64,000 bases of DNA. Origin: Cytophagales bacterium (GTDB lineage Bacteria > Bacteroidota > Bacteroidia > Cytophagales > Thermoflexibacteraceae). How positions within the stretch are numbered: the first letter of the stretch is position 1; every line of letters starts with the position of its first letter. Where the stretch lies: the NCBI GenBank assembly GCA_013299115.1, contig JAAFKA010000004.1:186001-250000 (forward strand), written 5' to 3'. The notes beneath the pieces are model-generated. The model saw only the letters and a program-made list of their open reading frames with translations. It did no database searches and was not told the DNA's origin. Below are positions 1 to 64,000 of this stretch, in pieces. Made by a program: the position numbers and the translations under genes.

Positions 1-1
1 G

Positions 2-525
2 ACATTTTCAAACGTAGAAAACGGTAATTTTACACCTAAGATAGGATTTGCATTAGGGTTGCATATAGGCTATAAAGTGTCAAAAAAGATAGAACTACAA
101 ACAGGTTTTGGCTTTCTACTTCGTAGATTTGGTGTTGATAATGTTGCAATAGAAATTCCACACTATGGTTTTCCATTTCTTGTTAAAGTAAACCCAATTA
201 ATCGGATTAAAAATCTATATTTTTTAGGTGGTCTAAGGGCAGATTATGCTTTTGATGCAGTTACAACCTATTACACTTTTCCAACTATGGGTTATTTAGT
301 TGCTTATAATGAAAAAAGTGGGAACTATCACCTATGATTGGCGTTGGTTATGATTTTAAAAATTTGCCTATCATAGATTTAACAGCAGATATTCGGTTTA
401 ATCAAGGGCTTAAAAATGTGCTTGAAAATGTGGCTTGGAAACAAGACTCACAATTGGACACCTACGCCTACAATCACACCCTTTGGCTTAATCTAAACCT
501 ATGGTTTAAGAAAAATAAGAAATAA
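2..525 (+). pseudogene. Outer-membrane beta-barrel protein, C-terminal part, frameshifted
   Basis: The reading frame is already open at the window edge and runs to a stop at 337. The next frame (334-525) continues with the same character, starting MIGVGYDF and ending in LNLWFKKNKK. Alternating hydrophobic and aromatic residues (GLHIGYKV, ELQTGFGF, LTADIRF) resemble the strands of a Bacteroidota OMP_b-brl porin-like barrel, and the closing aromatic strand is typical of proteins handled by the BAM machinery. The two halves look like one gene split by a single-base shift near 320-335. A sequencing error or a real mutation would look the same. The specific transport role, if any, cannot be told. 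Confidence 0.6.
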
Positions 526-642
526 GCATTGTCTGTTGGCTTGCTACTTCAAACTAAACCAACTACCTCATAATAATTTCGACCTTACTTGGCTATCAAA
601 CTATTAATTGCTATATTTACAAGCCATTTAATCAAGTTTTTT

Positions 643-1227
643 ATGTCAGCCCTCGCAAAATCCGAAACCACAGAAAGATTTTTTGCTACACCAGCAGAAT
701 ATTTGTTCTATGAAGAAACTTCACCCGAAAAATATGATTATTTCATGGGCGAAGTAATTGCAAAAGCAGGTAGTTCTGCACCTCACATTGATATTGAAGT
801 CAATCTTGTTGGAGATTTACGTACTTTGCTACAAGGAAAGCCTTGTAAACCTTTCAACAATAATGTCAAAATTTGGATTCCAGAACATAATTCGTTCTTT
901 TATCCTGATGCGGCGGTAGCTTGTGGCGAAATTGACATCAACAAAAAAAATGGTATTTTAAATAATCCAACTGTAATTTTTGAAATCCTATCGAGCAGTA
1001 CAGAGGCTTTTGACAGGGGGCGTAAGTTTGATTTTTATAGAACCTTGCCTTCACTCAAAGAATATATTTTGATTAGGCAAGATGCCTATCATGTAGAATC
1101 TTTTTTGATAATAGACAAAAATAGGTGGGACACTATCTTATTTGAAGGAATTGATAATGAGCTAACTATCAGGAGTTTAGACCTCAAAATTGCTATGAAA
1201 GATTTGTATAGGTATGTGGAAATTTAG
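643..1227 (+). CDS. Uma2-family PD-(D/E)XK endonuclease-like protein
   Basis: This 194-residue protein matches the Uma2 (DUF820) family, a restriction-endonuclease-like fold of unproven role that is often multicopy. Visible family marks are the EEYLFYEE-like opening (AEYLFYEETSPEKYDYFMGEV), the PDAAVACG segment carrying the conserved Asp, and VIFEILSSSTEAFDRGRK, where Glu and the following region form the predicted metal site. SLKEYILI near the C-terminus is also typical. The frame extends upstream to a TTG at 589, but the ATG at 643 gives a protein of usual Uma2 length, so I start there. It is flanked by a three-copy hairpin repeat and stands alone. DNase activity is a family inference only. 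Confidence 0.85.
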   Translation: MSALAKSETTERFFATPAEYLFYEETSPEKYDYFMGEVIAKAGSSAPHIDIEVNLVGDLRTLLQGKPCKPFNNNVKIWIPEHNSFFYPDAAVACGEIDINKKNGILNNPTVIFEILSSSTEAFDRGRKFDFYRTLPSLKEYILIRQDAYHVESFLIIDKNRWDTILFEGIDNELTIRSLDLKIAMKDLYRYVEI

Positions 1228-1236
1228 AAGTATTAA

Positions 1237-1612
1237 TAAACTTTGGCAATACGCAAGAAACTTTGGCAGTGGTGCTTTTTCGCACCCTGCCAATAGTTTC
1301 GACCCCTCCGTTCAACCATCGGCAGGGTCTATCGACCACTGCCGAGGTTTCGCTAAACTTTGGCAATAAGTAAGAAACTTTGGCAGTGGTGCTTTTTAGC
1401 ACCCTGCCAATAGTTTCGACCTCCTCCGTTCAACCATTGCCAAGGTCTATCGACCATTGGCAAGGTTTCACTAAACTTTGGCAATAAGTAAGAAACTTTG
1501 GCAATACGCAAGAAACTTTGGCAGTGGTGCTTTTTCGCACCCTGCCAATAGTTTCGCCCTCCTCCGTTCAACCATCGGCAGGGTCTATCGACCACTGCCG
1601 AGGTTTCACTAC
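1237..1612. repeat. Three imperfect tandem copies of a ~120-bp hairpin-rich repeat
   Basis: Units begin AACTTTGGCAATA near 1237, 1354 and 1474, and the third carries an extra internal stretch. Each unit contains a small hairpin (GGTGC-TTTTTC-GCACC in unit 1) and a larger one at 1319-1345, 1437-1463 and 1575-1601. The larger stem reads CGGCAG/CTGCCG in units 1 and 3 but TTGCCA/TGGCAA in unit 2, so both sides changed together. Open frames across this stretch are by-products of the repeats. Confidence 0.85.
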
Positions 1613-1617
1613 TTTTT

Positions 1618-1637
1618 GTGTGGGCTGAAGCCCACAC
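1618..1637. repeat. Short perfect hairpin between the repeat array and the S46 gene
   Basis: GTGTGGGC-TGAA-GCCCACAC is an 8-bp stem just past the stop of the leftward S46 gene. It could serve as a terminator stem, but no T-run follows on the leftward strand. It resembles the short ctgaag/ctaaag-loop hairpins found elsewhere in this window. Confidence 0.5.
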
Positions 1638-1642
1638 TACCC

Positions 1643-3832
1643 CTACCGCACAATTTTCATTTCTTGAATGAGGTTGGTAGCACCGCCCACTTTTTCTACT
1701 ATGAACAAAGTATAACGAATATCGACATTGATACATCTTTTGAGGGCTTTGTCAAACACCAAGTCGCCTGTCATGGCTTCCCAGTTGCCATCGAAGGCTG
1801 TGCCTACCAACTCTCCGTTGCCGTTGATAACAGGGCTGCCCGAATTGCCACCTGTGATGTCGTTGTCTGTGATAAAGGCAACAGGCACTGTGCCGTTTTC
1901 GGCATACATACCAAAATCTTTGTTTTTATAGACTTCCGATAGTTTGGTAGGTACAATAAACTCCTCATTAGCAGGGTCTTCTTTTTCCATTAGCCCTTCT
2001 ATGTTTGTTTTGTAGTCGTAGTTTACGGCATCTTTGCCTTTGTAGGCAATCACCTTGCCGTAAGTCAAACGCAACGTAGAGTTGGCATCAGGATAAGCCG
2101 TAGTTTTGGGGTTCATTTCTTTCAAACCCGCCAAGTAGGTACGCATACCTTTGTCTATGGCAGCATTAGCAGCCACAATTTTAGGGCGAATTTCGTCTGT
2201 TTTGCGAGCAAAAGACTCAGCCAACATATAGGCGGGGTCTTTGGTTAAGGTTTCGTCACTGTAGGCATCGAGAAACTCTAAGAAACTACCTTTGCTGGCA
2301 AGGAAAGAATTGTCAAAAACATATTCAGCATAAGCATTGAAGTCATTGTCAAATTCATTGGAAATTTTTGCAAAAATATCGGGGTGTTGGGCTTTTGGCA
2401 CATCTTTGTAATAGTAAGCCAACATAGCTGCCAGAGTTTTGCGGTCTATTCCTGCATTGTAGTCTTTAAAGTAGTCGGTTAGGCTTTCTTTGATACCACC
2501 TAATACTTGCCCTTTCATAGCTGCACCTTCGGGTTTTGCCAACATCTGACGCACCATGTAAAGTTGTTGGGCTTGTTGCACTATTTCTGCACCAAAAATA
2601 CATTCGCCACGATAGGTGTTAAACAAATTTACTTCTTTGAGGTCTGCATAGCCTTTGTTGAGGTCTGCCAATACCGTTTTGTAGGCTGCATTGTTGCCTT
2701 TGTCTGCCCATGCTTGGAATTGAGCCTCCAAATTGCGTTTGTAATCTAAGGTTTTCAATCTTTTCAAACCTTGATTTTGCCCAATAAAATATTTCCAATA
2801 GTTGCTCAAACTTGCATATTTGGAAGCATATTTAATGCGAACTGCATCAGACTTGTCCATTCCTTCTTTCATCAATGCCAATCTTTTTGTACGCAATTTG
2901 ATACGGGCAGGATTGGTTTCTTCCATGTCTAACTGAATACCTGCTGCTGCTCTGTAACGGTCAGTTCTGCCAGGGTAGCCCATCACCATTGTAAAGTCAT
3001 TTGGTTTTACACCTTTCAATGAAATTGGCAAAGAATGTTTAGGCACGTAAGGCACGTTATCGGGAGAATATTCGGCTGGTTTGCCGTCTTTGCCCATATA
3101 AACTCTGAAAAACGAAAAGTCGCCTGTATGACGAGGCCACATCCAGTTGTCTGTATCTCCACCAAATTTGCCAATGGCTTCGGCAGGATTGCCTACTAAT
3201 CTTACGTCTTTGAAACTTTCGACCACGAATAAATAATAGTCATTGCCTTTATAAAAATCTTTCACATAGGCGTTGTAATGCGTGCCTTTGGTGGCTTCTG
3301 CTGTTATTTTTGCAATTTCGGCTGCTGCTAATTTAGCTCTTTCGCCTTCGTCTTTGGCATCTTTTACGGCTGCTAACACACGAGCCGTAACGTCTTCCAT
3401 ACGCACAAGGAAAGATACGTTTATGTCTTTGCAAGGCAATTCCTCCGAAGTGCTTTTTGCCCAAAAACCATCGCGTAAAATGTTATTTTTTACAGTCGAA
3501 TGGCTTTGAATGGCATCATAAGCACAGTGGTGGTTGGTGAGCAACAAGCCTTTTTGCGAAATTACTTCGCTGGTGCAGAAGTGATTTTGGAAGTTGCCCG
3601 CAGGGGTCAAACCACCAATAGCATCTTTCAACGAAGATTTGTTGATGCTATACAACTCCTCTGCCGAGAGTTTTAAGCCCATTTTTTTCATGTCTGTCAT
3701 GTTCAGCCTTTGCAAAAACATGGTGAGCCACATTCCTTCGTCTGCCTTTGCAGGTTGAATATTGAGCAAGGTGCAGAGGGCAACAACAGCCACACAACTT
3801 AGCGACCAATTCATTTTTAATTTGGTTTGCAT
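1643..3832 (-). CDS. S46-family dipeptidyl peptidase, DPP7-type
   Basis: A 729-residue exported serine peptidase of family S46, which removes dipeptides from oligopeptide N-termini in the periplasm of Bacteroidota. The N-terminus is a signal peptide ending AKA-DEG (about residue 30). The chymotrypsin-like catalytic regions are visible: TNHHC (99-103), FGGDTDNWMWPRHTGDFS (223-240) and GGNSGSP (661-667, Ser664). DPP11 enzymes have Arg in the FDR(V)WE motif and prefer acidic P1, while DPP7 enzymes have Gly. Here the motif is FDGNWE with Gly682, so hydrophobic P1 preference is inferred. Length matches the family (about 700-730). It is transcribed away from the FIST gene and has its own promoter. 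Confidence 0.95.
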   Translation of the reverse strand: MQTKLKMNWSLSCVAVVALCTLLNIQPAKADEGMWLTMFLQRLNMTDMKKMGLKLSAEELYSINKSSLKDAIGGLTPAGNFQNHFCTSEVISQKGLLLTNHHCAYDAIQSHSTVKNNILRDGFWAKSTSEELPCKDINVSFLVRMEDVTARVLAAVKDAKDEGERAKLAAAEIAKITAEATKGTHYNAYVKDFYKGNDYYLFVVESFKDVRLVGNPAEAIGKFGGDTDNWMWPRHTGDFSFFRVYMGKDGKPAEYSPDNVPYVPKHSLPISLKGVKPNDFTMVMGYPGRTDRYRAAAGIQLDMEETNPARIKLRTKRLALMKEGMDKSDAVRIKYASKYASLSNYWKYFIGQNQGLKRLKTLDYKRNLEAQFQAWADKGNNAAYKTVLADLNKGYADLKEVNLFNTYRGECIFGAEIVQQAQQLYMVRQMLAKPEGAAMKGQVLGGIKESLTDYFKDYNAGIDRKTLAAMLAYYYKDVPKAQHPDIFAKISNEFDNDFNAYAEYVFDNSFLASKGSFLEFLDAYSDETLTKDPAYMLAESFARKTDEIRPKIVAANAAIDKGMRTYLAGLKEMNPKTTAYPDANSTLRLTYGKVIAYKGKDAVNYDYKTNIEGLMEKEDPANEEFIVPTKLSEVYKNKDFGMYAENGTVPVAFITDNDITGGNSGSPVINGNGELVGTAFDGNWEAMTGDLVFDKALKRCINVDIRYTLFIVEKVGGATNLIQEMKIVR

Positions 3833-3884
3833 ACGTTTTTTAAGTTAATAATGTGTTAAAAGTGTTTGGTTATGTACTTGGTAG

Positions 3885-3918
3885 CAAATGTAAAAAAGTT
3901 GGCTGTTTATTAAGCAAA
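3885..3918 (-). promoter_or_regulatory. Bacteroidota-type promoter for the S46 gene
   Basis: On the minus strand a TTTG (3915-3918) is followed after 22 nt by TACATTTG (3885-3892), matching the -33 TTTG / -7 TAnnTTTG consensus. It lies about 55 nt upstream of the start codon. Confidence 0.65.
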
Positions 3919-3950
3919 AGTGAAAAAAATATTTATTTTTTACCTGCCTA

Positions 3951-3982
3951 TTGCAAAAAGAATAATTTATTTTTTATATTTG
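3951..3982 (+). promoter_or_regulatory. Bacteroidota-type promoter for the FIST gene
   Basis: TTG (3951-3953) and TATATTTG (3975-3982) are separated by 21 nt. This is a good match to -33/-7 and sits 42 nt before the ATG. Together with the opposite promoter at 3885-3918 it makes a divergent control region. Confidence 0.7.
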
Positions 3983-4024
3983 CTTACCTACTCTAATATA
4001 ATGGGTAATTCTTACAAATAACCA

Positions 4025-5161
4025 ATGAAAATAGAACAACAACAATGGAAAACAGGCAAAGGCTGGCGATTTTTGCAAAACAATGAATTGCAAAACAAAG
4101 CCCAATTAGTTTTGGCTTTTGGAAAAAGAGAAATTTTGGAAGATGCCACAGTATTTGATAACCTGAAAAAATTGTATCCCCAAGCCCAAATTTTAATAAG
4201 TTCTACGGCGGGCGAAATCATAGATATAGAAGTACACGAGGGAACTGTGGTAGCAACGGCAATTTATTTGGAAAAAACTCCTATCAAAGTTGCCCAAACT
4301 ACCACCACCAACAGTAGCGAGGAGGCAGGCAAAGAATTAGCCACTCAACTTTTTAGTGCCGACCTCAAACATATTTTTGTTTTATCAGATGGTCTGGCTG
4401 TCAATGGTTCAGATTTAGTAGATGGTTTTCACGCCGTTTTGCCTGAAAGTATTTCTATCACAGGAGGCTTGGCAGGTGATGGGGCAGCTTTCAAGTCGAC
4501 TTTGGTTGGTTTAAACGAAGCACCCAAACCAAATACCATTACAGCCATTGGTTTTTATGGCGACTATATTAAGGTTGGTTTTGGCTCTATTGGTGGTTGG
4601 GAGGCTTTTGGTCCTGAAAGAACTGTTACCAAATCGAAAGACAACGTATTATACGAACTCGATGGCAAGCCAGCCTTAGAGTTATATAAAACCTATCTGG
4701 GTGACAAAGCTGCGGGTTTGCCAGCCACTGCTTTACTCTTTCCATTGAGTATTCACAACGAGTCAGCAGAAAACAAATCATTAGTCCGCACCATTCTTAC
4801 CATAGATGAGCAGCAAAATAGCATGACCTTTGCAGGTGATATTCCGCAAGGAGCAACGGTAAGGCTGATGAAAACCAACTTTGACAAATTGGTAAGTGGG
4901 GCAGAAGAAGCCTCTGCATTGAGCAGCGAAATTTTGGATATGGAGGCAGATTTAGCTATTTTGGTCAGTTGTGTAGGTAGAAAATTGGTAATGGGCAATC
5001 GCATAGAGGAAGAAGTAGAAACTGTACGTGCTACGTTAGGCGAGCAAACCACCATTACAGGATTTTATTCTTATGGAGAATTAGCTCCTTACACCAAATT
5101 TAAACCTTGTTTGCTCCACAACCAAACGATGACAGTTACCCTGTTAGCTGAGAAGTTATAA
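4025..5161 (+). CDS. FIST domain sensory protein
   Basis: A 378-residue soluble protein with the FIST_N domain (about 27-220) followed by FIST_C (about 220-360). FIST proteins are predicted small-ligand sensors, often amino-acid binding, that feed signal-transduction systems. Recognisable stretches are LISSTAGEI, SITGGLAGDG and GFYSYGELAP near the C-terminus, the last being a hallmark of FIST_C. No kinase, GGDEF or methyl-accepting domain is attached and none is encoded beside it, so the partner is unknown. The start follows a clear promoter. The gene is monocistronic, with a divergent neighbour upstream and a convergent esterase downstream. Confidence 0.9.
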   Translation: MKIEQQQWKTGKGWRFLQNNELQNKAQLVLAFGKREILEDATVFDNLKKLYPQAQILISSTAGEIIDIEVHEGTVVATAIYLEKTPIKVAQTTTTNSSEEAGKELATQLFSADLKHIFVLSDGLAVNGSDLVDGFHAVLPESISITGGLAGDGAAFKSTLVGLNEAPKPNTITAIGFYGDYIKVGFGSIGGWEAFGPERTVTKSKDNVLYELDGKPALELYKTYLGDKAAGLPATALLFPLSIHNESAENKSLVRTILTIDEQQNSMTFAGDIPQGATVRLMKTNFDKLVSGAEEASALSSEILDMEADLAILVSCVGRKLVMGNRIEEEVETVRATLGEQTTITGFYSYGELAPYTKFKPCLLHNQTMTVTLLAEKL

Positions 5162-5243
5162 GTTTTTTGTTGTAAGTTTTTTGTAACTATTTTGATACGT
5201 TGGCAATGTCTAAGCACTTGACAAACGTACCAAAGTGGTTACT

Positions 5244-6278
5244 TTATTTTAACAAAAACAACACAGGAATTGCCAATCTTTCTTTCCACGCCTTTTCAGA
5301 GTGGTCTTTGCCCTCAAAGGCTTGCGTTTTCCATTGCGTTGCGGTAAATCCTTTTTTGTGTAACAAAGAATCTACTTGTTTTTGATAAGGCGGATAGAGA
5401 GAATCTAAGCTAACTGTACCATAATCGAAGTACAATTTGTGTTTTTTGCGAGGTTTGGGCAACTTTTTGTCCAAATAAGCCAATAAACTGGCGGGAATGG
5501 GGTTGTTTTGGGTAGAAAAAATACCTGTCCAGTGCGTAGAAAGACAAGCCACGCCGCCAAAAACTTTGGGATATTGGCAGAGGGCATACAAAGAAATCAA
5601 TCCACCCATGCTCGACCCTGCAATAAAAGTGTGTTGTTGGTCGGGCAAAGTGGCGTATTGCTTGTCTATAAAAGGCTTTAACTCTTTGACTAAAAAACGT
5701 AAATAAGCATCGGACTGCACAGCCCCACCAAACAAAGGTTGGTTATTGCGTTTTGCTTTCAATAAAGTATCTTGTTGAAATGGCGTTAGGTTTTCAAAAG
5801 CCTGTTGGGGAAAATACTCACTTCGCCGCAAGCTGCCGTTGTTGTGAATACCTACTACTATACAAGGTTGTATGGCTTTTTGTAGTTGCAAATTTCCAAT
5901 GGTTTGGTCTGCCTCCCATGCTTGCTTGTTCCACGTTTGCGTGGAGTCAAAAAGCATCTGTCCATCTTGCATATACAACACCGCATAGCGTTGCGTGGGC
6001 GTATAGTTGGGTGGCAACCATACGTCTATGTGCCTTGCCTGCACATATTTCGACTTAAAATTCTCATGTCTTTGCAAACTACCCAAAGAAACAACAGGGA
6101 TTTGGGCTGTTAATTTGGTGGTAAATAGACAACCAAAAAGGAAAAAAAAGGAGCAAAAGAAATTGTTTTTTTTGCTAAAGTTACTCAAACACCATTTATC
6201 AGACCCCTTGGCGGTGTCTGATAAGTATTTTTGTACTTTCACAAACAGTTTATTGTAGTTTTGCATAATTTTAGACAT
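5244..6278 (-). CDS. Exported alpha/beta-hydrolase (putative esterase, PF00756-like)
   Basis: An esterase-D/IroE-like alpha/beta hydrolase. The nucleophile elbow GSSMGG lies near residue 225, the oxyanion segment YMQDGQMLFD lies upstream, and a plausible catalytic His is in KDHSEKAW near the C-terminus. RHIDVWLPPNY is the usual start of this domain. A hydrophobic stretch ending LTAQ looks like a signal peptide, but it begins about residue 40, which is unusually late. The 30 residues before it are partly encoded by the palindrome at 6196-6224. A TTG at 6186-6188 would give a normal signal peptide and may be the true start. The annotated ATG overlaps the stop of the upstream FkbM gene by 8 nt, suggesting co-transcription. 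Substrate unknown. Confidence 0.8.
   Translation of the reverse strand: MSKIMQNYNKLFVKVQKYLSDTAKGSDKWCLSNFSKKNNFFCSFFFLFGCLFTTKLTAQIPVVSLGSLQRHENFKSKYVQARHIDVWLPPNYTPTQRYAVLYMQDGQMLFDSTQTWNKQAWEADQTIGNLQLQKAIQPCIVVGIHNNGSLRRSEYFPQQAFENLTPFQQDTLLKAKRNNQPLFGGAVQSDAYLRFLVKELKPFIDKQYATLPDQQHTFIAGSSMGGLISLYALCQYPKVFGGVACLSTHWTGIFSTQNNPIPASLLAYLDKKLPKPRKKHKLYFDYGTVSLDSLYPPYQKQVDSLLHKKGFTATQWKTQAFEGKDHSEKAWKERLAIPVLFLLK
6196..6224. repeat. 29-bp palindrome, TTATCAGAC-N11-GTCTGATAA
   Basis: A 9-bp perfect inverted repeat with an 11-nt spacer. An element of the same length and outer sequence is at 53932-53960. Here it falls in the 5' part of the esterase reading frame. Confidence 0.75.
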
Positions 6279-7020
6279 AACCTACATATTGAAATTCTAT
6301 ACGGTCTTTGCGAATAAAGAAAATATCCATCTGCCAAAGACTTTCATCTTTTTCTCTTTTCATTAAATCTACCATATCAATAGGCAAAAAACCTAACTGT
6401 TCCAAGTAGGCACACAATTCCCAAAAACGCAAGCTATGCTTATTTATTTGAAAATTGTATGCTTCTATTACCAATAAATTGGCTTGCTTTAATGTATCCT
6501 TTGCCCCTTCTAAAATAGGCACTTCAAAACCATGCGTATCTAATTTGATAAGGTAAGGGGCTTGCAGATTGCGTTGTTTCACCTCTTTATCGATGGTGGT
6601 AACAGGAACTTTAATACAGTTTTGTGGTAAAAGTTCTTCAGAAGCCACACCGCCCATAAGTTGTGCATTATCAAAATAAATTTCGCCTATTCTGTTGCCT
6701 GCTGCTGCCAATACATAATCCACTTGTTTTGGATATTGTTTTTTGAAATTTATCAAACCTTCCAAATGTCCATCTTGTGCCTCTATGAGCAAATAGTTTG
6801 CTTTGGGGTAGTATTGCATACAATCCACCGACCACCTGCTGTCTGAAGCACCTACATCTATAACAGTTTGAATAGCAATATTTTTTGCCTTGCAACGTGC
6901 TAAGGCAAAATTCATAAAAAATTCAGTTTGGTGATGCACCTCGCGTACAGGCAAGGTGTCTAATCTATTAAGCTGGTAGCCTAATTGGTGCAAAAAAGAT
7001 TGTATTAGTTTTTTTATCAT
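6271..7020 (-). CDS. FkbM-family SAM-dependent methyltransferase
   Basis: A 249-residue protein with the FkbM O-methyltransferase fold. The SAM-binding motif is VIDVGASDSRWS (about 53-64), LIEAQ is the acidic end of beta-2, and IKLDTHGFEVPILEGA is the strongly conserved FkbM block with a KxDxxGxE-like signature. FkbM enzymes methylate hydroxyls of sugars or secondary metabolites, and the substrate cannot be read from context. No signal peptide, so cytoplasmic. It precedes and overlaps the esterase gene by 8 nt, so the two are probably one operon. The start is the first ATG of the frame. Confidence 0.88.
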   Translation of the reverse strand: MIKKLIQSFLHQLGYQLNRLDTLPVREVHHQTEFFMNFALARCKAKNIAIQTVIDVGASDSRWSVDCMQYYPKANYLLIEAQDGHLEGLINFKKQYPKQVDYVLAAAGNRIGEIYFDNAQLMGGVASEELLPQNCIKVPVTTIDKEVKQRNLQAPYLIKLDTHGFEVPILEGAKDTLKQANLLVIEAYNFQINKHSLRFWELCAYLEQLGFLPIDMVDLMKREKDESLWQMDIFFIRKDRIEFQYVGYV

Positions 7021-7052
7021 AACTTTAAAAGTATTTATTTTTATGGTTTTGC

Positions 7053-9587
7053 CTACCTTTTCAAAAACTCATATTCATACACTTTTTCGGCTATTTTTTC
7101 TCCCAAAACTTGCAAAGCCTCCCGCAAATTACCTATCAATTCATTGTAAGTTTCGTCAGTGCTTTTGTTGTTCATTTTGCCTGCTGCGTTGCGACCTTGA
7201 AAATATTCCCGAATATCATAAAAAGCTGCGTCCACTGCCTTAGTGGGCAAGTTTGCAAGAGGAATTTTATTGATACTCTCGTGATAATATGCCCACAAAG
7301 CCCTACCTGCCGAAAAAACTGCGGTGGCTTCGGGTGAAAACTGCAAAGGTTTTTCAGTGCTTTTTTCCACTTTGTTGAACAAATCGGAAGTTGTGGAAGT
7401 ATCAATTTTGCCTTTTAGGTACTTTGCCATAAAATCACTTTCAAATTTCTGCCTTGCTTTTACTTCGCTTGCAGTGAAAGGAATCCAATGATTTGTACCA
7501 TATTTTGCTTGCATATTATTGGTAAATAAAGTATAAATTAGGCAATTATTTTGAAATTCGGCATCGGTTTCCCAACTTTTATGAGGAAATAAAAATTGGT
7601 CACGGTCATTTACCCACGTTGCAGGAATACACTTGCGGACTGCAAAATAAACACAAGCCACTCCCACATTTTTCTGGTTGATATAAAACTGCCCCGCTGC
7701 CTTGTTATAAATCATTTTGTGATGATTGATTTGGATATTATTTTGAGTTTGAAAATCATTGCCCATAAATGGAAATTTGCCAATTAGTTGATTCTGAGCC
7801 ACATCTGCCCGATAAGGTTTTATCCAATCATTGATATAACCGCCAACTGCCTGCACCTGAATAGTTTTATCTGCTGTTTTTTTGCCTTTTTTGTCATAAA
7901 CTGCTGCCAAAATTGTATCGAATTTTTCTTTTTTGGCTGTATTCCATATATAAAAAGCAATAGGAAACTTACCTGCTACATTGTCAAATGTTTCGGAAGG
8001 AATGATAAACAATTCCTCCAATTTAGCCAAAAAATGTGTTCTAAAATCGGCAAAATGATAGCCTTGCAAGATTTTCAGCTTTGAAAAATTGGCAACCCGA
8101 CAACCCGAAATTTCTTGATAAATCCGAGTAAGAAATTGAGCAAATAATTCTCTGTTGCCCTGCCCCAACAAATGAGCATATTTTTCATTAATCTTAGACT
8201 GTTGCACTCCCGTTTTCGAGGCTTTAAAAAAATCTCTACTGGGTGCTTCTGCATAAGGCGGATTGATATAAATTACCAACTTCTTGCGTTTTTCGGGATG
8301 ATTGATAACCTCTTGCAAGTTTTTTGGCAACTTCTCAAAACTATCATTCAAAAAATCAAATTGAAAAACATTGTCCTCCATTAAATTTGCCCCATTTTGT
8401 ATCCTATCTTTCATCACGTCCACATCTTGCCTGTCCAGCGTAGAAGCCCAAATGTTGTACTTGTTCGTCAGCCCTGTCAGCAAATTGCCTGTACCTGCTG
8501 CACAATCCCAAATATAGTATTCATCTTGCCAATCTTCGCCCAGCACTTTTGCCAAATATTCTTGCGACAACTCCACCCAAATTTGTGGCGTAAAAAAACT
8601 GCCTTTTCTTTCCCTTACATCTTGGGGAACTAACAAATCTCGTCTTTCTACAATATAATCCCAATATTGTTCCTTTGGTGGTCTTTCATACTTGTTCCAA
8701 AATTGGGTGTGTGCCTTTTGCTTGTCGTTGAAAAATGTTTTTCTACTCTGAAACATTCCCATTTCGTCAAGAATTTTGTCTAATTCGTAATAATCTTTTT
8801 TGAGCAACACATACAAATTGTCTTTCAAACTTTCATTCTCTTGCGAAAGCAAATCAGCCAAATAAAAATCTCCGTCTATGATATTATTTTTCTTGGCAAC
8901 TTCCCAATTCAATACGATTGTGGGCTTGACAGCAGCCAACCACTTGGTATAAATCGTAATAAAATTATTTTTGTCAATCCTGATTTTGGAAGTGGCAGCA
9001 TTGCCAATTACAAAATTTGTCTTGATAAATTCTCTAAGTTCTGAGTCGTCTTTTTGGTAGTAAAACAGCAAAGTTTCGTTCTCAATCGTAGTTTTTACCT
9101 TGTCATAAACCTGCTTAAACTCTTTGGTTTCGTGGTTGGAGGGGGCAACATTCCAATTAAAATCATTTTGGTAAAAAACCTCCTGAATGGCATTGTAAGG
9201 CAGAAAAGCAATTTTTTCGGCATCAAAAGCACCCAAAAACGGCGGTGGCAGCACCTTGTCAAAAGTACGAGCCTTGCCAATGGTCAAAATCAACTGCACA
9301 ACAGATTTGTAAACGTCAGATACGCCTTTTTTGGCTTCAGCCCAAAGCCCCCCAGCCCCCAAAGGGGGAGTAGCCCCCCTGCCCCCCAAAGGGGGAGTAA
9401 ATGCGTCAAAAACTCCCCCTTCGGGGGTTTGGGGGGCTACTCCCCCTTTGGGGGGTAGGGGGCTGCTTACACAAAAATCCACATTGCCTACAATGGTTTT
9501 ATAATCAAAATCCGCAAAATAAGTTTCGCCTATTCGGTTTTTTAGTTCTTCTTCTCGAAGAAGGTGTAAATTTTGTTTCATTTGCAT
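7053..9587 (-). CDS. Adenine-specific DNA methyltransferase (Eco57I-like), probably orphan
   Basis: A large (about 844 residues) gamma-type N6-adenine methyltransferase. Motif I is DCAAGTGNLL, preceded by the FFTPQIWV motif X-like stretch, and motif IV is INPPYAEA. The downstream region has the LFAQFLTRIY/FPIAFYIWN layout of Eco57I-like enzymes and a C-terminal part likely for target recognition. No nuclease motif is evident and no restriction gene adjoins, so it may be an orphan or a nuclease-less IIG relative. Starts at 9605, 9587 and 9581 are possible. I use 9587 because 9605 falls within the M28 remnant. A GC-rich palindromic insert of about 40 residues interrupts the N-terminal region in frame. 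Confidence 0.85.
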   Translation of the reverse strand: MQMKQNLHLLREEELKNRIGETYFADFDYKTIVGNVDFCVSSPLPPKGGVAPQTPEGGVFDAFTPPLGGRGATPPLGAGGLWAEAKKGVSDVYKSVVQLILTIGKARTFDKVLPPPFLGAFDAEKIAFLPYNAIQEVFYQNDFNWNVAPSNHETKEFKQVYDKVKTTIENETLLFYYQKDDSELREFIKTNFVIGNAATSKIRIDKNNFITIYTKWLAAVKPTIVLNWEVAKKNNIIDGDFYLADLLSQENESLKDNLYVLLKKDYYELDKILDEMGMFQSRKTFFNDKQKAHTQFWNKYERPPKEQYWDYIVERRDLLVPQDVRERKGSFFTPQIWVELSQEYLAKVLGEDWQDEYYIWDCAAGTGNLLTGLTNKYNIWASTLDRQDVDVMKDRIQNGANLMEDNVFQFDFLNDSFEKLPKNLQEVINHPEKRKKLVIYINPPYAEAPSRDFFKASKTGVQQSKINEKYAHLLGQGNRELFAQFLTRIYQEISGCRVANFSKLKILQGYHFADFRTHFLAKLEELFIIPSETFDNVAGKFPIAFYIWNTAKKEKFDTILAAVYDKKGKKTADKTIQVQAVGGYINDWIKPYRADVAQNQLIGKFPFMGNDFQTQNNIQINHHKMIYNKAAGQFYINQKNVGVACVYFAVRKCIPATWVNDRDQFLFPHKSWETDAEFQNNCLIYTLFTNNMQAKYGTNHWIPFTASEVKARQKFESDFMAKYLKGKIDTSTTSDLFNKVEKSTEKPLQFSPEATAVFSAGRALWAYYHESINKIPLANLPTKAVDAAFYDIREYFQGRNAAGKMNNKSTDETYNELIGNLREALQVLGEKIAEKVYEYEFLKR
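9345..9464 (-). repeat. In-frame GC-rich palindromic element inside the methyltransferase gene
   Basis: A double copy of the SPLxPxGG...GAGGL element, residues about 48-87 counting from the 9605 ATG. The two arms are runs of AGCCCCC...GGGGG and their complements. It keeps the reading frame and encodes a Pro/Gly-rich insert unlike the surrounding protein. Confidence 0.85.
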
Positions 9588-9594
9588 TACTTCT

Positions 9595-9805
9595 TTAAAA
9601 CCCATATTTGTCTATCAAATATACCAAAGCAGCCATGCCCGCAGCCCCCAATTTTTAGTTCACGTTGGTTTACCTTGTCAAATATATCTTGGGTGGTGTG
9701 GTGCAGGTCAAAATAGCGTTGAGAATCGGGAACATAGCCTATCAGCGTAGTGCCTGCTACTTTTAGCGGGGTAATATCTACGTTAGTACCGCCTTTTTGT
9801 GAAAT
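9595..9805 (-). pseudogene. C-terminal remnant of an M28-family aminopeptidase
   Basis: Translating the minus strand from about 9805 gives GGTNVDITPLKVAGTTLIGY, then PDSQRYFDLHHT and DIFDKVNQREL. This is the characteristic end of M28 zinc aminopeptidases, including the HHT metal-binding His. A frameshift follows, after which the other frame gives GAAGMAALVYLIDKYGF and a stop at 9595-9597. Everything N-terminal is missing, and the fragment begins next to the transketolase terminator hairpin. It is a relic of an ancestral gene truncated by a deletion. Confidence 0.85.
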
Positions 9806-9820
9806 TTTGGTTATTAATTA

Positions 9821-9863
9821 GCTTTGTTACAACAAATGGATAGTGTAGCTGTTGCAACAAAGC
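9821..9863 (-). terminator. Hairpin downstream of the transketolase subunit gene
   Basis: The arms GCTTTGTTACAACA (9821-9834) and TGTTGCAACAAAGC (9850-9863) match at 13 of 14 positions. They lie just after the stop of the leftward transketolase gene. A pronounced T-run is lacking, so it may instead be another palindromic repeat. Confidence 0.5.
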
Positions 9864-9875
9864 CACTTGTTTCTA

Positions 9876-10829
9876 TCATTTTCTTTTCTGTACTGCCAAT
9901 ACTTTCTCAATGAGGTGGCGAGCAGTCAAACCATATTTTTCCATTAGTTGTTCTGGTGTTCCACTTTCGCCAAAACTATCTTGCACTGCCACCATCTCAA
10001 CAGGTGTAGGCAAGTTGCGAGCCAATAAACCAGCTACGGCATCACCCAAACCGCCATTGATTTGGTGTTCTTCGGCTGTTACCACACAACGAGTTTTGCG
10101 AGCCGAATGTAAAATAGCTGTTTGGTCTAAGGGTTTAATGGTATGAATATCCAAAATATCGGCAGAAATTCCTTGTTGGGCAAGCATTTCTCCAGCTTTG
10201 ATAGCCTCCCATACCAAATGTCCTGTGCAAACAATGGTAACATCTGTGCCTTCGTTTACGTGCCACGCCTTGCCAATCTCAAATTTTTGGTCAGCAGGGG
10301 TAAAAACAGGCAAAACAGGTCTGCCAAATCGCAGGTAAACAGGGTGAGGATAGTCGGCTATGGCAATGGTGGCTGCTTTGGTTTGGTTGTAATCGCAAGT
10401 ATTGATGACTGTGAAGTGAGGCAACATACGAATCATACCCAAATCCTCCAAAATTTGGTGAGTAGCACCGTCTTCGCCCAGTGTAAGTCCTGCGTGTGAG
10501 GCACAAACTTTTACATTTTTGCCCGAATAGGCAATAGATTGGCGAATTTGGTCATAGACTCTGCCTGTGGAGAAGTTGGCAAATGTGCCTGTGTAGGGAA
10601 TTTTTCCGCCTATGGTCATGCCTGCTGCCAATCCCATCATATTGGCTTCGGCTATGCCAACTTGGAAAAACCTTTCAGGAAATTCTTTTTTGAATGCGTC
10701 CATTTTCAGTGAGCCTGTAAGGTCTGCACACAAAGCCACTACATTGGGGTTTTGACGTGCCACCTCTACCAAACCTGCACCAAAGCCTGAACGGGTGTCT
10801 TTTTTTTCGGTGTATGGATAAGATTTCAT
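9876..10829 (-). CDS. Transketolase, C-terminal (PYR plus C-domain) subunit
   Basis: This 317-residue protein corresponds to the second half of transketolase, the pyrimidine-binding domain plus the C-terminal domain. Split transketolases of this kind act with a separate N-terminal, thiamine-diphosphate-binding subunit in the non-oxidative pentose phosphate pathway. Family marks are FQVGIAEANMMGLAAGM with the glutamate that activates the cofactor, GEDGATHQILEDLGMIR, VYLRFGRP and TAEEHQINGGLGDAV. The N-terminal half is not in this window, although the two are often adjacent. The first ATG is used. The gene appears monocistronic and is followed by a hairpin. Confidence 0.93.
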   Translation of the reverse strand: MKSYPYTEKKDTRSGFGAGLVEVARQNPNVVALCADLTGSLKMDAFKKEFPERFFQVGIAEANMMGLAAGMTIGGKIPYTGTFANFSTGRVYDQIRQSIAYSGKNVKVCASHAGLTLGEDGATHQILEDLGMIRMLPHFTVINTCDYNQTKAATIAIADYPHPVYLRFGRPVLPVFTPADQKFEIGKAWHVNEGTDVTIVCTGHLVWEAIKAGEMLAQQGISADILDIHTIKPLDQTAILHSARKTRCVVTAEEHQINGGLGDAVAGLLARNLPTPVEMVAVQDSFGESGTPEQLMEKYGLTARHLIEKVLAVQKRK

Positions 10830-11186
10830 TAGTTCTTTGCTAAAAATATTGCAATAGTAGAAAAAAATAATGACTATTTTATGCTAATTTTTGATTTTTA
10901 ATAAAAAAAAATGGTTGTCCGATAATTTTTGTAGAAACGTAGGTCTTTGATTTATCAAAGACACTTTTGGACAAAACATTTGATAAATAATACTTTCAAT
11001 AAAGTAATGAAATAGCAAAAAAAATGCTAATTTCTCACATTTTTTTGTCTGCTTTTGTGTTATAATTTCCTTTTTACTATCATTCTTTTGTCAAGGACAG
11101 CACTACCTGCAATTACAGTATGAAACAGTGGGTATTTATACAGGATTGCTATTTAGATATATTTTATGACAACTACCAAATAACAA
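10830..11186. other. Intergenic stretch without a recognisable gene
   Basis: This AT-rich region between the transketolase subunit and the glycine-rich gene carries no open frame I can support. The motif ATTGCAATAGTA just upstream of the transketolase start could be a weak leftward -7 (TACTATTG). Nothing else is evident. Confidence 0.5.
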
Positions 11187-11225
11187 AAGATACTTTCCAA
11201 AGTTCTAAAACTTGGAAAGTATCTT
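11187..11225 (-). terminator. Terminator hairpin of the glycine-rich secreted protein gene
   Basis: A perfect 14-bp stem (AAGATACTTTCCAA at 11187-11200, complement at 11212-11225) is followed on the minus strand by a TTTTGTTATTT tract. It is about 50 nt past the stop codon at 11276. Confidence 0.7.
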
Positions 11226-11275
11226 AAAAAACTAATTTTTATAAAAATTTAAAACTAACCACTTACAATTAACAA

Positions 11276-12514
11276 CTATCTGCCACCTCTGCCACCACGT
11301 CCTCCACCACCACTGCGACCACTTCCTCCACCACTGTAACTTCCTCCGCCACTGCTACCCCCGCTACTTCCTCCGCTGTTGCTTCTGCCACCACCGCCGT
11401 AGCTGCCACCACTGTTGCCTCCGTAGCCTCCATTGTTACTGTTTCCACCATAACTGCCTCCACTATACCCTCCGTAATTTCCTCCGTTACCATAGCTGCC
11501 GTTGCCGTAGTTGGTAGTTCCTCTGCCACCACTATAACCACCAGTGTAGCTGCCCGAACCGCCATTGTAACCACTTGTACCTCCGCCACCATTGTAAGTG
11601 CTTCTACCTCCGCCATTGGTATAACTTCCATTGCCAGAGTAGTAAGAACTTCTGCCGTTGCCTGTGTTCGGATTGTTGTAAACAGGGGTAGGGTTATAGC
11701 CGTTGTTGTTGGCTACTCGTCTGTCCACGTTGTAGTAGTTGTTGATAACCACTCGGTTGCGTTGCCAGCCCCAGCCGTTGCCCCAGCTATTCCAGCCTCC
11801 ACCCCAGCCGTTGCCCCAGCTATTCCAACCTCCGCCCCAGCCTACATTCCAACCTGACCATGAGTTCCATCCGAAACCAAAACCACTACCACCCCAACCT
11901 CCATTCCATGGACAATCCCAAGAATTACCCCAGCCGTTGCCCCAACTGTTCCAACCGCCACCCCAGCCCCAACGATAAGGATTTCTCCACGCATTGCCAC
12001 CGAAGGCATAAGGACTGTTCCAACTGTTAAAACGTCCATCATTCATACCTGCCATGTAACCTGCGGTGTAAGGGTCTGTCCAGAAAGGACTGTTCCAATA
12101 GCTATACGCAGCCCCTGTGTAGGGTGTATAGAAACTTACGGCATTTGGATTTTGGTAAATCCCATTAAAACTTTGCAGCGTAGGTTGGTAGTCGTTTTTA
12201 CGATAATAAGGCAAGTTGGTAGCTGCCTGATTAGACGCATTAGCATTGTTTTGTTGCTGACTATTTTGCTGTTGATAATCAGGATTAGCAAACTTAGACC
12301 TTTGTTGGTCGTAGTTCGAGTTGCTATTAGCCCATGTATCTGTGCTTTGGTAGCTTACCTGTTGCTGACGAATAGCCTCTTTTTTGGCGGCTTCCTCGTC
12401 TGCTTTTTTGCGGTCTTTTGAAGAAAAGTACAAATCATCTTCATCTTGTGCTAAGGCTGTCCCCGTAGAAACTGCCAATAATGACAAAGCCATTATTATA
12501 TTTCTCGTTTTCAT
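11276..12514 (-). CDS. Secreted Gly/Asn/Trp/Ser-rich low-complexity protein
   Basis: A 412-residue protein with a clear signal peptide (MKTRNIIMALSLLAVSTGTA-LAQ). A short acidic segment, DEDDLYFSSKDRKKADEEAA, follows, then a Gln/Asn-rich linker. The middle has WGNGWGGGWNSW-type repeats (about 185-255) and the C-terminus is a Gly/Ser/Tyr-rich tail (about 300-412). The DDLYFSSKDRK start recurs in secreted Bacteroidota proteins of unknown function. The composition suggests a flexible surface or matrix protein, but no function is assignable. Highly repetitive DNA gives long false frames on the other strand. CAAATATA at 12569-12576 is a candidate leftward -7 (TATATTTG). Confidence 0.75.
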   Translation of the reverse strand: MKTRNIIMALSLLAVSTGTALAQDEDDLYFSSKDRKKADEEAAKKEAIRQQQVSYQSTDTWANSNSNYDQQRSKFANPDYQQQNSQQQNNANASNQAATNLPYYRKNDYQPTLQSFNGIYQNPNAVSFYTPYTGAAYSYWNSPFWTDPYTAGYMAGMNDGRFNSWNSPYAFGGNAWRNPYRWGWGGGWNSWGNGWGNSWDCPWNGGWGGSGFGFGWNSWSGWNVGWGGGWNSWGNGWGGGWNSWGNGWGWQRNRVVINNYYNVDRRVANNNGYNPTPVYNNPNTGNGRSSYYSGNGSYTNGGGRSTYNGGGGTSGYNGGSGSYTGGYSGGRGTTNYGNGSYGNGGNYGGYSGGSYGGNSNNGGYGGNSGGSYGGGGRSNSGGSSGGSSGGGSYSGGGSGRSGGGGRGGRGGR

Positions 12515-12568
12515 ATTTGTATCTTTTTAGTATAGGTTATGAACAAGCAGTAAAATCTAATTGTTTCT

Positions 12569-12576
12569 CAAATATA
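12569..12576 (-). promoter_or_regulatory. Candidate -7 element for the glycine-rich protein gene
   Basis: The minus strand reads TATATTTG, an exact TAnnTTTG match, 55 nt upstream of the start. No convincing -33 was found at the right distance. Confidence 0.4.
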
Positions 12577-12633
12577 CGTAGAGATTTGGAAAAAGTTAGG
12601 ATTTTAACATTTAGTTGCAATTTTAACACTTTT

Positions 12634-13173
12634 CTAATTAGCAGCCAACACATTGACTATATGGGCTTTGTGGTGTTCGCAATGCCATGCGTAACTATGC
12701 ACTGCCTCTGCCAAAGTTACAGCCCTGTTTTTTTCAGGGTGAAAGTAGCTTTTTTGCCATAATTCAGGTGATAGACTCCGCAAATACTGCACCCAACGGA
12801 GGTGCAAGCTGGTGAGAAGTTGCAAAGAAATAGCAACAGGAGCAGTTTTGCCGTCTATGGTTTCTGCCCATAGCTGTTCGGGGTAGGCGTTGATGGTAGG
12901 AATTGTTGGTTGAGTAACAGCCAACTTAAACCGAATGTAGGCGTTGATATGGCTGTCTGCCAAGTGGTGAACTGTTTGCCTGATAGTCCAGCCCTGTGGT
13001 CGGTACGGAGTTTCTAACCAAGTTTCAGACAAAGGCGAAACAAGTGTAGTCAAGGCAACAGGCAAAGCCTCAATGGTGGCTATGGCTTGCTCAATCGATT
13101 GCTGCGTGTAGGTATCCTGTGGAATAAATTTTCCGATTGGATAACGCAATTTTTCTATTTCTTCGGTGGTCAT
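12634..13173 (-). CDS. DinB/YfiT-family putative metal-dependent hydrolase
   Basis: A 179-residue four-helix-bundle protein of the YfiT branch of the DinB superfamily, whose relatives include bacillithiol S-transferases. The opening RYPIGKFIPQD is diagnostic for YfiT-like members. Three-His metal-site candidates are the HHLADSH segment (His69/70) and WHCEHHKAH (His164 and His167/168). WTIRQTVHHLADSHINAYIRF is highly conserved in this family. Substrate in Bacteroidota is not established. The gene stands alone, with an AT-rich inverted-repeat region upstream. Confidence 0.88.
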   Translation of the reverse strand: MTTEEIEKLRYPIGKFIPQDTYTQQSIEQAIATIEALPVALTTLVSPLSETWLETPYRPQGWTIRQTVHHLADSHINAYIRFKLAVTQPTIPTINAYPEQLWAETIDGKTAPVAISLQLLTSLHLRWVQYLRSLSPELWQKSYFHPEKNRAVTLAEAVHSYAWHCEHHKAHIVNVLAAN

Positions 13174-13353
13174 TTTGGTTTGAATTTTTTATGATAATGC
13201 TGTTGTTTGTGTCCTCACAAACTGTATGTATAAATTCTTTGTAAGTGTTTGATAATCAATAAGTTATTTTTATTTTTTAATTTTATAACTTATTGATAAT
13301 CAACAAGTTATAAAAATTGTACATACCGTAGTGATACTCACAAACGACTTTTT
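13174..13353. other. AT-rich intergenic region with inverted ATAACTTATTGATAATCAA motifs
   Basis: TTGATAATCAATAAGTTAT and its inverse ATAACTTATTGATAATCAA flank a T-rich spacer (about 13239-13302), followed by a further AAGTTAT. This could be a bidirectional terminator or an operator. No gene is visible. Confidence 0.45.
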
Positions 13354-15351
13354 CTAATCGTGATAGTCTGCCAACTCCGCCAACTCTCTTTCGTAGCCAC
13401 CCGACAAAATAGGAAAACGGCACCAGGTTTTGGGGTCGAGGTTTTTGTCGTCTAAGTGAAAACTTGGGGCATATCTTTCACGTTTCCATTGGTTGCGACA
13501 CCACAAACGGAAAAATTTTGCAGTCCACTCTTTAAGTTGCACCTTGCCATAACCCGAATATTTGTGTTTGAGGGTTAGGTAACACTCCAACGGCATTTTT
13601 TTGTCCCGAATAGCACTTTCTTCTATGGCATCGAGTACATCATAAGGCATGAGGTCGTCTTCGTCTGTTTGTTTGTACTCCGAAGGACGCAGTTCTGCGG
13701 TAGGTTGCTGTTCGTTTACAAAGTGCAGTTCGGGTATTCGCAACCTGCCTTCTACGCCTTGTTTTTCGAGCCAACGCAAAAATTGTCTTAAAAAAGCCTT
13801 ATCTATTCCTGCAATGGGGCTTAAACCTCCCGAAGTGTCGCCGTCCATAGTGGCATAGCCAACGGCAGCCTCCGACCTATTGGAAGTAGAGAGCAACAAA
13901 CCATTTTTGATATTGGTAAGCAACCAAATACTTGGGCTACGCACCCTTGCCTGTATGTTTTGCAGGGCTATGTCGTCTGTTGCCCAACTCAATTCACGTT
14001 TGAGGTTTGTACCAATAATGGTTTTGTAAGACTCTACAATATCGTTAATATCAAATTCGTAATATTGGGCATTGACAGCCTTTGCCAAACTGCTGGCTGC
14101 ATTGCGAGTAATGTCGCCACTGTTGCGAGTAGGTTGGTAGGCAGTGATGATGAGGTGGTTGGCTATTTCATCTACTGTGTTGCAATTTTGAATGGCTTTG
14201 ATGTGAGCCAATTTTTGTTTAAATGCCTGTAAACCAATGCTTTCTATGCCTAATTGTATCATCAGGTAAGACAAAGAAACAATAGCCGAAGAGTCGGCTC
14301 CGCCACTCAAAGATGTTACTAAGGAATTGATTTTGCTTTTTCGCAAATAATCGAACAAGCCCAACGTGAGGGCGTGGGTAAATTCCTCCTCTTGCCTGTA
14401 CGGACTATTTTCCCATGCAGCTTGCTGAATTTCTACTGTTTCAGGCTCTATAAATGGAAATTTGAACTCTACATTTACGCATGTGTCATGCAGTTCTGGC
14501 ACATTGAAAACAGTGCTGGACTGCGACTGTGCCAAACGGTTGTTTGCCACATCGAGAATGGCTGGCGTTACGCTGTAATCTTTGTAACTCAACCTTTCGC
14601 CTACGGCAAGCATAGCCCCAGAGGAGGCTATCAACGCACCGCCGTCATAAATTGCCCTGCCTGCTTCGTTTCCCATGAGGTTGGCATAGACATAGCCCAC
14701 GCCAAAGGCTCTACTTGCTTCTATCACAAATCTTTTGCGAACTTCTAACTTACCAAAAGCAAAGTGGCTGGCACTTGGGTTTAGGATTAAATCCACGCCA
14801 TAACGATAGAGTTTTGCACCTGGTCGGTTGGCAACCCACGCATCTTCGCAGATTTCGAAACCAATTTTGATACCACCTACATTAAAATACAAGTCGCCGA
14901 TTGGGTAGTTTTGGTTGTTGCCTTCCAAATCTTCCAGAGTAACAACGGCTTGCTCATTTTCAGGCCAAGGCGTAAACCAACGAGGTTCGTAGTGTATGCC
15001 GTTGCCTGCCAAAAACCTTTTGGCTACAAAACCCACAATTTTGCGGTTTACCATAAGACAAGCCGTATTGAAATTGCGGTTTTGGAACACAATAGGCAAA
15101 CCTACGCAAACCACCATATCTTTGGTGTAGTCGGCTATTTCGTGCAAAATACGGACTGCTGTTGTGTGTAGCCCTGCTGCATAAAAAGCATCTTCGCAGC
15201 CATACCCTGTAATGCAGAGTTCGGGCAAACAAAGAATACTTACTTTTTGCTTGCGAGCTTCTTGTATAGCTGAAATAATGTTTTGTTTATTGCTGTCCCA
15301 AGCCATAGGAGTTTGGTTGAGTACAGCCCCCGCCACTTTGATTATTTTCAT
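13354..15351 (-). CDS. nadE: Glutamine-dependent NAD+ synthetase
   Basis: A 665-residue two-domain enzyme that makes NAD+ from nicotinic acid adenine dinucleotide using glutamine as the ammonia donor. The N-terminal nitrilase-like glutaminase domain shows the catalytic triad: Glu44 in CLPELCITGYG, Lys111 in VAKRFL, and Cys168 in GFEICEDAW. The C-terminal synthetase domain has the ATP-pyrophosphatase loop SLSGGADSS (about 348-356) and the TSNRSEAAVGYATMDGD block. Length is normal for the bacterial/eukaryotic long form. It is monocistronic, and an inverted repeat lies just upstream. The ATG chosen is the first in the frame. Confidence 0.97.
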   Translation of the reverse strand: MKIIKVAGAVLNQTPMAWDSNKQNIISAIQEARKQKVSILCLPELCITGYGCEDAFYAAGLHTTAVRILHEIADYTKDMVVCVGLPIVFQNRNFNTACLMVNRKIVGFVAKRFLAGNGIHYEPRWFTPWPENEQAVVTLEDLEGNNQNYPIGDLYFNVGGIKIGFEICEDAWVANRPGAKLYRYGVDLILNPSASHFAFGKLEVRKRFVIEASRAFGVGYVYANLMGNEAGRAIYDGGALIASSGAMLAVGERLSYKDYSVTPAILDVANNRLAQSQSSTVFNVPELHDTCVNVEFKFPFIEPETVEIQQAAWENSPYRQEEEFTHALTLGLFDYLRKSKINSLVTSLSGGADSSAIVSLSYLMIQLGIESIGLQAFKQKLAHIKAIQNCNTVDEIANHLIITAYQPTRNSGDITRNAASSLAKAVNAQYYEFDINDIVESYKTIIGTNLKRELSWATDDIALQNIQARVRSPSIWLLTNIKNGLLLSTSNRSEAAVGYATMDGDTSGGLSPIAGIDKAFLRQFLRWLEKQGVEGRLRIPELHFVNEQQPTAELRPSEYKQTDEDDLMPYDVLDAIEESAIRDKKMPLECYLTLKHKYSGYGKVQLKEWTAKFFRLWCRNQWKRERYAPSFHLDDKNLDPKTWCRFPILSGGYERELAELADYHD

Positions 15352-15379
15352 ATATTTTGTGATGTTTCGTGCCTATTTC

Positions 15380-15485
15380 GGTAGTACCACACAAGTAATG
15401 TAATGTTGTAACTGCAATAGAACTAACATTTCTTTGAGAAATATTAACTCTAATGAAGGTGCAGCATTACTTGTGTGGCACTACC
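15380..15485. repeat. Inverted-repeat element, 106 bp
   Basis: The outer arms (15380-15400 and 15465-15485) match at about 20 of 21 positions, beginning GGTAGTACCACACAAGTAAT. The interior holds a partial ACTAACATTTCT hairpin similar to the one at 46339-46373. It lies between two leftward genes and looks like a small mobile or structured element. Confidence 0.65.
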
Positions 15486-15527
15486 AACTGTTTAAGGAGA
15501 AAAAATAAAAATAACTTTCTCGTTTTT

Positions 15528-17435
15528 CTACTGCAACCGCAAAATCTGCCCTATTTGCAAGCCGTTGTTAGCCAAATTATTGAGTCTGGTTAGGGTTTCT
15601 ACCGAAATATGGTATTTCTTTGCAATTCCCCACAAGTTATCGCCGCGTTTTACCTTGTGAGTTTTGGGCGTAGCAGCAGGCGTAGGTGTAGGTTTGTAGG
15701 TAGTGAGCAAAGCCGAAGTAGCCCCTTTTTTCTTGTGCAGCGTAGGCTGGTGAGCCACTGTTTCTTGGTAGTTTCCCCTATGAATGACTAAGGTTTGCCC
15801 TTGCCTGATGGCAGTGCCTTTGAGGTGGTTCCACGCTTGCAACCGATAGACCGAAGTGTGGTGGCGTGCAGCTATAATCCCCAAATTGTCGCCTTGTTTC
15901 ACCTTATAATAAACAGTTTGGGCTTTGGGGGTTGGGGCTTGTTCATAAATATTTCCGCCATCGGTACTTATCATACTAATTTCGACAGGCGTGGTGTTTT
16001 CTTCTTTAAAAAGTTGCAAGTTTTGCGGATTCAGAAAAACCGACAAAGTTCGGTAGGTAGAGTCTATGCGGTGTGCATCTTGCAAAGTAAATCTTTTAAT
16101 AGAATCTTCTTTGGTCAGTGCCAAATGATAAGAAGTTATCAAAGCATTTGCCAATAATTCGCCTTTGTGTTGGTAGCCTTCGCTGCTGAGGTGCAGCAAA
16201 TCACGTTTAGCCAACCCACCTTTTTGCCATGCCAGCATGGAGTTTTGCCCACCACTTACTTCATAAAAATCGTAAAAAGCACAGTTTTTTTCAAAAGCTA
16301 TTTGCCTTGCCAACTGAGAAAATTCTTGGGTAGAGGACAACCTTTTTTGGCGGTGGCAAGCCTCCTGAACAGATACCAACAAGATAGAACTTTGGGGGCT
16401 GTAAGCCTGCAAAACCTCAATAAAGCTACGCACCATTTGCCCCATGCTGCGAGTTTCGAGTTTTTGGAGAGGAAAAAAATCATTGATACCTACATCTACA
16501 ATAATCAAATCGGGTTTAAACTCTGCCAACTGCTCTGGTAACAGATTTTGGCGAGCAAAACTGCGAAAACCTGCCCCGTTTACACCTGCACTGTGGTAGG
16601 CTATGCCTTGCGGTGTGGTGTTTTCAAACGACAAGCCATGACACTCAAAAAAAGTTTGTTCAGGCTCATTTTTCACTACCGAAAACTGCAAAATTTCACC
16701 TGCATCTTCGGGGATTTGTACTGTAATATAAGGCAGATTGTCGGTTTCGTCATTGCAATCTATGTTGATAACCTCCGATAAACCTGATGTTACCAACTCT
16801 AAATCAAAACTTTGTTTGGATTTTTTGCAATAAATTTTAAGCACATTGCCGTTTCTCTCAAAAATATCTTGCTTAAATTTGAGCATAAAACTTGCTTTGC
16901 GGTCTTTAGTGTGTACGGTTACGCCTGATAAACCCAAATCGTAACGAGGCAACCACTGCACATTTTTGGCATAATCCCAACGTCCTCTGCAAAACGTAAC
17001 GTAGTCCGTACCTGCGTGTGTGCGAGCCACCGAATAAGGGAAAACCATGCCCCGCCCACTGCTACCAAAAGCCTGATGAAGTTTTTTGCGAAACTGTGCA
17101 GGATAAATATCTGCCTGAATATGCGAGTCGCCAAGATGCAAAATTTTGACTTTTTCCGACCCACTTTGTTTTAGCTTTTCAAAAAATGGGGCAATAGCAG
17201 CATAATTTTCCCACTCTATATAATTTTTGTGATAATTTACAAAAGGATAGCTATGCGTAAAACAAATTTGATTTTGAATATACGTAGGGTGTTGAGGCAA
17301 ATAAGGTGTGATAGCTGATAATTGGCTGGGCAACATGGCACCATTCACAGGCAACAGGGGTGTTTGTGCGAAAGTGTTGTTGATAGCAAAAACAGCAAAA
17401 AAAATGAATAGTAAGTTATAAGGTAAGTTTTTCAT
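15528..17435 (-). CDS. Exported SGNH hydrolase with two C-terminal LysM domains
   Basis: A 635-residue protein with a signal peptide (ending NNTFAQ), an SGNH/GDSL esterase-like domain and two LysM repeats. The SGNH blocks are HLGDSHIQAD (nucleophile Ser), the DVGINDFF Asn block, and RDLLHLSSEGY with the D-x-x-H pair. The LysM motifs, each beginning VKxGDNL, are at about 508-552 and 590-635 and would bind peptidoglycan. A periplasmic or cell-wall deacetylase or acyl-transferase role is inferred from this pairing. It is related to the second SGNH protein at 21973-23538. A candidate -7 (TATTTTTG) lies at 17470-17477 on the minus strand. Confidence 0.88.
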   Translation of the reverse strand: MKNLPYNLLFIFFAVFAINNTFAQTPLLPVNGAMLPSQLSAITPYLPQHPTYIQNQICFTHSYPFVNYHKNYIEWENYAAIAPFFEKLKQSGSEKVKILHLGDSHIQADIYPAQFRKKLHQAFGSSGRGMVFPYSVARTHAGTDYVTFCRGRWDYAKNVQWLPRYDLGLSGVTVHTKDRKASFMLKFKQDIFERNGNVLKIYCKKSKQSFDLELVTSGLSEVINIDCNDETDNLPYITVQIPEDAGEILQFSVVKNEPEQTFFECHGLSFENTTPQGIAYHSAGVNGAGFRSFARQNLLPEQLAEFKPDLIIVDVGINDFFPLQKLETRSMGQMVRSFIEVLQAYSPQSSILLVSVQEACHRQKRLSSTQEFSQLARQIAFEKNCAFYDFYEVSGGQNSMLAWQKGGLAKRDLLHLSSEGYQHKGELLANALITSYHLALTKEDSIKRFTLQDAHRIDSTYRTLSVFLNPQNLQLFKEENTTPVEISMISTDGGNIYEQAPTPKAQTVYYKVKQGDNLGIIAARHHTSVYRLQAWNHLKGTAIRQGQTLVIHRGNYQETVAHQPTLHKKKGATSALLTTYKPTPTPAATPKTHKVKRGDNLWGIAKKYHISVETLTRLNNLANNGLQIGQILRLQ

Positions 17436-17525
17436 ATCCCAGTCCCTCTTTTGTTATTTGTTTTTCGAGCAAAAATAACAAAGTTTGTGCAACAATTTGC
17501 TAATCTGAAAATTATTTTTTCTTTT

Positions 17526-18182
17526 TTATAAATTCTTATACAATTTCTCCATTTCGTCTTTCAAAAAGAGCAAAACAGCAAACAAATCGAAAATATCATT
17601 TGCCGTAGCCACATAAGGGTTGCTTACAGCATATTGCGACTCCTCCAACAGCACAAAAAACCAATTTCGCCCATTCAAATACACCCCATAAATAGGTTGG
17701 TTGTCCTCGTTAGTCCGTTGAGCAGCCACCATTGCTATCAACAACTGCCCCAATGGGTCATTGTCTTTTTGTTTTTCGGGTTTGTATTCGTGCAAAAAAA
17801 AGTGAGGTTTTTTGGGAGTTTGCAAACCTTTTGCCAGCATAAATTCTACATTGCCTTCGGTAGTTTTGGTATTGTTGTCGTACTGCACCGACAAACTACG
17901 TTGAGTAAAAGCCTTGTAATGTGGGCTGATAAAATTTACCAATTTAAGAAAAGGGCTAATAAAAAAGAATTTGTACTCGTCTTCATTCCAAGTTTCTATG
18001 TAATCAAAAAGTTGCAAACGATATTCGTCTATTTCGGCTCGTTTGGGGTGGTTGGTAGGCAAATGAATGGTGGCTAATTGGTCTAACAAAGGCAAATTTC
18101 GCACCCTTGTCAAGCCAAAAGTGTCGTTTACTTCCTCGTAAGTCCAGCTTTTAAAGGCTTTGGTGGTTTTAATTTTTGTCAT
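17526..18182 (-). CDS. Predicted PD-(D/E)XK-type protein, tandem copy 1
   Basis: A 218-residue protein of unknown function. The layout EGNVEFMLAKG (Glu, about 113-123) followed by PHFFLHEYKPEK (E-x-K) is consistent with a PD-(D/E)XK nuclease-like core, a fold inference and not a family match. From WNEDEYKFFFISPF (about residue 64) to the C-terminus it is almost identical to its neighbour at 18199-18855, with a few conservative changes just after. The central part (residues about 15-60) differs strongly. A 16-nt gap separates the pair, which are probably co-transcribed with the copy at 18199 first. Confidence 0.7.
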   Translation of the reverse strand: MTKIKTTKAFKSWTYEEVNDTFGLTRVRNLPLLDQLATIHLPTNHPKRAEIDEYRLQLFDYIETWNEDEYKFFFISPFLKLVNFISPHYKAFTQRSLSVQYDNNTKTTEGNVEFMLAKGLQTPKKPHFFLHEYKPEKQKDNDPLGQLLIAMVAAQRTNEDNQPIYGVYLNGRNWFFVLLEESQYAVSNPYVATANDIFDLFAVLLFLKDEMEKLYKNL

Positions 18183-18198
18183 TGCTATTTAAAATTTT

Positions 18199-18855
18199 TT
18201 ACAAATTTTTATACAATTTCTCCATTTCGTCTTTCAAAAAGAGCAAAACAGCAAACAAATCGAAAATATCATTTGCCGTAGCCACATAAGGGTTGCTTAC
18301 TGCATATTGCGACTCCTCCAACAGCACAAAAAACCAATTCCGCCCATTCAAATACACCCCATAAATAGGTTGGTTGTCCTCGTTAGTCCGTTGGGCAGCC
18401 ACCATTGCTATTAACAACTGCCCTAATGGGTCATTGTCTTTTTGTTTTTCGGGTTTGTATTCGTGCAAAAAAAAGTGAGGTTTTTTGGGAGTTTGCAAAC
18501 CTTTTGCCAACATAAATTCTACATTGCCTTCGGTAGTTTTGGTATTATTGTCGTATTGCACCGACAAACTACGTTGAGTAAAAGCCTTGTAATGTGGGCT
18601 TACAAACTCGACCAACTGCATAAAAGGGCTAATAAAAAAGAACTTGTACTCGTCTTCATTCCAAGTTTCTATGTACTCCAAAGCCAACCTACGCAACTTT
18701 TCAATTTGTTTATGTTTTTCGTGCATTGCAGGCAAAGTATAAGTAGCCAACTGGTCGAGAAACTGATGCTCGAAAACTCTTTTCAAACCAAAAGTGTCGT
18801 TTACTTCCTCATAAGTCCAGCTTTTAAAAGATTTGTTTGTTTTGGGCTTTGCCAT
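18199..18855 (-). CDS. Predicted PD-(D/E)XK-type protein, tandem copy 2
   Basis: A paralogue of equal length (218 residues) to the gene at 17526-18182. Both open with KAFKSWTYEEVNDTFGL or KSFKSWTYEEVNDTFGL. They then diverge (VFEHQFLDQLATYTLPAMHE here) and converge again at IETWNEDEYKFFF. In the shared C-terminal part only scattered, mostly synonymous nucleotide differences remain. The same HEYKPEK catalytic-like motif is present. Because it is upstream in the transcript it is probably translated first. Function unknown. A conserved core with a changed middle suggests a switched partner or target. Confidence 0.7.
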   Translation of the reverse strand: MAKPKTNKSFKSWTYEEVNDTFGLKRVFEHQFLDQLATYTLPAMHEKHKQIEKLRRLALEYIETWNEDEYKFFFISPFMQLVEFVSPHYKAFTQRSLSVQYDNNTKTTEGNVEFMLAKGLQTPKKPHFFLHEYKPEKQKDNDPLGQLLIAMVAAQRTNEDNQPIYGVYLNGRNWFFVLLEESQYAVSNPYVATANDIFDLFAVLLFLKDEMEKLYKNL

Positions 18856-18905
18856 TGCTGTTCATTTTTAATGAAAAATCACACGCTAAAGCGTATGTTA
18901 CATTT

Positions 18906-20009
18906 TTAAACCGTAAAACTCGACAGTATCCACCCGCCACCTACTACATCATCTCCTTCGTAAAAAACGGCAGCTTGCCCTGGGGTAATGGCTTTGACAG
19001 GTTCGTGAAAAATTACTTTCATTGCATTGTCTTCTTGTATGATTTGGGCAGGTGTGCCATCGTCATTGTACCTTATTTTGGTAGTGGTTTCCAATAACTT
19101 CCCTTGCAAGTTTTCGTATTTTATCATGTTCAGTTGTTGCACCCACATGGCATTTCGCAGCAGGTCTTGGTCTAAACCTAACACCACTTCATTGGAGGCT
19201 TTTTTTATTTCGGTTACAAAAACAGGGTAGCCCAAGGCAATTCCCAGCCCTTTTCGTTGCCCAATGGTATAAAAAGGATAGCCCAAATGTTTACCTACAA
19301 CGGTGCCGTCTTGCAACACAAAGTTTCCCCCTGCCACTTCCTCCTCCAAACCTTTGACTCGCCGTTTCAAGAAACCTCGATAGTCGTTGTCGGGTATAAA
19401 ACAAATCTCATAAGACTCCGATTTATTGACTAAATCTATAAAACCTCTGTCCCTTGCCATTTGCTTGATTTCGGTTTTGTAGAGGTTGCCCAAAGGCAAA
19501 ATAGTGCGGGCAAGGCTTTTTTGCGATACACCCCAAAGAGCATAAGATTGGTCTTTGTTGTCGTCTATGCCTTTTGAAATGACAAAACGGTTGTTTTCGT
19601 TTCTTACCTTTGCATAGTGTCCTGTGGCTATGAAGTCGCAACCCAAATTATCTGCACGCCTAAGCAATGCGTCCCATTTGATATGCGTATTGCAAAGCAC
19701 ACAAGGATTGGGAGTACGCCCATCTAAATATTCTGCTGTAAAATGATTGATTACATAGTCGCCAAACTCCTCACGTATATCGAGAATGTAATGTGGAAAA
19801 CCCAAATTAACTGCAATGCTGCGGGCATCGTTGATAGAGTCTAAACTGCAACAACCTGTTTCTTTTTTGCTACTGCCCGATGAGGCATAGTCCCATGTTT
19901 TCATGGTCATTCCTATCACTTCGTAGCCCTCTTCGTGTAGCATAACGGCTGCCAACGAACTGTCTATGCCCCCACTCATGGCGACTAATACTTTTCCTTT
20001 TTTGCTCAT
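18906..20009 (-). CDS. mnmA: tRNA-specific 2-thiouridylase
   Basis: The 367-residue MnmA modifies the wobble uridine of Lys, Glu and Gln tRNAs to 2-thiouridine. The ATP-pyrophosphatase loop MSGGIDSS spans residues 11-18. The two catalytic cysteines are Cys103 in TPNPCVLCN and Cys203 in SYEICFIPD. The GHYAKV, YTIGQRKGLGIA and PGQAAVFYEGD blocks are all as expected. Length and motif order are those of a normal active enzyme. It lies upstream of the tandem nuclease-like pair in the same direction, with about 50 nt between them that contains an ACGCTAAAGCGT-type small hairpin. Upstream lies the 30-bp tandem repeat. Confidence 0.97.
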   Translation of the reverse strand: MSKKGKVLVAMSGGIDSSLAAVMLHEEGYEVIGMTMKTWDYASSGSSKKETGCCSLDSINDARSIAVNLGFPHYILDIREEFGDYVINHFTAEYLDGRTPNPCVLCNTHIKWDALLRRADNLGCDFIATGHYAKVRNENNRFVISKGIDDNKDQSYALWGVSQKSLARTILPLGNLYKTEIKQMARDRGFIDLVNKSESYEICFIPDNDYRGFLKRRVKGLEEEVAGGNFVLQDGTVVGKHLGYPFYTIGQRKGLGIALGYPVFVTEIKKASNEVVLGLDQDLLRNAMWVQQLNMIKYENLQGKLLETTTKIRYNDDGTPAQIIQEDNAMKVIFHEPVKAITPGQAAVFYEGDDVVGGGWILSSFTV

Positions 20010-20029
20010 TGCCTTAAAATTGCTGTAGT

Positions 20030-20150
20030 GCGGACTTTAGTCCGCACAAATAATATAGTATGGACTTTAGTCTGCACAAATAATATAGTATGGACTTTAG
20101 TCCGCACAAATAATATAGTATAGACTTTAGTCCATACAAAATATTCTATC
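20030..20150. repeat. Four 30-bp tandem units with GGACTTTAGTCC hairpins
   Basis: Units of about 30 bp (core GGACTTTAGTCYGCACAAA then TAATATAGTA) repeat four times upstream of mnmA. The first unit forms TGCGGAC-TTTA-GTCCGCA, and the last is altered to TAGACTTTAGTCCATA. Similar ctaaag hairpins are at 53374-53393 and 61661-61717. Confidence 0.8.
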
Positions 20151-20216
20151 TATAATAACCTACTTTTTGCTTTACAGTTCCAAAGATAGTTAAAAAATTG
20201 CAAATAAAAACAGGTA

Positions 20217-20285
20217 GTTGCCAAAAGGCGTGGTAGAGATGACATCTTTTTAAAAGATGTCATCTCTACCACGCCTTTTGGCAAC
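20217..20285. repeat. Long perfect palindrome A (shared core AGATGACATCTTTT)
   Basis: 34-bp arms (20217-20250 and 20252-20285) match perfectly around a single central T. The inner 14 bp of each arm, AGATGACATCTTTT, is shared with palindromes at 30422-30490 and 62841-62913. The outer 20 bp, GTTGCCAAAAGGCGTGGTAG, is unique to this locus. It sits past the stop of the outer-membrane protein gene and upstream of mnmA. Confidence 0.95.
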
Positions 20286-20319
20286 TGCAAAAACAAACCT
20301 CTGCAAATAGAGGTAAATT

Positions 20320-20880
20320 TTATTTGCCTAAATAGACCGAAAAGCCTACATTAACTCCTAATGTATTGACAGTTGAAGAAGTTGAAGAACCAGAGGAACT
20401 TGTGCTTGTCATACCATAACTCAAACCTAAGTCTAAGGATACACTTTCACTAAGGAAAAAAGCTGCTCCGCCCTGTCCCGCAATCCCAAAACCTGATGAG
20501 GAGAAAGAGCCTCCAAAACCATTTTCCTGACTAGTACTAACATAGCCACCTTGTGCCTGTAAGAAAGGCTTAATTTTACCAGATAGGAAATAATATCTCG
20601 CGAATGGTAGGATACCATAAGTGGTTTGATAAAGATAGTTTCCATTCATAGTAATACCAATAGGTTCGTATTTAAAGCCCACACCAAGCCCCAAAGCCAA
20701 GTTATCAACAGCAAAAAAACCTACTTGTGGCGTTGCATTGAATCTGGTTTGACTTGAACCTCTAATACTACTATTTGCAAGGTCAATCATACCACTCAAT
20801 AACACTTTTCCTTTTTCTGTTTGTCCAAAACCTACCAAATGTAGAGAAAGAAATAGGAATACTAAAACTAATTTTTTCAT
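20320..20880 (-). CDS. Small outer-membrane beta-barrel protein
   Basis: A 186-residue exported protein. Its signal peptide (MKKLVLVFLFLSLHLVGFGQ) is followed by glycine-rich, alternating beta-strand segments (LALGLGVGFKYE, ILPFARYYFL, LDLGLSYGM, NTLGVNVGFSVYLGK). Strand pattern, length and terminal aromatic/basic strand fit the OMP_b-brl eight-stranded barrel family of Bacteroidota. Function is unknown. A -7 match is at 20915-20922 (TACCTTTG on the minus strand). Palindrome A lies just downstream and may end its transcript. Confidence 0.82.
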   Translation of the reverse strand: MKKLVLVFLFLSLHLVGFGQTEKGKVLLSGMIDLANSSIRGSSQTRFNATPQVGFFAVDNLALGLGVGFKYEPIGITMNGNYLYQTTYGILPFARYYFLSGKIKPFLQAQGGYVSTSQENGFGGSFSSSGFGIAGQGGAAFFLSESVSLDLGLSYGMTSTSSSGSSTSSTVNTLGVNVGFSVYLGK

Positions 20881-20914
20881 TGTGAATAAATTTTTGATTA
20901 GAATTAAAAACTCG

Positions 20915-20922
20915 CAAAGGTA
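20915..20922 (-). promoter_or_regulatory. Candidate -7 element for the outer-membrane protein gene
   Basis: The minus strand reads TACCTTTG, an exact TAnnTTTG match, 35 nt from the ATG. The -33 box is unclear. Confidence 0.45.
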
Positions 20923-20949
20923 AGCAAAAATTTGAATAGTAGCTCTTAC

Positions 20950-21078
20950 TTAGAAATTTTTTTTGAAAATATCAGCCAATTTTTTGTCTATAATTCCCTC
21001 TAATTTGGTGTAAGAAATACCCAAATTTTGCAAGGCTTTTTCAAACTGTTGGTAGCCATTTTTTAGGATTTTTTTAGC
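20950..21078 (-). pseudogene. Short C-terminal gene remnant of unknown origin
   Basis: The minus-strand frame gives AKKILKNGYQQFEKALQNLG, then ISYTKLEGIIDKKLADIFKK, NF and a stop at 20950-20952. It starts abruptly at the GCACACAGATAACGCAG repeat that borders the GxxExxY gene, so the 5' part has been lost or displaced. It has no start codon of its own. I do not recognise the parent protein. Confidence 0.4.
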
Positions 21079-21118
21079 ACACAGATAACGCAGATTATGC
21101 GGATTTTTACGGATTTTT
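21074..21118. repeat. Partial copy of the CAGATAACGCAG repeat downstream of the GxxExxY gene
   Basis: The motif AGCACACAGATAACGCAG is followed by a CGGATTT pair. It matches the start of each unit in the array at 21536-21923, so the GxxExxY gene is bracketed by this repeat family. Confidence 0.7.
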
Positions 21119-21121
21119 AAA

Positions 21122-21517
21122 CTATTTTTTTGCTATTTTTTTGTTTTCATTGGTAAATATTTTACGCTTAAATTCTGGTTTTTGTCCAAAATTCAACAAC
21201 AACCCAACTTCTATTTCTGTAGCTTTCAGATAGTTAATCAGTTGTAATTCATTTTCATATACCAACACTTCGTTTGCTTTCAATTCTAAAATTACTTTAT
21301 TCTCTATGATTATATCTGCCCGATATTCTCCTACTAACAAGTTTTTATAATAAACTTTGATAGGTTTTTCCGTTTCACAAATAAACCCTTGTGTCTTGAG
21401 TTCAAAAAACATTGCATTTTGATAAACTCTTTCCAAAAAACCAAACCCTAATTCATTATAAACTTGGTAAAAAGTTTTCAGTACCTTGTCTGTAATTTCT
21501 TTGTGTAATAGTTCCAT
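21122..21517 (-). CDS. GxxExxY family protein
   Basis: A 131-residue member of the GxxExxY family. The name-giving motif GFLERVY lies at 26-32 (Gly26, Glu29, Tyr32). EYRADIIIENKVILELKA further on has the D-x(n)-E-x-K spacing of a PD-(D/E)XK-like nuclease core. The family is widespread, of unknown function and often found among dispersed repeats. Here CAGATAACGCAG repeats lie on both sides, which suggests that gene and repeats travel or amplify together. Length is typical. The start is the only ATG at the correct position. Confidence 0.9.
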   Translation of the reverse strand: MELLHKEITDKVLKTFYQVYNELGFGFLERVYQNAMFFELKTQGFICETEKPIKVYYKNLLVGEYRADIIIENKVILELKANEVLVYENELQLINYLKATEIEVGLLLNFGQKPEFKRKIFTNENKKIAKK

Positions 21518-21535
21518 ATTAAAAATTAGTTTTGA

Positions 21536-21923
21536 TTAGCACACAGATAACGCAGATGATACGGATTTTATACTGATTTTTTAAATCCGTTTTTATCAGC
21601 CTAATCTGTGTTATCTGCGTGCTTTTGTTTATTTTGCTTGCATACAGATAACGCAGATTGTACTGATTTATACTGTTTTTTTAAATCCGTTTTTATCAGC
21701 CTAATCTGTGTTATCTGCGTGCTTTTGTTTATTTTGCTTGCATACAGATAACGCAGATGATACTGATTTTATACTGATTTTTTAAATCCGTTTTTATCAG
21801 TCTAATCTGTGTTATCTGCGTACTTTTGTTTATTTTGCTTGCATACAGATAACGCAGATTGTACTGATTTATACTGTTTTTTTAAATCCGTTTTTATCAG
21901 CCTAATCTGTGTTATCTGTGTGC
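21536..21923. repeat. Four tandem ~100-bp palindromic units
   Basis: Units start CAGATAACGCAGAT at 21544, 21645, 21745 and 21846, giving spacings of 101, 100 and 101. Each unit is itself an inverted repeat: CAGATAACGCAGATT pairs with AATCTGTGTTATCTG, enclosing ACTGATTTxTACTG and AAATCCGT. Units alternate between two slightly different versions (GATGATACTG and GATTGTACTG). The unit differs from a CRISPR in having no unique spacers. Confidence 0.9.
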
Positions 21924-21972
21924 TAAAAAGTTTTAACTATAATTACTCCAATTACCTACTACTTCACATTTT

Positions 21973-23538
21973 TTACGGCAACACACTACCTTCTCTTAGT
22001 TTATACTCGTCATAAGACTTCATCAGGGCTTCATATAGCATTTCGCCTACCACTCTTGCCCCTCTTGCGTTGAAGTGGGTGTAGTCTTTGCCCGCCAAAG
22101 AAGGTTTGCTTTGTACCCAACTCCGCATAGCTCCTTCGCCGCCCATAGCCTCGTATAAATCCCAAAAAGCACAACCTGTTTTGAAAGCGGCTTTGCGTTG
22201 AGCTTCTCTTATCTTGGGAATATTGCTGTATGATACGTATTGTGTGCCAGATTTATGTGCCATATCCGATACGCCAACCACCAAAATACACAAATCGGGG
22301 GCTAAGGATTTCAAAAAACGGAGTTGTTTGGTTAGCAATCTTTCATAAAACCCATAATCTTTTGCAGGACTTGGCACCACATTTACGCCAAATTGGAGGA
22401 TTAATAGCTTGACATTCAGTTGTTTGATATGTTGTCGCAAAAAATCTTTGTTCATTTTGGTAAACTCAATGCCCGCACTTCCCCGCAAGGCTACATTGTC
22501 TATGGCTATGCCTGTGTTGCAATCCAAAGCCATGCCGTAAATTTCGGAGCCTGATTCGCTATCAAAAGCTATGTGCATTTTTTTGAATTTGCTCTCAATC
22601 ACCTGCTCAAAAACAGCCAATTCTCCTTTTGCTTCTTGCTGTTCGAGTTTGTATTTAAAAGTAGTGTCTTTACTATTTTTGCCCTGCGATTCTATTTTTA
22701 TGGTCGTAGCCAATTCGGATTTTGAGCTGTTGTATAAAATTTTAAAGTTTTCTATCTGCGTGCTGCGGTCTGTTTTGCCACCGTTGCCTGCATCTTTCAA
22801 CCTGAGCCAAGCCTTGTAATGGGCATCACTTGTGGAATCCTTTTCTAAGGGTGCAGCAAAACGGTAATAAGCACCCAACAGTCCGTAAGGTCTGCCAGCT
22901 TTGCTTGCATTGACTCCATACACCGCAAACTTGTTCCAATTATCCGATTCATCGGAGGCTAAGGTATTGCGAAATGCTTGTTTTTCTACCATAGGTACAA
23001 TGCCCACGCCACAACCGCCAAAACGACTTTGCAACCTACTCCGCAAATATTCCGTTATTCTATCTCCTTCTACCTGCGAGTCGCCGTAATGTACCACCCG
23101 AATCAGGTTAGGATTTTTGGAAAGGTCTTGCAAAGATTTGAAAAATGGGTCTAAAACATAATTGGTGCTGTCGGGATATTCTATGGCTTGCTTGATTTCT
23201 CCAATTTTTTCCTGCCTTTCTTTTTGGGTTTGCATTTCTTTGTTTGCCGTTGCTTGGGCAAGGGCTTCGGCATTGAGTCGGCTCAACGAATCTTCTATAG
23301 CTGCCAATCTTTTTTCTTGTGCTTTGCCTATGCTGTCTAATTCGGCTGCTTTTTTCAGGTACTCAGCCATGTTGTTTAGCTCTTTTTCCTTCGCAGTGGA
23401 GTCAAAAGTGGGCAATTCAAACACTTTGATGGCTAACTGCTCACCCAAAGGAATTTCGACGGGCGACAAGACCATGATAACCAAAGTCAAGCAACCTACG
23501 TAAAACAAAAGCAACAAAGTTCTAATTGGAGTTATCAC
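21973..23538 (-). CDS. Membrane-anchored SGNH hydrolase-like protein
   Basis: A 521-residue protein with an N-terminal membrane anchor (about 8-26), a charged coiled-coil segment (about 45-115) and an SGNH hydrolase domain. The catalytic blocks are VVHYGDSQVEGD (Ser), LQFGVNV (Gly/Asn) and KDYTHFNARG with the Asp-x-x-His pair. Such proteins in Bacteroidota commonly accompany MBOAT O-acyltransferases in modifying surface polysaccharide. No MBOAT gene is next to it here. It shares the SGNH core plan with the LysM protein at 15528-17435 but has no LysM domain. A periplasmic location is inferred from the anchor. Confidence 0.85.
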   Translation of the reverse strand: MITPIRTLLLLFYVGCLTLVIMVLSPVEIPLGEQLAIKVFELPTFDSTAKEKELNNMAEYLKKAAELDSIGKAQEKRLAAIEDSLSRLNAEALAQATANKEMQTQKERQEKIGEIKQAIEYPDSTNYVLDPFFKSLQDLSKNPNLIRVVHYGDSQVEGDRITEYLRSRLQSRFGGCGVGIVPMVEKQAFRNTLASDESDNWNKFAVYGVNASKAGRPYGLLGAYYRFAAPLEKDSTSDAHYKAWLRLKDAGNGGKTDRSTQIENFKILYNSSKSELATTIKIESQGKNSKDTTFKYKLEQQEAKGELAVFEQVIESKFKKMHIAFDSESGSEIYGMALDCNTGIAIDNVALRGSAGIEFTKMNKDFLRQHIKQLNVKLLILQFGVNVVPSPAKDYGFYERLLTKQLRFLKSLAPDLCILVVGVSDMAHKSGTQYVSYSNIPKIREAQRKAAFKTGCAFWDLYEAMGGEGAMRSWVQSKPSLAGKDYTHFNARGARVVGEMLYEALMKSYDEYKLREGSVLP

Positions 23539-23620
23539 TTGGATAAAAAAGTTAGTGTAAACCCCAAATTTAGTTTATCATTTTTACATACCAAAAAAGA
23601 AGTAAGATTTCTTTGGGTTT

Positions 23621-24928
23621 TTATTGATTTGCCTCCAACCAATCTTCAGGATTAATTCGCTGAAGTCCTTTCCAAATTTGAAACTGTAATTCAGGATAGC
23701 CATCTGCATTTTTGCCTACACTTCCTATGTTTTCGCCTTCTTTTACTTTTTCGCCAACTCTCACTTTGGCATTTTCAAGTTTACCATACACTGTGTAATA
23801 TTCACCATGTTGCACCATTACCAATGTACCCACGCCTTGAATAATATTGACAGCTACCACCTCACCCGCAAAAACAGCCATTACTTTTTCTCCATTTTGG
23901 GTGCGAATGTCTATGCCATGATTTTCTAAGTTAATTTTAGGATAAACAGGGTGCTGATAGACCCCAAATTTGCCACTGATATAACCTGAACTCACAGGCC
24001 ACCGCAAATTGTGTTTGGTTTCTGCAAAAGCCATGAACAAAGGTTTTTTGCGTGTATTTTCTTTGTTTTCCTTATTTTCTTTGACTGTTGTAGGGCTTTT
24101 TTTAACTGCATTCGCAAGGGCTTTTTCGTTTTCTATGCGTACAAAATCCTCTATTTCCTTGCGTTTTGCTTCTGTATTGTTCTTTTTTATGGCTTGTTGG
24201 GCTATTTTGTCCATCTCTGCCAATGCTTTTTTGCTCCGTTCTATGTCTGTATTAAGTTGCAAAGCCTGATGTTTCAGTTTAGACAAGGTATAGTTGTATT
24301 TGGCTTGCGTATCCTCAAACTTTTCATTTTGCTCTAACTTTTCTTTCAACACCTCATCTTTTGCTGCTTTGTCTTGGTGCAATTTATCTTGTTCTTTTTT
24401 AAGCAATTCGGTTTTATGCTTGATGTCGTCTATTTGTATTTTCCGCCTTCGCAAATACTGTTCGTAGTATTCTTTGCGAGATAGTAATTCACTCACATCT
24501 TTTGAAGAAAAATACAAAGACAACACCATTTTTGCCCACACCGACTCCTTCGCCGCATACGCCTTGATAACAGCAGCATATTCATCACGCAGTTTGCTCA
24601 ACTCTTTGTCCTTGTTATAGATAGCAACTTCTCTGTCTTTTATTTGTTCTTCATAACTTAAAATGGCGTTTTGCAACTCTGTAATAAATTCTTTTCTCGA
24701 ATCTAATTGGTGTTTAAGTGCATTAAGTTTACTTAAACTTTCTTTTTGTTCATGTTGGTTGTTTTCCAAATGACGCTGTGCATCATTGATTTTTTTAAGG
24801 TATTTATGTCTTTCTGCATCTAAATCAGCCGTTGGAGTCGTTTGTACAGGCTCATTTTGGGCTACAAGGCAAGTAAAGGGCAACCAACAAATTGCCCATA
24901 GCAGCCAGCTTAATTTTTTTGTTTTCAT
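23621..24928 (-). CDS. EnvC-like murein hydrolase activator with degenerate M23 domain
   Basis: A 435-residue exported protein: signal peptide, long coiled coils (about 35-265), a linker, then a LytM/M23 domain (about 315-432). M23 peptidases bind zinc through an H-x(n)-D motif and a final H-x-H. Here NHGIDIRT is kept, but the expected HxH reads QFQ in PELQFQIW. The enzyme is therefore probably catalytically dead, like E. coli EnvC, and would act by activating an amidase during cell separation. An amidase of the right type is encoded at 55983-57080. It lies between the SGNH gene and the TonB-like gene, all leftward. Confidence 0.9.
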   Translation of the reverse strand: MKTKKLSWLLWAICWLPFTCLVAQNEPVQTTPTADLDAERHKYLKKINDAQRHLENNQHEQKESLSKLNALKHQLDSRKEFITELQNAILSYEEQIKDREVAIYNKDKELSKLRDEYAAVIKAYAAKESVWAKMVLSLYFSSKDVSELLSRKEYYEQYLRRRKIQIDDIKHKTELLKKEQDKLHQDKAAKDEVLKEKLEQNEKFEDTQAKYNYTLSKLKHQALQLNTDIERSKKALAEMDKIAQQAIKKNNTEAKRKEIEDFVRIENEKALANAVKKSPTTVKENKENKENTRKKPLFMAFAETKHNLRWPVSSGYISGKFGVYQHPVYPKINLENHGIDIRTQNGEKVMAVFAGEVVAVNIIQGVGTLVMVQHGEYYTVYGKLENAKVRVGEKVKEGENIGSVGKNADGYPELQFQIWKGLQRINPEDWLEANQ

Positions 24929-24971
24929 GGTTGTTTGTTGTTTTATTGCAATAGTAAATAAACCCTAAACT

Positions 24972-25832
24972 TTATTTTGCTTTAATGACAAAAGTAATTT
25001 TGCCTATTGTAACCGCAGGGCGTATGCCTTCGGTGGTTGGACTGAAGGTGAGGTCGTAAATAGCTTTTTCGTATAAATTGGCTACTGTACGGCTTACTGT
25101 GCTGTAAATATTTTTGACTGCAATGACTTCACCGTCTTCGTCTATTTTGATTTCAAATACAATTTTGCCTGTGTCTGCGGAGTTATCTGTTACTATGGGC
25201 TTTTCGTCCCAAACCCAGCCTGTCATTTCTAAGGAAGTACCACCACCCATACCGCCGTTGCCTAATAGAGCATCAGCATTAACATCACCATTGGGTTTGC
25301 CCATATCACCTACTGTGCCTTCTTTGTTGCCATTATTATTGCCACCTGCCTGAGAAACTTTGCTATCATCTGTACCTTCTGTGTTACCTTTTGCGAGTGT
25401 AGTTTGCGGATTGGGCGTAGGCTCAGGTTTAGTCGTTTCTTTGACAGCTACTTTGCTTGTTTCTTTTGCAACTACTGCGGGACTTTCTTTGTCGTCTGTG
25501 GTCAAGACATTGTTTTTCCCCTCTTGATTAACCACCTGATTTTGAGCCTGTTGTATTACTTTATTATCTGTAAATTGTGTCTGCGTTACTTCTTGTTTGG
25601 TGGCAGCTTGTTGGTTTTCTTTGTTGGTAGAGTTGTTGGCGGAGTTGTAGGTTTGCAGCGTGCCAAAACCCTCATTGCTATTGCCATAATTGACAGCCAC
25701 GCCAAACTCTAATTTTACTTCTTCTTCGGGTGTATTGGCAGCTACCAATAAAAAAATTAGCAATAAAAGGCTATGAATACCAACGGTAGCCCATAATCCA
25801 ATACGGCGACTTTGTTTTTCGTAGTGTTGCAC
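24972..25832 (-). CDS. TonB-like energy transducer protein
   Basis: A 286-residue inner-membrane protein. One N-terminal transmembrane helix (IGLWATVGIHSLLLLIFLLV, about 12-31) follows a short basic cytosolic segment, as in TonB. A long low-complexity periplasmic linker (about 50-190) leads to a C-terminal domain (about 205-286) resembling the TonB fold (GKIVFEIKIDEDGEVIAVKN, AIYDLTFSPT). The usual ExbB/ExbD partners are not adjacent upstream within the window. It would couple the proton gradient to outer-membrane transport, but the receptor is unknown. A good promoter lies upstream at 25864-25894. Confidence 0.8.
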   Translation of the reverse strand: MQHYEKQSRRIGLWATVGIHSLLLLIFLLVAANTPEEEVKLEFGVAVNYGNSNEGFGTLQTYNSANNSTNKENQQAATKQEVTQTQFTDNKVIQQAQNQVVNQEGKNNVLTTDDKESPAVVAKETSKVAVKETTKPEPTPNPQTTLAKGNTEGTDDSKVSQAGGNNNGNKEGTVGDMGKPNGDVNADALLGNGGMGGGTSLEMTGWVWDEKPIVTDNSADTGKIVFEIKIDEDGEVIAVKNIYSTVSRTVANLYEKAIYDLTFSPTTEGIRPAVTIGKITFVIKAK

Positions 25833-25863
25833 GGTTATATTGAGTGTTGAAGATTATTACTAT

Positions 25864-25894
25864 CAAAATTAAAATATTTATTTGTGCTTTGCAA
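25864..25894 (-). promoter_or_regulatory. Bacteroidota-type promoter for the TonB-like gene
   Basis: Minus strand: TTG (25892-25894), 20 nt, then TAATTTTG (25864-25871). Spacing and -7 both match consensus. Confidence 0.6.
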
Positions 25895-26025
25895 TTTTTG
25901 ATAGTAGTAAAAATATAATAGCCCAATAAATTAACGAGGAGTTATATAGTTTTGAGAATATTTTTTTGCTTTTTACTCCGCCAACATTGGTCTTGATAGA
26001 GTTTTGGTATTACTGTGTGGAGTTG

Positions 26026-27423
26026 CTACTTTTTCGAGAGCATAATCTCCACTCGTCTGTTAAAAGGTCGGGTTTTTTCGTTTCGGTTGTCGGCAATGGG
26101 TTTAGTGCCTCCGTAGCCTATGTGGGTAATTCGTTCAGGTTTGATTTTGCCCTGCTGCACCAAATAATTTTTTACTGCCAAACTCCGTTCTTCTGATAGG
26201 CGTTGATTTGCCATCGGGTTGCCTATGTTGTCTGTATGCCCTGCTATTTCAAGGGATAAAGTAGGGTTTTCGTTCAGCAACTTGCCCAGTTTGTCTAATT
26301 CTCCCAAAGAGGCAGGCGTCAAAACAGCTTTGCTTTGCTCGAAGGCAATATTGAGTTTGATAGACTTGTTGAGCAATTGGTTGCTAACAGTCGAAATATC
26401 GGCTAAGGACAATGCTTTTTCTTTGTCTGTTTTCAGTTTTGGCTCGTCTAACTGCGGTTCGTTGGGTTGCTGCACCACTTTTGCCTGCACTTGACTTATT
26501 TTGAACAAGCCTTTGCCCTCTGTTCCCACCCAAACATCACCTTTGAGGTCGGCTGCAATATCTAAGGCTGCCTCGCTGCTAAAACCTTGCTCTTTGCCGT
26601 AAACAGTCCAGTTGCCTTTGTCTAAGCAAGCCACTTTGCTGGCTGCCAACCAACATTTTCCTGTGGCATCGAAGGCTATTTCTTTGATACGGTCTTTGTT
26701 TATGGCTTCGGGCAAAGCAATGGGTTTCCAAGTATCGAAGTTTTCGTATTTCCAGAACTCTGTTTTTTCGTTGGTAAGCATGGTTATCCACAAAGCTCCG
26801 TCATATTCGGCTATGGCATTGATTTGTCCGTTGGGCTTTTCCTTTCTCCATTTTTTGCCCTCGTTTTCAAGTACATACAAACCTTTTTCTGTACCTGCCC
26901 ATACGTTATTGTTTTTGTCGGCAAAGAGAGCAAAAACTCTGCTGCTACCCAAATTGGAATTTTCGGGGTCATAAAAAGTATTTTGCCCGTTTTTGTCTTG
27001 TTTTACTATTCCTTTTTCGTAAAGAGCCACCCAAAGATTTTGGTTGTTGTCTATGTCCACTCCACTTACCACATTGTCGCCAAATTCTCTGAAGGTAAAG
27101 TATTTCCAATCATTGTTGGCAAGGCAATACACTTGGCTGTTGTACGTGCCTATCCACTTGCGACCCTCCTCGTCTATGGTTATGTAGTTGGTGGCTAAGG
27201 TTTTGGCAGCAGGTGGCAATCTAAGTTGTAACACATCGCCCACCAAATAATACAAACCTTGTTCGGTGGCAATCCATTTGTTATCTTGAAAATCAACAGC
27301 CACACAATTTACCACCTTCACAGGCAATTTGCTAAATTCATATACACTGTAATCTTGCCCTTGCAAGGGTGCTGCAATCATACCCAAAGGCAGAAAAGTT
27401 AAGAGTAGTCGTAAAGTAATCAT
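26026..27423 (-). CDS. Reg_prop-repeat protein with C-terminal OmpA domain
   Basis: About 465 residues from the preferred ATG at 27423, which gives a clean signal peptide (MITLRLLLTFLPLGM...QGQ). The upstream frame to 27489 adds an unlikely extension. Residues about 25-325 form several ligand-binding/beta-propeller repeats of the Reg_prop type (NKWIATEQGLYYL, NLWVALYEKGI, NVWAGTEKGLY, DVWVGTEGKGLF). The C-terminal 120 residues are an OmpA-like peptidoglycan-binding domain (IAGHTDNIGNPMANQRLSEE, THIGYGGTKP, NRRVEIML). It is probably an outer-membrane or periplasmic protein held to the cell wall. Unlike hybrid two-component sensors with similar repeats, it has no kinase. Confidence 0.87.
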   Translation of the reverse strand: MITLRLLLTFLPLGMIAAPLQGQDYSVYEFSKLPVKVVNCVAVDFQDNKWIATEQGLYYLVGDVLQLRLPPAAKTLATNYITIDEEGRKWIGTYNSQVYCLANNDWKYFTFREFGDNVVSGVDIDNNQNLWVALYEKGIVKQDKNGQNTFYDPENSNLGSSRVFALFADKNNNVWAGTEKGLYVLENEGKKWRKEKPNGQINAIAEYDGALWITMLTNEKTEFWKYENFDTWKPIALPEAINKDRIKEIAFDATGKCWLAASKVACLDKGNWTVYGKEQGFSSEAALDIAADLKGDVWVGTEGKGLFKISQVQAKVVQQPNEPQLDEPKLKTDKEKALSLADISTVSNQLLNKSIKLNIAFEQSKAVLTPASLGELDKLGKLLNENPTLSLEIAGHTDNIGNPMANQRLSEERSLAVKNYLVQQGKIKPERITHIGYGGTKPIADNRNEKTRPFNRRVEIMLSKK

Positions 27424-27553
27424 TGATTTGAGTTTGTAGGATAAAATTGTTTCAAAAAATATAATTGATTTAGACAATTCAAAATGCAAGCCAAATTATT
27501 GCTTATAGCTATAACGAGGAATAAATTAGACATTCTGTTGGTATCAGTTATTT

Positions 27554-27649
27554 TTAGGCTTTCTTTTGTTTGCCTTCTTTCGCCCACCGCAAAGCTCTTG
27601 CTTTTACTACATCTTTTTTGGCTACTCTTTCGGCAGGTGTTGGTAGCAT
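27554..27649 (-). CDS. Small ORF, 31 codons, hypothetical
   Basis: An ATG-initiated frame encoding MLPTPAERVAKKDVVKARAL followed by a short basic tail. It is lysine/arginine-rich. I cannot assign it. It may be the remnant of a larger protein or a genuine small basic peptide, and a hairpin lies directly upstream. Confidence 0.25.
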   Translation of the reverse strand: MLPTPAERVAKKDVVKARALRWAKEGKQKKA

Positions 27650-27655
27650 AAAATA

Positions 27656-27715
27656 TTAGGAACGAAAATTAAATAAATTTTAAGAAAAGGCAGTTTATTT
27701 AATTTTCATTCCTAA
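27656..27715. repeat. Hairpin with 22-bp arms
   Basis: The left arm (27656-27677) and right arm (27694-27715) match at 21 of 22 positions. The arm starts TTAGGAACGAAAATTAAATA. It abuts the next inverted-repeat element. Confidence 0.7.
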
Positions 27716-27840
27716 TGGTTTAGGCAGCCCCGTCTAGACCTTGACAAGCGTAGAAAATAGACAACGTAGCTTTTTTCCCAAATTAATGTAATTTTTCTTA
27801 CGCTTGTCAAGGTGCGAAAAGCACGGGGCTACCTAAGCCA
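27716..27840. repeat. Inverted-repeat element with GCAGCCCCGTC / CACGGGGCTACC ends
   Basis: GGTTTAGGCAGCCCCGT and CCTTGACAAGCGTA on the left are mirrored by TACGCTTGTCAAGG and ACGGGGCTACCTAAGCC on the right. A half copy lies at 28374-28413. Confidence 0.7.
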
Positions 27841-27947
27841 TTGACAACGTAAGAAAAATTGACAACGTAACAAAAACAACGTAACAAAAACAACGTAACA
27901 AAAATTACAAATAATTCCCCACCCTTATCACTTCTGCAAACCTCCGC

Positions 27948-28337
27948 CTACTTCCCCGCCATTTTCTCCACCAAGCCCCGCAGATACTGGTTTTCGTCTT
28001 TGAGTTGCAAGATTTGGGCTTCATACAATTCACGTTCTTTTTCGGAAACTTCGCAGATGATGATGCTGGCGATTTTGTTGTCGGAGATATTTTGAATAGT
28101 ATTGTTTGTTAATGCCACAACTGATTTTTCTAAGTCTATCAAATCTCCTAACTTGACTTTCAGAATTTCGGCTATTTTGTCTTATTTATCGAGGTTTATA
28201 GCACTATCTCCTCTTTCTATTTTGCCATAGCCATTGGAGGTAATACCCAATTCGTCTGCCATAGATTGCTGGGTAAGATTTTGCTTTTCACGAACCAATC
28301 TTATTTTTTCGCCAATTTTTTCGCTTAGTTTTTTCAT
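27948..28337 (-). pseudogene. XRE-family HTH regulator with an in-frame stop
   Basis: The minus strand from the ATG at 28335-28337 encodes an XRE helix-turn-helix (RLVREKQNLTQQSMADELGI, GYGKIERGDSAINLDK). A TAA at 28182-28184 (codon 52) interrupts it. The same frame then resumes with DKIAEILKVKLGDLI and a coiled-coil tail (EKERELYEAQILQLKDENQY) ending KMAGK. The C-terminal half is otherwise intact. A partial second copy of the tail is at 30560-30697. Function would be DNA-binding repression, as often seen for small stand-alone or toxin-linked regulators, but the stop suggests loss of function. Confidence 0.85.
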
Positions 28338-28373
28338 TTGTTTGGTTTTTTGTTGTTGACTCTACGTTGTCAA

Positions 28374-28413
28374 TGCCTTAGGCAGCCCCGTCCAGACCTT
28401 GACAAGCGTAAGA
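28374..28413. repeat. Half copy of the GCAGCCCCGTC element
   Basis: CCTTAGGCAGCCCCGTCCAG followed by ACCTTGACAAGCGTAAGAA repeats the left arm of the element at 27716-27840. No matching right arm is present here. Confidence 0.65.
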
Positions 28414-28503
28414 ATACTAAGACTATAAATTATTTTCTTAGTATTTTAATAATTTTGCGAACTACCAAAAAATTTAAAGAAATAGTAACTGATGTATCAA
28501 AAC

Positions 28504-29211
28504 CTACTCTCTTACCTTTAGTAACAAACTAACATAAAAACGGTTTTCGTGTAATTTGTGAACTTGATAAGCTACTTTCTCACTCAAACATAAAATATTA
28601 ATCAAAATATGAAGCATATTGCGGGAAACATTATTTATATTAAGGTCATAGTTTCCTATAAGAAAAGTAGAAGACATATACATTTTAACAATATCTTTAC
28701 AGTCTTGTAATGTTATTTCATTTCTATACAAAATACTATTTACAAAATGATTTATCCATATATCAGTATGGTCAAAAGTATTTTGGTATTGTAATAGAAT
28801 GCCATCAGAACTTTTTGATATTGAAATTTTCCAAGTAAATAATTTACTTTCAGTTTTATAAAAAACAACAGGCTGATTAAATTCAAGCAAACATAGGTAA
28901 ATATTAATAATTCTTTTCTTCAATTTAGTTGGTATAAAATTATTTTCAAGGCAATGCTCCATGTTTTTTAATTCATCTAAACAGTTTCTACGAAATTGTT
29001 TATGAATATCCTCATAAATAGGCTTTAAAGTATAAACAGAATTTAAAGCATAAATAGAATTAAAAGCATATTTAGAGTAGTCTGCTGAACTTTCAAAATC
29101 TTCCATTGCTTTATCTATCAAGTCTTTATCAAAATTAAGACAGGTTTCAAAAAGCAAATTATTTTCTAATTCTTCTTGAAATGATACAAAAAGTTCATCG
29201 TTAGATAACAT
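28504..29211 (-). CDS. Hypothetical protein, 235 residues
   Basis: I do not recognise this protein. It is leucine- and asparagine-rich, without a signal peptide or membrane segments, and predicted mostly helical. A YALNSVYTLKP run near residue 55 is slightly repetitive (NSIYALNSVYTL). Codon use is more AT-rich than in the core genes, which fits accessory DNA. It lies between the broken XRE gene and a composite palindrome and has no obvious partner. The start at 29211 is the first ATG. Confidence 0.6.
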   Translation of the reverse strand: MLSNDELFVSFQEELENNLLFETCLNFDKDLIDKAMEDFESSADYSKYAFNSIYALNSVYTLKPIYEDIHKQFRRNCLDELKNMEHCLENNFIPTKLKKRIINIYLCLLEFNQPVVFYKTESKLFTWKISISKSSDGILLQYQNTFDHTDIWINHFVNSILYRNEITLQDCKDIVKMYMSSTFLIGNYDLNINNVSRNMLHILINILCLSEKVAYQVHKLHENRFYVSLLLKVRE

Positions 29212-29284
29212 ATTGAAGGTTTATTTAAAATTAAGTATGTGCAAAAACTACAAATAGTTTCTTTAAATTATGTCTAAAAAACTA

Positions 29285-29458
29285 AGAAGCTATTTGAATT
29301 AACTCCGTAGGAGTGCAATATTTGTAGAAAATGGCATTTTTAGAATAAAATAACCCCGTAGGGGTGGAATATTTCACTCCTACGGAGTTCTTTACTCTAA
29401 TTAATTTATAAGTTTCTACAAATATTTCATTCCTACGGAATTAATTCAAACAGCTTCT
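29285..29458. repeat. Composite palindromic element, 174 bp
   Basis: The outer arms (29285-29330 and 29413-29458) match at about 42 of 46 positions. They enclose an inner inverted pair based on CCCCGTAGGGG and CTCCTACGGAGTT. The plan is like the elements at 54081-54308 and 63560-63740, with different sequence. Confidence 0.8.
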
Positions 29459-29468
29459 AAGATTTTAA

Positions 29469-29768
29469 TTATTCGCCATATCTATCTACTTTTATTGAAG
29501 TAAGGGCAGCAAAAAGACCAAAAAAAGATGCAATCATAATAGAACGACTATCTGCAAAAGTCTTATAAGTGATTGATTTACGAGATGCTCGTTTTTGCCC
29601 TTCGCAATCTCCTTCATTTATACAAGCTGTATGGTATCGTGCACCAATTAAGGACATAAAACCAAAAGAGAAAAAAAGAATAGCCTTTAAAATCGTTTTT
29701 TTCCAAGACGTTGGCTTATCTTTATCACGAATTTGCTTTTTTCTTTTGAAAATATTCCACATAATCAA
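29469..29768 (-). CDS. Small membrane protein
   Basis: Up to 99 residues, starting at the first ATG or at the third codon, MWNIFKRKK. A basic N-terminus is followed by two hydrophobic helices (about 28-43 and 75-92) separated by a short loop with two cysteines. I recognise no family. It lies between two accessory elements. Confidence 0.5.
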   Translation of the reverse strand: MIMWNIFKRKKQIRDKDKPTSWKKTILKAILFFSFGFMSLIGARYHTACINEGDCEGQKRASRKSITYKTFADSRSIMIASFFGLFAALTSIKVDRYGE

Positions 29769-29898
29769 TATGATTATAAAATTGTTTGTTATTCTTTATA
29801 CGTTTTGCATAAATTTTAGTTTTGTCATTTTGTTCTACGTTGTTAATAGACCATTGATAATGTAAGAAAAATGACAACGTCAATTTTTTATCAATTTT

Positions 29899-29930
29899 TT
29901 TGTTCCCCAACGCCTAAATCACTATATTTG
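29899..29930 (+). promoter_or_regulatory. Promoter of the 29953 antitoxin-like gene
   Basis: TTTG (29899-29902), 20 nt, then TATATTTG (29923-29930). Both boxes and the spacing fit, 22 nt before the ATG. Confidence 0.7.
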
Positions 29931-29952
29931 ACAAACAAAACTAAAATTACAG

Positions 29953-30174
29953 ATGACTATTCCACACACAAATTATGTAGTTGATAATCAAGGGCAAAAA
30001 ATGTTTGTGCAGTTAAATATACAAGACTGGGAAAATTTTGTCAATGAATTTAGACGAATAGAAAGTATGCTATTTTTGAGAAATAAACTTAAAAATGCTT
30101 TTTCAGAAGTGCGCCAAATTCAGACAGGTTTGAAAACTGGAACAACGCTAAACGACTTCTTGAATGAATTGTAA
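29953..30174 (+). CDS. Antitoxin-like small protein
   Basis: A 73-residue protein with a beta-rich start (VVDNQGQKMFVQLNIQDWENFVNEFRRIE) and a helical tail ending TLNDFLNEL. This arrangement is common in Phd/RelB-type antitoxins of Bacteroidota. No toxin gene follows. The next gene, 39 nt away, is a DUF433 protein, which would normally pair with a DUF5615 toxin. The toxin partners of both may have been lost here. The identity is inferred from size and context. Confidence 0.5.
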   Translation: MTIPHTNYVVDNQGQKMFVQLNIQDWENFVNEFRRIESMLFLRNKLKNAFSEVRQIQTGLKTGTTLNDFLNEL

Positions 30175-30213
30175 AAAATAAACAATGGACAAATAAAACT
30201 AAAAACAGAAACT

Positions 30214-30438
30214 ATGGAATGGCAAAACTATATAGTGTCTAATCCCAAAATTTTATATGGCAAACCACATATCAAAGGCACACGAATTGGCGTAGATTTG
30301 GTGCTTGAAAAACTATCTTTGGGCGAAAATATCGAGCAGTTGCTCAATTCTTATCCGCATATAAGCACCGCAAGTATTTTGGCTTGCTTGTATTTTGCTG
30401 CCCAACATATAGAAAAGCAACCTGTCAAAGGTTATTGA
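30214..30438 (+). CDS. DUF433 antitoxin-like protein without its toxin
   Basis: A 74-residue DUF433 protein. The signature GKPHIKGTRIGVDLVLEKLSLG followed by ISTASILACLYFAA is typical. In this family the protein usually sits upstream of a PIN-like DUF5615 toxin and binds DNA as the antitoxin of a VapBC45-like pair. A full pair is present at 48955-49531. No DUF5615 frame follows here. Palindrome B (30422-30490) begins inside the last codons and is followed by the XRE-tail remnant. The protein is complete, ending KGY. Confidence 0.85.
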   Translation: MEWQNYIVSNPKILYGKPHIKGTRIGVDLVLEKLSLGENIEQLLNSYPHISTASILACLYFAAQHIEKQPVKGY

Positions 30439-30490
30439 TAAAGATGACATCTTTTAAAAAGATGTCATCTTTATCAATAACCTTTGACAG
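30422..30490. repeat. Long perfect palindrome B (shared core AGATGACATCTTTT)
   Basis: 34-bp arms (30422-30455 and 30457-30490) are perfect around a central A. The inner 14 bp equal those of palindromes A and C. The outer 20 bp, CTGTCAAAGGTTATTGATAA, are the last coding bases of the DUF433 gene including its stop. Their inverted copy follows downstream. Confidence 0.95.
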
Positions 30491-30559
30491 CTACCCAAAA
30501 ACATAAAATTTCCCCTACAAATAATTCCCCACCCTAATTATATCTGCAAACACCCCTGC

Positions 30560-30697
30560 CTACTTCCCCGCCATTTTCTCCACCAAGCCCCGCAGATACT
30601 GGTTTTCATCTTTTAGTTGTGTTATTTGGGCTTCGTACAATTCACGTTCTTTTTCGGAAACTTCGCAGATGATAATGCTGGGTATTTTTATTTTAAA
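30560..30697 (-). pseudogene. Remnant copy of the XRE regulator C-terminus
   Basis: The minus strand encodes KIPSIIICEVSEKERELYEA, then QITQLKDENQYLRGLVEK and MAGK before a stop at 30560-30562. This is almost the same as the tail of the broken XRE gene at 27948-28337. Similarity extends into the 3' flank (ACAAATAATTCCCCACCCT). The HTH part is missing. It is a duplication scar. Confidence 0.8.
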
Positions 30698-30770
30698 TTT
30701 TCATAGTAAATCATATTTTGATTTTCAATTTAGTGTATTAACTTTGGGGGTAAATTAAAAGCAATAAAAA

Positions 30771-31133
30771 ATGGATTATAGATTAGAAAATTTGTCAGAA
30801 GACGACTTTGAGAAACTTGTAAATATACTTTGCCAAAAAAAGTTAGGTACAGGAACTGTAAGTTTTTCAAAAGGAAAAGACGGGGGACGTGATGGACGTT
30901 TTAAAGGAACTGCAAATAGTTATCCTTCTGACAAAGATTTATGGAATGGTAAATTTATAATTCAAGCCAAGCATACAACAGATTATCAGGCAAGTTGCTC
31001 TGATAATACATTTTTTGGAAATAAAACAAGTTTGATAAATGGCGAAATTGATAAAATAAAAAAGTTAAAAAGCAACGGCGAAATAGATAATTATTTGCTA
31101 TTCACTAATCGTAAAGAAACTGAAAATAGGTGA
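30771..31133 (+). pseudogene. Restriction-endonuclease-like protein truncated by an insertion sequence
   Basis: The frame encodes 120 residues of a PD-(D/E)XK-type nuclease. An N-terminal helix (SEDDFEKLVNILCQKKLGTG) is followed by SKGKDGGRDGRFKG with the conserved Asp and FIIQAKHT, the Q-A-K catalytic motif. LLFTNRKETENR then ends at a stop supplied by the insertion sequence, whose terminal repeat starts at 31130. I could not find the rest of the gene on the other side. It may have been a restriction or abortive-infection enzyme. Confidence 0.75.
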
Positions 31134-32263
31134 ATATTCTTTTTAAGTAGCAATTTTTTTTACCTTTGTTTCTATATTTGCATAAATTTTTTCTTTATGG
31201 CAGTTGAAAGTATCCCTTGCCCCGATTGTGGCGTTTTGAGTAGTTCAGTGAGTCATTACAAGACTCGTTTTTTGAAACATTATGCCCTGAACAAAATGTT
31301 GCAACATCAAGTGTCTTACAATTCTTTGCACACGCAACTTCAAGAAGATTTTGGTAGTAAGACTGCTGTTTCTACCCTTCATACGTGGACTCAAAAGACC
31401 AAACTGACCGATATTGATACAAGGGTAGCCGCTAGGCAGGTCTTGCATACCGATGAAAAACACCCCTCAAAAAAAAAGTAAAAGCAATACACAGTTTGTC
31501 ATCGCCAGTGCGGGCAAGACTGATAGCACCGCAAAGAGTGTAGCTTTGCACGCCAACTTAGCAGCTAGTAATAGTATGGAAGCCATTACAGCACATTATA
31601 AAGAGTTGATAGCCAATGGTTTAGTAGCAGAAAAGGTGGCATTAGTTGTTACTGATATGCTGCCTGCCTATGAGTCTGTCATTAGTAATTTGTTTGTCAA
31701 TGCCTTGCACCAATTTTGTATTTTCCACCTGGTACAACAAGTCAATAAAGCACTTAAAAAGACTTTACAAGCACATAGAACTGCCAACTAGCTACTCAAA
31801 CATCGCAAACAAGCTCATCGCATCTCCTTTTTAATGCTGAAAGGGCAAGAAAAATTAACCCACACCGAGAGAGAAAATGTGTTACTATTCTGTGAAAAAC
31901 ATCCCGATGTAAGCCTGAATTACGCCTTCAAAGAAGACTTACTAACCTTGTATGCGACTGTTCAAAATCCCGCACAAGCATACGCTTATAAGGATATATT
32001 GGAGGAAACCTATTGGGATAAACTTGCAAAACCAATGAAGAAAGTCTGGACTTTTATCAAAGATAATTTTGAAAAAACCATTGCCTATTTACGAACTGGA
32101 TACAAGGCAGACAAGACCAACAATGACGCAGAAAGGATGATGAGGTTGATTAAAAGAATACAAAGAACTCATTATTTTTTACGAAAGGGAGACACTTATC
32201 TAAGGAAAATTAAAGTCGTTTTAGGAATGCAAAAACCAACTGCTACTTAAAAAGAATATTCAC
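31130..32263 (+). mobile_element. Insertion sequence, 1134 bp, ISL3-like
   Basis: The ends are perfect 23-bp inverted repeats at 31130-31152 and 32241-32263, beginning GTGAATATTCTTTTTAAGTA. It contains a degenerate DDE transposase gene. No target-site duplication is visible (the flanks are TGAAAATAG and TTCAATTCC), which suggests an old copy or a deletion at one end. It truncates a restriction-like gene. Confidence 0.88.
31197..32250 (+). pseudogene. Transposase gene with frameshift and stop
   Basis: The first frame (31197-31481) encodes an N-terminal zinc-ribbon-like CPDCG and helical part with LHTDEK. The next frame (31453 on) carries on the DDE core with VTDMLPAYESV and HQFCIFHLVQQVNKAL. 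This stops at TAG 31789-31791, and the same frame resumes to NNDAERMMRLIKRIQRTHYF. The first shift falls on an A9 run after CACCCCTC, a sequence that can also slip naturally. The layout with FH-L and a late NDAE/EG-type glutamate resembles ISL3-family transposases, but family assignment is tentative. Confidence 0.75.
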
Positions 32264-32312
32264 TTCAATTCCTTGCTCAGTTGCTCAAAATACGCAGTAG
32301 TAGTAAAATAAA

Positions 32313-33218
32313 TTAAATCTTTGATTTTTTGCTATATAAAGTATCACCAATTTGTAGTTTTTTCATTTTTAGTGCTGTTGCATGGCTAAATTCCCAAGTT
32401 TCAACAAATTTTAATACAGCAAGATTATTTTCGCAACGCACAACTTCAAAAGTCATAAATAGTGGATTGTTATTTTCATTTTCTTCTTGGTAATTTCCTC
32501 GTTTTTTGCGTTTTTGTTTTTTCTCTTTTTCAAATTCTACTTTTTTGTGAAGTTGCAATCCCTCAAAAATTCCATTTTCTTTGCCTGCATTAATGGTAAG
32601 AATTGTATCATTTTCAATAGCTGTAATTTGGCAATTAATTGGTTGTTTCAACAAATAGTTGTGATATTCTGCGGGTATAGTTGGAATAGATATGGGTAAG
32701 TAATTATGAAGTTTTTTACGCATAATATAAGTTTCGCCATATTCTTCATTAAAATTTGCTCCATTATTGTATAAATTACAAATTTTTATGTATTCCTGCC
32801 TCAATTCTTGCTCATCATAGTAGGGTACACAAAATAAAAAAGAATCTTGACGCATAAATTGATACCTACGATTAACAATATAAGATGTGTCATACTCTCC
32901 TGTATATAGATAACTTAGATGTAAAGAATTATTTTCGTAACTCCATTTTCCAGAATATGCTTCTGTCGCAAAATGACGATAGAAAGACATCGTAAAACTA
33001 TCTTTATAAATATCAAGCATTGTATATCTTGATTTAACCATTGTTTTATACTTTCCTAATAAATCTTCTTTTGTTATTGGTTGTGTACTATCCTTAGTTA
33101 CTATTGATTTGGAAAATATTTTATCAACCAAAATAATTAATTTATTTTGGTTGATATATGCAATAAAGCTAATAGCTAAAAAGCCAAATAATAAGAATAA
33201 ATAGTGTTGTTTTTTCAT
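32313..33218 (-). CDS. Hypothetical exported or membrane-anchored protein
   Basis: A 301-residue protein with one N-terminal hydrophobic segment (MKKQHYLFLLFGFLAISFIAY) and a long periplasmic part. It shares the opening MKKQHYL and the pattern LLGKYKT...GKWSYENNSLHLSYLYTGEYDTS with the frameshifted lipoprotein at 33720-34165 (LQGEYTM...GIWRYEKDTLYLQITKSTGYYDS), so the two are paralogues. A basic stretch (KEKKQKRKKRGNYQEENENN) lies near residue 235. Function unknown. It is likely co-transcribed with the two genes upstream. Confidence 0.65.
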   Translation of the reverse strand: MKKQHYLFLLFGFLAISFIAYINQNKLIILVDKIFSKSIVTKDSTQPITKEDLLGKYKTMVKSRYTMLDIYKDSFTMSFYRHFATEAYSGKWSYENNSLHLSYLYTGEYDTSYIVNRRYQFMRQDSFLFCVPYYDEQELRQEYIKICNLYNNGANFNEEYGETYIMRKKLHNYLPISIPTIPAEYHNYLLKQPINCQITAIENDTILTINAGKENGIFEGLQLHKKVEFEKEKKQKRKKRGNYQEENENNNPLFMTFEVVRCENNLAVLKFVETWEFSHATALKMKKLQIGDTLYSKKSKI

Positions 33219-33246
33219 AAAATTCTGTAATATAGTTTATTTTTTA

Positions 33247-33723
33247 TCACATGGACTTGAATTCGGGAAAGGGAATAGAATAATCTCCTTTCTCTTCCAA
33301 TAGCAATTTTCCAAAATAGAAAAAAAGATTTGCCAACCCAAAACTTGCAGCTGCAACTAAGAAAAGAATAAGTATAACAAGCAATACAGAGCCAAAAGGT
33401 AGATGAGGGTAGTTGGTGCCGTATGCAGGGGCTGCAAGAATAAGGCAAGAAATAAACATAATAGCTGCAAATATGCCACCAATTCCAAAGCATAAATAAC
33501 CTGCTATTTTCCTCAACCATTTGCCTACTTTGCTCTGTTTTTTACGTTTGATTTTTCTCTTTTTTACTCCCAACAAAACAATTCCTAAACCAGTTACTAA
33601 CCAATCAATAGAAATAGGCGTGGTGGTTGTTACAAGTTGTTTTGTTTCTTGCATGGCGTGGGCAGGAAAAGTAAGCAAGAGAAAGAATAAAAAGCAAAAG
33701 AATAGTTTTAGTGTATGTTTCAT
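33247..33723 (-). CDS. Small integral membrane protein
   Basis: A 158-residue protein with a signal peptide (ending AHA) and three hydrophobic helices (about 41-54, 76-98 and 109-135) divided by a lysine/arginine-rich cytosolic loop (VKKRKIKRKKQSKVGK). It resembles small uncharacterised membrane proteins of Bacteroidota with a GIGGIFAAIMF-type helix. The ATG overlaps the end of the upstream frameshifted gene by 4 nt (stop and start share the ATG region), indicating one operon. Confidence 0.65.
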   Translation of the reverse strand: MKHTLKLFFCFLFFLLLTFPAHAMQETKQLVTTTTPISIDWLVTGLGIVLLGVKKRKIKRKKQSKVGKWLRKIAGYLCFGIGGIFAAIMFISCLILAAPAYGTNYPHLPFGSVLLVILILFLVAAASFGLANLFFYFGKLLLEEKGDYSIPFPEFKSM

Positions 33724-34165
33724 TTGCTCAATTTTTTGTATAAAAATCCTCTACTTGTTTCATTAAAATCTGTCTGCTGTAAACTGCGTATTTCTTTGTA
33801 AACTTGCTTCCTATATTTTTTGCTGTCGTAAATTGGTGCTAAAACTAAACAAGAATTTACAGCAATAGGAATGTATTTTTCTAATTTTGTACTGTCATAA
33901 TAGCCTGTACTTTTAGTTATTTGCAAATACAAAGTATCTTTTTCATACCGCCAGATCCCATCTTCTCTGTCCGTACCTTTGCAACTTCTGACAATTGAGT
34001 AATAAGAACTATCAAGTAAAGCCAAATCAATATGCACAAAACCTCCATTCATTGTATATTCGCCTTGCAAGGTTGCTTTTGTAAATACTTGTTGTGACTT
34101 TGCTATTTTTGAGTAGTACAAGCTAAAAAGCCAAGCAATAAGAGTAAATAGTGTTGTTTTTTCAT
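33720..34165 (-). pseudogene. Frameshifted lipoprotein gene
   Basis: From the ATG at 34165 the frame encodes MKKQHYLLLLLGFLAC, a signal peptide with a lipobox (GFLAC). It then stops after TTQK. The next frame (33720-34121) continues with KIAKSQQVFTKATLQGEYTM to the end, LYKKLSK. Adding one A to the CAAAAATAG run near 34105-34112 joins the two. It is paralogous to the gene at 32313-33218. Either a recent inactivating deletion or a sequencing error in a homopolymer. Confidence 0.75.
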
Positions 34166-34220
34166 AAAATGATTCGTGAAAGGAATTTTTTCAACTATTG
34201 GCAGGGCAAAAAAGCCACTG

Positions 34221-34322
34221 CCAAAGTTGAAAAAATTCCAAAGTTGAAAAAATTCCAAAGTTGAAAAAACTCCAAAGTTGAAAAAACTCCAAAGTTGAAA
34301 AAACTCCAAAGTTGAAAAAAAT
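34221..34322. repeat. Six tandem 17-bp repeats
   Basis: CCAAAGTTGAAAAAAYT repeats six times with one or two variable bases, immediately downstream of the Vps10-like gene. There are no variable spacers, so it is not a CRISPR. Confidence 0.9.
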
Positions 34323-34325
34323 TAT

Positions 34326-37300
34326 TTACGGAGTTTTCTTTTCCCTTTTTTTCGTCTTTTCCTTTTGGGGTTCAATTTTCAGAGTTTGCTTTTCAGTAAC
34401 ACCATTTGCCGAAATTTCTACGCTATAATCTCCTGCCGACAAATAATATTTTCCGTTTTCAGCTTTTTTGAGCTTATCAAGGTTTTTATCTGTTGTAAAA
34501 TCATAATTTACATAATTCAAACCTTGTTCTGCATCGTCTGTAATTTCCTTTACAATTTCGCCTTTGCTGTTTTTAATGGTAATGCGAAGCCCCCCAGCCC
34601 CCGAAGGGGGAGTTTTTGACGCATCTACGTCAGTTCCCCCTTTGGGGGTTAGGGGGCTTGGGCTTACAAAATAGGTAATTGTCGTTTTTGGCTCATTTAT
34701 ATCTCCCCATTTAGACCAATAAGGTTTTCCCCAATTTTCATTAAAAGTAGTGTTTTGAATAGGGAAAATATGCAATTTTTTTGCCAATAAACTGCTGTCT
34801 AATTGTTGCAAATGCGAAATATCTGCTATGTAAATAGACCTTCCGTGTGTGCCTACAACCATTTCTTTTGCAGTAGCTTGAATAACTAAATCGTGAATGG
34901 CAACATTTGGCAAATTTCCAAAAGGCATAAAATTTTTGCCTCTGTCTAAGGAAACATACAAACCATTATCTGTTCCAACATACAAAATATTTGCATTTTC
35001 GCTGTCCTCACGCACCACATTTACAGGTTCATAAAGCCCCCCAGCCCCCGAAGGGGGAGTTTTGGAGGTATTTATTCCCCCTTCGGGGGTTAGGGGGCTT
35101 ATATTTTTCCACGTTTTGCCATAATTTTCAGACACATAGACATAGCTTTCAAAATTATCCCAACGATAACCATTTAGACTTACATACACACGACTTTCTA
35201 CAAATTTGGAGGCAATTACACGACTTACCCAAAGACCGTCAAGCCCCCCAGCCCCCGAAGGGGGAGTTTTTGACGTATTTTTCCCCCCTTCGGGGGTTAG
35301 GGGGCTTTTTGGTGCTATATTTTCCCAACTATACCCACCATCTTTCGAAACTTGCACCAAACCATCATCAGTTCCTACATATAACAACCCAAAACGTAAT
35401 GGCGACTCGTCAATGGTGGTGATGGTGTGGTAAGGAACATTGCCACTAAGCCCCACCCCAGCCCTCCCCAAAGGGGAGGGAGTTTTTGACGTATTTACGT
35501 CAGTTCCCCCTTTGGGGGTTAGGGGGCTTTCGGGGCTGTTTGTCAAATCTGCTGACAAAGTTTCAAAACTTTCGCCTTTGTTCATACTTCTATGAAAACG
35601 GTGCGAAGCCATATACAAAATGTCTTGATTATGACGTGAAAGTAAAATCGGAGTTTGCCAATTCCAACGGTAAGGAACTTCGCCTAATTCGTGTTTTGGG
35701 GTAATATATTTATTTTCGGCTGTCAATTTATTCACACGAAAATAATTGCCAAATTGATAACCTGTATAAACCGTTGTGTTATCTCTGCTATCAATCTGCA
35801 CCTGCATACCATCACCACCCATAATGCGTTGATAAGGATATTTTCCGTCATCTTGCCAGTCGTTGCTTTGTTTGTAAGTGCTACTTGCCCACCAAACTCC
35901 GTTGTCTTGCAAACCGCCGTAAATATTGTATGGTTTTTCGTTATCAACATTTACCGCATAAAACTGTCCTACGGGTATTGTATTCATTTTCAACCACTTA
36001 GCACCATCATTATACGAAATATTGATGCCGCCATCATTGCCCAAAATCAAATGTTGCGGATTTTTTGGGTTTATCCACAAGGCGTGGTGGTCAGAGTGTG
36101 CATTACTATTGTCAAGACTTTTCCACGTTTTGCCACCATCATTAGACGTAATCACAGGCACACCCATTGTGTAAATTTTATCGGGATTGGTGGGGTGAAC
36201 AAAAATTTGCCCAAAATAATAGCCATAAGTATAAACCAAATCATCAATATAACCTTCGTGAGTTTTTGCCCAAGTCTGCCCACCGTCATTGCTGCGAAAA
36301 ACCTCAAAACCTTTGATTGGCGTATCGAAAAGGTCGTTATTGGCATCTCCACCCAAATAATTGGCTAAGTCTTTTGGTTTTAATTTGCCACTTTTTACCT
36401 TTTCTTTAATCTCTGTTGCGTTATACTTTTGTGGAAATTTATTTTTGTCTAAATAGTTGTTGATGGTGCTGTCGGGTAAGGCAAGGAACTCCGCAGACGA
36501 CAGCCCCCCTACCCCCAAAGGGGGAGTTTTTAGCCCTCCCTTTTGGGGAGGGTTGGGTGGGGCTATTCCCCCTTCGGGGGTTAGGGGGCTTCTTTTATCT
36601 TGATTATCCAAAACAGCATATAAAATATCGCCACTTTCTCCCCCTTTGGGGGGCTGGGGGGCTATGGCAATACCAATTCTTCCTGTACCTTCGGTAGTTG
36701 GAAAGCTGCTCAACTTTGCCCAAGTTTGTCCGCCATCTGTACTTTTGTAGATGCCCGAATTTTTGCCATTCCCTTGAAAATTCCACGCCTTGCGGTTTCT
36801 TTCCCAAGCTGCTGCATAGAGAATATTTGGATTTTTGGGATTAATTACCAAGTCAATAATTCCTGTTTGTTCATTGATAAACAAGGTTTTAGCCCAAGTT
36901 TTGCCACCGTCTGTGGTTTTAAATACGCCTCTTTCTGCATTATCAGAATATAAATGTCCGATAGCTGCCACCCAAGCTATATTTTTGTCGGTTGGGTGCA
37001 AAATCACACGACCAATATGTTGCGTTTCTGCCAATCCGAGATGTTGCCAAGTTTTGCCCTTGTCGTTGCTTTTATAGACACCAGCACCTGCATAAGATGA
37101 CCTGCTGCTGTTATTTTCGCCTGTACCTACCCAAATTTCGGTAGCTTCAAGCCCCCCAGCCCCCGAAGGGGGAGTTTGAACTCCATCCCCTTTGGGGAGG
37201 GTTGGGGTGGGGCTTATTCCCCCTTCGGGGGTTAGGGGGCTACTCCACCTTACCGCAATATCTCCAATCGTCATCACTGCTTGATTATCAAAGAGTGGTG

Positions 37301-37640
37301 TAAATTCGGTAGCATTGCTTTTGGTTTCCCACAAACCACCCGATGCGTAGGCAACAAAAAAATGATTAGGATTTTCGGTATTTACTTCCATATCCACCAC
37401 ACGACCACCCATAATAGTAGGTCCTACATTGCGAAATGGCACATTGCTTACTAAGGAGTTTTTGGCTAATTCTTGTCGAAGTTTGAAACTTTCGAGGCGA
37501 AGTTCGGATTTGGTGGCAAGCCCCACCCCAACCCTCCCCAAAGGGGAGGGAGTTTTTTCTCCCCCTTTGGGGGTTGGGGGGCTTTGTGCAAACAACAAAT
37601 TAGTAGCACATAATAAACTCAATAAAAGTGTTTTGCTCAT
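34326..37640 (-). CDS. Secreted Vps10/BNR-type beta-propeller protein, riddled with in-frame repeats
   Basis: A 1104-residue exported protein with signal peptide MSKTLLLSLLCATNLLFAQ. The propeller repeats are sortilin-like (SxDxGxTW Asp-box): STDGGQTWAKL, TSNDGGKTWKSL, YVSENYGKTWKN. FRNVGPTIMGGRVVDMEV opens the core, as in large Bacteroidota 'glycosyl hydrolase/Vps10' secreted proteins whose ligands are unknown. Eight in-frame GC-rich palindromic inserts swell it and sit mostly in loops. The start codon is part of the boundary module reused across the cassette island to the right. The 3' end abuts six 17-bp repeats. No C-terminal sorting domain was recognised. Confidence 0.88.
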   Translation of the reverse strand: MSKTLLLSLLCATNLLFAQSPPTPKGGEKTPSPLGRVGVGLATKSELRLESFKLRQELAKNSLVSNVPFRNVGPTIMGGRVVDMEVNTENPNHFFVAYASGGLWETKSNATEFTPLFDNQAVMTIGDIAVRWSSPLTPEGGISPTPTLPKGDGVQTPPSGAGGLEATEIWVGTGENNSSRSSYAGAGVYKSNDKGKTWQHLGLAETQHIGRVILHPTDKNIAWVAAIGHLYSDNAERGVFKTTDGGKTWAKTLFINEQTGIIDLVINPKNPNILYAAAWERNRKAWNFQGNGKNSGIYKSTDGGQTWAKLSSFPTTEGTGRIGIAIAPQPPKGGESGDILYAVLDNQDKRSPLTPEGGIAPPNPPQKGGLKTPPLGVGGLSSAEFLALPDSTINNYLDKNKFPQKYNATEIKEKVKSGKLKPKDLANYLGGDANNDLFDTPIKGFEVFRSNDGGQTWAKTHEGYIDDLVYTYGYYFGQIFVHPTNPDKIYTMGVPVITSNDGGKTWKSLDNSNAHSDHHALWINPKNPQHLILGNDGGINISYNDGAKWLKMNTIPVGQFYAVNVDNEKPYNIYGGLQDNGVWWASSTYKQSNDWQDDGKYPYQRIMGGDGMQVQIDSRDNTTVYTGYQFGNYFRVNKLTAENKYITPKHELGEVPYRWNWQTPILLSRHNQDILYMASHRFHRSMNKGESFETLSADLTNSPESPLTPKGGTDVNTSKTPSPLGRAGVGLSGNVPYHTITTIDESPLRFGLLYVGTDDGLVQVSKDGGYSWENIAPKSPLTPEGGKNTSKTPPSGAGGLDGLWVSRVIASKFVESRVYVSLNGYRWDNFESYVYVSENYGKTWKNISPLTPEGGINTSKTPPSGAGGLYEPVNVVREDSENANILYVGTDNGLYVSLDRGKNFMPFGNLPNVAIHDLVIQATAKEMVVGTHGRSIYIADISHLQQLDSSLLAKKLHIFPIQNTTFNENWGKPYWSKWGDINEPKTTITYFVSPSPLTPKGGTDVDASKTPPSGAGGLRITIKNSKGEIVKEITDDAEQGLNYVNYDFTTDKNLDKLKKAENGKYYLSAGDYSVEISANGVTEKQTLKIEPQKEKTKKREKKTP
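34588..34659 (-). repeat. In-frame palindromic element, site 1 in the Vps10-like gene
   Basis: Encodes SPLTPKGGTDVDASKTPPSG then AGGL, near the C-terminus between VSP and RITIKN. About 72 nt, frame kept. Confidence 0.9.
35035..35100 (-). repeat. In-frame palindromic element, site 2
   Basis: A 66-nt copy encoding SPLTPEGGINTSKTPPSGAG then GL, between KTWKNI and YEPVNVV. The arms are AGCCCCCTAACCCCCG and its near complement. Confidence 0.9.
35242..35307 (-). repeat. In-frame palindromic element, site 3
   Basis: A 66-nt copy encoding SPLTPEGGKNTSKTPPSGAG then GL, between WENIAPK and DGLWVSRV. Confidence 0.9.
35449..35529 (-). repeat. In-frame palindromic element, site 4 (longer variant)
   Basis: Encodes SPLTPKGGTDVNTSKTPSPL then GRAGVGL. 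The right arm carries the CCCACCCCAGCCCTCCCC variant in place of the plain GC arm. Confidence 0.85.
36502..36591 (-). repeat. In-frame palindromic element, site 5 (double)
   Basis: A compound copy encoding SPLTPEGGIAPPNPPQKGGL then KTPPLGVGGL. Two overlapping elements seem to have inserted. Confidence 0.85.
36638..36662 (-). repeat. In-frame palindromic element, site 6 (short)
   Basis: A half-size copy encoding APQPPKGGES. It is only 25 nt and probably a deletion derivative. Confidence 0.7.
37150..37241 (-). repeat. In-frame palindromic element, site 7 (double)
   Basis: Encodes SPLTPEGGISPTPTLPKGDG then VQTPPSGAGGL, about 30 codons, between VRWS and EATEIWVG. Confidence 0.85.
37519..37584 (-). 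repeat. In-frame palindromic element, site 8, next to the signal peptide
   Basis: Encodes SPPTPKGGEKTPSPLGRVGV then GLA, right after the predicted signal-peptidase site (FAQ). Confidence 0.85.
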
Positions 37641-37680
37641 CTTTTGATAAAAGTTTTAAGGTTTATCAAAAGTAGGGAAA
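37618..37680. promoter_or_regulatory. Boundary module copy 0 (left edge of the cassette island)
   Basis: This holds the start of the leftward Vps10-like gene (ATG at 37638-37640) and the hairpin TTTTGATAAA-AGTTTTAAGG-TTTATCAAAA (37642-37671). A leftward -7 candidate (TACTTTTG on the minus strand, 37667-37674) overlaps its right arm. The rightward promoter part seen in other copies is replaced here by the upstream region of the restriction gene. Confidence 0.8.
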
Positions 37681-37762
37681 AATTAGAAAGTTTACCTATT
37701 TAATATAGTTGCTTTTTAGCAAAAAAATATACTATTTGCCAAAAATCACAACTACAAAACCA

Positions 37763-40700
37763 ATGCAAGCCATAAATTTCTACAAAAAAGAATTAGCAAA
37801 CCTCAAAAGTGTAAATATGAACCTCTCTGAAAGTTCGTATAGGACAGCCTTTGAAAATTTGTTAAATGGTTTTGCAAAGGAAACAAAATCAGAGGTAAAA
37901 ATATTTCAAGAAATAGCAAAAAAAACTCCCACTTCGGGGGCTGGGGGGCTTATTATTCCAGATTTTACTTGTATTTCGGCTAATAATTTGGGTACAATAG
38001 GTTTTGTAGAAACAAAAGAGGCTGGTTTTGATATAGAAACTCACATAGAAAGTGAGCAAATAAAAAAATACAGGGCTGTTTGTGATAATATTTTATTGAC
38101 AAATTACACACAGTTTATTTGGCTTAATCAAGACACAAAACAGTTTGCAAGTATTGAAAATGAAGTAGCTATAACAACTTTATTCAATAATTTTTTAGAA
38201 CAACAACCTCCAAAAATATACGAGCCTAAAAAATTAGCGGAATATTTAGCAAGGTATAGCAAAGCACTAAAAAATGAATTACATCAAGAAATTGAAAAAG
38301 CTGTAACAGCAACCAAAGGACAAAACTCTGTATTGTTTGGAATTTTTGAGGTTTTTCGCACGTCTTTATTTGGTATTGATTATGAACAATTTGCTGATGC
38401 TTTTGCACAAATGACTGCCTTTGGTTTTATGATAGCCAAATTAAATAATCCTGATGAAGTAATTACACTGCACAATGTTAGAAAATCTATCCCTACATCT
38501 TTTGGTTTAATCAAAGAATTATTAAGATATGTGGAAGATATTACAGATAAAAAAACAAATGCAGAACTCTACGTAAGTCAGTTATTGGGCTTAATGAATA
38601 ATATGTATGTGGAAGGTATAGAACGACAACTTTTTACACGAAAAACACAAGAAGTTAGTCTTTTTGGAGAAGTACATACGCAATATATTGACCCTTTTGT
38701 CTATTTTTATGAAGATTATTTAGGAGAATATGACAAGGCTTTGCGAAAAGCAAAAGGAGTTTATTATACACCTATGCCTGTTGTGCAGTTAATTATTCGG
38801 TTGATAGACAAGAGTTTACAAGAAAATTTTGGATTGACAAAAGGCATTGCAGATAAAAATGTGAATACCTTAGATTTTGCTTGTGGTACAGGAACTTTTA
38901 TGGTCGAATATGCTGCACAGGCTTTAAACAAGCAAAGCAAAGATTTGCGAAAACCCGCCATTCAACAAAGATTATTACCAAATCTTTATGGTTTTGAATA
39001 TTTGGCTGCACCTTATACAGTAGCTATTTTGAAAATGTCGCAATTTTTAAAGAAAAATTATGACTATAATTTGGTAGAAAATGACAAAATTAACATAAAA
39101 CTTACAAACACCTTAGAAGACACCCCGACAAATATTAGTTTCGTTTTTCCACACATTACCCAAGAAATGAATGATGCCAATGCAATAAAAAAGCAAAACA
39201 TTTTGGTCGTAATGGGAAATCCGCCTTACTCCGTAAGTTCCGACAATAAGAGTGAGCATATTATGAACTTGATAGCGGACTATAAAAGTGCAAAAGGCGA
39301 AGCAAACAGAGATAAAAGTGTGAATGCCTTGAGTGATGATTATGTAAAATTTATACGTTTTGCACACGATAAAATTAGCAAGCAAAAGAAAGGAATGATA
39401 GGAATTATTACCAATAATTCTTACTTAGATGGCATTGTACATAAAACAATGCGTGAAAAGTTATTGCAAGATTTTGATAAAATTTATATTATCAATTTGC
39501 ACGGAAATTCTTTGAGAAAAGAAGGAGATAAAAATGTTTTTGATATTCGTGTGGGCGTATGTATTACGCTATTTCTCAAATTGGAAAACCGACTGCCTGC
39601 CGACAAAAAAGAAGTTTATTATTACTCTACCTTAGAAAATAATTTGATAAGCCGAGAACAAAAATATGATTTTGCCGAAAAAATTTATGACAATTTAGCA
39701 CAAAAAAACATAGCCGAAAGTCTTACTTGGACAAAACTTAGCCCACAAGCACCGCATTTTTTCTTTGTCCCAAAAAATTTGAGTCAACAACAGGATTATA
39801 ATAAATTTTGGAGTTTGAAAGAGATTTTCTCACAATACTCAAGTGGTATTAAAACTCATAGGGATAATTTTTTAATTGATACTAACCAACAAGTATTGGA
39901 AAGTAGGATAGAAAAATTTTATGCAAAAGATGGTAATATAATTACAAAATATAATTTAAAGGATAATAGAGATTGGAAGATAGAAACAGCACAAAAAGAA
40001 GGTTCTTTTGATAAAAGAAATACGCAGTTATATTATTATAGACCTTTTGATATTAGATATTTACATTATGATTTAAAACTTTGTGAATCACATAGGTTTG
40101 ACATAATGCAACATTTTATTAAAGGAGCTAATTTAGGTATTTGTTTTTCAAGAAATACACATACAAAAAAATGGAATGAAATATTAGTAACTAACCAATT
40201 AATGGATATTCATTCTATTGGGGCTCAATCTTATATTACTCCCTTATACCGTTATGAAAAGGCAATAGGCGAAAAAGGTATTGAAATAATTAGCAAAACC
40301 GAAAATTTGAGTAAAAAATTTCGTCAATTTATTAACGAAACTTACGGAGAAAATATCACAGCCGAACAAATTTTTGGCTATATTTATGCAGTTTTATATT
40401 CGCCTGAATACAGAGAACAATATAATGAACTGTTGCGAATAGATTTTCCACGTATTCCATTTTCAGAGTCCTTGCAAGGTTTTCAAAACCTTGCAAGGAC
40501 TGGCTGGGAATTGGCACAAATGCACTTGTTACAAAAAATTCCAAATTTAGATATTGCCGATTTTGTAGGTGAAAATCGCAAAGTAATAAAAGTTTTTTGG
40601 CAAAATGACAAATTGTATATCAATCCTGTTTCATATTTTAGTGGTGTAAGCAAAGCTGTTTTTGATTATGAAATTGGTTCTTATCAAGTTTTGCACAAAT

Positions 40701-40801
40701 ATTTGAAAGATAGAAACGAAGAAGTTTTGAGTTTAGACGAAATTGAACATTTGCAAAATGTGATAAAAGTGTTGGCAAAAACGGTGGAGTTTGGAGGTTG
40801 A
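37763..40801 (+). CDS. Type ISP (single-polypeptide) restriction-modification enzyme
   Basis: About 1012 residues from the preferred ATG (37763, MQAINFYKKEL). The upstream frame begins at a TTG. Type ISP/IIG-like enzymes combine cleavage, methylation and target recognition. The N-terminal nuclease-like part has FVETKEAGFDIETHIESEQIKKY (E-T-K motif). The methyltransferase core has motif I LDFACGTGTFMVEYA and motif IV VVMGNPPYSVSS. The C-terminal specificity region ends in LKDRNEEVLSLDEIEHLQNV. A half-size palindromic element adds TPTSGAGGL in frame near residue 70. A 17-bp perfect palindrome lies in the C-terminal coding region. It is the first gene of the cassette island, and its stop TGA lies in a boundary module. 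Confidence 0.92.
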   Translation: MQAINFYKKELANLKSVNMNLSESSYRTAFENLLNGFAKETKSEVKIFQEIAKKTPTSGAGGLIIPDFTCISANNLGTIGFVETKEAGFDIETHIESEQIKKYRAVCDNILLTNYTQFIWLNQDTKQFASIENEVAITTLFNNFLEQQPPKIYEPKKLAEYLARYSKALKNELHQEIEKAVTATKGQNSVLFGIFEVFRTSLFGIDYEQFADAFAQMTAFGFMIAKLNNPDEVITLHNVRKSIPTSFGLIKELLRYVEDITDKKTNAELYVSQLLGLMNNMYVEGIERQLFTRKTQEVSLFGEVHTQYIDPFVYFYEDYLGEYDKALRKAKGVYYTPMPVVQLIIRLIDKSLQENFGLTKGIADKNVNTLDFACGTGTFMVEYAAQALNKQSKDLRKPAIQQRLLPNLYGFEYLAAPYTVAILKMSQFLKKNYDYNLVENDKINIKLTNTLEDTPTNISFVFPHITQEMNDANAIKKQNILVVMGNPPYSVSSDNKSEHIMNLIADYKSAKGEANRDKSVNALSDDYVKFIRFAHDKISKQKKGMIGIITNNSYLDGIVHKTMREKLLQDFDKIYIINLHGNSLRKEGDKNVFDIRVGVCITLFLKLENRLPADKKEVYYYSTLENNLISREQKYDFAEKIYDNLAQKNIAESLTWTKLSPQAPHFFFVPKNLSQQQDYNKFWSLKEIFSQYSSGIKTHRDNFLIDTNQQVLESRIEKFYAKDGNIITKYNLKDNRDWKIETAQKEGSFDKRNTQLYYYRPFDIRYLHYDLKLCESHRFDIMQHFIKGANLGICFSRNTHTKKWNEILVTNQLMDIHSIGAQSYITPLYRYEKAIGEKGIEIISKTENLSKKFRQFINETYGENITAEQIFGYIYAVLYSPEYREQYNELLRIDFPRIPFSESLQGFQNLARTGWELAQMHLLQKIPNLDIADFVGENRKVIKVFWQNDKLYINPVSYFSGVSKAVFDYEIGSYQVLHKYLKDRNEEVLSLDEIEHLQNVIKVLAKTVEFGG
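37925..37951 (+). repeat. In-frame half palindromic element in the restriction-modification gene
   Basis: CTCCCACTTCGGGGGCTGGG plus a GGCTT tail encodes TPTSGAGGL, in the same translational orientation as the Vps10-gene copies. Only the right half of the element is present. Confidence 0.85.
40467..40501. repeat. Perfect 17-bp palindrome inside the restriction-modification gene
   Basis: AGTCCTTGCAAGGTTTT, a central C, then its exact complement. It encodes ESLQGFQNLART, a stretch that also aligns with the family. The paralogue at about 51129-51163 has a mismatched left arm (TCTTTGCAAGAATTT). Confidence 0.9.
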
Positions 40802-40856
40802 TAAAAGTTTTAAGGTTTATCAAAAATAGGAAAAAGTTTGGGTTTTGGGTAAAAAA
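40798..40856. promoter_or_regulatory. Boundary module copy 1
   Basis: TTGATAAAAGTTTTAAGG followed by TTTATCAAAAATAGG and AAGTTTGGGTTTTGGGTAAA. The -7 TAGATTTG part is absent (ATTGATAGC instead). It follows the restriction-modification gene. Confidence 0.7.
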
Positions 40857-41505
40857 TTGATAGCAAAACGGCAAATTTTGCAATTTATTTGGACAGGAAT
40901 TAAAATAGTATTACCTTTACAACAGATAAGGATAATCGTATTCGGCGTTAGGTGCAGGGGAAATTTCATCTGCACGTTGTCATATCTCTTAAAAAGCCGT
41001 TGCTAATCAGACGGCTTTTTACGTTTATATAAGGTATTCATTGCCAACTCTTTGCGTTTTGTCCGCACCTCCTCTAAATACAAGTATAAAGTTTCTGCAA
41101 TACTTTTTTGATACTGAATTGTATCTCTACCTGTATCATTTTTACCTTCATAGCTTATTTTATCGGGATTTTGTGTGATTTCCTGTATTTTATCAAAATC
41201 AGTCATTTCTACTGCTATTTGCCCTCGCTGCTTTTCTGTTTGCGAATTTCCGTGATTTTTAATAACGTATTTCACTGCATAATTATCCACCACACGACCG
41301 TAATTAGCAACGTCTAAATCTGTTTCATCTTTTATAAATTGTGCTTATTCTGGCGAAATTGTGGCTAAAACAGTTTTCAGTAATTCGTTTTCTGTTGGAT
41401 TACACTCGATTTCGTTTCTTGTTTTATCTAAAAGTTCTTGCAAATCTGCTATCCATTTCATTGGTTTTGATAAAAGTTTTAAGGTTTATCAAAAATAGGG
41501 AAAAA
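40842..41505. repeat. 664-bp direct duplication, copy 1
   Basis: This segment appears the same as 42366-43029 (offset 1524), apart from one or two edge bases. It contains the whole PBECR-like gene with its in-frame stop. Both ends lie in boundary modules, so the copy could have arisen by recombination between modules. Confidence 0.85.
41003..41461 (-). pseudogene. PBECR-like phage nuclease gene with in-frame stop, copy 1
   Basis: The minus strand from ATG 41459-41461 encodes MKWIADLQELLDKTRNEIEC and on to LATISPE. A TAA at 41345-41347 (codon 39) is followed in the same frame by AQFIKDETDLDVANYGRVVD, NYAVKYVIKNHGNSQTEKQR and a C-terminal nuclease-like part (DFDKIQEITQNPDKISYEGK, EEVRTKRKELAMNTLYKRKK). 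The conserved NYAV-x-H-x-KHG and EVRTKRKELAMNTLYK blocks match the PBECR (Barnase/EndoU/ColicinE5/RelE-like) RNase domains found on phage head-morphogenesis proteins. A downstream start (MVDNYAV, 41293) could still express the nuclease part. Confidence 0.75.
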
Positions 41506-41520
41506 GTTTAGGTTTTAGGT
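41465..41520. promoter_or_regulatory. Boundary module copy 1b
   Basis: TTTTGATAAA (hairpin left arm), AGTTTTAAGG, TTTATCAAAA, then ATAGGGAAAAAGTTTAGG. A leftward -7 candidate (TATTTTTG, minus strand, 41490-41497) would serve the PBECR-like gene. Confidence 0.7.
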
Positions 41521-41528
41521 AAAAAATA

Positions 41529-41903
41529 TTAAAGTAGCAACTCCTTTGTTTTAGTCAAAAATAGTGTTGCAATTTCTAAGGTAGTTTGGGCATCTTCTCT
41601 TGTCATTTTTGCTTCATAATCATAATCTCCTGCTTGCCTCAAATCAAACACAAAATTAAGCCTTTCGCCGAGTTCTCTTGGCAATAAGTTCGTTTTTAGA
41701 TAAAATTCGTGAAATTTAGCGTGACTTCCTTGATGTGTTTTTGCGAAAACTCCCTTGACATATAATAACGCCTGTATGCAGTCGAAGAGGCAATAATATG
41801 ACCTATTGATGCAGGCAATGTATCTATCAAATTGCATATTGAGTTCTGCGTCAGCCAAACAATCGGTAGCTTTACTAAGAATTTTCTCTATTTCGTCTTT
41901 CAT
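41529..41903 (-). CDS. HEPN-domain protein (toxin partner of the MNT gene)
   Basis: A 124-residue all-helical HEPN protein. Visible marks are NRSYYCLFDCIQALLYVKG followed by KTHQGSHAKFHEFYL and the C-terminal tail DYDYEAKMTREDAQ. Members of this branch pair with minimal nucleotidyltransferases as toxin-antitoxin modules in which the HEPN protein cuts RNA and the MNT protein modifies or neutralises it. The gene overlaps the upstream MNT gene by 29 nt, as expected for such an operon. The R-x4-6-H RNase motif is less obvious here than in the DUF86 type at 44750. Confidence 0.85.
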   Translation of the reverse strand: MKDEIEKILSKATDCLADAELNMQFDRYIACINRSYYCLFDCIQALLYVKGVFAKTHQGSHAKFHEFYLKTNLLPRELGERLNFVFDLRQAGDYDYEAKMTREDAQTTLEIATLFLTKTKELLL

Positions 41904-42222
41904 AAATTATTTTTCCTTCTTTGCGAATTTGCTGATAAAACATAGCTTGCGAGTTTTCAAACCTATTTTTAGTTGTTGGATAGTGCGAAATAGCAATATT
42001 ATATTGCAAAGTAAGTTGAAAAATAGCTTTGTTCATATAAGCTAATTCTTTACCTATCAAAATTTCCTCATCATTCAATACTACTAAAAAATCTATATCC
42101 GAATTTTCGTGATAATCTCCACGTGAATATGAACCATACAAAATGATTTTAGCAAGCCTTTCGCCATACAATTTGGTAATTTCTTGCTGGATAATTGCTT
42201 TTATGGGTTCTAAAATTTCCAT
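41875..42222 (-). CDS. Minimal nucleotidyltransferase (MNT, antitoxin partner)
   Basis: About 115 residues from the ATG at 42220-42222. The 42255 start would lie within the promoter. Motifs are LYGSYSRGDY (Gly30-Ser31) and DIDFLVVL (Asp42, Asp44), the catalytic site of the polymerase-beta-like fold. The product is the nucleotidyltransferase of an MNT/HEPN pair with the overlapping downstream HEPN gene. Its promoter is at 42255-42288. It is transcribed leftward, opposite to most cassettes. Confidence 0.88.
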   Translation of the reverse strand: MEILEPIKAIIQQEITKLYGERLAKIILYGSYSRGDYHENSDIDFLVVLNDEEILIGKELAYMNKAIFQLTLQYNIAISHYPTTKNRFENSQAMFYQQIRKEGKIIYERRNRENS

Positions 42223-42254
42223 TTTATATTTTGTTGAAAAAAGTTCTATACTCA

Positions 42255-42288
42255 CAAAGTTAATCTTTTATTGTGATAGTTGAGCAAA
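42255..42288 (-). promoter_or_regulatory. Promoter of the leftward MNT/HEPN pair
   Basis: Minus strand: TTTG (42285-42288), 22 nt, TAACTTTG (42255-42262). It argues for the 42222 start of the MNT gene. Confidence 0.65.
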
Positions 42289-42299
42289 ATAGCAAGATA

Positions 42300-42380
42300 A
42301 TAAAACTGTTTTGCTCATCTTTTGATACAAGTTTTAAGGTTTATCAAAAGTAGGGAAAAGTTTGTGTTTTGGGTAAAAAA
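42300..42380. promoter_or_regulatory. Boundary module copy 2
   Basis: It begins with a leftward ATG-AGCAAAACAGTTTTATTA remnant (MSKTVLL, near the start of the Vps10-like gene) next to CATCTTTTGATACAAG. The hairpin region and AAGTTTGTGTTTTGGGTAAA follow. One base of the hairpin is changed (GATACAA for GATAAAA). Confidence 0.75.
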
Positions 42381-42526
42381 TTGATAGCAAAACGGCAAAT
42401 TTTGCAATTTATTTGGACAGGAATTAAAATAGTATTACCTTTACAACAGATAAGGATAATCGTATTCGGCGTTAGGTGCAGGGGAAATTTCATCTGCACG
42501 TTGTCATATCTCTTAAAAAGCCGTTG

Positions 42527-42985
42527 CTAATCAGACGGCTTTTTACGTTTATATAAGGTATTCATTGCCAACTCTTTGCGTTTTGTCCGCACCTCCTCTA
42601 AATACAAGTATAAAGTTTCTGCAATACTTTTTTGATACTGAATTGTATCTCTACCTGTATCATTTTTACCTTCATAGCTTATTTTATCGGGATTTTGTGT
42701 GATTTCCTGTATTTTATCAAAATCAGTCATTTCTACTGCTATTTGCCCTCGCTGCTTTTCTGTTTGCGAATTTCCGTGATTTTTAATAACGTATTTCACT
42801 GCATAATTATCCACCACACGACCGTAATTAGCAACGTCTAAATCTGTTTCATCTTTTATAAATTGTGCTTATTCTGGCGAAATTGTGGCTAAAACAGTTT
42901 TCAGTAATTCGTTTTCTGTTGGATTACACTCGATTTCGTTTCTTGTTTTATCTAAAAGTTCTTGCAAATCTGCTATCCATTTCAT
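42527..42985 (-). pseudogene. PBECR-like phage nuclease gene with in-frame stop, copy 2
   Basis: The predicted proteins of both copies are the same by eye, including the TAA (42869-42871) at the same codon. The duplication therefore came after the mutation, or the stop is tolerated. Notes on the domain are given for 41003-41461. Confidence 0.75.
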
Positions 42986-42988
42986 TGG

Positions 42989-43029
42989 TTTTGATAAAAG
43001 TTTTAAGGTTTATCAAAAGTAGGGAAAAA
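42989..43029. promoter_or_regulatory. Boundary module copy 2b
   Basis: TTTTGATAAA-AGTTTTAAGG-TTTATCAAAA followed by GTAGGGAAAAAC, where it diverges from the other copies. The rightward promoter half is missing. Confidence 0.7.
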
Positions 43030-43072
43030 CGAATAATTATTGCAAAGCAATAACGAAACAACAAAATTTATT

Positions 43073-43080
43073 TACATTTG
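43073..43080 (+). promoter_or_regulatory. -7 element for the 43107 gene
   Basis: TACATTTG matches TAnnTTTG, 26 nt before the ATG. A -33 box at the usual distance is not clear. Confidence 0.5.
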
Positions 43081-43106
43081 TTCGTACAACACAAAAATAT
43101 CAGCAA

Positions 43107-44222
43107 ATGACACAAAATCTTTTTTATTGTTTTAATAGCTATGCAAGTTACTTGTTTTATAGTTTGTTATTGCTATTTCCTAACAAAATAGATAATCAAA
43201 AAAATGGTTATGTAAATAATATATCAAAAAATGTAACAATTTCACAAAAAATACCATTGCGAGATAGTATAAGGAAATTTGTAGTTGAACCTAACGAAAA
43301 AAAAATAGAAGCATTAGGGAATTATGTTTTTAAGGATAGCAAAAATTTGTATAAATATCCAAAAAAGAATATGATTTTAGCTAATTTGTCGCCAATAAAT
43401 GATACAAAGGCAAAATTAAAAGTTTTGGCTAATGTACGAAAATATGGCAAAGGAGAAGAAAGTATAAAAATCGTAACTCGGAAGGATAGAGCTTATCTAC
43501 AATGGTATTATTCAGACGAAATTACCTTAGATATTAATAAAAATGTAGTTTTAATTGACCTAAATAGCGACAATATAAAAGAACTTTTATGCTGGTCGGG
43601 TTTTACTGGTAATGAGCATAGTGGAAGTATCTTAGGCTTATGGGCTTTTGACACCAAAAAACAGGCTTATTTTTTAACACATTGTTTTGGGGGAGTTGAT
43701 GCAATAGAAAAATTTACCATAGATAGCATAACTAAAAAAGTAGATTTACAATATTTTACTTATGGTTGTTGTGCTGATTATTCTCGAAAACAAACTAAAT
43801 ATACGATTACATACCAAAATGATAAATTCAAAGTAAAAGAAATTGGCAGTAAAATATTTAATGAGGAATATTATTTATTTCCTAAAAAATTACAAACTCC
43901 TAAAAAAGTTACACTTGATTACGAAAGTTTTATTTATTCTAAACCTTTGGTAAGAGATAGCAAAGTATTAATAGAAAATTCGGATGCCTATGGATCTAAT
44001 ATAACAGGTCTAACACTTTACTATACTTATTGTATTGGTAAAATTCCAGCAGGAACAAAAGTTACTATATTATCAACTTATACCAATTCAAAGAAAGAAA
44101 CTTGGCAATTTGCTTTGTTAGAAAAAGGATATAAACCGAAGGAACTTATATTATTTCAACTTTGTGATAAAAATTCTCAAATTTATGTGTGGTTGCCACC
44201 CAAAGGATATACGAATGAGTAA
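43107..44222 (+). CDS. Hypothetical protein, 371 residues, probable exported cassette product
   Basis: I do not recognise the family. An N-terminal hydrophobic segment (NLFYCFNSYASYLFYSLLLLF) may anchor or export the protein. It is rich in Lys, Asn and Ile, with a central WAFDTKKQAYFLTHCFGGVD and a C-terminal TVTILSTYTN-like region resembling an SH3-like beta segment. AT content is higher than in the flanking core genes. It sits between boundary modules like the toxin-antitoxin cassettes but has no obvious partner gene. Confidence 0.55.
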   Translation: MTQNLFYCFNSYASYLFYSLLLLFPNKIDNQKNGYVNNISKNVTISQKIPLRDSIRKFVVEPNEKKIEALGNYVFKDSKNLYKYPKKNMILANLSPINDTKAKLKVLANVRKYGKGEESIKIVTRKDRAYLQWYYSDEITLDINKNVVLIDLNSDNIKELLCWSGFTGNEHSGSILGLWAFDTKKQAYFLTHCFGGVDAIEKFTIDSITKKVDLQYFTYGCCADYSRKQTKYTITYQNDKFKVKEIGSKIFNEEYYLFPKKLQTPKKVTLDYESFIYSKPLVRDSKVLIENSDAYGSNITGLTLYYTYCIGKIPAGTKVTILSTYTNSKKETWQFALLEKGYKPKELILFQLCDKNSQIYVWLPPKGYTNE

Positions 44223-44225
44223 TTA

Positions 44226-44340
44226 GGCATTGGTAACAAACTCAATAAAAGTGTTTTTCTCATATTTTGATAAAAGTTTTAAGGTTTTTCAAAAGTAGGG
44301 AAAAAGTTTGTGATTGGGTAAAAAATTAGTAGATTTGTAT
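44226..44340 (+). promoter_or_regulatory. Boundary module copy 3 with complete rightward promoter
   Basis: This starts with the inverse of ATGAGAAAAACACTTTTATT (MRKTLLLSLL, related to the Vps10-gene start) and continues TTTTGATAAA-AGTTTTAAGG. The rightward TTTG (44307-44310), 19 nt, TAGATTTG (44330-44337) is 88 nt upstream of the next ATG. The right arm of the hairpin is slightly altered (TTTTTCAAAA). Confidence 0.8.
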
Positions 44341-44424
44341 AGAAAACTAAATAAGTCCCATTCAAACGAGGAAATATTTAACAAAAGAGATAATTTTTTC
44401 GTATATTTATGCAATACTTAGCTT

Positions 44425-44757
44425 ATGCAAAACGAAAAACAACAAATATTGGCTATCAAGCCTCTTTTACGCAAGAAATTAACGCAAGTAAGTGAGATTT
44501 GTCGCAAACACAGAGTAGTAAAATTATTTGTGTTTGGCTCGGTGTGTACCAATAAATTTACTAAAAATAGTGATATTGATTTCCTTGTTGGCTTTGAAAG
44601 TCCTTATTTTGATGGTTATGCTGATAATTTGTTTGATTTAGAAGAACAATTAGAGAAATTACTCAACCGCAAAGTAGATATAGTTAGTTTAGCAACTTTG
44701 TCAAACCCCTATTTTATTAAAGTAGTAGAAAAAACCAAAATTTTGATTTATGACTGA
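44425..44757 (+). CDS. MntA-type nucleotidyltransferase antitoxin
   Basis: A 110-residue MNT protein with GS (Gly38-Ser39 in VFGSV) and NSDIDFLV (Asp50, Asp52). In MntA/HepT systems the nucleotidyltransferase inactivates the HEPN RNase HepT by attaching nucleotides. The gene overlaps hepT by 8 nt. It is transcribed from the boundary-module promoter 44307-44337. Confidence 0.9.
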   Translation: MQNEKQQILAIKPLLRKKLTQVSEICRKHRVVKLFVFGSVCTNKFTKNSDIDFLVGFESPYFDGYADNLFDLEEQLEKLLNRKVDIVSLATLSNPYFIKVVEKTKILIYD

Positions 44758-45091
44758 TGAAGCTAAAAAATACCTAAGTGATATTTTAACTGCTATAAAT
44801 TCTATTGAAACTTATATAGAAGGCAAAAGGTTATTTGCGGTTTATCAACAAAATAAATTATTGCGAAGAGGCGTAGAAAGAGAATTAGAAATTGCGGGAG
44901 AAGCCACTAATTATTTACTGAAATTAAATGAAAATATTAATTTGAGTTATGCAAAAAAGTTAATTAGTCTGCGAAATCGTATTATTCACGCATACGATGC
45001 GGTTGATGATGCTATTATTTGGGACATTGTAATTAATCATTTGCCTAACTTAAAAATAGAAATTGAAGGTTTGCTAAATTATGAAAGCTAA
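44750..45091 (+). CDS. HepT-like (DUF86) HEPN RNase toxin
   Basis: A 113-residue DUF86 HEPN protein. The R-x4-H-x-Y RNase motif is complete: Arg75-Asn-Arg-Ile-Ile-His80-Ala-Tyr82 (SLRNRIIHAY). Such toxins cut RNA and are neutralised by MntA. The start overlaps mntA by 8 nt, giving coupled translation. The two genes plus the module promoter form a complete cassette. Confidence 0.92.
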   Translation: MTDEAKKYLSDILTAINSIETYIEGKRLFAVYQQNKLLRRGVERELEIAGEATNYLLKLNENINLSYAKKLISLRNRIIHAYDAVDDAIIWDIVINHLPNLKIEIEGLLNYES

Positions 45092-45100
45092 GTTATTCTT

Positions 45101-45148
45101 AAAACTAAGTAGAAAGTTTGGGTTTTGTGGCAAAAATTGGTAGATTTG
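45101..45148 (+). promoter_or_regulatory. Boundary module copy 4, promoter half only
   Basis: TTTG (45117-45120), 20 nt, TAGATTTG (45141-45148) is preserved, but the hairpin and gene-start parts are missing. No rightward gene follows. The next gene (45215-46285) is leftward. This looks like an orphan promoter left after cassette loss or inversion. Confidence 0.65.
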
Positions 45149-45167
45149 TGAATGTGTAAAAATAAAG

Positions 45168-45205
45168 CACCCTATTTGTCAAGTATCAATTTGACAAATA
45201 GGGTG
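45168..45205 (-). terminator. Terminator hairpin of the DUF91 gene
   Basis: A perfect 15-bp stem CACCCTATTTGTCAA (45168-45182 with 45191-45205) lies 10 nt past the stop of the leftward DUF91 gene, with T-rich sequence following on that strand. Confidence 0.75.
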
Positions 45206-45214
45206 TTTATATTA

Positions 45215-46285
45215 CTATTTCTTAATTCCAAACTTTTTTTCCAGTATATCTACGGTCATTTTATTAAATAACCTGCAAGTTGTCTGACGGTGCACAAACA
45301 TATTTTTTTCCCAAATACCTTCTTTTTTCTCTAATGTTTTGTGCCATTCAATACCTATAGCATAATCAACACTCTCATCATTATCGGAATTTCGGAATAA
45401 ACCTTTGTTTTCTTCGGGTAGGTCATAAGTAGCTAATAATTGACCATTTACGTTAAAATCTTTTATTCGAACAGCTTTTGCGGTAACAGTGCCATAACCT
45501 ACATAACCACCTCCTTTAACATAAGCAAAAATTTTATTACCTACTTCAAAGTTTTGCATAAAGTTTTTGAAACGAAGTGCACCTCCCGCAGAAAGAAACC
45601 CATATTCTTTACAAACTTCCCAAGTCCTGCCACCACCTTCACCAACATTAAAAAAATGATATTCAGTAGCAATTTCTGCACCTTGCTTTTGTATTTCTAT
45701 TTTTTCTTGCTGTTCCTCAAAATCTGTAAGCCAAGATTTAGATAAATATTCTCCTCCTTTGTCGTATTTATGAAAGTTAAAAAATACAACATTTATGTTT
45801 AGGCTGTATTTATTAGCCAAATATTGGACTATTCTTTCAGAGGCATCATCTAATTGAGCAGCCACAATCACAATTTTATGATTTGTATTGAGTGTAATAT
45901 TGCTATCAGCAAGGAAATTATCAATTTTGCTCACATCTCCTAAATATTTTTGAGATATTTCTCTTATTTGTGTAGCAGATAAGGTATCTATCCAAGAAGC
46001 ATAATCAAGAGCCTGTGCAACAACCTCACGTGGTGTTCTATCTCTTTTGACCTCAATAATCAGTACATCACCACTTTTGTCTATGGCTAATAAATCTATT
46101 CTGTTGTTTTGGTTTTTGAGAGTTGTAGTAACTTCTTTGCCAATGATTAAGATGTCCATATCCAACAATTTTGCTGGATTTTTTGCAAGCCATTCTTGCA
46201 GTCGTCTTTCCTTGTCTAATACGGTTACTGGTACTGCGATAAGTTCTTCATTTTCAACTTTCCAAAGTTCTGTTTTTTGTGCCAT
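45215..46285 (-). CDS. NucS/DUF91-type endonuclease-like protein
   Basis: About 356 residues from the ATG at 46285 (MAQKTELW). The upstream frame is not needed. The core NRIDLLAIDKSGDVLIIEVK (D...E-x-K) followed by RDRTPREVVAQALDYASW is the PD-(D/E)XK-type signature of the DUF91/NucS superfamily. The C-terminal part (about 215-355) with YVKGGGYVGYGTVTAKA may bind substrate or partner. It is probably a nuclease for defence or repair. A small acidic protein gene lies upstream and may be co-expressed. Both run leftward inside the cassette island. Confidence 0.8.
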   Translation of the reverse strand: MAQKTELWKVENEELIAVPVTVLDKERRLQEWLAKNPAKLLDMDILIIGKEVTTTLKNQNNRIDLLAIDKSGDVLIIEVKRDRTPREVVAQALDYASWIDTLSATQIREISQKYLGDVSKIDNFLADSNITLNTNHKIVIVAAQLDDASERIVQYLANKYSLNINVVFFNFHKYDKGGEYLSKSWLTDFEEQQEKIEIQKQGAEIATEYHFFNVGEGGGRTWEVCKEYGFLSAGGALRFKNFMQNFEVGNKIFAYVKGGGYVGYGTVTAKAVRIKDFNVNGQLLATYDLPEENKGLFRNSDNDESVDYAIGIEWHKTLEKKEGIWEKNMFVHRQTTCRLFNKMTVDILEKKFGIKK

Positions 46286-46338
46286 AATGTGTTTTTGATT
46301 AATTTGTTGAAATTTTCTAAAAATACTAAAATAAATTT

Positions 46339-46373
46339 CAGCACTAACATTTCTCAAAGAAATGTTAGTGCTG
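46339..46373. repeat. Perfect hairpin between the acidic protein gene and the DUF91 gene
   Basis: CAGCACTAACATTTCT-CAA-AGAAATGTTAGTGCTG, a 16-bp stem with a 3-nt loop. It may act as a transcription terminator or a mobile hairpin. The ACTAACATTTCT motif also occurs inside 15380-15485. Confidence 0.75.
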
Positions 46374-46383
46374 CCTAAAAAAC

Positions 46384-46686
46384 CTAATCATCTTCAAAAT
46401 CAATATCACATTCTTCATACAGTTGTTTGAAACAATAATTATCGGCAGGACTTGCAAATTGCTTACAAAGCAAATCAAGTTCAGCCAAAAAAGCATCTGC
46501 CAAACGATAAGCTATTGCAAAATTCTCACAAGTTATCATTATTTGCTCGTCTTGCACCTCCTCAAAATCTATGTCAAGTGCATATTTTTCGCAAAGTTTG
46601 TTCAATGCCTCCATACATTTTTCGGGCTTTTCGGTAGCAACATAGAAATCTAAAATTTCTAATTCCGTTTTATTTCTTAGGCTCAT
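46384..46686 (-). CDS. Small acidic protein, hypothetical
   Basis: A 100-residue acidic, predicted helical protein (CEKYALDIDFEEVQDEQIMI). It has no known motif and could be a DNA mimic or a small inhibitor of the DUF91 nuclease beside it, but that is inference. It lies upstream in the same direction. The start is the first ATG. Confidence 0.55.
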   Translation of the reverse strand: MSLRNKTELEILDFYVATEKPEKCMEALNKLCEKYALDIDFEEVQDEQIMITCENFAIAYRLADAFLAELDLLCKQFASPADNYCFKQLYEECDIDFEDD

Positions 46687-46749
46687 AAAGTTTTCTTCTT
46701 TTGTTTTTCATAAAGATAACTTTGCAGACCGTAAAAGACGTACGGAGTG

Positions 46750-46820
46750 AATATATTTTTAAGGTTTATCAAAAGTAGGGGAAAGTTTGGGTTTTGTGGT
46801 AAAAAAATCAGTAGATTTGT
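46750..46820 (+). promoter_or_regulatory. Boundary module copy 5 with complete promoter
   Basis: The left hairpin arm is lost (ATTTTTAAGGTTTATCAAAA remains). TTTG (46786-46789), 22 nt, TAGATTTG (46812-46819) drives the next pair. Confidence 0.75.
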
Positions 46821-46844
46821 GTGTAACAATAAAAGCAATGAATT

Positions 46845-47120
46845 ATGCAAACTGTAACCATTCCTGAGCAAGAATATTTGCAAATGAAACAAAGTATCAG
46901 CAATTTTGAGGCACAATTAAATTTGTTTCAAGACGTAGAATTTATGCAAAAACTGCAAGTTTTTATTTTGTTATACCTTCAAAATCAACAACTTACGCTA
47001 AAATATTTGCCTATTACAGAAGCAAAAAAAGATGAAAATAATACTGCTTTTGGTATGTGGGCAGATAGGGAAATAGACCAAAATACATTACGTAAACAAG
47101 CGTGGGGAAATAGGCTATGA
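46845..47120 (+). CDS. Antitoxin of a PIN-domain pair
   Basis: A 91-residue protein with a short N-terminal beta/helix start (MQTVTIPEQEYLQMKQSISN) and an acidic tail (NNTAFGMWADREIDQNTLRK). These tails commonly bind the toxin in antitoxins of VapBC type. Its last codons overlap the start of the PIN gene by 4 nt (ATGA). Transcribed from module copy 5. Confidence 0.8.
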   Translation: MQTVTIPEQEYLQMKQSISNFEAQLNLFQDVEFMQKLQVFILLYLQNQQLTLKYLPITEAKKDENNTAFGMWADREIDQNTLRKQAWGNRL

Positions 47121-47500
47121 ATTATGTAATTTGTGATACGAATGTTTTTATCCATTATTTTAAGGGCAATGAAACAACCAAACATATTTTAGAAGCTATA
47201 ATTGGCGAGGAATATGTGCTTGTTCCTTCTTTGGTTTTAATGGAACTTTGCAAAGGAGCTTGGAATAAACAAGAATTAGATAAGCTAATTAAGCAAATGA
47301 AAAGTTATAAAACTTTGCATTTTAATGAACAAGTATCTGAAAAAGCCTTAGAACTTGTGAAACAATACCATCTTAGCCATAATTTATGTATGCCTGATGC
47401 CATTATTGCTGCTATGTCATTGGTCTATGACTTACCTCTTTTTACTTATAATATTGCTGATTTTAGATATATTCAAGGTATTAAGTTGTTAGATATTTAA
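47117..47500 (+). CDS. VapC-type PIN-domain toxin
   Basis: A 127-residue PIN nuclease. The acidic metal-site residues are Asp7 (ICDTNV), Glu43 (LMELCKG), Asp94 (MPDAIIAA) and Asp115. VapC toxins cut RNA, often tRNA, and are held by their antitoxin. The start overlaps the antitoxin stop. All catalytic residues are present, so it should be active. Confidence 0.92.
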   Translation: MNYVICDTNVFIHYFKGNETTKHILEAIIGEEYVLVPSLVLMELCKGAWNKQELDKLIKQMKSYKTLHFNEQVSEKALELVKQYHLSHNLCMPDAIIAAMSLVYDLPLFTYNIADFRYIQGIKLLDI

Positions 47501-47501
47501 T

Positions 47502-47566
47502 AGTTTAAGGTTTATCAAAAGTAGGGAAAAGTTTGGGTTTTTGGTAAAAAATTAGTAGATTTGTCT
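47502..47566 (+). promoter_or_regulatory. Boundary module copy 6 with complete promoter
   Basis: TTTAAGGTTTATCAAAAGTA is followed by TTTG (47532-47535), 20 nt, TAGATTTG (47556-47563). The left hairpin arm is missing. Confidence 0.75.
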
Positions 47567-47588
47567 GTGTACTAAAAATAGCAAAACA

Positions 47589-47831
47589 ATGACAACAGAG
47601 CTAAATAATACAGTAAATACCGAAGTTGAACTACTAAAATATCAACTCATTGCTTGGATAATAGCTTTGAATGATACACAACTCTTGCAAGAAATTAGCA
47701 CTATTTGGGAAAAAGCCCGACAAGAACCTGAACCAAAATTAAGGCAATTTGGGGCTATGAAAGGTTTGGTTTTGTATATGGCAGATGATTTTAATGAACC
47801 TTTGGAGGATTTTAAAGAATATATGGTATGA
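47589..47831 (+). CDS. Antitoxin of the second PIN-domain pair
   Basis: An 80-residue protein (LLKYQLIAWIIALNDTQLLQ, acidic KARQEPEPKLRQFGAMKGLV, LEDFKEYM tail). The end resembles DUF2281-like antitoxins that carry a toxin-binding C-terminal DFxEY(M) motif. The stop overlaps the PIN gene by 4 nt. Confidence 0.82.
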   Translation: MTTELNNTVNTEVELLKYQLIAWIIALNDTQLLQEISTIWEKARQEPEPKLRQFGAMKGLVLYMADDFNEPLEDFKEYMV

Positions 47832-48220
47832 AATACTTAATTGACACCCATATTTTGATATGGTTTTTGGAGGGCAATAAACAATTATCACCAAAATATC
47901 AAGCTATTATTGCCAATACCACTAACAATATTTCTGTAAGTATTGTCAGTTTGTGGGAAATAGCTATTAAAATGAGTATTCAAAAACTACAACTTTCTCA
48001 AACTCTGCCCAATATTATCAAGCAAGTAAAGAAAGATGATATAGAAATAAGTCCCATTGATACATCACATTTATTGAAAATATTGTCTTTACCTTTTTAC
48101 CATAACGACCCTTTTGATAGGTTGCTCATTTCGCAAAGTATTGCCGAAAATCTTATTTTGCTAACAGATGATGGCAAATTTGAGGCTTATAAGTCGGAAG
48201 GTTTGGTTTTGGGTCAATAA
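47828..48220 (+). CDS. VapC-type PIN-domain toxin, second
   Basis: A 130-residue PIN protein of the YLIDTHILIWFL branch. Metal-site acids are Asp6, Glu44 (SLWEIAIK), Asp94/Asp97 (HNDPFDRLL) and Asp114/115 (LLTDDGKF). The C-terminus LVLGQ is closed by a stop (TAA) that already belongs to the next boundary module (CAATAAAAGTG). Confidence 0.92.
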   Translation: MKYLIDTHILIWFLEGNKQLSPKYQAIIANTTNNISVSIVSLWEIAIKMSIQKLQLSQTLPNIIKQVKKDDIEISPIDTSHLLKILSLPFYHNDPFDRLLISQSIAENLILLTDDGKFEAYKSEGLVLGQ

Positions 48221-48312
48221 AAGTGTTTTTCTCATATTTTGATAAAAGTTTTAAGGTTTATCAAAAGTAGGGAAAAAGTTTGTGTTTTGTGGTAGAAATT
48301 AGTAGATTTGTG
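48215..48312 (+). promoter_or_regulatory. Boundary module copy 7, the fullest copy
   Basis: It contains a leftward start remnant, the inverse of ATGAGAAAAACACTTTTATT (MRKTLLL), then the hairpin TTTTGATAAA-AGTTTTAAGG-TTTATCAAAA (about 48237-48266). The rightward TTTG (48279-48282), 20 nt, TAGATTTG (48303-48310) follows. Confidence 0.85.
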
Positions 48313-48331
48313 TGTAATAATAAAAGAAACT

Positions 48332-48541
48332 ATGCTTGCTCAAAACGTATTCAATAATCAAGAACAATTCATTTATAATCCACAAGGAGAAATTAATTTT
48401 GTTGTTTTGCCTTATCAGGTTTATCAACAGTTGCTTGATTTACTCGAAGACAAAGCCTTAACAATGGCAATGCAGGAAACTCAAAATGAACCTTTTTATG
48501 ACAAACAAACAGCTTTAAACCTTTTGGAAGACAATGATTAA
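48332..48541 (+). CDS. RelB-like antitoxin
   Basis: About 69 residues from the ATG at 48332. The longer frame from 48308 starts within the promoter. It has a beta-rich opening (FIYNPQGEINFVVLPYQVYQ) and a helical acidic tail (DKQTALNLLEDND). Size, order and an 8-nt overlap with a RelE-like gene support an antitoxin role. Confidence 0.82.
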   Translation: MLAQNVFNNQEQFIYNPQGEINFVVLPYQVYQQLLDLLEDKALTMAMQETQNEPFYDKQTALNLLEDND

Positions 48542-48827
48542 TGTAGTGTATGCCGATAAATTTATTAAAGACCTGAAAAGTCTAAAAAGTACACCTTATT
48601 ACCAACGTCTTCGTGAGTTTTGTTTTGAAGAAATTCCTGCCCTCAATACCATACAAGAAGTTTTTGCAATAAGTCATATAAAAAAATTAGAAGGTCATAC
48701 AACTTATTATCGTTTTCGTATTGGTGATTATCGTGTGGGCGTAGAGGTTATTGTGGAGGAGGAAACCATACGAATTTTACGGGTATTACATAGGAGTAAA
48801 ATTTATGATTTTTTTCCAAGCCTGTAA
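48534..48827 (+). CDS. RelE/ParE-superfamily toxin
   Basis: A 97-residue toxin-like protein. A basic helical start (ADKFIKDLKSLKSTPYYQRL) leads to a beta-sheet core (YYRFRIGDYRVGVEVIVEEE, IRILRVLHRSKIYDFFP). The HRSKIYDFFP ending and RIGDYRV block are typical of RelE-like toxins that cleave ribosome-bound mRNA. It is co-transcribed with the antitoxin. Confidence 0.9.
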   Translation: MINVVYADKFIKDLKSLKSTPYYQRLREFCFEEIPALNTIQEVFAISHIKKLEGHTTYYRFRIGDYRVGVEVIVEEETIRILRVLHRSKIYDFFPSL

Positions 48828-48838
48828 TCGTCTTATAT

Positions 48839-48936
48839 TCAATAAAAGTGTTTTTCTCATATTTTGATAAAAGTTTTAAGGTTTATCAAAAGTAGGGAAA
48901 AGTTTGGGTTTTGTGGCAAGAATTGGTAGATTTGTG
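48839..48936 (+). promoter_or_regulatory. Boundary module copy 8 with complete promoter
   Basis: The remnant of a leftward start (ATGAGAAAAACACTTTTATT, inverse), the hairpin TTTTGATAAA...TTTATCAAAA, then TTTG (48903-48906), 20 nt, TAGATTTG (48927-48934). It is nearly a duplicate of copy 7. Confidence 0.85.
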
Positions 48937-48954
48937 AAAGATGAATTTAATTTT

Positions 48955-49197
48955 ATGGAATATTTAACCAACCGAATTACAATAGATGCGGACTTATGCA
49001 ATGGAAAACCTACGATAAGAGGCAAACGAATTACGGTGCAGACTATTCTGGAATTTCTGACTGCTGGAGATACACCACAAGAAATTTTGGCACAATATCC
49101 ATCTTTGGAACTTGCCGATATTTATGCTTGTCTGCAATTTGCGACAGACCTAATGCACCGCAGGTACACCATAAAAAACTTCCAAGAATATGCCTAA
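48955..49197 (+). CDS. DUF433 antitoxin
   Basis: About 80 residues from the ATG at 48955, since earlier codons are part of the promoter module. DUF433 marks: NGKPTIRGKRITVQTILEFL followed by ELADIYACLQFATDL. It pairs with the DUF5615 gene overlapping by 8 nt. The unpaired relative at 30214-30438 lacks this toxin. Confidence 0.9.
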   Translation: MEYLTNRITIDADLCNGKPTIRGKRITVQTILEFLTAGDTPQEILAQYPSLELADIYACLQFATDLMHRRYTIKNFQEYA

Positions 49198-49531
49198 GTT
49201 TTTGATAGACGTAAACTTACCTCGTTATTTGGCTGTTTGGGATACTATGGACTATATTCATCAGGCAGATATAAATGATGAGTGGAAAGATAGCAAAATC
49301 TGGGAGTATGCCAAAGCTAATAATTTAACAATTATCACAAAGGATAGTGATTTTGCAGACTTAATTTTGTTCAGAGAGCCACCACCAAAAGTTATTCATA
49401 TTCGTTTTGGCAATATGAAAATGCGTGATTTTTTCACTGCCATTCAGTTGCATTGGGAAGATGTATTGTTGCTCAACCAAAATCATAAATTGATTACTTT
49501 GTTTAAAGACAGAATTGAAGCAATAAACTAA
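49190..49531 (+). CDS. DUF5615 PIN-like toxin
   Basis: A 113-residue Mut7-C/PIN-like protein. Motifs FLIDVNLPRYLA (Asp) and IITKDSDFADLILFREPPPK (K-D-S-D-F) are characteristic of the DUF5615 family, which form VapBC-like modules with DUF433 proteins. The start overlaps the antitoxin stop. All conserved acidic residues appear intact. Confidence 0.9.
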   Translation: MPKFLIDVNLPRYLAVWDTMDYIHQADINDEWKDSKIWEYAKANNLTIITKDSDFADLILFREPPPKVIHIRFGNMKMRDFFTAIQLHWEDVLLLNQNHKLITLFKDRIEAIN

Positions 49532-49562
49532 CAGTTTTTCCTCATCTTTTGATAAAAGTTTT
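49530..49562. promoter_or_regulatory. Boundary module copy 9, cut by IS1
   Basis: A start remnant, CATCTTTTGATAAAAGTTTT, ends at the terminal repeat of the insertion sequence. The rest of the module is not seen on the far side. Confidence 0.65.
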
Positions 49563-50433
49563 GGTAGTGTTACAGAATGTATGCTGTAATAATTGGGTAA
49601 ATTATTGAAAAAACGCAATAAGGACATAACTTTGCAGAATGTCTAAAGTTCTAACAAAAGTTATTTGTCTGGGCGGCACTCCGCCTCATTGCGATAGTGC
49701 AAATATAAAGAAAAATGGTATAAAATCCACTGGTAAACAGAATTTTTATTGCGGCAGGCGTACTGTAAAGATTGTCACCGACAATTTCAGCAAATTTATA
49801 AATATCAAGGAGCAGACCCTGTGCTGAAAAAGCAAGTCTGCGAAATGTCTATGCGAGCAAGTGGTATAAGGGACATTGCTAAAGTGCTGAAAATGAGTGC
49901 ATTAACTGTTATTTTTATACTCCGTTTATGGTTTAAATCTCATGAAGAGCTTAGTTTTGAAGGCATTTTTGAGGAGGTTGTCATTGACTATGCGTCCCAG
50001 ATGAGATGTGGAGTTGGGTGGGCAAGAGGAAGGCTGGGAAAAGATGGATTTGGACTAGGCGTCCCCGTAGCACAATGTGCTAAATCGGGTAAAATTTTAG
50101 CCTTTCAAATTGGCAAACGTAATGATAAAACGTGCAAAAAATTAATGAAAAAGTTGGAGCATTTGACTATTAATAGATATTGTACTGATGATTGGGCTTC
50201 TTATAAAAAGCATATTCCAGCAGAAAAACATATTATTTCTAAGGCTAAAACTTAAAAAATAGAACGACAAAAGCAAGGCGTTGCTCCGACTAAATTTTCG
50301 GACACCTATTAAAAGATTATGCCGAAAAACAATATGTTTTTCTAAGAAAGATGATATGCACTATGGATTTGTAAAAGCCTATATTTGGCGAAAAAATGCT
50401 GCATAAAACCAGCATACATTCTGTAACACTACC
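49563..50433 (+). mobile_element. IS1-family insertion sequence (defective)
   Basis: Perfect 24-bp terminal inverted repeats lie at 49563-49586 and 50410-50433, starting GGTAGTGTTACAGAATGTAT. Length is 871 bp. The contained gene is typical of IS1 InsA/InsB but is broken in at least two places. No target duplication is obvious. Confidence 0.9.
49639..50300 (+). pseudogene. IS1 transposase with frameshift and stop
   Basis: The first frame (49639-49827) has an InsA-like zinc-ribbon (HCDSANIKKNGIKSTGKQNF). The main frame (49749-50255) continues with YCKDCHRQFQQIYKYQG and the InsB core (DYASQMRCGVGWARGRLGKD, KILAFQIGKRNDKTCKKLMK, YCTDDWASYKKHIPAEKH). A TAA at about 50253-50255 is followed in frame by KIERQKQGVAPTKF. 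IS1 normally uses programmed frameshifting between InsA and InsB, so one shift may be natural. The later stop is not. Confidence 0.85.
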
Positions 50434-50493
50434 CTTTATTTGAGCTTTTGTGCTAAGATTTCCCTGCCTTCGCCAAGCCTTTTCCGTTGTTCA

Positions 50494-50518
50494 AAATGCG
50501 AGGCGTAGCCTCGCATTT
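50494..50518. repeat. Perfect hairpin AAATGCGAGGC-GTA-GCCTCGCATTT
   Basis: An 11-bp stem with a 3-nt loop between the IS1 copy and the truncated restriction gene. Confidence 0.65.
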
Positions 50519-50609
50519 CGCACAATTTTGAGTGTAACCCAACGAGTCGTTGGTAGCCATTTTAAGAAAATAACAAAAATCTACTATTTGCCAAAAATTA
50601 CATAATATA

Positions 50610-51482
50610 AAGCCACAAAGAGATTGGACTTTCGAAAAAGCTGTGGCGGAGTTGGAAACAAATCCACCCATAAAGGCAGTAAATTATCGTGTTTTTGATG
50701 AAAGATTTACATTCTATTCCAAGCAAACAAAAGGATTTCTTTCTTATCCAAGATATAATTTGATGCAACATTTCTTATTAGGCTCAAATATTGGTTTAGT
50801 TTTTACGAGAATTGTTACTTGCAAACAGTTCAAACACGCATTTATCACCGACAAAATAACCGAAAGATGTTTTATTTCTAATCGAGGTAGTGAGGCAAAT
50901 TATATTGCTCCTTTGTATCGGTATGAGGAGGAAATGGGCGAAAAAGGCAAGCAAAAAATAGTGAAAGTAGAAAATTTTAGCAAAGAATTTCGTCAATTTA
51001 TTAACGAAACTTACGGTTCAACCATTACAGCCGAACAAATTTTTGGCTATATTTATGCCGTTTTGTATTCTCCTACGTACAGAGAACAATATAATGAACT
51101 GTTGCGAATAGATTTTCCACGTATTCTGTTTGATAAATCTTTGCAAGAATTTGAAAACCTTGCAAGGACTGGCTGGGAATTAGCACAAATGCACTTATTA
51201 CAAAAAATTCCTACGTTGGAAATTGCCGATTTTGTAGGAGAAAATCGCAAAGTAATGAAAGTTTTTTGGCAAAATGGCAACCTGTATATTAATCCTGTTT
51301 CGTATTTTAGTGGCGTTAGCAAAGCTGTTTTTGACTATGAAATTGGTGCTTATCAAGTTTTGCACAAATATTTGAAAGATAGAAATGAGGAGGAGTTAAG
51401 TTTAGACGAAATTGAACATTTGCAAAATGTGATAAAAGTATTGGCAAAAACGGTGGATGAGAAGTTGTACCTTTTTGTGTAA
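50610..51482 (+). pseudogene. Truncated paralogue of the type ISP restriction-modification gene
   Basis: The frame from about 50610 encodes KPQRDWTFEKAVAELETNPP and continues to the end of the protein. It matches the C-terminal 280 residues of the 37763-40801 enzyme almost throughout (QFINETYG, EQIFGYIYAVLYSP, LKDRNEE...LSLDEIEHLQNV). Just upstream, ACTATTTGCCAAAAATTACA resembles the leader of the intact gene (ACTATTTGCCAAAAATCACA). The 5' edge was therefore kept and about 700 codons, including the methyltransferase, were deleted. A specificity fragment could still be made but is probably inactive. Confidence 0.85.
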
Positions 51483-51627
51483 TTACCTTTGCAAAAGCCT
51501 CTTGAAAATGCTTTTTCTCTTTCATTCGTGCCAACAAATGAAAATGATTGGGTAGCAAACATAGGCATAAATACCCGTTGGCAATGGTGCTTGCACCATT
51601 GCCAACGGATATAAACTAAGCATAGGC

Positions 51628-53259
51628 TTACATCATGCCGCCCATTCCGCCACCCATTGGAGGCATAGCAGGAGCATTTTCTTCAGCTTCTTCAGCTATT
51701 ACGCAAGCCGTAGTCAAAATCAAACCTGCAATAGAAGCAGCATTTTCCAAAGCCAACCTTGTAACCTTAGTTGGGTCTATGATACCAGCAGCAAACATAG
51801 GCTCAAATTTGTCTTCTCTTGCATTGTAACCGTAGTCATCTTTGCCGTTTTTCACTCTGTTTACCACCACAGAACCTTCGCCACCTGCATTGGCAACGAT
51901 AGTGCGCAATGGAGATTCCAAAGCTAACCTTACAATTTGAATACCAGTCGTTTGGTCTGCATTGTCGCCTTTCATACCTTCAATAGATTTGATAGCACGA
52001 ATCAAAGCCACACCACCACCAGCTACAATACCTTCTTGTACGGCAGCTCTTGTTGCGTGCAACGCATCATCAACTCTGTCTTTTTTCTCTTTCATTTCCA
52101 CTTCGGTAGCAGCACCAATGTAAAGAATAGCTACGCCACCTGACAATTTGGCAAGTCTTTCTTGCAATTTCTCTCTGTCATAGTCCGAAGTAGTTTTTTC
52201 CATTTGTGCTTTGATTTCGGCAATACGAGCCTTAATAGCTTCAGATTTGCCCGCACCATTTACGATAGTCGTGTTGTCTTTATCAACAAGCACTTTTTCA
52301 GCTTTACCTAAGTAGTCGATAGTTGCATTTTCCAATTTGAAACCTCTTTCTTCCGAAATTACAGTTCCACCTGTCAAAATGGCAATATCTTCTAACATTG
52401 CTTTTCTGCGGTCACCGAAACCGGGTGCTTTTACAGCAGCCACTTTCAATGCACCACGCAATTTATTTACAACCAAAGTAGCCAAGGCTTCGCCATCAAC
52501 TTCTTCGGCAATGATTAACATAGGACGACCAGTTTGGGCTACTTGCTCCAACACAGGCAACAATTCTTTCATTGAAGAAACTTTTTTGTCGCAAATCAAC
52601 AAGAAAGGGTGGTCGAGGTCTGCCTCCATTTTCTCTGTATTTGTTACAAAGTAAGGCGACAAATAACCTCTGTCAAACTGCATACCTTCCACAGTTTTCA
52701 CTTCTGTATGTGTGCCTTTTGCTTCTTCCACTGTAATCACGCCATCTTTGCCCACTTTGTCCATAGCATCAGAAATCATTTTTCCAATTTCCACGTCATT
52801 GTTAGCAGAGATACTTGCAACTTGCGTAATTTCACCAGAGTTGGCAATGCTGCGAGATTGAGCTTTTAGGTTTTTCACCACTTCAATCACAGCTTTGTCT
52901 ATCCCTCTTTTCAAATCCATTGGATTAGCACCAGCAGCCACATTTTTGATACCATGTGTGAAAATAGATTGAGCCAAAACAGTAGCCGTTGTTGTGCCAT
53001 CGCCAGCTGCATCAGCAGTTTTAGAAGCCACTTCTTTAATCAACTGCGCACCCATGTTTTCGATGCTGTCTTTCAATTCTATTTCTTTTGCCACCGTTAC
53101 GCCGTCTTTTGTAACAGTTGGAGAACCAAATTTTTTGTCAATAATTACATTTCTGCCTTTTGGTCCCAAAGTAGATTTTACGGCATTTGCCAATGTATCT
53201 ACACCTTTTTTCAATTTATCAATTGCTTCTGTATCGAAGACGATTTTTTTAGTTGCCAT
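51628..53259 (-). CDS. groEL: Chaperonin GroEL
   Basis: A 543-residue cytosolic chaperonin that folds proteins in a double heptameric ring with GroES. Recognisable are the [20 protein letters not shown] start, ATP-site [11 protein letters not shown], and the GGMGGMM tail. Length is standard for Bacteroidota. It is downstream of groES with a 139-nt gap that holds small hairpins. CIRCE operator sequence (TTAGCACTC with its inverse) was looked for upstream of the operon and not seen. Confidence 0.99.
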
Positions 53260-53373
53260 GATTTGTTAAAATGGAATTTTGTTTTTTTAAAATGTAGCAT
53301 AGGCTTTAGCCTGTGCTTGCGTAAAATTCTTTCGGTTGTAAGCACAGCAACGGCTGCCGACCGAAAGCACTAT

Positions 53374-53393
53374 AAACGGACTAAAGTCCGTTT
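53374..53393. repeat. Small hairpin between groES and groEL
   Basis: AAACGGAC-TAAA-GTCCGTTT. It belongs to the ctaaag hairpin class seen at 20030-20150 and 61661-61717. It could affect groEL expression relative to groES. Confidence 0.6.
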
Positions 53394-53398
53394 TACAA

Positions 53399-53677
53399 TT
53401 AAAGAATAGCAAAAATATCTGATTCACGCATAATCAAATACTCTTTGCCTTCTACGGTAATTTCTGTACCAGCATATTTGCCGTACAACACCGTATCATT
53501 TACTTTTACAGTCAAAGGCTCATCTTTTTTGCCCGCACCGACTGCCACCACTTTACCTTTTTGTGGTTTTTCTTTTGCAGTATCAGGAATGATGATACCA
53601 CCTACAGTTTTTTCTTCCGCAGGTGCAGCTTCTACTAATACTCTGTCCGCCAAAGGCTTAATTTTTACGTTTGACAT
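53399..53677 (-). CDS. groES: Co-chaperonin GroES
   Basis: The 92-residue GroES caps the GroEL ring. The start is the ATG at 53677 ([20 protein letters not shown]), and the longer frame to 53920 is not credible. The mobile loop [20 protein letters not shown] and [20 protein letters not shown] are typical. First gene of the groES-groEL operon. Confidence 0.97.
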
Positions 53678-54080
53678 TTTTTTGAAATGTTTATGGTTAT
53701 TGATTGAAAATAAAGAAACAAGAACAAGCAAATTGTTAGTTTTCTCACAATTACTTGTTATCTTGTATTTTGCATTTTGTATGCCAAAGCTAAAAACTAT
53801 GCTTTTGGCAGTAATTTTGGCTGCATGGTAGGCAAAAAATGGCAGAGAGCAGGCAAAAACCTGACAAAATTGCAGGAAATTGGTTGATAGCAATAAAATT
53901 ATAGCAAAGCCAAGAATCAAGTTGTGGGCAATTATCAGACATCTTCGAGAGATCTGATAAATACAAACTTTCGGAATATTTGACTAATACAAAGCTAATC
54001 TTTTACTTTTTGGGTTTTTTTATTGTCATTTGCAATAACTTGCAATAAAGTTTATAGATTGTATATTAGCCTTCAGGCGA
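53678..54080. other. Upstream region of groES without a recognised gene
   Basis: An AT-rich region. It contains the 29-bp palindrome at 53932-53960 and no supported open frame. A clear -33/-7 pair for groES was not found. Confidence 0.5.
53932..53960. repeat. 29-bp palindrome, second member
   Basis: TTATCAGA and TCTGATAA enclose CATCTTCGAGAGA. Same total length and outer sequence as the element at 6196-6224, with a different interior. Confidence 0.7.
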
Positions 54081-54308
54081 ATGCTATTAAGCTAAAAGTT
54101 TCTTCCAACCTCGAAGAGGTTGAACAGCAATAGCCCTACGTGCAACGTAGGGAAATATATTTTGCATTGTTTCCAACCTCGAAGAGGTTGAACAAAGAAG
54201 TGCTGGAGCAAGAAAGTTCAACCCACTTCGGGGTTGTGGCGTACTCTCCAACTTTCCCCTACGTTGCACGTAGGGCTATTGCTGTTCAACCTCTTCGAGG
54301 TTGGAAAT
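54081..54308. repeat. Composite palindromic element, copy 1 (perfect 50-bp arms)
   Basis: A left flank ATGCTATTAAGCTAAAAGTT precedes arms at 54103-54152 and 54257-54306, which match perfectly over 50 bp. Each arm contains CAACCTCGAAGAGGTTG (itself a hairpin) and CCCTACGTGCAACGTAGGG. Additional hairpins lie in the loop. It precedes the TPR gene. Confidence 0.95.
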
Positions 54309-54362
54309 ATTTTACTGCAAAAATTATTCATAAACACTGAAAAGAAACAAAAAATCGCAATT

Positions 54363-55964
54363 ATGCAATTCCAATTTGGCAATTTATTCAAAATTTCATT
54401 CTTTTTTCTCTGCCTTTTCGTAGGTAGTTTTACTTCTTTTGCCCAAAAAGCCCAAATTAAAGCAGCCGAAGTGGTTTTCAAAAAAGGTTTGGAGGCTTAT
54501 GCAGGCGGCAACTACGAGGAAGCCCTGAAACATTATAACCAAGCCCTGAAAATCAGCGACCAACTTACAGGGGCGTATAACAATCGTGGAAATACCTTAG
54601 AAAAATTGGGTAGGTATGAGGAAGCCCTGAAAGACTACGAAAAAGCCTTAGCAAGCACCAAAAAGTACCAAAAAACCTATTATTTCAACACAGGAAATTG
54701 CTACTACAACTTAGGACAATACAACAAAGCCGTAAAAAATTATAACGAATACATTAAATTAGACCCAAACAATGAATTGGTCTATTTTAACAGGGCAAAA
54801 ATAGCAGAAGCTGCCAAAAAATTTGACAAGGCACTCGAAGACTATGACAAAGTGTTGAGTATCAACAAAAACTTTCGCCCTGCCTTGTTGGGGCGGGCAA
54901 CGCTAAGACGCAACGCCATGTTGTTTACCGAGTCGGTGGAGGACTTTACGACCTTGCTCAAAACCAACCCGACTGATGCCAATTTGTTTTACCAACGTGG
55001 GCTGACCCGCCAAGACATGGGAGATTTTGGCAATGCCTTGATAGATTACAGCGAAGCTATTAAGCTGAATACCAATCTGTTGGAGGCTTATGCAAGTCGT
55101 GCTGCCATACGTCTGATGCAAGAAAAATTTGAGTCTGCCATTCCTGACCTCACCAAGTTAATCAATGCTGATGCCAAAAATATTTTTGCTCTTGCCAACA
55201 GAGCCAATGCCTTCAAAAAAATTAAGAAATTTGAGTTGGCTCTCAAAGATTATGATGCCTTAATTTTGCTCAATCCCAACCAAATGGAGTATTGGATAGA
55301 AAGAGGTGGGCTAAAAAGATTGGCAGCCATGCCCGATGCAGCTTTATTAGACTTTAATCAGGCTATCAAACTCAATGCCAACCACCACCCCGCCTATTAC
55401 AACAGGGCTTTGACTTACAAAAGTCTGAAAAAATTTGCAGAGGCACTCAAAGATTATGACAAAGCCATAGCCTTAGTCGAAACTGCCTTAACTGCCGAAA
55501 ATAAAGGAGTTGGCACACCCAAAACTTCAAAAACTATTGAAACCACCGCCAAACTTACACCCAAACAAGCTCCAAAAAGCAGTGCCATTGCCCAAGAACT
55601 TACTTTGCGTTTGGCTGACTACTACAATAACAGAGGGTATTTGAAAAACCAACTCACCAAGTCGGCAGAGGCTTTGAAAGATTTTGACAAAGCCATAGCC
55701 TTAGACTCTACCTTTGCTTTTGCCTATAACAACAGGGCAGCAGCCAAGTTAGCTACCAATAAATTGCCCGAAGCCCTGAAAGATTGCCAAAATTCTATTC
55801 GGCTCGATGCTCAAAATGCTTTTGCTTACCAAAACTTAGCCCTTGTCTTGGCAAAAATGGGCAAAAAAGCAGAGGCTTTGACCGAAATGGAAAAAGCCTT
55901 GCGACTCATCCCAAACAATGAGGAGTTTTTGGCAACTAAAACCAAAATAGAACAAGGGAAGTAG
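54363..55964 (+). CDS. Exported TPR-repeat protein
   Basis: About 533 residues from the ATG at 54363, which gives a signal peptide ending SFAQ. The longer frame from 54234 runs through the composite palindrome and is not credible. It consists almost wholly of TPR units (AYNNRGNTLEKLGRYEEALK, YYFNTGNCYYNLGQYNKAVK, AYYNRALTYKSLKKFAEALK and others). TPR arrays scaffold protein complexes. A Lys/Thr-rich linker (about 415-450) separates the last two blocks. Outer-membrane or periplasmic location is inferred. It is convergent with the amidase downstream. Confidence 0.9.
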   Translation: MQFQFGNLFKISFFFLCLFVGSFTSFAQKAQIKAAEVVFKKGLEAYAGGNYEEALKHYNQALKISDQLTGAYNNRGNTLEKLGRYEEALKDYEKALASTKKYQKTYYFNTGNCYYNLGQYNKAVKNYNEYIKLDPNNELVYFNRAKIAEAAKKFDKALEDYDKVLSINKNFRPALLGRATLRRNAMLFTESVEDFTTLLKTNPTDANLFYQRGLTRQDMGDFGNALIDYSEAIKLNTNLLEAYASRAAIRLMQEKFESAIPDLTKLINADAKNIFALANRANAFKKIKKFELALKDYDALILLNPNQMEYWIERGGLKRLAAMPDAALLDFNQAIKLNANHHPAYYNRALTYKSLKKFAEALKDYDKAIALVETALTAENKGVGTPKTSKTIETTAKLTPKQAPKSSAIAQELTLRLADYYNNRGYLKNQLTKSAEALKDFDKAIALDSTFAFAYNNRAAAKLATNKLPEALKDCQNSIRLDAQNAFAYQNLALVLAKMGKKAEALTEMEKALRLIPNNEEFLATKTKIEQGK

Positions 55965-55982
55965 TGATTTTTAGTTAAAAAA

Positions 55983-57080
55983 TCACTGTTCAAAACTTGT
56001 AATAAAAGCATCTTTGAAGTTAAACTTTCTAATTTCGGTCAAAATAGCTTGTGAAGCCTCCAAAGTGTCTTCTTTGCCCACAAAATAACGGTATCTTTTG
56101 CCATTCAGGTCATCATCAGTAATTACTTCCTCTATTTTGTAATTTTTGGCTTGCAATTTTGCGAAATCGTAATGTGTCATTGAGATAGGTATTTTGGAGG
56201 CTGAAATTTGCACCCGATAGACTATTTTAGCTGTCTTGGCTGCTTCTTCGTCTTGTTTTTTCTCCTTTTCGTATTTTTGGGTAGCCTCGTCTATCTCTTT
56301 TATCAGTTTTTTACCTGCCTCGCTGTTGTGTTTAGCCAATTCTGCTTTCACTTCGGCAGGTTTAGGTAAGAGTTTTACTGCCAAGCCCTCTGCTTTGCAA
56401 TAGGTTACAACGCCGTGTAAAATTGCCTCTGCTACTAAATCTTGTCCTGATTCGGTGTTTAAAAATTCCTCCTCTTTGCTGTTGCTCAAAAAACCGACTT
56501 CTATTAGTACACCTGTCATTTTGCTAAATTGCAGGACATAGAGGGGGAAACCACGGTCTTTGCTATTGAAAATACCCAAAGTTTTTCTTTCGGCTATGGT
56601 TTCAAAAGCCTTGTTTAAGTGGTGGGCAAGTTTGCGACTTTTCTTAGCCGTATTGTTGTGTATGTGCATCTGCGTACCATAAACAGACTTTTTGGGATTA
56701 GAATTGCAGTGCAAACTCAAAAAAACATCAGCTTTGGCTTGATTGGCTATGGCTACTCTTGCGTCCAGTTTCAAATAGATATCACGTTTGCGGGTATAAA
56801 TAATTTCTGTACCTATCAAACGCAAAAGCATTTTTTCTCCTAATTTTTTGGTAATAGCTAACACAATAACCTTTTCGTCTTTCATACCTTCACGAGTCTT
56901 TTCTGTGCCTGGGTCATAACCTCCATGCCCCGCATCTAATACTATTTTGACAGGTTTGGTTATAGACAAAACCATTTTGGAAGTAGATAAAGCAGCCTCA
57001 GCAGTAGATTGAGCTACTGCAAGGCTACTCAAAAGACAAAAAGTCAAAATAGCACACAAAAGTTTGATAATCAACAACAT
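55983..57080 (-). CDS. N-acetylmuramoyl-L-alanine amidase (Amidase_3)
   Basis: A 365-residue exported zinc amidase that cleaves the peptide from MurNAc in peptidoglycan. Signal peptide at 1-24. The zinc ligands visible are His52 (DAGHGG), Glu69 and His124 (SLHCN), with catalytic Glu194 (LIEVGFLSN). A helical, lysine-rich linker follows, then a C-terminal SPOR-like domain (about 285-365, VYRVQISASKIP, GKRYRYFVGKEDT). The EnvC-like factor at 23621-24928 lacks catalytic residues and could be its activator. No clear promoter was found. A terminator-like hairpin lies beyond the start side. Confidence 0.93.
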   Translation of the reverse strand: MLLIIKLLCAILTFCLLSSLAVAQSTAEAALSTSKMVLSITKPVKIVLDAGHGGYDPGTEKTREGMKDEKVIVLAITKKLGEKMLLRLIGTEIIYTRKRDIYLKLDARVAIANQAKADVFLSLHCNSNPKKSVYGTQMHIHNNTAKKSRKLAHHLNKAFETIAERKTLGIFNSKDRGFPLYVLQFSKMTGVLIEVGFLSNSKEEEFLNTESGQDLVAEAILHGVVTYCKAEGLAVKLLPKPAEVKAELAKHNSEAGKKLIKEIDEATQKYEKEKKQDEEAAKTAKIVYRVQISASKIPISMTHYDFAKLQAKNYKIEEVITDDDLNGKRYRYFVGKEDTLEASQAILTEIRKFNFKDAFITSFEQ

Positions 57081-57266
57081 GATAGCAGAAAAAGGAAATT
57101 TGAACCCCGCAAAGACTTTAAAACTTTAATGAAGTTGCAAATAGAACTGCCAAAATTATAAAAATATTTTAAGTAACAGCAAAGATTTTAACTTTTTGAT
57201 ATTTTCATTGTAAGTTTAAAGCTTTTTAGAATGGCAATAACTTTAAACTTAATGATACCATAAAAG

Positions 57267-57294
57267 AAGAGGCTGTACGAAAATACAACCTCTT
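57267..57294. terminator. Hairpin between the amidase and the anti-sigma-like gene
   Basis: AAGAGGCTGTA (57267-57277) and TACAACCTCTT (57284-57294) pair at 10 of 11 positions, with a TTTT tail on the right and AAAAG on the left. It lies just past the stop of the leftward 57308 gene. Confidence 0.55.
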
Positions 57295-57307
57295 TTAAAT
57301 TACTTTT

Positions 57308-57955
57308 TTACTCTTGCTCATATCCTTTCATTTCGTCTAAAAACTCCATTGCTTTGAGCAAAGGCAACCATTCATTGCTACCAAAAAGCCACAAAAACCA
57401 TTTTTTGTGGCGGTTTTCGTAGTTGATATTGACAAAAAGCCACAAAGCCAAGCCTGTAAAAAAGCAAGTTATTGTAATCTGAAAAACCCACAAAGTTAAA
57501 TTACCATTTGCCAGCATCGTGCTACTCAGATAAAAAGTAGTCCACAAAGGCAGTTGCAAAAAAGCTATTCTTGTTGTCCACAAGGTAGAAATTTGTAGTT
57601 TTATCAATTTACTTTGACTTTCTAATACAGGCGAAGCAAGGTCTATTTGGCTTATCAAAGTCATTTGGTAAATGTAAATGCCCATAGAAATTTTGCTTAT
57701 CAAAACCTGCAATATAGCAGAGCCAATGAAAAATATAGAGGCTTTTTGCCAAACCATAAGCAACAAACTATCTACCAAAATTACCCAAACCAAGCCAATT
57801 AACAGCGTAGTTCGTTTGGTTGGTTGCATAGTAGAGAGCAAATTACCAACTTGCAAATGTGTAAGGCGAATGGCATTTTGTCGATTCAAAGCCAAGTTGT
57901 CATCTAATTTTTGATGAGCTGTTTGCCAAAGTTGTTTTAAATCTATTTCGTTCAT
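57308..57955 (-). CDS. Four-helix membrane protein, probable anti-sigma partner
   Basis: A 215-residue integral membrane protein. A short cytosolic N-terminus (MNEIDLKQLWQTAHQKLDDN) precedes four hydrophobic helices (about 48-70, 72-95, 125-150 and 158-178) and a charged C-terminal tail (LLKAMEFLDEMKGYEQE). It is encoded 23 nt downstream of an ECF sigma factor. Membrane proteins in this position in Bacteroidota usually bind their sigma factor. Function is inferred from position, as the family is poorly characterised. Confidence 0.65.
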   Translation of the reverse strand: MNEIDLKQLWQTAHQKLDDNLALNRQNAIRLTHLQVGNLLSTMQPTKRTTLLIGLVWVILVDSLLLMVWQKASIFFIGSAILQVLISKISMGIYIYQMTLISQIDLASPVLESQSKLIKLQISTLWTTRIAFLQLPLWTTFYLSSTMLANGNLTLWVFQITITCFFTGLALWLFVNINYENRHKKWFLWLFGSNEWLPLLKAMEFLDEMKGYEQE

Positions 57956-57978
57956 GAGATTATTGAGTTAAAAATTAA

Positions 57979-58482
57979 TTAGGTAATATTTTTAAATTTT
58001 TTTCGCAATCTTTCCTTTATCCGACTTATTTTGGTAGCTACATTGGTCAGGGAAATCCCCAAAATACTTGCTATCTCAGCATGGCTTTTGTCTTCTAAAT
58101 ACAACAGTATCAGGGCTTTGTCGAGGTCATTCAGTTCGTTTATAAATTGTTCTAATAAGTTGAGATTTGCCTCTTGTGCTGCTCCTTCATTTTCTGTACT
58201 TATAAGCATTGTTTCGTGTAAAGGCAAAGAATTATTTTTTTGTGAACTATTTTTTCTGTAAAACGAAATAGCCACATTCAACACCACCCGATATAGCCAA
58301 GTGCTAAGGGCAAATGCTGGTTGATAAGAAGGTAAGGCTTTCCATAGTTGCAACATCATTTCTTGCACCAAATCTTGCCTGTCTATCTCATTGCTACAAT
58401 AAGTACGTGCTACTTTCCACAAAATACCCTGATGTTTGGCTATGAGGTCGTCAAAGAATTGGCTGTTTGCTACTTTATTCAT
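57979..58482 (-). CDS. ECF-type RNA polymerase sigma factor
   Basis: A 167-residue sigma-70-like ECF factor: region 2 (DLVQEMMLQLWKALPSYQPA, FALSTWLYRVVLNVA) and region 4 with an HTH (LYLEDKSHAEIASILGISLT). It would direct RNA polymerase to a stress or envelope regulon. The downstream membrane protein is the likely regulator. The first ATG gives the normal ECF length. Confidence 0.93.
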   Translation of the reverse strand: MNKVANSQFFDDLIAKHQGILWKVARTYCSNEIDRQDLVQEMMLQLWKALPSYQPAFALSTWLYRVVLNVAISFYRKNSSQKNNSLPLHETMLISTENEGAAQEANLNLLEQFINELNDLDKALILLYLEDKSHAEIASILGISLTNVATKISRIKERLRKKFKNIT

Positions 58483-58664
58483 TTTGTTGCTTTGTAGTAA
58501 TGCACTAATGCACTAATTATTTTGCTCTATTATTCGCAAGAGCTGACAAAAAATCACAGGTAAATCGAAAAAATTAGTTGTTTTTTTTATGAGGTAAGGA
58601 ATAAGAAACTAAAAAGGTAGTCTAACAGCTATAGCACTACCCAAAATTATAACAAAAAAACCTT
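58483..58664. other. Intergenic region upstream of the sigma factor
   Basis: An AT-rich sequence with TTTTTTTTATGAGG and no supported gene. It probably holds the sigma-factor promoter, but I see no TAnnTTTG match. Confidence 0.4.
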
Positions 58665-58796
58665 CTAAATCCTAAAAGACTTAGTCAACGGAAGCTCTAC
58701 TTTAAAATTGGCTGGTTTTTGAACAAGAATTTGTGCTTGTAAGGATTGAAGTCCTAAATAACACAAAATAATGACTAAGAAATAATAAGTTTTCAT
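58665..58796 (-). CDS. Small secreted peptide, 43 residues
   Basis: The minus-strand frame from the ATG at 58796 encodes MKTYYFLVIILCYLGLQSLQ, a signal peptide ending AQ, then ILVQKPANFKVELPLTKSF, RI and a stop at 58665-58667. It could be a true small secreted protein or the N-terminal relic of a larger exported protein (the QKPANFKVELPL start is like many Bacteroidota lipocalin or barrel proteins). Not in a known family. Confidence 0.45.
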   Translation of the reverse strand: MKTYYFLVIILCYLGLQSLQAQILVQKPANFKVELPLTKSFRI

Positions 58797-58917
58797 CGGT
58801 TATCATATTTAAAATAATAACCAAAAATAAATAACCAAACTTTACAAAAAGGTTAATGAAAGGTTAAATTCTTGTTATTTATTGTTAAGCAAAAAAATAG
58901 CAGATGAGGAAACAATA

Positions 58918-58952
58918 AACCCCTTCCAAATCTCAATGATTTGGAAGGGGTT
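58918..58952 (-). terminator. Terminator hairpin of the ppiD-like gene
   Basis: A perfect 15-bp stem AACCCCTTCCAAATC with loop TCAAT lies 28 nt past the stop of the leftward gene at 58980. Confidence 0.75.
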
Positions 58953-58979
58953 TTATTACTTTAAACAACTTGCAACGAC

Positions 58980-61100
58980 TTAGTAATACTTAGAAATATA
59001 ATCTTCGGTTTTGGTCAATTTTTTGATTGCACGCAAGATTGTATTGTTGTTGCTGTTGTTGGTGCGTTGTTGGGTTAGTTGGTCTTTGTAGGTAGTGTGT
59101 TCTGCAATTTTTGCAGCCACTTCCGACTCCGTAACTTCCATTATCATCACACCCGAATCATCTTTGTAGGCTTGTGTTTTAGTGCCTTTTGGCAATACCG
59201 CAGCTTTGCCTATGGTTTGGGTGGCAGAGCCTACCCCTACTAACGACAAGGTTTTGATGTTTACATCTTGGGTATTTAAAACCGAAATATTGTTGCCATA
59301 AGCCTTTGCTATTTCGTCTAAGCTACCTGATAATTTGTTTAGTTTTTCCATTATCATTTGAGCTTTTTTCTCCTCTCTCACTTTTGCCAACACCATTACC
59401 GCAGCATCTTCAAAGGTTGATTCTCCTTTTTCTTTTCTTTCTTTCAAAATAGCCACAATGTAAGTGTCTTGCATCTCAAATGGGTCTGAAACCATACCAA
59501 TTTCGGTTTCGGCTTTGTATGCCCATTTTACCACTTCTCTTGCTCTTTCGCCTGTCAAGTTGTTGATATAACGGCTTTCTTGTGTGATATTGAGGGCTTG
59601 CAAACTCAACAAACCTTTGCCTGCTGCCACATTTGCATCATATTCGGTTTTGTTTTTTGCTTTTGCAAATTCGGCAGACAATTTATAGGCTGCTTTTCTT
59701 GTTTTTTCGCTGGGTTCAATATCTCTTGTAACCGTAGCAATTTGGTATTGCTGTTTGGTTTTTTCTTGCGTAATTTTGATAACGTGATAGCCAAATTGCG
59801 TTTCTACTACGGTTGGATAGACGCCTACTTTGCCATTTAATACGGCATCGTTAAAAGGTTTTACCATTACGCCTTCTTTAAACCAATTCAAATCACCGCC
59901 TTGATTTTTAGACCCGTCTTCGCTATACATAGAGGCTAAGGCTTCGAAAGGCATATTTTTCTTTGCTTGTGCCAAAATGTCTTCGGCTTTTTTACGCAAA
60001 GCAATTTTTTCTATGTCGTTTTTGCCATCTGTTTTCAACAAAATGTGGCTGGCACGCATAGAGAATACAGTGTCTTCTTTTGTACCTGAAACTTTGTAGA
60101 GTTTGTATTTATTTCCTGCCAAATAAGAGCCAAAAACTTTTCCTTTTGTCAATTCAGTCGCAGGTATATTTTTAAGTTCATTAGGCAATTCGTCTATTCT
60201 GAAAGAACGGATACCATTCATATTGTCGTCTGAATTTGCCTCTACAAAAGCAGTGTCTTCCGATATAGTTGCAAATCTGTCTTTCATTTCGTCTAATTCT
60301 TTGCGAATGTTAGCAGAGTCTTCGGCAGTTGGTTTGAAAGGAAAACTTACATATTCTAACGAAACACTTGCTTCTCTTTTGTATTTGCTTTTGTTTTTGT
60401 CAAAATATTCTTTGAGTTCGGCATCAGGCACTTGCACCACCGAGTCGGCAATAGAGCCAAACGGCACAAAGATATAACGAATATCTGTTTTGTTGTTGGT
60501 TTGGTGATATTCGTTTTCTGCCTCCAACTTGGTTACGTAGTTGGTGAAGGCAAATAATTTTTCGTATTTTTGGTTCAAACGGTTCAAAGGCAATTCGGCT
60601 TCGAAGTTTCTGAACTGCATTTGTTGGTCTATTGGGGCATTTTTGAGGTTAGACAAAAAGTTTTTCAAACCTGCCTTGTCTAAGTTGCCGTCTTTGTCTT
60701 TGAAACTACCAGCAATGGCGGGGTGAACATTGTTGCCCTGCACCATGTCTATAATTTCTTCTTTGGTAACTTGCACGCCAATTTTTTCAAATTCTTTCAT
60801 CAAGACCAACTCCATTACCAGTTTGTTCCAAGCTTCTTGGCGGAGGTAAGGCATTTCGTCTTCGTTGGGTCTTCTGCCCAAATTTAAGGTATATTTATTG
60901 GTTACCTCCTCCACTTTGCGAGCAAATTCATCTAATCCAATTTCATTGCCGTCTATCACGCCAATTACCTCTTTGGTTGAACCCAATAATTTGGAATTGG
61001 GAGATAATAAATCTCCTCCTACAATAAACATGATAAGACCAATGGCTATTGCACCAATGGCTATACCTGATTTTTCTCTGATTTTGGTTACTAATGCCAT
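58980..61100 (-). CDS. Peptidyl-prolyl cis-trans isomerase, PpiD/SurA-like
   Basis: A 706-residue inner-membrane-anchored periplasmic foldase. One transmembrane helix (about 12-30) is followed by a long SurA_N-type chaperone domain (about 35-200). The parvulin PPIC domain (about 340-445) is marked by RASHILLKTDG, GGDLNWFKEG and FGYHVIKITQ. It helps outer-membrane proteins fold in the periplasm. Asn/Thr-rich tail NNSNNNTILR at the end. The MerR gene lies upstream in the same direction. Confidence 0.93.
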   Translation of the reverse strand: MALVTKIREKSGIAIGAIAIGLIMFIVGGDLLSPNSKLLGSTKEVIGVIDGNEIGLDEFARKVEEVTNKYTLNLGRRPNEDEMPYLRQEAWNKLVMELVLMKEFEKIGVQVTKEEIIDMVQGNNVHPAIAGSFKDKDGNLDKAGLKNFLSNLKNAPIDQQMQFRNFEAELPLNRLNQKYEKLFAFTNYVTKLEAENEYHQTNNKTDIRYIFVPFGSIADSVVQVPDAELKEYFDKNKSKYKREASVSLEYVSFPFKPTAEDSANIRKELDEMKDRFATISEDTAFVEANSDDNMNGIRSFRIDELPNELKNIPATELTKGKVFGSYLAGNKYKLYKVSGTKEDTVFSMRASHILLKTDGKNDIEKIALRKKAEDILAQAKKNMPFEALASMYSEDGSKNQGGDLNWFKEGVMVKPFNDAVLNGKVGVYPTVVETQFGYHVIKITQEKTKQQYQIATVTRDIEPSEKTRKAAYKLSAEFAKAKNKTEYDANVAAGKGLLSLQALNITQESRYINNLTGERAREVVKWAYKAETEIGMVSDPFEMQDTYIVAILKERKEKGESTFEDAAVMVLAKVREEKKAQMIMEKLNKLSGSLDEIAKAYGNNISVLNTQDVNIKTLSLVGVGSATQTIGKAAVLPKGTKTQAYKDDSGVMIMEVTESEVAAKIAEHTTYKDQLTQQRTNNSNNNTILRAIKKLTKTEDYISKYY

Positions 61101-61185
61101 AATTTATGTTGTGCTTAATTTTTGCTATTATTTTAAGGCTGCAAAATTAGCACGTAGAAAAGAAATATCAAAACTTTTTGTGTGC

Positions 61186-61524
61186 TTATTTGATTTTCTC
61201 TTTTAATTGGGCAAAAAAATTGCGAACTTCCTCCAATTCTTTGATAATTTGCACCATGTCTTGGGTAGCTTCGCCTTTTTTGAGTAGCATTTCTCTTGCC
61301 CCTTGTAGGGTAAAGCCCCGTTTTTTGACCAAAAAATAAATGGTTTGCAATTTGTTTATGTCTTCCTTCGTATATTGGCGTACACCTTTTTTGCTCTTGC
61401 GAGGTTTGACTATATCAAATTGGCTCTCCCAAAAACGAATTAAAGAAGGGGCTACATCTAATAAAACGGCAACTTCGCCTATGCTATAATACTTTTTTTC
61501 TATTTCGTCGGACATGAGTTTCAT
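61186..61524 (-). CDS. MerR-family transcriptional regulator
   Basis: A 112-residue protein with an N-terminal winged HTH of the MerR type (YYSIGEVAVLLDVAPSLIRFWE) and the DNA-wing segment GVRQYTKEDINKL, then a dimerisation helix. No sensor domain or metal-binding cysteines are visible, so the inducer is unknown. Starts at 61524 (M1) or 61515 (M4) both fit. It may be co-transcribed with ppiD. Confidence 0.9.
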   Translation of the reverse strand: MKLMSDEIEKKYYSIGEVAVLLDVAPSLIRFWESQFDIVKPRKSKKGVRQYTKEDINKLQTIYFLVKKRGFTLQGAREMLLKKGEATQDMVQIIKELEEVRNFFAQLKEKIK

Positions 61525-61660
61525 ATTTTCTTGATTTTTGTTTCAATTCCGTAAAGGTATATTTTTACTCTGAATTTACACAACTAAAAGAGTAAGCACT
61601 TGCAAGGCAATCAAAATATTTTTTGTAAAAGCCTTTACTTAGCATAAGTTGCACAGTTTG

Positions 61661-61717
61661 AATGTAACATACGCTTTAGCGTGTGATTTTTCCACACGCT
61701 AAAGCGTATGCTACATT
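61661..61717. repeat. Hairpin with 25-bp arms, ctaaag class
   Basis: AATGTAACATACGCTTTAGC with GTGTG, loop ATTTTTC, then its inverse; 24 of 25 positions match. Shorter relatives are at about 18872-18896 (ACACGCTAAAGCGTATGTTA) and in the groE gap. It is next to the stop of metX. Confidence 0.75.
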
Positions 61718-61719
61718 CT

Positions 61720-62805
61720 CTACCCCGCAATCCGCAATAAAGGCTTTTCCACTTGCTTTACTGGTTGATAAACAGGCTGTTGTACCATAGCCGTATGAAA
61801 ATGAATCTCCAAAATTCGTGTCAATTTTTCGGTTTCAATCAAAAAACCATCATGTCCGTAATCTGAATTGATTTCTTTGTACGTAGCATTTTGGATATTG
61901 CAAGCCAAAAAAACTTGTTCCTGCGTAGGAAATAAAAGGTCAGATTTGATACCAACCACCAAAGTTTTTGCTTTGATACTTTGCAAGGCTTTTTCTACAC
62001 CGCCACGCCCACGCCCTACATTGTGCGAATCCATAGCATTGAGCAAAGTCAAGTAAGCAATGACATTAAACCGATTGACTAACTTTTGTCCTTGATATTG
62101 TTGGTAAGACGAGGCTTTGAAATTGTCGGTTTTGTTGTCGTCCTCGTCCCACTGCGTAAAATTATAGGCTTCTGCATGGCGGTAAGAGAGTAAAGCCACA
62201 GCCCTTGCAGCTTTTAGCCCAGCCTGTCCTGCATTTTCCTTCCGTTCATTCCACGTTTTGTCGGCATAAATAGCCAATCGTTGAGCCTCGTTAAAGGCAA
62301 TGCCCCAAGGCGAATGGCGGGCATTGGTGGCAATGACTACCAAATTTTCTATCAAATCTGGTTGCAACAAAGCCCACTCCAATGCTTGTTGCCCACCCAT
62401 AGACCCACCTATGCACGTATGTATCCGCACCAAACCCAACGACCTGCTCAACAAATCCAACGCCTTTGCCATATCTCTAACCGTAATTTTTGGGAAATCT
62501 GCAAAATAAGGTTCTCCTGTTTTGGGGTTCACAGACAAAGCACCCGTTGAGCCATAGCAAGAACCCAACATATTAGCACAGACTATAAAATGTTCTTTGG
62601 GATTAAAAAAGTCTTTTTCGCCCACCAAACCAGCCCACCATTCGGCAGGATTGGCATTGGCAGTGAGGGCATGACACACCCAAACCACATTGCTTTTGCT
62701 CGCATTCAGTTGTCCCCAAGTGGTGTAAGCCAACTCAAAACCATGCAAAACTTCGCCACTCTCTAAGGCAAAGTCAAAAGTATATTTAAAATGTTGTGTT
62801 TCCAT
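61720..62805 (-). CDS. metX: Homoserine O-acetyltransferase
   Basis: An alpha/beta-hydrolase-fold enzyme that transfers acetyl from acetyl-CoA to homoserine, the first step of methionine synthesis by the sulfhydrylation route. The start is the ATG at 62805, and the upstream frame runs into palindrome C. Residue marks: LAYTTWGQLN, the nucleophile elbow CIGGSMGG (Ser135 from this start), and DYGHDGFLIE with catalytic His, preceded by Asp in KSDLLFP. Length (361) is normal. metY, the partner enzyme, begins about 1 kb away in the same direction. A hairpin lies next to its end. Confidence 0.94.
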   Translation of the reverse strand: METQHFKYTFDFALESGEVLHGFELAYTTWGQLNASKSNVVWVCHALTANANPAEWWAGLVGEKDFFNPKEHFIVCANMLGSCYGSTGALSVNPKTGEPYFADFPKITVRDMAKALDLLSRSLGLVRIHTCIGGSMGGQQALEWALLQPDLIENLVVIATNARHSPWGIAFNEAQRLAIYADKTWNERKENAGQAGLKAARAVALLSYRHAEAYNFTQWDEDDNKTDNFKASSYQQYQGQKLVNRFNVIAYLTLLNAMDSHNVGRGRGGVEKALQSIKAKTLVVGIKSDLLFPTQEQVFLACNIQNATYKEINSDYGHDGFLIETEKLTRILEIHFHTAMVQQPVYQPVKQVEKPLLRIAG

Positions 62806-62840
62806 GTTTTTTAAAGTGCTAAGTTTTTTGTAGATTTGAA

Positions 62841-62913
62841 TAGTTAGCAAAGATGTTGTTACAGATGACATCTTTTAAAAAGATGTCATCTGTAACAACA
62901 TCTTTGCTAACTA
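62841..62913. repeat. Long perfect palindrome C (shared core AGATGACATCTTTT)
   Basis: 36-bp arms (62841-62876 and 62878-62913) are perfect around a central A. The outer 22 bp (TAGTTAGCAAAGATGTTGTT then AC) are unique to this site. It lies between metX and the 62945 gene, and its right end overlaps a rightward -7. Confidence 0.95.
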
Positions 62914-62919
62914 CCTTTG
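62912..62919 (+). promoter_or_regulatory. -7 element at the edge of palindrome C
   Basis: TACCTTTG (TAnnTTTG) lies 25 nt upstream of the 62945 ATG. The -33 region would lie within the palindrome's right arm. Confidence 0.5.
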
Positions 62920-62944
62920 TTTGTTAGTTTTACCTTTTTCTCTT

Positions 62945-63547
62945 ATGCAAGTCTATTCAACAGCACATACAACCTTATTGGAAGAATTTGATATTTTTTG
63001 TTCTACCAATGCTTTTATTGATTTTTCAGCCATCAAACCATTGGAAATTACAATGGAATTAAAAGATGACCTCAATTTTTCCATCTCGCAATTAGGTTTT
63101 GCAGATAACGTAAGTTTTATTCGCAATTTTGTTTTATCTCCAATTTTGTTTAAAACTTGGCGTCTAAATCCCAAATTGTCTTTGTTCTCTCGTCCTCTGC
63201 TTGCTACCGAAACTATGCAATGCTATCCTGATTTTCTCTTTGGAACTTCCCACCCACGAGGATACAGAACACTTGCTAAACCTTTATTTGTTGTATTGCA
63301 AAGCAACAAAGATGAATTTACAGACTGTTGGTTCAAGGTTTTACACCAAATGATTGTTTCCCAACAAATAAACAAAGACAAAACCATTCCTATTTTTGCT
63401 GTCGTTTCCAATGGTAAATACTGGGAGTTTGGCAAATTAGATAACAACTTATTTACTAAAAATCTTACATCTCTTTCTATTTCTGACCCTGAAAAAGTTT
63501 TGAGTATTCTGTCTTACCTTGCAGGTGAGGCAGAAAAATATGCTTGA
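62945..63547 (+). CDS. Hypothetical protein with a restriction-like fold, catalytic residues degenerate
   Basis: About 200 residues from the ATG at 62945 (MQVYSTAHTTLLEE); an earlier in-frame ATG-like start is not needed. The pattern CYPDFLFGTSHPRG, FVVLQSNKDEF and FAVVSNGKYWEFGKL matches small Bacteroidota and cyanobacterial PD-(D/E)XK-like proteins that usually read VVEAKKDEF at the second motif. Here it is VLQSNKDEF, so the E-x-K catalytic pair is absent. The fold assignment is an inference. It lies between palindrome C and a composite palindrome, separating metX from metY. Confidence 0.6.
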   Translation: MQVYSTAHTTLLEEFDIFCSTNAFIDFSAIKPLEITMELKDDLNFSISQLGFADNVSFIRNFVLSPILFKTWRLNPKLSLFSRPLLATETMQCYPDFLFGTSHPRGYRTLAKPLFVVLQSNKDEFTDCWFKVLHQMIVSQQINKDKTIPIFAVVSNGKYWEFGKLDNNLFTKNLTSLSISDPEKVLSILSYLAGEAEKYA

Positions 63548-63559
63548 TAATTTACTTCA

Positions 63560-63740
63560 ATGCTATTAAGCTAAAAGTTCTTTGCAACCTCGAAGAGGTT
63601 GAACAGCAATAGCCCTACGTGAAACGTAGGGAAAATATGCAAGTTTATGCTACAACCCCGAAGGGGTTAGATTCACTTATGCCACTGTTTCCCTACGTTT
63701 CACGTAGGGCTATTGCTGTTCAACCTCTTCGAGGTTGCAA
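63560..63740. repeat. Composite palindromic element, copy 2 (perfect 53-bp arms)
   Basis: The left flank ATGCTATTAAGCTAAAAGTT is shared with copy 1 (54081). Arms 63582-63634 and 63688-63740 match perfectly over 53 bp. Compared with copy 1, one internal base differs in each arm in a paired way (GTGAAACGT and ACGTTTCAC instead of GTGCAACGT and ACGTTGCAC), as does the outer TTGC/GCAA (TTCC/GGAA in copy 1). The loop has a CAACCCCGAAGGGGTT hairpin. Confidence 0.95.
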
Positions 63741-63751
63741 GTTCTTTCTTA

Positions 63752-64000
<249 letters not shown>

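Follow-up and report, generated by a model that had tools for sequence, protein, structure and literature searches.

Among described systems, the closest to the palindromes considered here are the Rickettsia palindromic elements (RPEs), reportedly described by Ogata et al. As set out in PMC10969869, RPEs are palindromes of about 150 bp that lie in frame in unrelated protein genes and are tolerated by the host proteins. A second group is formed by the intragenic GTAG and CGTC REPs, which PMC3733652 describes as dimers joined head to head across a conserved spacer; some are located in ORFs, and DNA-repair genes are among the hosts. In the same paper, CGTC repeats have a stem of 8–9 bp starting with A/T and a CCA tail, and a dedicated transposase was not found for them.

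The window, by which we mean the whole stretch of 64,000 nucleotides analyzed here from a Cytophagales bacterium, contains palindromes that, like RPEs, lie in frame in unrelated and tolerant protein genes. They differ from RPEs in belonging to another phylum, in length (about 24–96 nt, against about 150 bp), in their modular half-units and in having a nuclease-bearing full form, and the two are likened by description, not by sequence. A sequence-only reading of the window had regarded RPEs as the sole comparable case, a view that finds no support in that form, as intragenic REPs are known in several species (PMC3733652). Each full unit is a dimer of two inverted units with a core, and the head-to-head arrangement, the presence of some copies in ORFs and a uvrA host recall the GTAG/CGTC REPs as that paper presents them; unlike the CGTC repeats described there, however, the units have a 5-bp C/G stem, end in GGGGGCTT and lack a CCA tail, which places them outside the CGTC type.

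Eight in-frame, GC-rich palindromic inserts lie in a Sortilin/Vps10-BNR-like gene (34326–37640, minus strand, 1104 aa; Pfam Sortilin-Vps10, E = 6e-29) that has orthologues in relatives, and none of the eight occurs in 11 aligned orthologues from related genomes (drawn from 20 loci, with L312-L318 left out, and counted besides the same-genus genome G001). The insert at 34588–34659 (SPLTPKGGTDVDASKTPPSGAGGL; left arm, core TGACGTAGATGCGTCA and right arm) is absent from these relatives and from G001, and the site of the insert at 35449–35529 (SPLTPKGGTDVNTSKTPSPLGRAGVGL), which carries one type-B arm, is likewise empty in all of them. The 66-nt inserts at 35035–35100 (SPLTPEGGINTSKTPPSGAGGL) and 35242–35307 (SPLTPEGGKNTSKTPPSGAGGL) occupy sites that are also filled in G001, with different letters at the first. 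A double form lies at 36502–36591 (SPLTPEGGIAPPNPPQKGGLKTPPLGVGGL), a single half-unit at 36640–36663 and a second double form, whose site is occupied in G001 as well, at 37150–37241 (SPLTPEGGISPTPTLPKGDGVQTPPSGAGGL). The last insert, at 37519–37584 (SPPTPKGGEKTPSPLGRVGVGL), lies near the N-terminus after residue 19 and has no counterpart in G001. All eight were read from the letters directly and are on the minus strand. The automatic finder gives seven clusters in this gene because it missed the 36502 arm and merged 36568–36663.

Direct reading thus bears out what had been claimed for this gene, namely eight inserts, all in frame, with 66-nt copies at 35035 and 35242 and longer double forms at 36502 and 37150. 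The further claim that each reads SPLTPxGG...TPPSGAGGL fails: the half-unit at 36640 reads APQPPKGG, TPSPLGRxGVG closes the inserts at 35449 and 37519, and the 36502 insert reads SPLTPEGG..TPPLGVGGL. Two further copies in the window lie in frame in other genes, a single half-unit (TPTSGAGGL; 37928–37950, plus strand) in a Type ISP restriction-methylase gene (37709–40801) and a triple-unit insert (9346–9464, minus strand) in an 850-aa ORF (7053–9605), which has no Pfam name and belongs to a paralogous set with different forms filling the same site. A GC-motif search matched the window 26 times, with some overlap between matches, where shuffled sequence gave 0.07 on average. Folded as single-stranded DNA, four inserts (one on both strands) gave z values of −3.4 to −6.7, and of 200 shuffles 0, 0, 0, 0 and 1 folded equally well; one single 29-nt unit folded no better than chance (z = +0.17).

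Across the genome from which the window comes, 245 half-units were found at up to three mismatches, against one for a reversed-pattern control. The sequence-only reading had named a genome-wide count as its check, and the outcome that would have refuted it did not appear in the part of this genome sampled: copies are neither mostly outside genes nor placed in any frame, with 109 of 126 clusters inside ORFs in the 685 kb around copies (coding fraction 0.870) and phases of 77:29:3, against about 50:35:24 expected under even use of open frames. The clusters counted lie no more than about 4.5 kb from the matches listed, weaker copies are missing, and the finder is of incomplete sensitivity (two units missed in L101 were found in L409, the same DNA). 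Hosts named by Pfam include MetH, ValRS, LeuRS, UvrA, SMC and Tex; Pfam was run on 10 of 77 host ORFs, two of which gave no match, and the remaining hosts are unnamed or named by eye. Such a distribution makes it very improbable that the unit is chiefly an intergenic element, an RNA hairpin or something like a terminator, with an accidental presence in genes. That account is already hard to hold for this genome, where, as in G001 (12 of 16 clusters in ORFs, counted on 20 of its stretches), most clusters are inside ORFs and in-gene copies keep frame. It draws its support from other Bacteroidota, in which 112 clusters divide into 37 in ORFs, 49 between and 26 partly overlapping (G041, 12 of 36 in ORFs; G031, 12 of 40), as counted on 80 of 109 stretches after dropping loci below 1500 bases and clusters that lie less than 150 nt from the end of a locus. 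The idea of an RPE-like, mobile-type palindrome entering proteins in frame is thus partly supported, with the sampled part of this genome in agreement and copies in other Bacteroidota mostly outside genes. We give equally little weight to the notion that the inserts are retained because they benefit the protein, by supplying flexible linkers or varying its surface: the frame bias toward P/G/S/T-rich peptides agrees with it but is also predicted by purifying selection, and the hosts are unrelated housekeeping and accessory proteins whose orthologues manage without inserts.

GTAG and CGTC REPs have an unpaired tag of that sequence at one end of each unit; here many full pairs contain TGACG..CGTCA in the core, but most single units follow CT or TT and carry no tag. 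The base after the outer end is T in 75% of 128 ends, with no clear preference further out. Aligning hosts with insert-less homologues, as had been suggested, showed the 11 orthologues to be empty at the protein level, but no exact empty site was found at the DNA level; no target duplication was found either, and a joined-flank search returned, among the matches listed, mostly self-matches and filled paralogues, and no clean empty site. The 49-site host comparison includes the window's own sites and several low-identity, non-orthologous pairs. In some cases a small unit stands in place of loop residues and is not a clean addition (L094, L091 compared with G001), arms are mosaic, and the same site can be filled differently, both among the paralogues of ORF 7053–9605 and in G001. 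Mosaic arms, differing fillings and some sites that look like replacement would suit a spread that needs no dedicated enzyme, through template switching primed by hairpins or through gene conversion from one copy to another. We nevertheless consider this improbable, because it leaves unexplained both the presence of a DUF559 nuclease between like palindromes in several phyla and the coincidence of occupied loops across lineages. Rfam gave nothing but matches far below the families' own thresholds, and literature searches with literal peptide or DNA strings found nothing related by title.

A single match to DUF559 (PF04480, a Vsr-like nuclease) was found in the genome, in frame within the metH ORF and with half-units at −126, −97, −15 and +385 nt (L409). 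With six copies from other Bacteroidota, seven in-frame copies were read, in MetH (four), ValRS, LeuRS and MutS; six of the seven are identified by Pfam and L233 by our own profile alone. GC palindromes flank the nuclease on both sides in all seven, with scores above the control 95th percentile, and are of the C/G type in five. Both forms, with and without nuclease, exist in frame in conserved enzymes and in the same protein loop in different lineages, and the ends of both are GC palindromes of like kind. The MetH loop before the ATVKGDVHD motif holds the full form in L215 and L233 and the mini form in our genome and in Aequorivita (L166); a ValRS loop holds the full form in L174 and the mini form in our genome and G031. 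Once inserts are masked, 34 of 77 site pairs coincide against a rough expectation of 6.6 (all 109 stretches); leaving out pairs between our genome and G001, 22 remain, from about seven distinct loops. Many of the pairs that coincide fall in the same loop as others. The unmasked test (39 of 120 against 5.8; 80 of 109 stretches) may be inflated by arm-to-arm alignment. Both tests drop loci below 1500 bases, hosts that a motif marks as Rhs-like and sites no more than 12 aa from a start, and their host pairs were found via loci carrying the element. Transfer of host genes between lineages is a possible source of the shared loops.

Profile matches to 3hrl (E = 4e-27) and 3r3p (E = 3e-5), together with a Foldseek search in which the predicted fold ranked 3hrl first and I-Bth0305I next (rank 2–3), place the nuclease domain with a homing-endonuclease family. 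By sequence and model it resembles I-Bth0305I, an EDxHD/Vsr-like homing endonuclease (PDB 3r3p; PMC3943268), in its related catalytic domain and conserved-gene location, and cleavage is predicted. Compared with I-Bth0305I as that source presents it, no intron or intein is seen here, and the nuclease remains a domain of the host enzyme between DNA palindromes. A nuclease-bearing segment in frame within essential enzymes also recalls inteins, but a Pfam scan of five host proteins (E ≤ 0.001) shows no splicing domain, and self-splicing is not indicated. In the structure model, pLDDT is below 50 at the palindrome-coded ends and 73–92 in the core blocks. The two nuclease copies in L215 differ with dN 0.10 and dS 0.95, sequence divergence that indicates purifying selection on the nuclease in this duplicated pair; in other pairs synonymous change is mostly high to saturated, which limits this reading to L215.

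An enzyme gene between palindromes, with short non-autonomous copies, is also the design of RAYT/REP systems (REPtrons) and MITEs. As with MITEs, a putative autonomous relative with like ends exists here (five of seven in-frame DUF559 copies with C/G ends), whereas the enzyme is a Vsr-like DUF559 protein and that of REPtrons a HUH tyrosine transposase. The C/G palindromes could instead be REP elements moved in trans by such a Y1 (RAYT) transposase, the DUF559 link being secondary. RAYT-like genes are present in the genome, at least five of ten Y1/RAYT loci (L080-L082, L389-L395) have their own palindromes on both sides, the RAYT-flanking families R82, R390 and R391 also lie in frame in ORFs, and the dimer architecture, a pair of inverted units with their core, resembles that of REP/BIME elements. 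We still judge this explanation unlikely, since no C/G unit was found at L080-L082 (covering about 1.5 kb to either side, with the closest known unit some 1.5 kb away from L082), G041, with its 56 units, gave no match to the L082 RAYT protein (E ≤ 0.001), and the loops common to full and mini forms involve DUF559, not RAYT. A motif scan of 3.4 Mb picked up eight RAYT genes (not L394 and L395), with no C/G unit in the loci within about 1.5 kb. RAYT was accordingly rejected as direct partner, none of the ten loci being seen flanked by a C/G palindrome and those with palindromes having other ones, and is kept as a rival.

We favor, as probable, a reading in which the palindromes are MITE-like: non-autonomous forms, lacking the nuclease, of a homing-type DUF559 element that has palindromes at its flanks and lies in frame without being spliced. 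The DUF559 element in MetH is likely their parent. The full element would consist of a palindrome arm, a DUF559 nuclease reading frame and a second arm; the nuclease, translated within the host protein, would cut empty sites or palindromes, and repair would then copy the element into the cut site in a homing-like manner. Because the ends may fold as DNA hairpins and would encode flexible P/G/S/T-rich linkers, insertion of 3n bases into an open frame at a surface loop could be tolerated, with no need for splicing. Internal deletion would leave 66–72 bp palindromes or single half-units of 24–27 nt, still able to spread in trans, of which the inserts in the Vps10-like gene may be remnants, and selection would afterwards keep the P/G/S/T-rich frame and remove frameshifts. 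Against a DUF559 parent, only one DUF559 was found in this genome beside more than 200 half-units; mobility and cleavage are what we infer, and the reverse direction, a nuclease gene landing in a palindrome, is possible. In-frame residence alone, moreover, is no pointer to DUF559, because RAYT-flanking palindrome families of this genome also reside in frame within genes.

Beyond the in-frame copies, 13 of 23 further DUF559 loci from viral and plasmid records (20 of 40 plasmid records used; two loci of one species, L415 and L419, both negative) have the same palindrome to the left and to the right, scoring higher than the 95th percentile of 180 control windows, and the other 10 show no shared flanking palindrome. 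A DUF559 search of 395 Bacteroidota genomes placed its best 24 matches all in open frames of 425–1456 aa; among the 150 matches listed, 50 lie in frames of at least 350 aa, 99 in frames of at most 220 aa and one between. The literature searched, mostly open papers, held no report of a nuclease–palindrome link: papers naming DUF559 (PMC12907096 among them) do not concern in-frame insertion or palindromes as judged by title or opening of the abstract, and none on DUF559 or Vsr with palindromes appeared by title. We advance more tentatively, as a conjecture with somewhat less than an even chance, that these are members of a widespread, undescribed mobile class in which a Vsr/EDxHD-like nuclease (DUF559) with GC-rich palindromes on either side enters conserved enzymes in frame by homing and stays on as an extra, unspliced domain. 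On this view the stripped ends of the element would be the coding palindromes of the window, and its nuclease family would be the mobilizer that has been missing for many orphan palindromes of REP type in Bacteroidota, Cyanobacteria, Alphaproteobacteria and Deinococcota. What mobilizes palindromic repeats without a RAYT, and how protein-coding palindromes enter genes, are questions that date from the Rickettsia elements, and a nuclease between like palindromes, in frame in MetH, ValRS, LeuRS and MutS, allows them to be tested with a single enzyme on a few target sites. If the conjecture is true, essential enzymes can house a selfish nuclease domain without splicing, and P/G-rich inserts of bacterial proteins can represent the scars that such elements leave.

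The Sortilin/Vps10-BNR protein gene of the window (34326-37640, minus strand, 1104 aa; ORF reading and Pfam) contains eight GC-rich palindromic inserts, and direct reading bears out the sequence-only reading that every one of them lies in frame. A GC-motif search of the window returned 26 partly overlapping matches against a shuffle mean of 0.07, and additional in-frame copies lie inside a Type ISP restriction-methylase gene (37928-37950) and inside the ORF at 7053-9605 (9346-9464). None of the eight inserts is found in 11 aligned Vps10-like orthologues from relatives, and in the same-genus genome G001 three of the eight sites are filled, with letters differing from our copies. When 49 insert sites, the window's included, were compared with G001 proteins (several of these pairs being poor, little informative matches), many were empty, as in UvrA (locus L109) and in the hinge of SMC (L121); others, such as L104 (91% identity), were filled in both genomes, and in a few cases (L094, L091) a small unit substituted for residues instead of adding them. 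A short AT-rich unit (CCAAAGTTGAAAAAACT type) occurs in tandem immediately downstream of the Vps10-like gene (34216-34325), and elsewhere in the window a tandem pair of similar 218-aa ORFs (17526-18182 and 18199-18855) shares long identical stretches.

From an alignment of 40 short head-to-head pairs we read the full unit as AAGCCCCCTAACCCCCRAAGGGGGAA, then a core built around TGACG(T)AAATACGTCA(AAAA) that differs from copy to copy, then CTCCCCCTTYGGGGGYTGGGGGGCTT, together ~66-72 nt. The arms are non-identical, with TAA often in the left and CAG or CAA usual in the right, and the outer ends read GGGGGCT, followed by T in 75% of 128 ends and by no clear preference further out. Half-units of this C/G type also stand singly, their C run mostly preceded by CT or TT, and a longer B type (CCTCCCCTTTGGGGAGGG...) is intermixed with the C/G type. 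Folded as single-stranded DNA, four window inserts (one on both strands) had z values between -3.4 and -6.7, against +0.17 for a single half-unit.

Half-units at ≤3 mismatches number 245 across the whole genome (5.50 Mb in 74 contigs), and the reversed control gave 1. A census of the window plus 67 stretches around listed half-unit matches (685 kb) counted 218 half-units in 126 clusters, of which 109 sit wholly within ORFs (minimum 100 aa), 11 fall between ORFs, and 6 overlap an ORF in part. Under the same ORF model these 685 kb have a coding fraction of 0.870, and thus genes are not avoided by the palindromes. Merging clusters by flank similarity left 91 groups, 78 of them inside ORFs, 9 between ORFs, and 4 partial; 70 satisfied a stricter rule. 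Thirteen Rhs-like clusters with similar flanks form one merged group; Rhs-like ORFs at L127, L128, L132, L133, and L142 (contigs C41, C47, and C59) share a half-unit at a single conserved position. Clusters have on average 4.19 of six frames open. The in-ORF clusters fell into phases 77:29:3, vs. 50:35:24 predicted by uniform use of open frames, and 0 of 20000 simulated runs were as extreme on either count, clusters being treated as independent though paralogues are not. After similar-flank clusters were merged the phases were 54:22:2.

At ≤2 mismatches, units occur in 10 of 59 genomes, ours included: 214 here, 72 in G031, 56 in G041, 20 in G046, 19 in G001, and 1-2 in each of the remaining five. 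Matches listed in a scan of named genomes include Flavobacterium, Lutibacter, Salegentibacter, Aequorivita, Prevotellaceae, and Cytophagales, among others. Elsewhere the C/G unit is mostly extragenic (112 clusters: 37 in, 49 between, 26 partial), with in-ORF shares of 12/36 in G041, 12/16 in G001, and 12/40 in G031.

Cross-genome comparison of host proteins revealed palindrome arms at least ~120 aa apart in ValRS of a Prevotellaceae member (L174) and at two places in MetH of a Flavobacterium (L215), and Pfam identifies the segments between them as DUF559. One DUF559 was found in our genome, inside a 1450-aa metH ORF with palindrome units on either side. A profile of four copies added LeuRS (G031), MutS (G001), and another MetH (L233) as hosts, the first two confirmed by Pfam and L233 assigned by the profile. 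GC palindromes flank both sides in 7/7 in-frame copies, five of C/G and two of CTCTCC type. Pfam places DUF559 inside S-methyl_trans in our MetH; in L215 it lies inside Met_synt_B12 and between a pair of B12-binding domains. The ValRS and LeuRS copies are inside tRNA-synt_1, and the Vsr-like MutS copy (L353 11178-14468), between CTCTCC-type palindromes, is inside MutS_III. On solved structures, the ValRS insert point falls between residues 205 and 207 (1gax) and that of our MetH between residues 214 and 221 (9ssp). The ValRS frame here (L139 1922-5470, contig C56) has an RloB-like domain (aa 23-222) preceding the synthetase, through fusion or a missing stop.

The nuclease profile hits 3hrl at E 4e-27 and, at E 3e-5, 3r3p, which carries the annotation mobile intron protein. 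For the fold predicted from four sequences (mean pLDDT 77.9; palindrome-coded ends of low confidence, <50), the match is to 3hrl, then I-Bth0305I, and weakly Vsr. Two nuclease copies of one MetH differ by dN 0.10 vs. dS 0.95, and therefore the nuclease has been kept there; synonymous change is high to saturated in most other pairs. DUF559-profile matches occur in 177 of 395 Bacteroidota genomes, with frames of 425-1456 aa in the best 24 rows and, among 150 rows listed, ≥350 aa in 50 and ≤220 aa in 99, figures that describe frame length alone. Among 23 further DUF559 loci (3 from viral contigs and 20 from the 40 matching plasmid records), a shared GC-rich palindrome stands on both sides in 13, scoring higher than the 95th percentile for 180 control windows from the same loci, and 10 have no such two-sided shared palindrome. 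In Pseudanabaena galeata, DUF559 lies in frame within an ORF bearing an Eco57I-type methylase domain.

Full and palindrome-only (mini) forms occupy the same loops. At one MetH loop, immediately ahead of the cobalamin-binding motif, L215 and L233 have the full form, and our genome and Aequorivita todarodis (L166) have the mini form; at one ValRS loop the form is full in L174 and mini here and in G031. Mini forms sit in a LeuRS loop here and in G031, and in an ORF that looks by eye like a restriction methylase one loop is filled here (twice), in G031, G041, and L164. Once inserts are masked, 34 of the 77 site pairs that can be tested coincide vs. a rough expectation of 6.6; setting aside pairs between our genome and G001 leaves 22, which come from some seven distinct loops. 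Host-gene transfer between lineages is a possible source of this coincidence.

Palindromes of other families flank RAYT-like genes on both sides here (L082 1209-1907, L390, and L391; contigs C11, C16, and C74). These families (R82, R390, and R391) likewise lie in frame in ORFs, as LSGGSKPPD, FPSLKDLES, and NLIRFLKPYKV, respectively, in counts that include some chance half-matches, which speaks against a simple nuclease picture and raises the possibility of a borrowed RAYT for the C/G family; no RAYT gene flanked by the C/G palindrome was found at the loci examined. One of the ORFs with these palindromes in frame is AlaRS-like by eye (L389), and at L393 (1240-2220, contig C24) a RAYT lies between nested palindromes whose loop, TTTACGTCAAAAAA, resembles the core of the C/G element. 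One restriction-type ORF loop holds an R82 palindrome here (L107 1471-1499, contig C15) vs. a C/G unit in G001 and G041 (L269, L281). Together with the in-frame RAYT-linked families, this swap indicates that proteins here seem to accept several palindrome kinds.

Intragenic REPs are described in PMC3733652, and Rickettsia palindromic elements in PMC10969869; the open-access literature searched yielded no report of a DUF559 nuclease that lies between palindromes of this kind or in the reading frame of host enzymes. The C/G element has two forms with like ends, shared loops, and an in-frame position. We hypothesize that its nuclease drives copying of the element into empty sites, that the mini form would be mobilized in trans, and that change may run from the full to the mini form.
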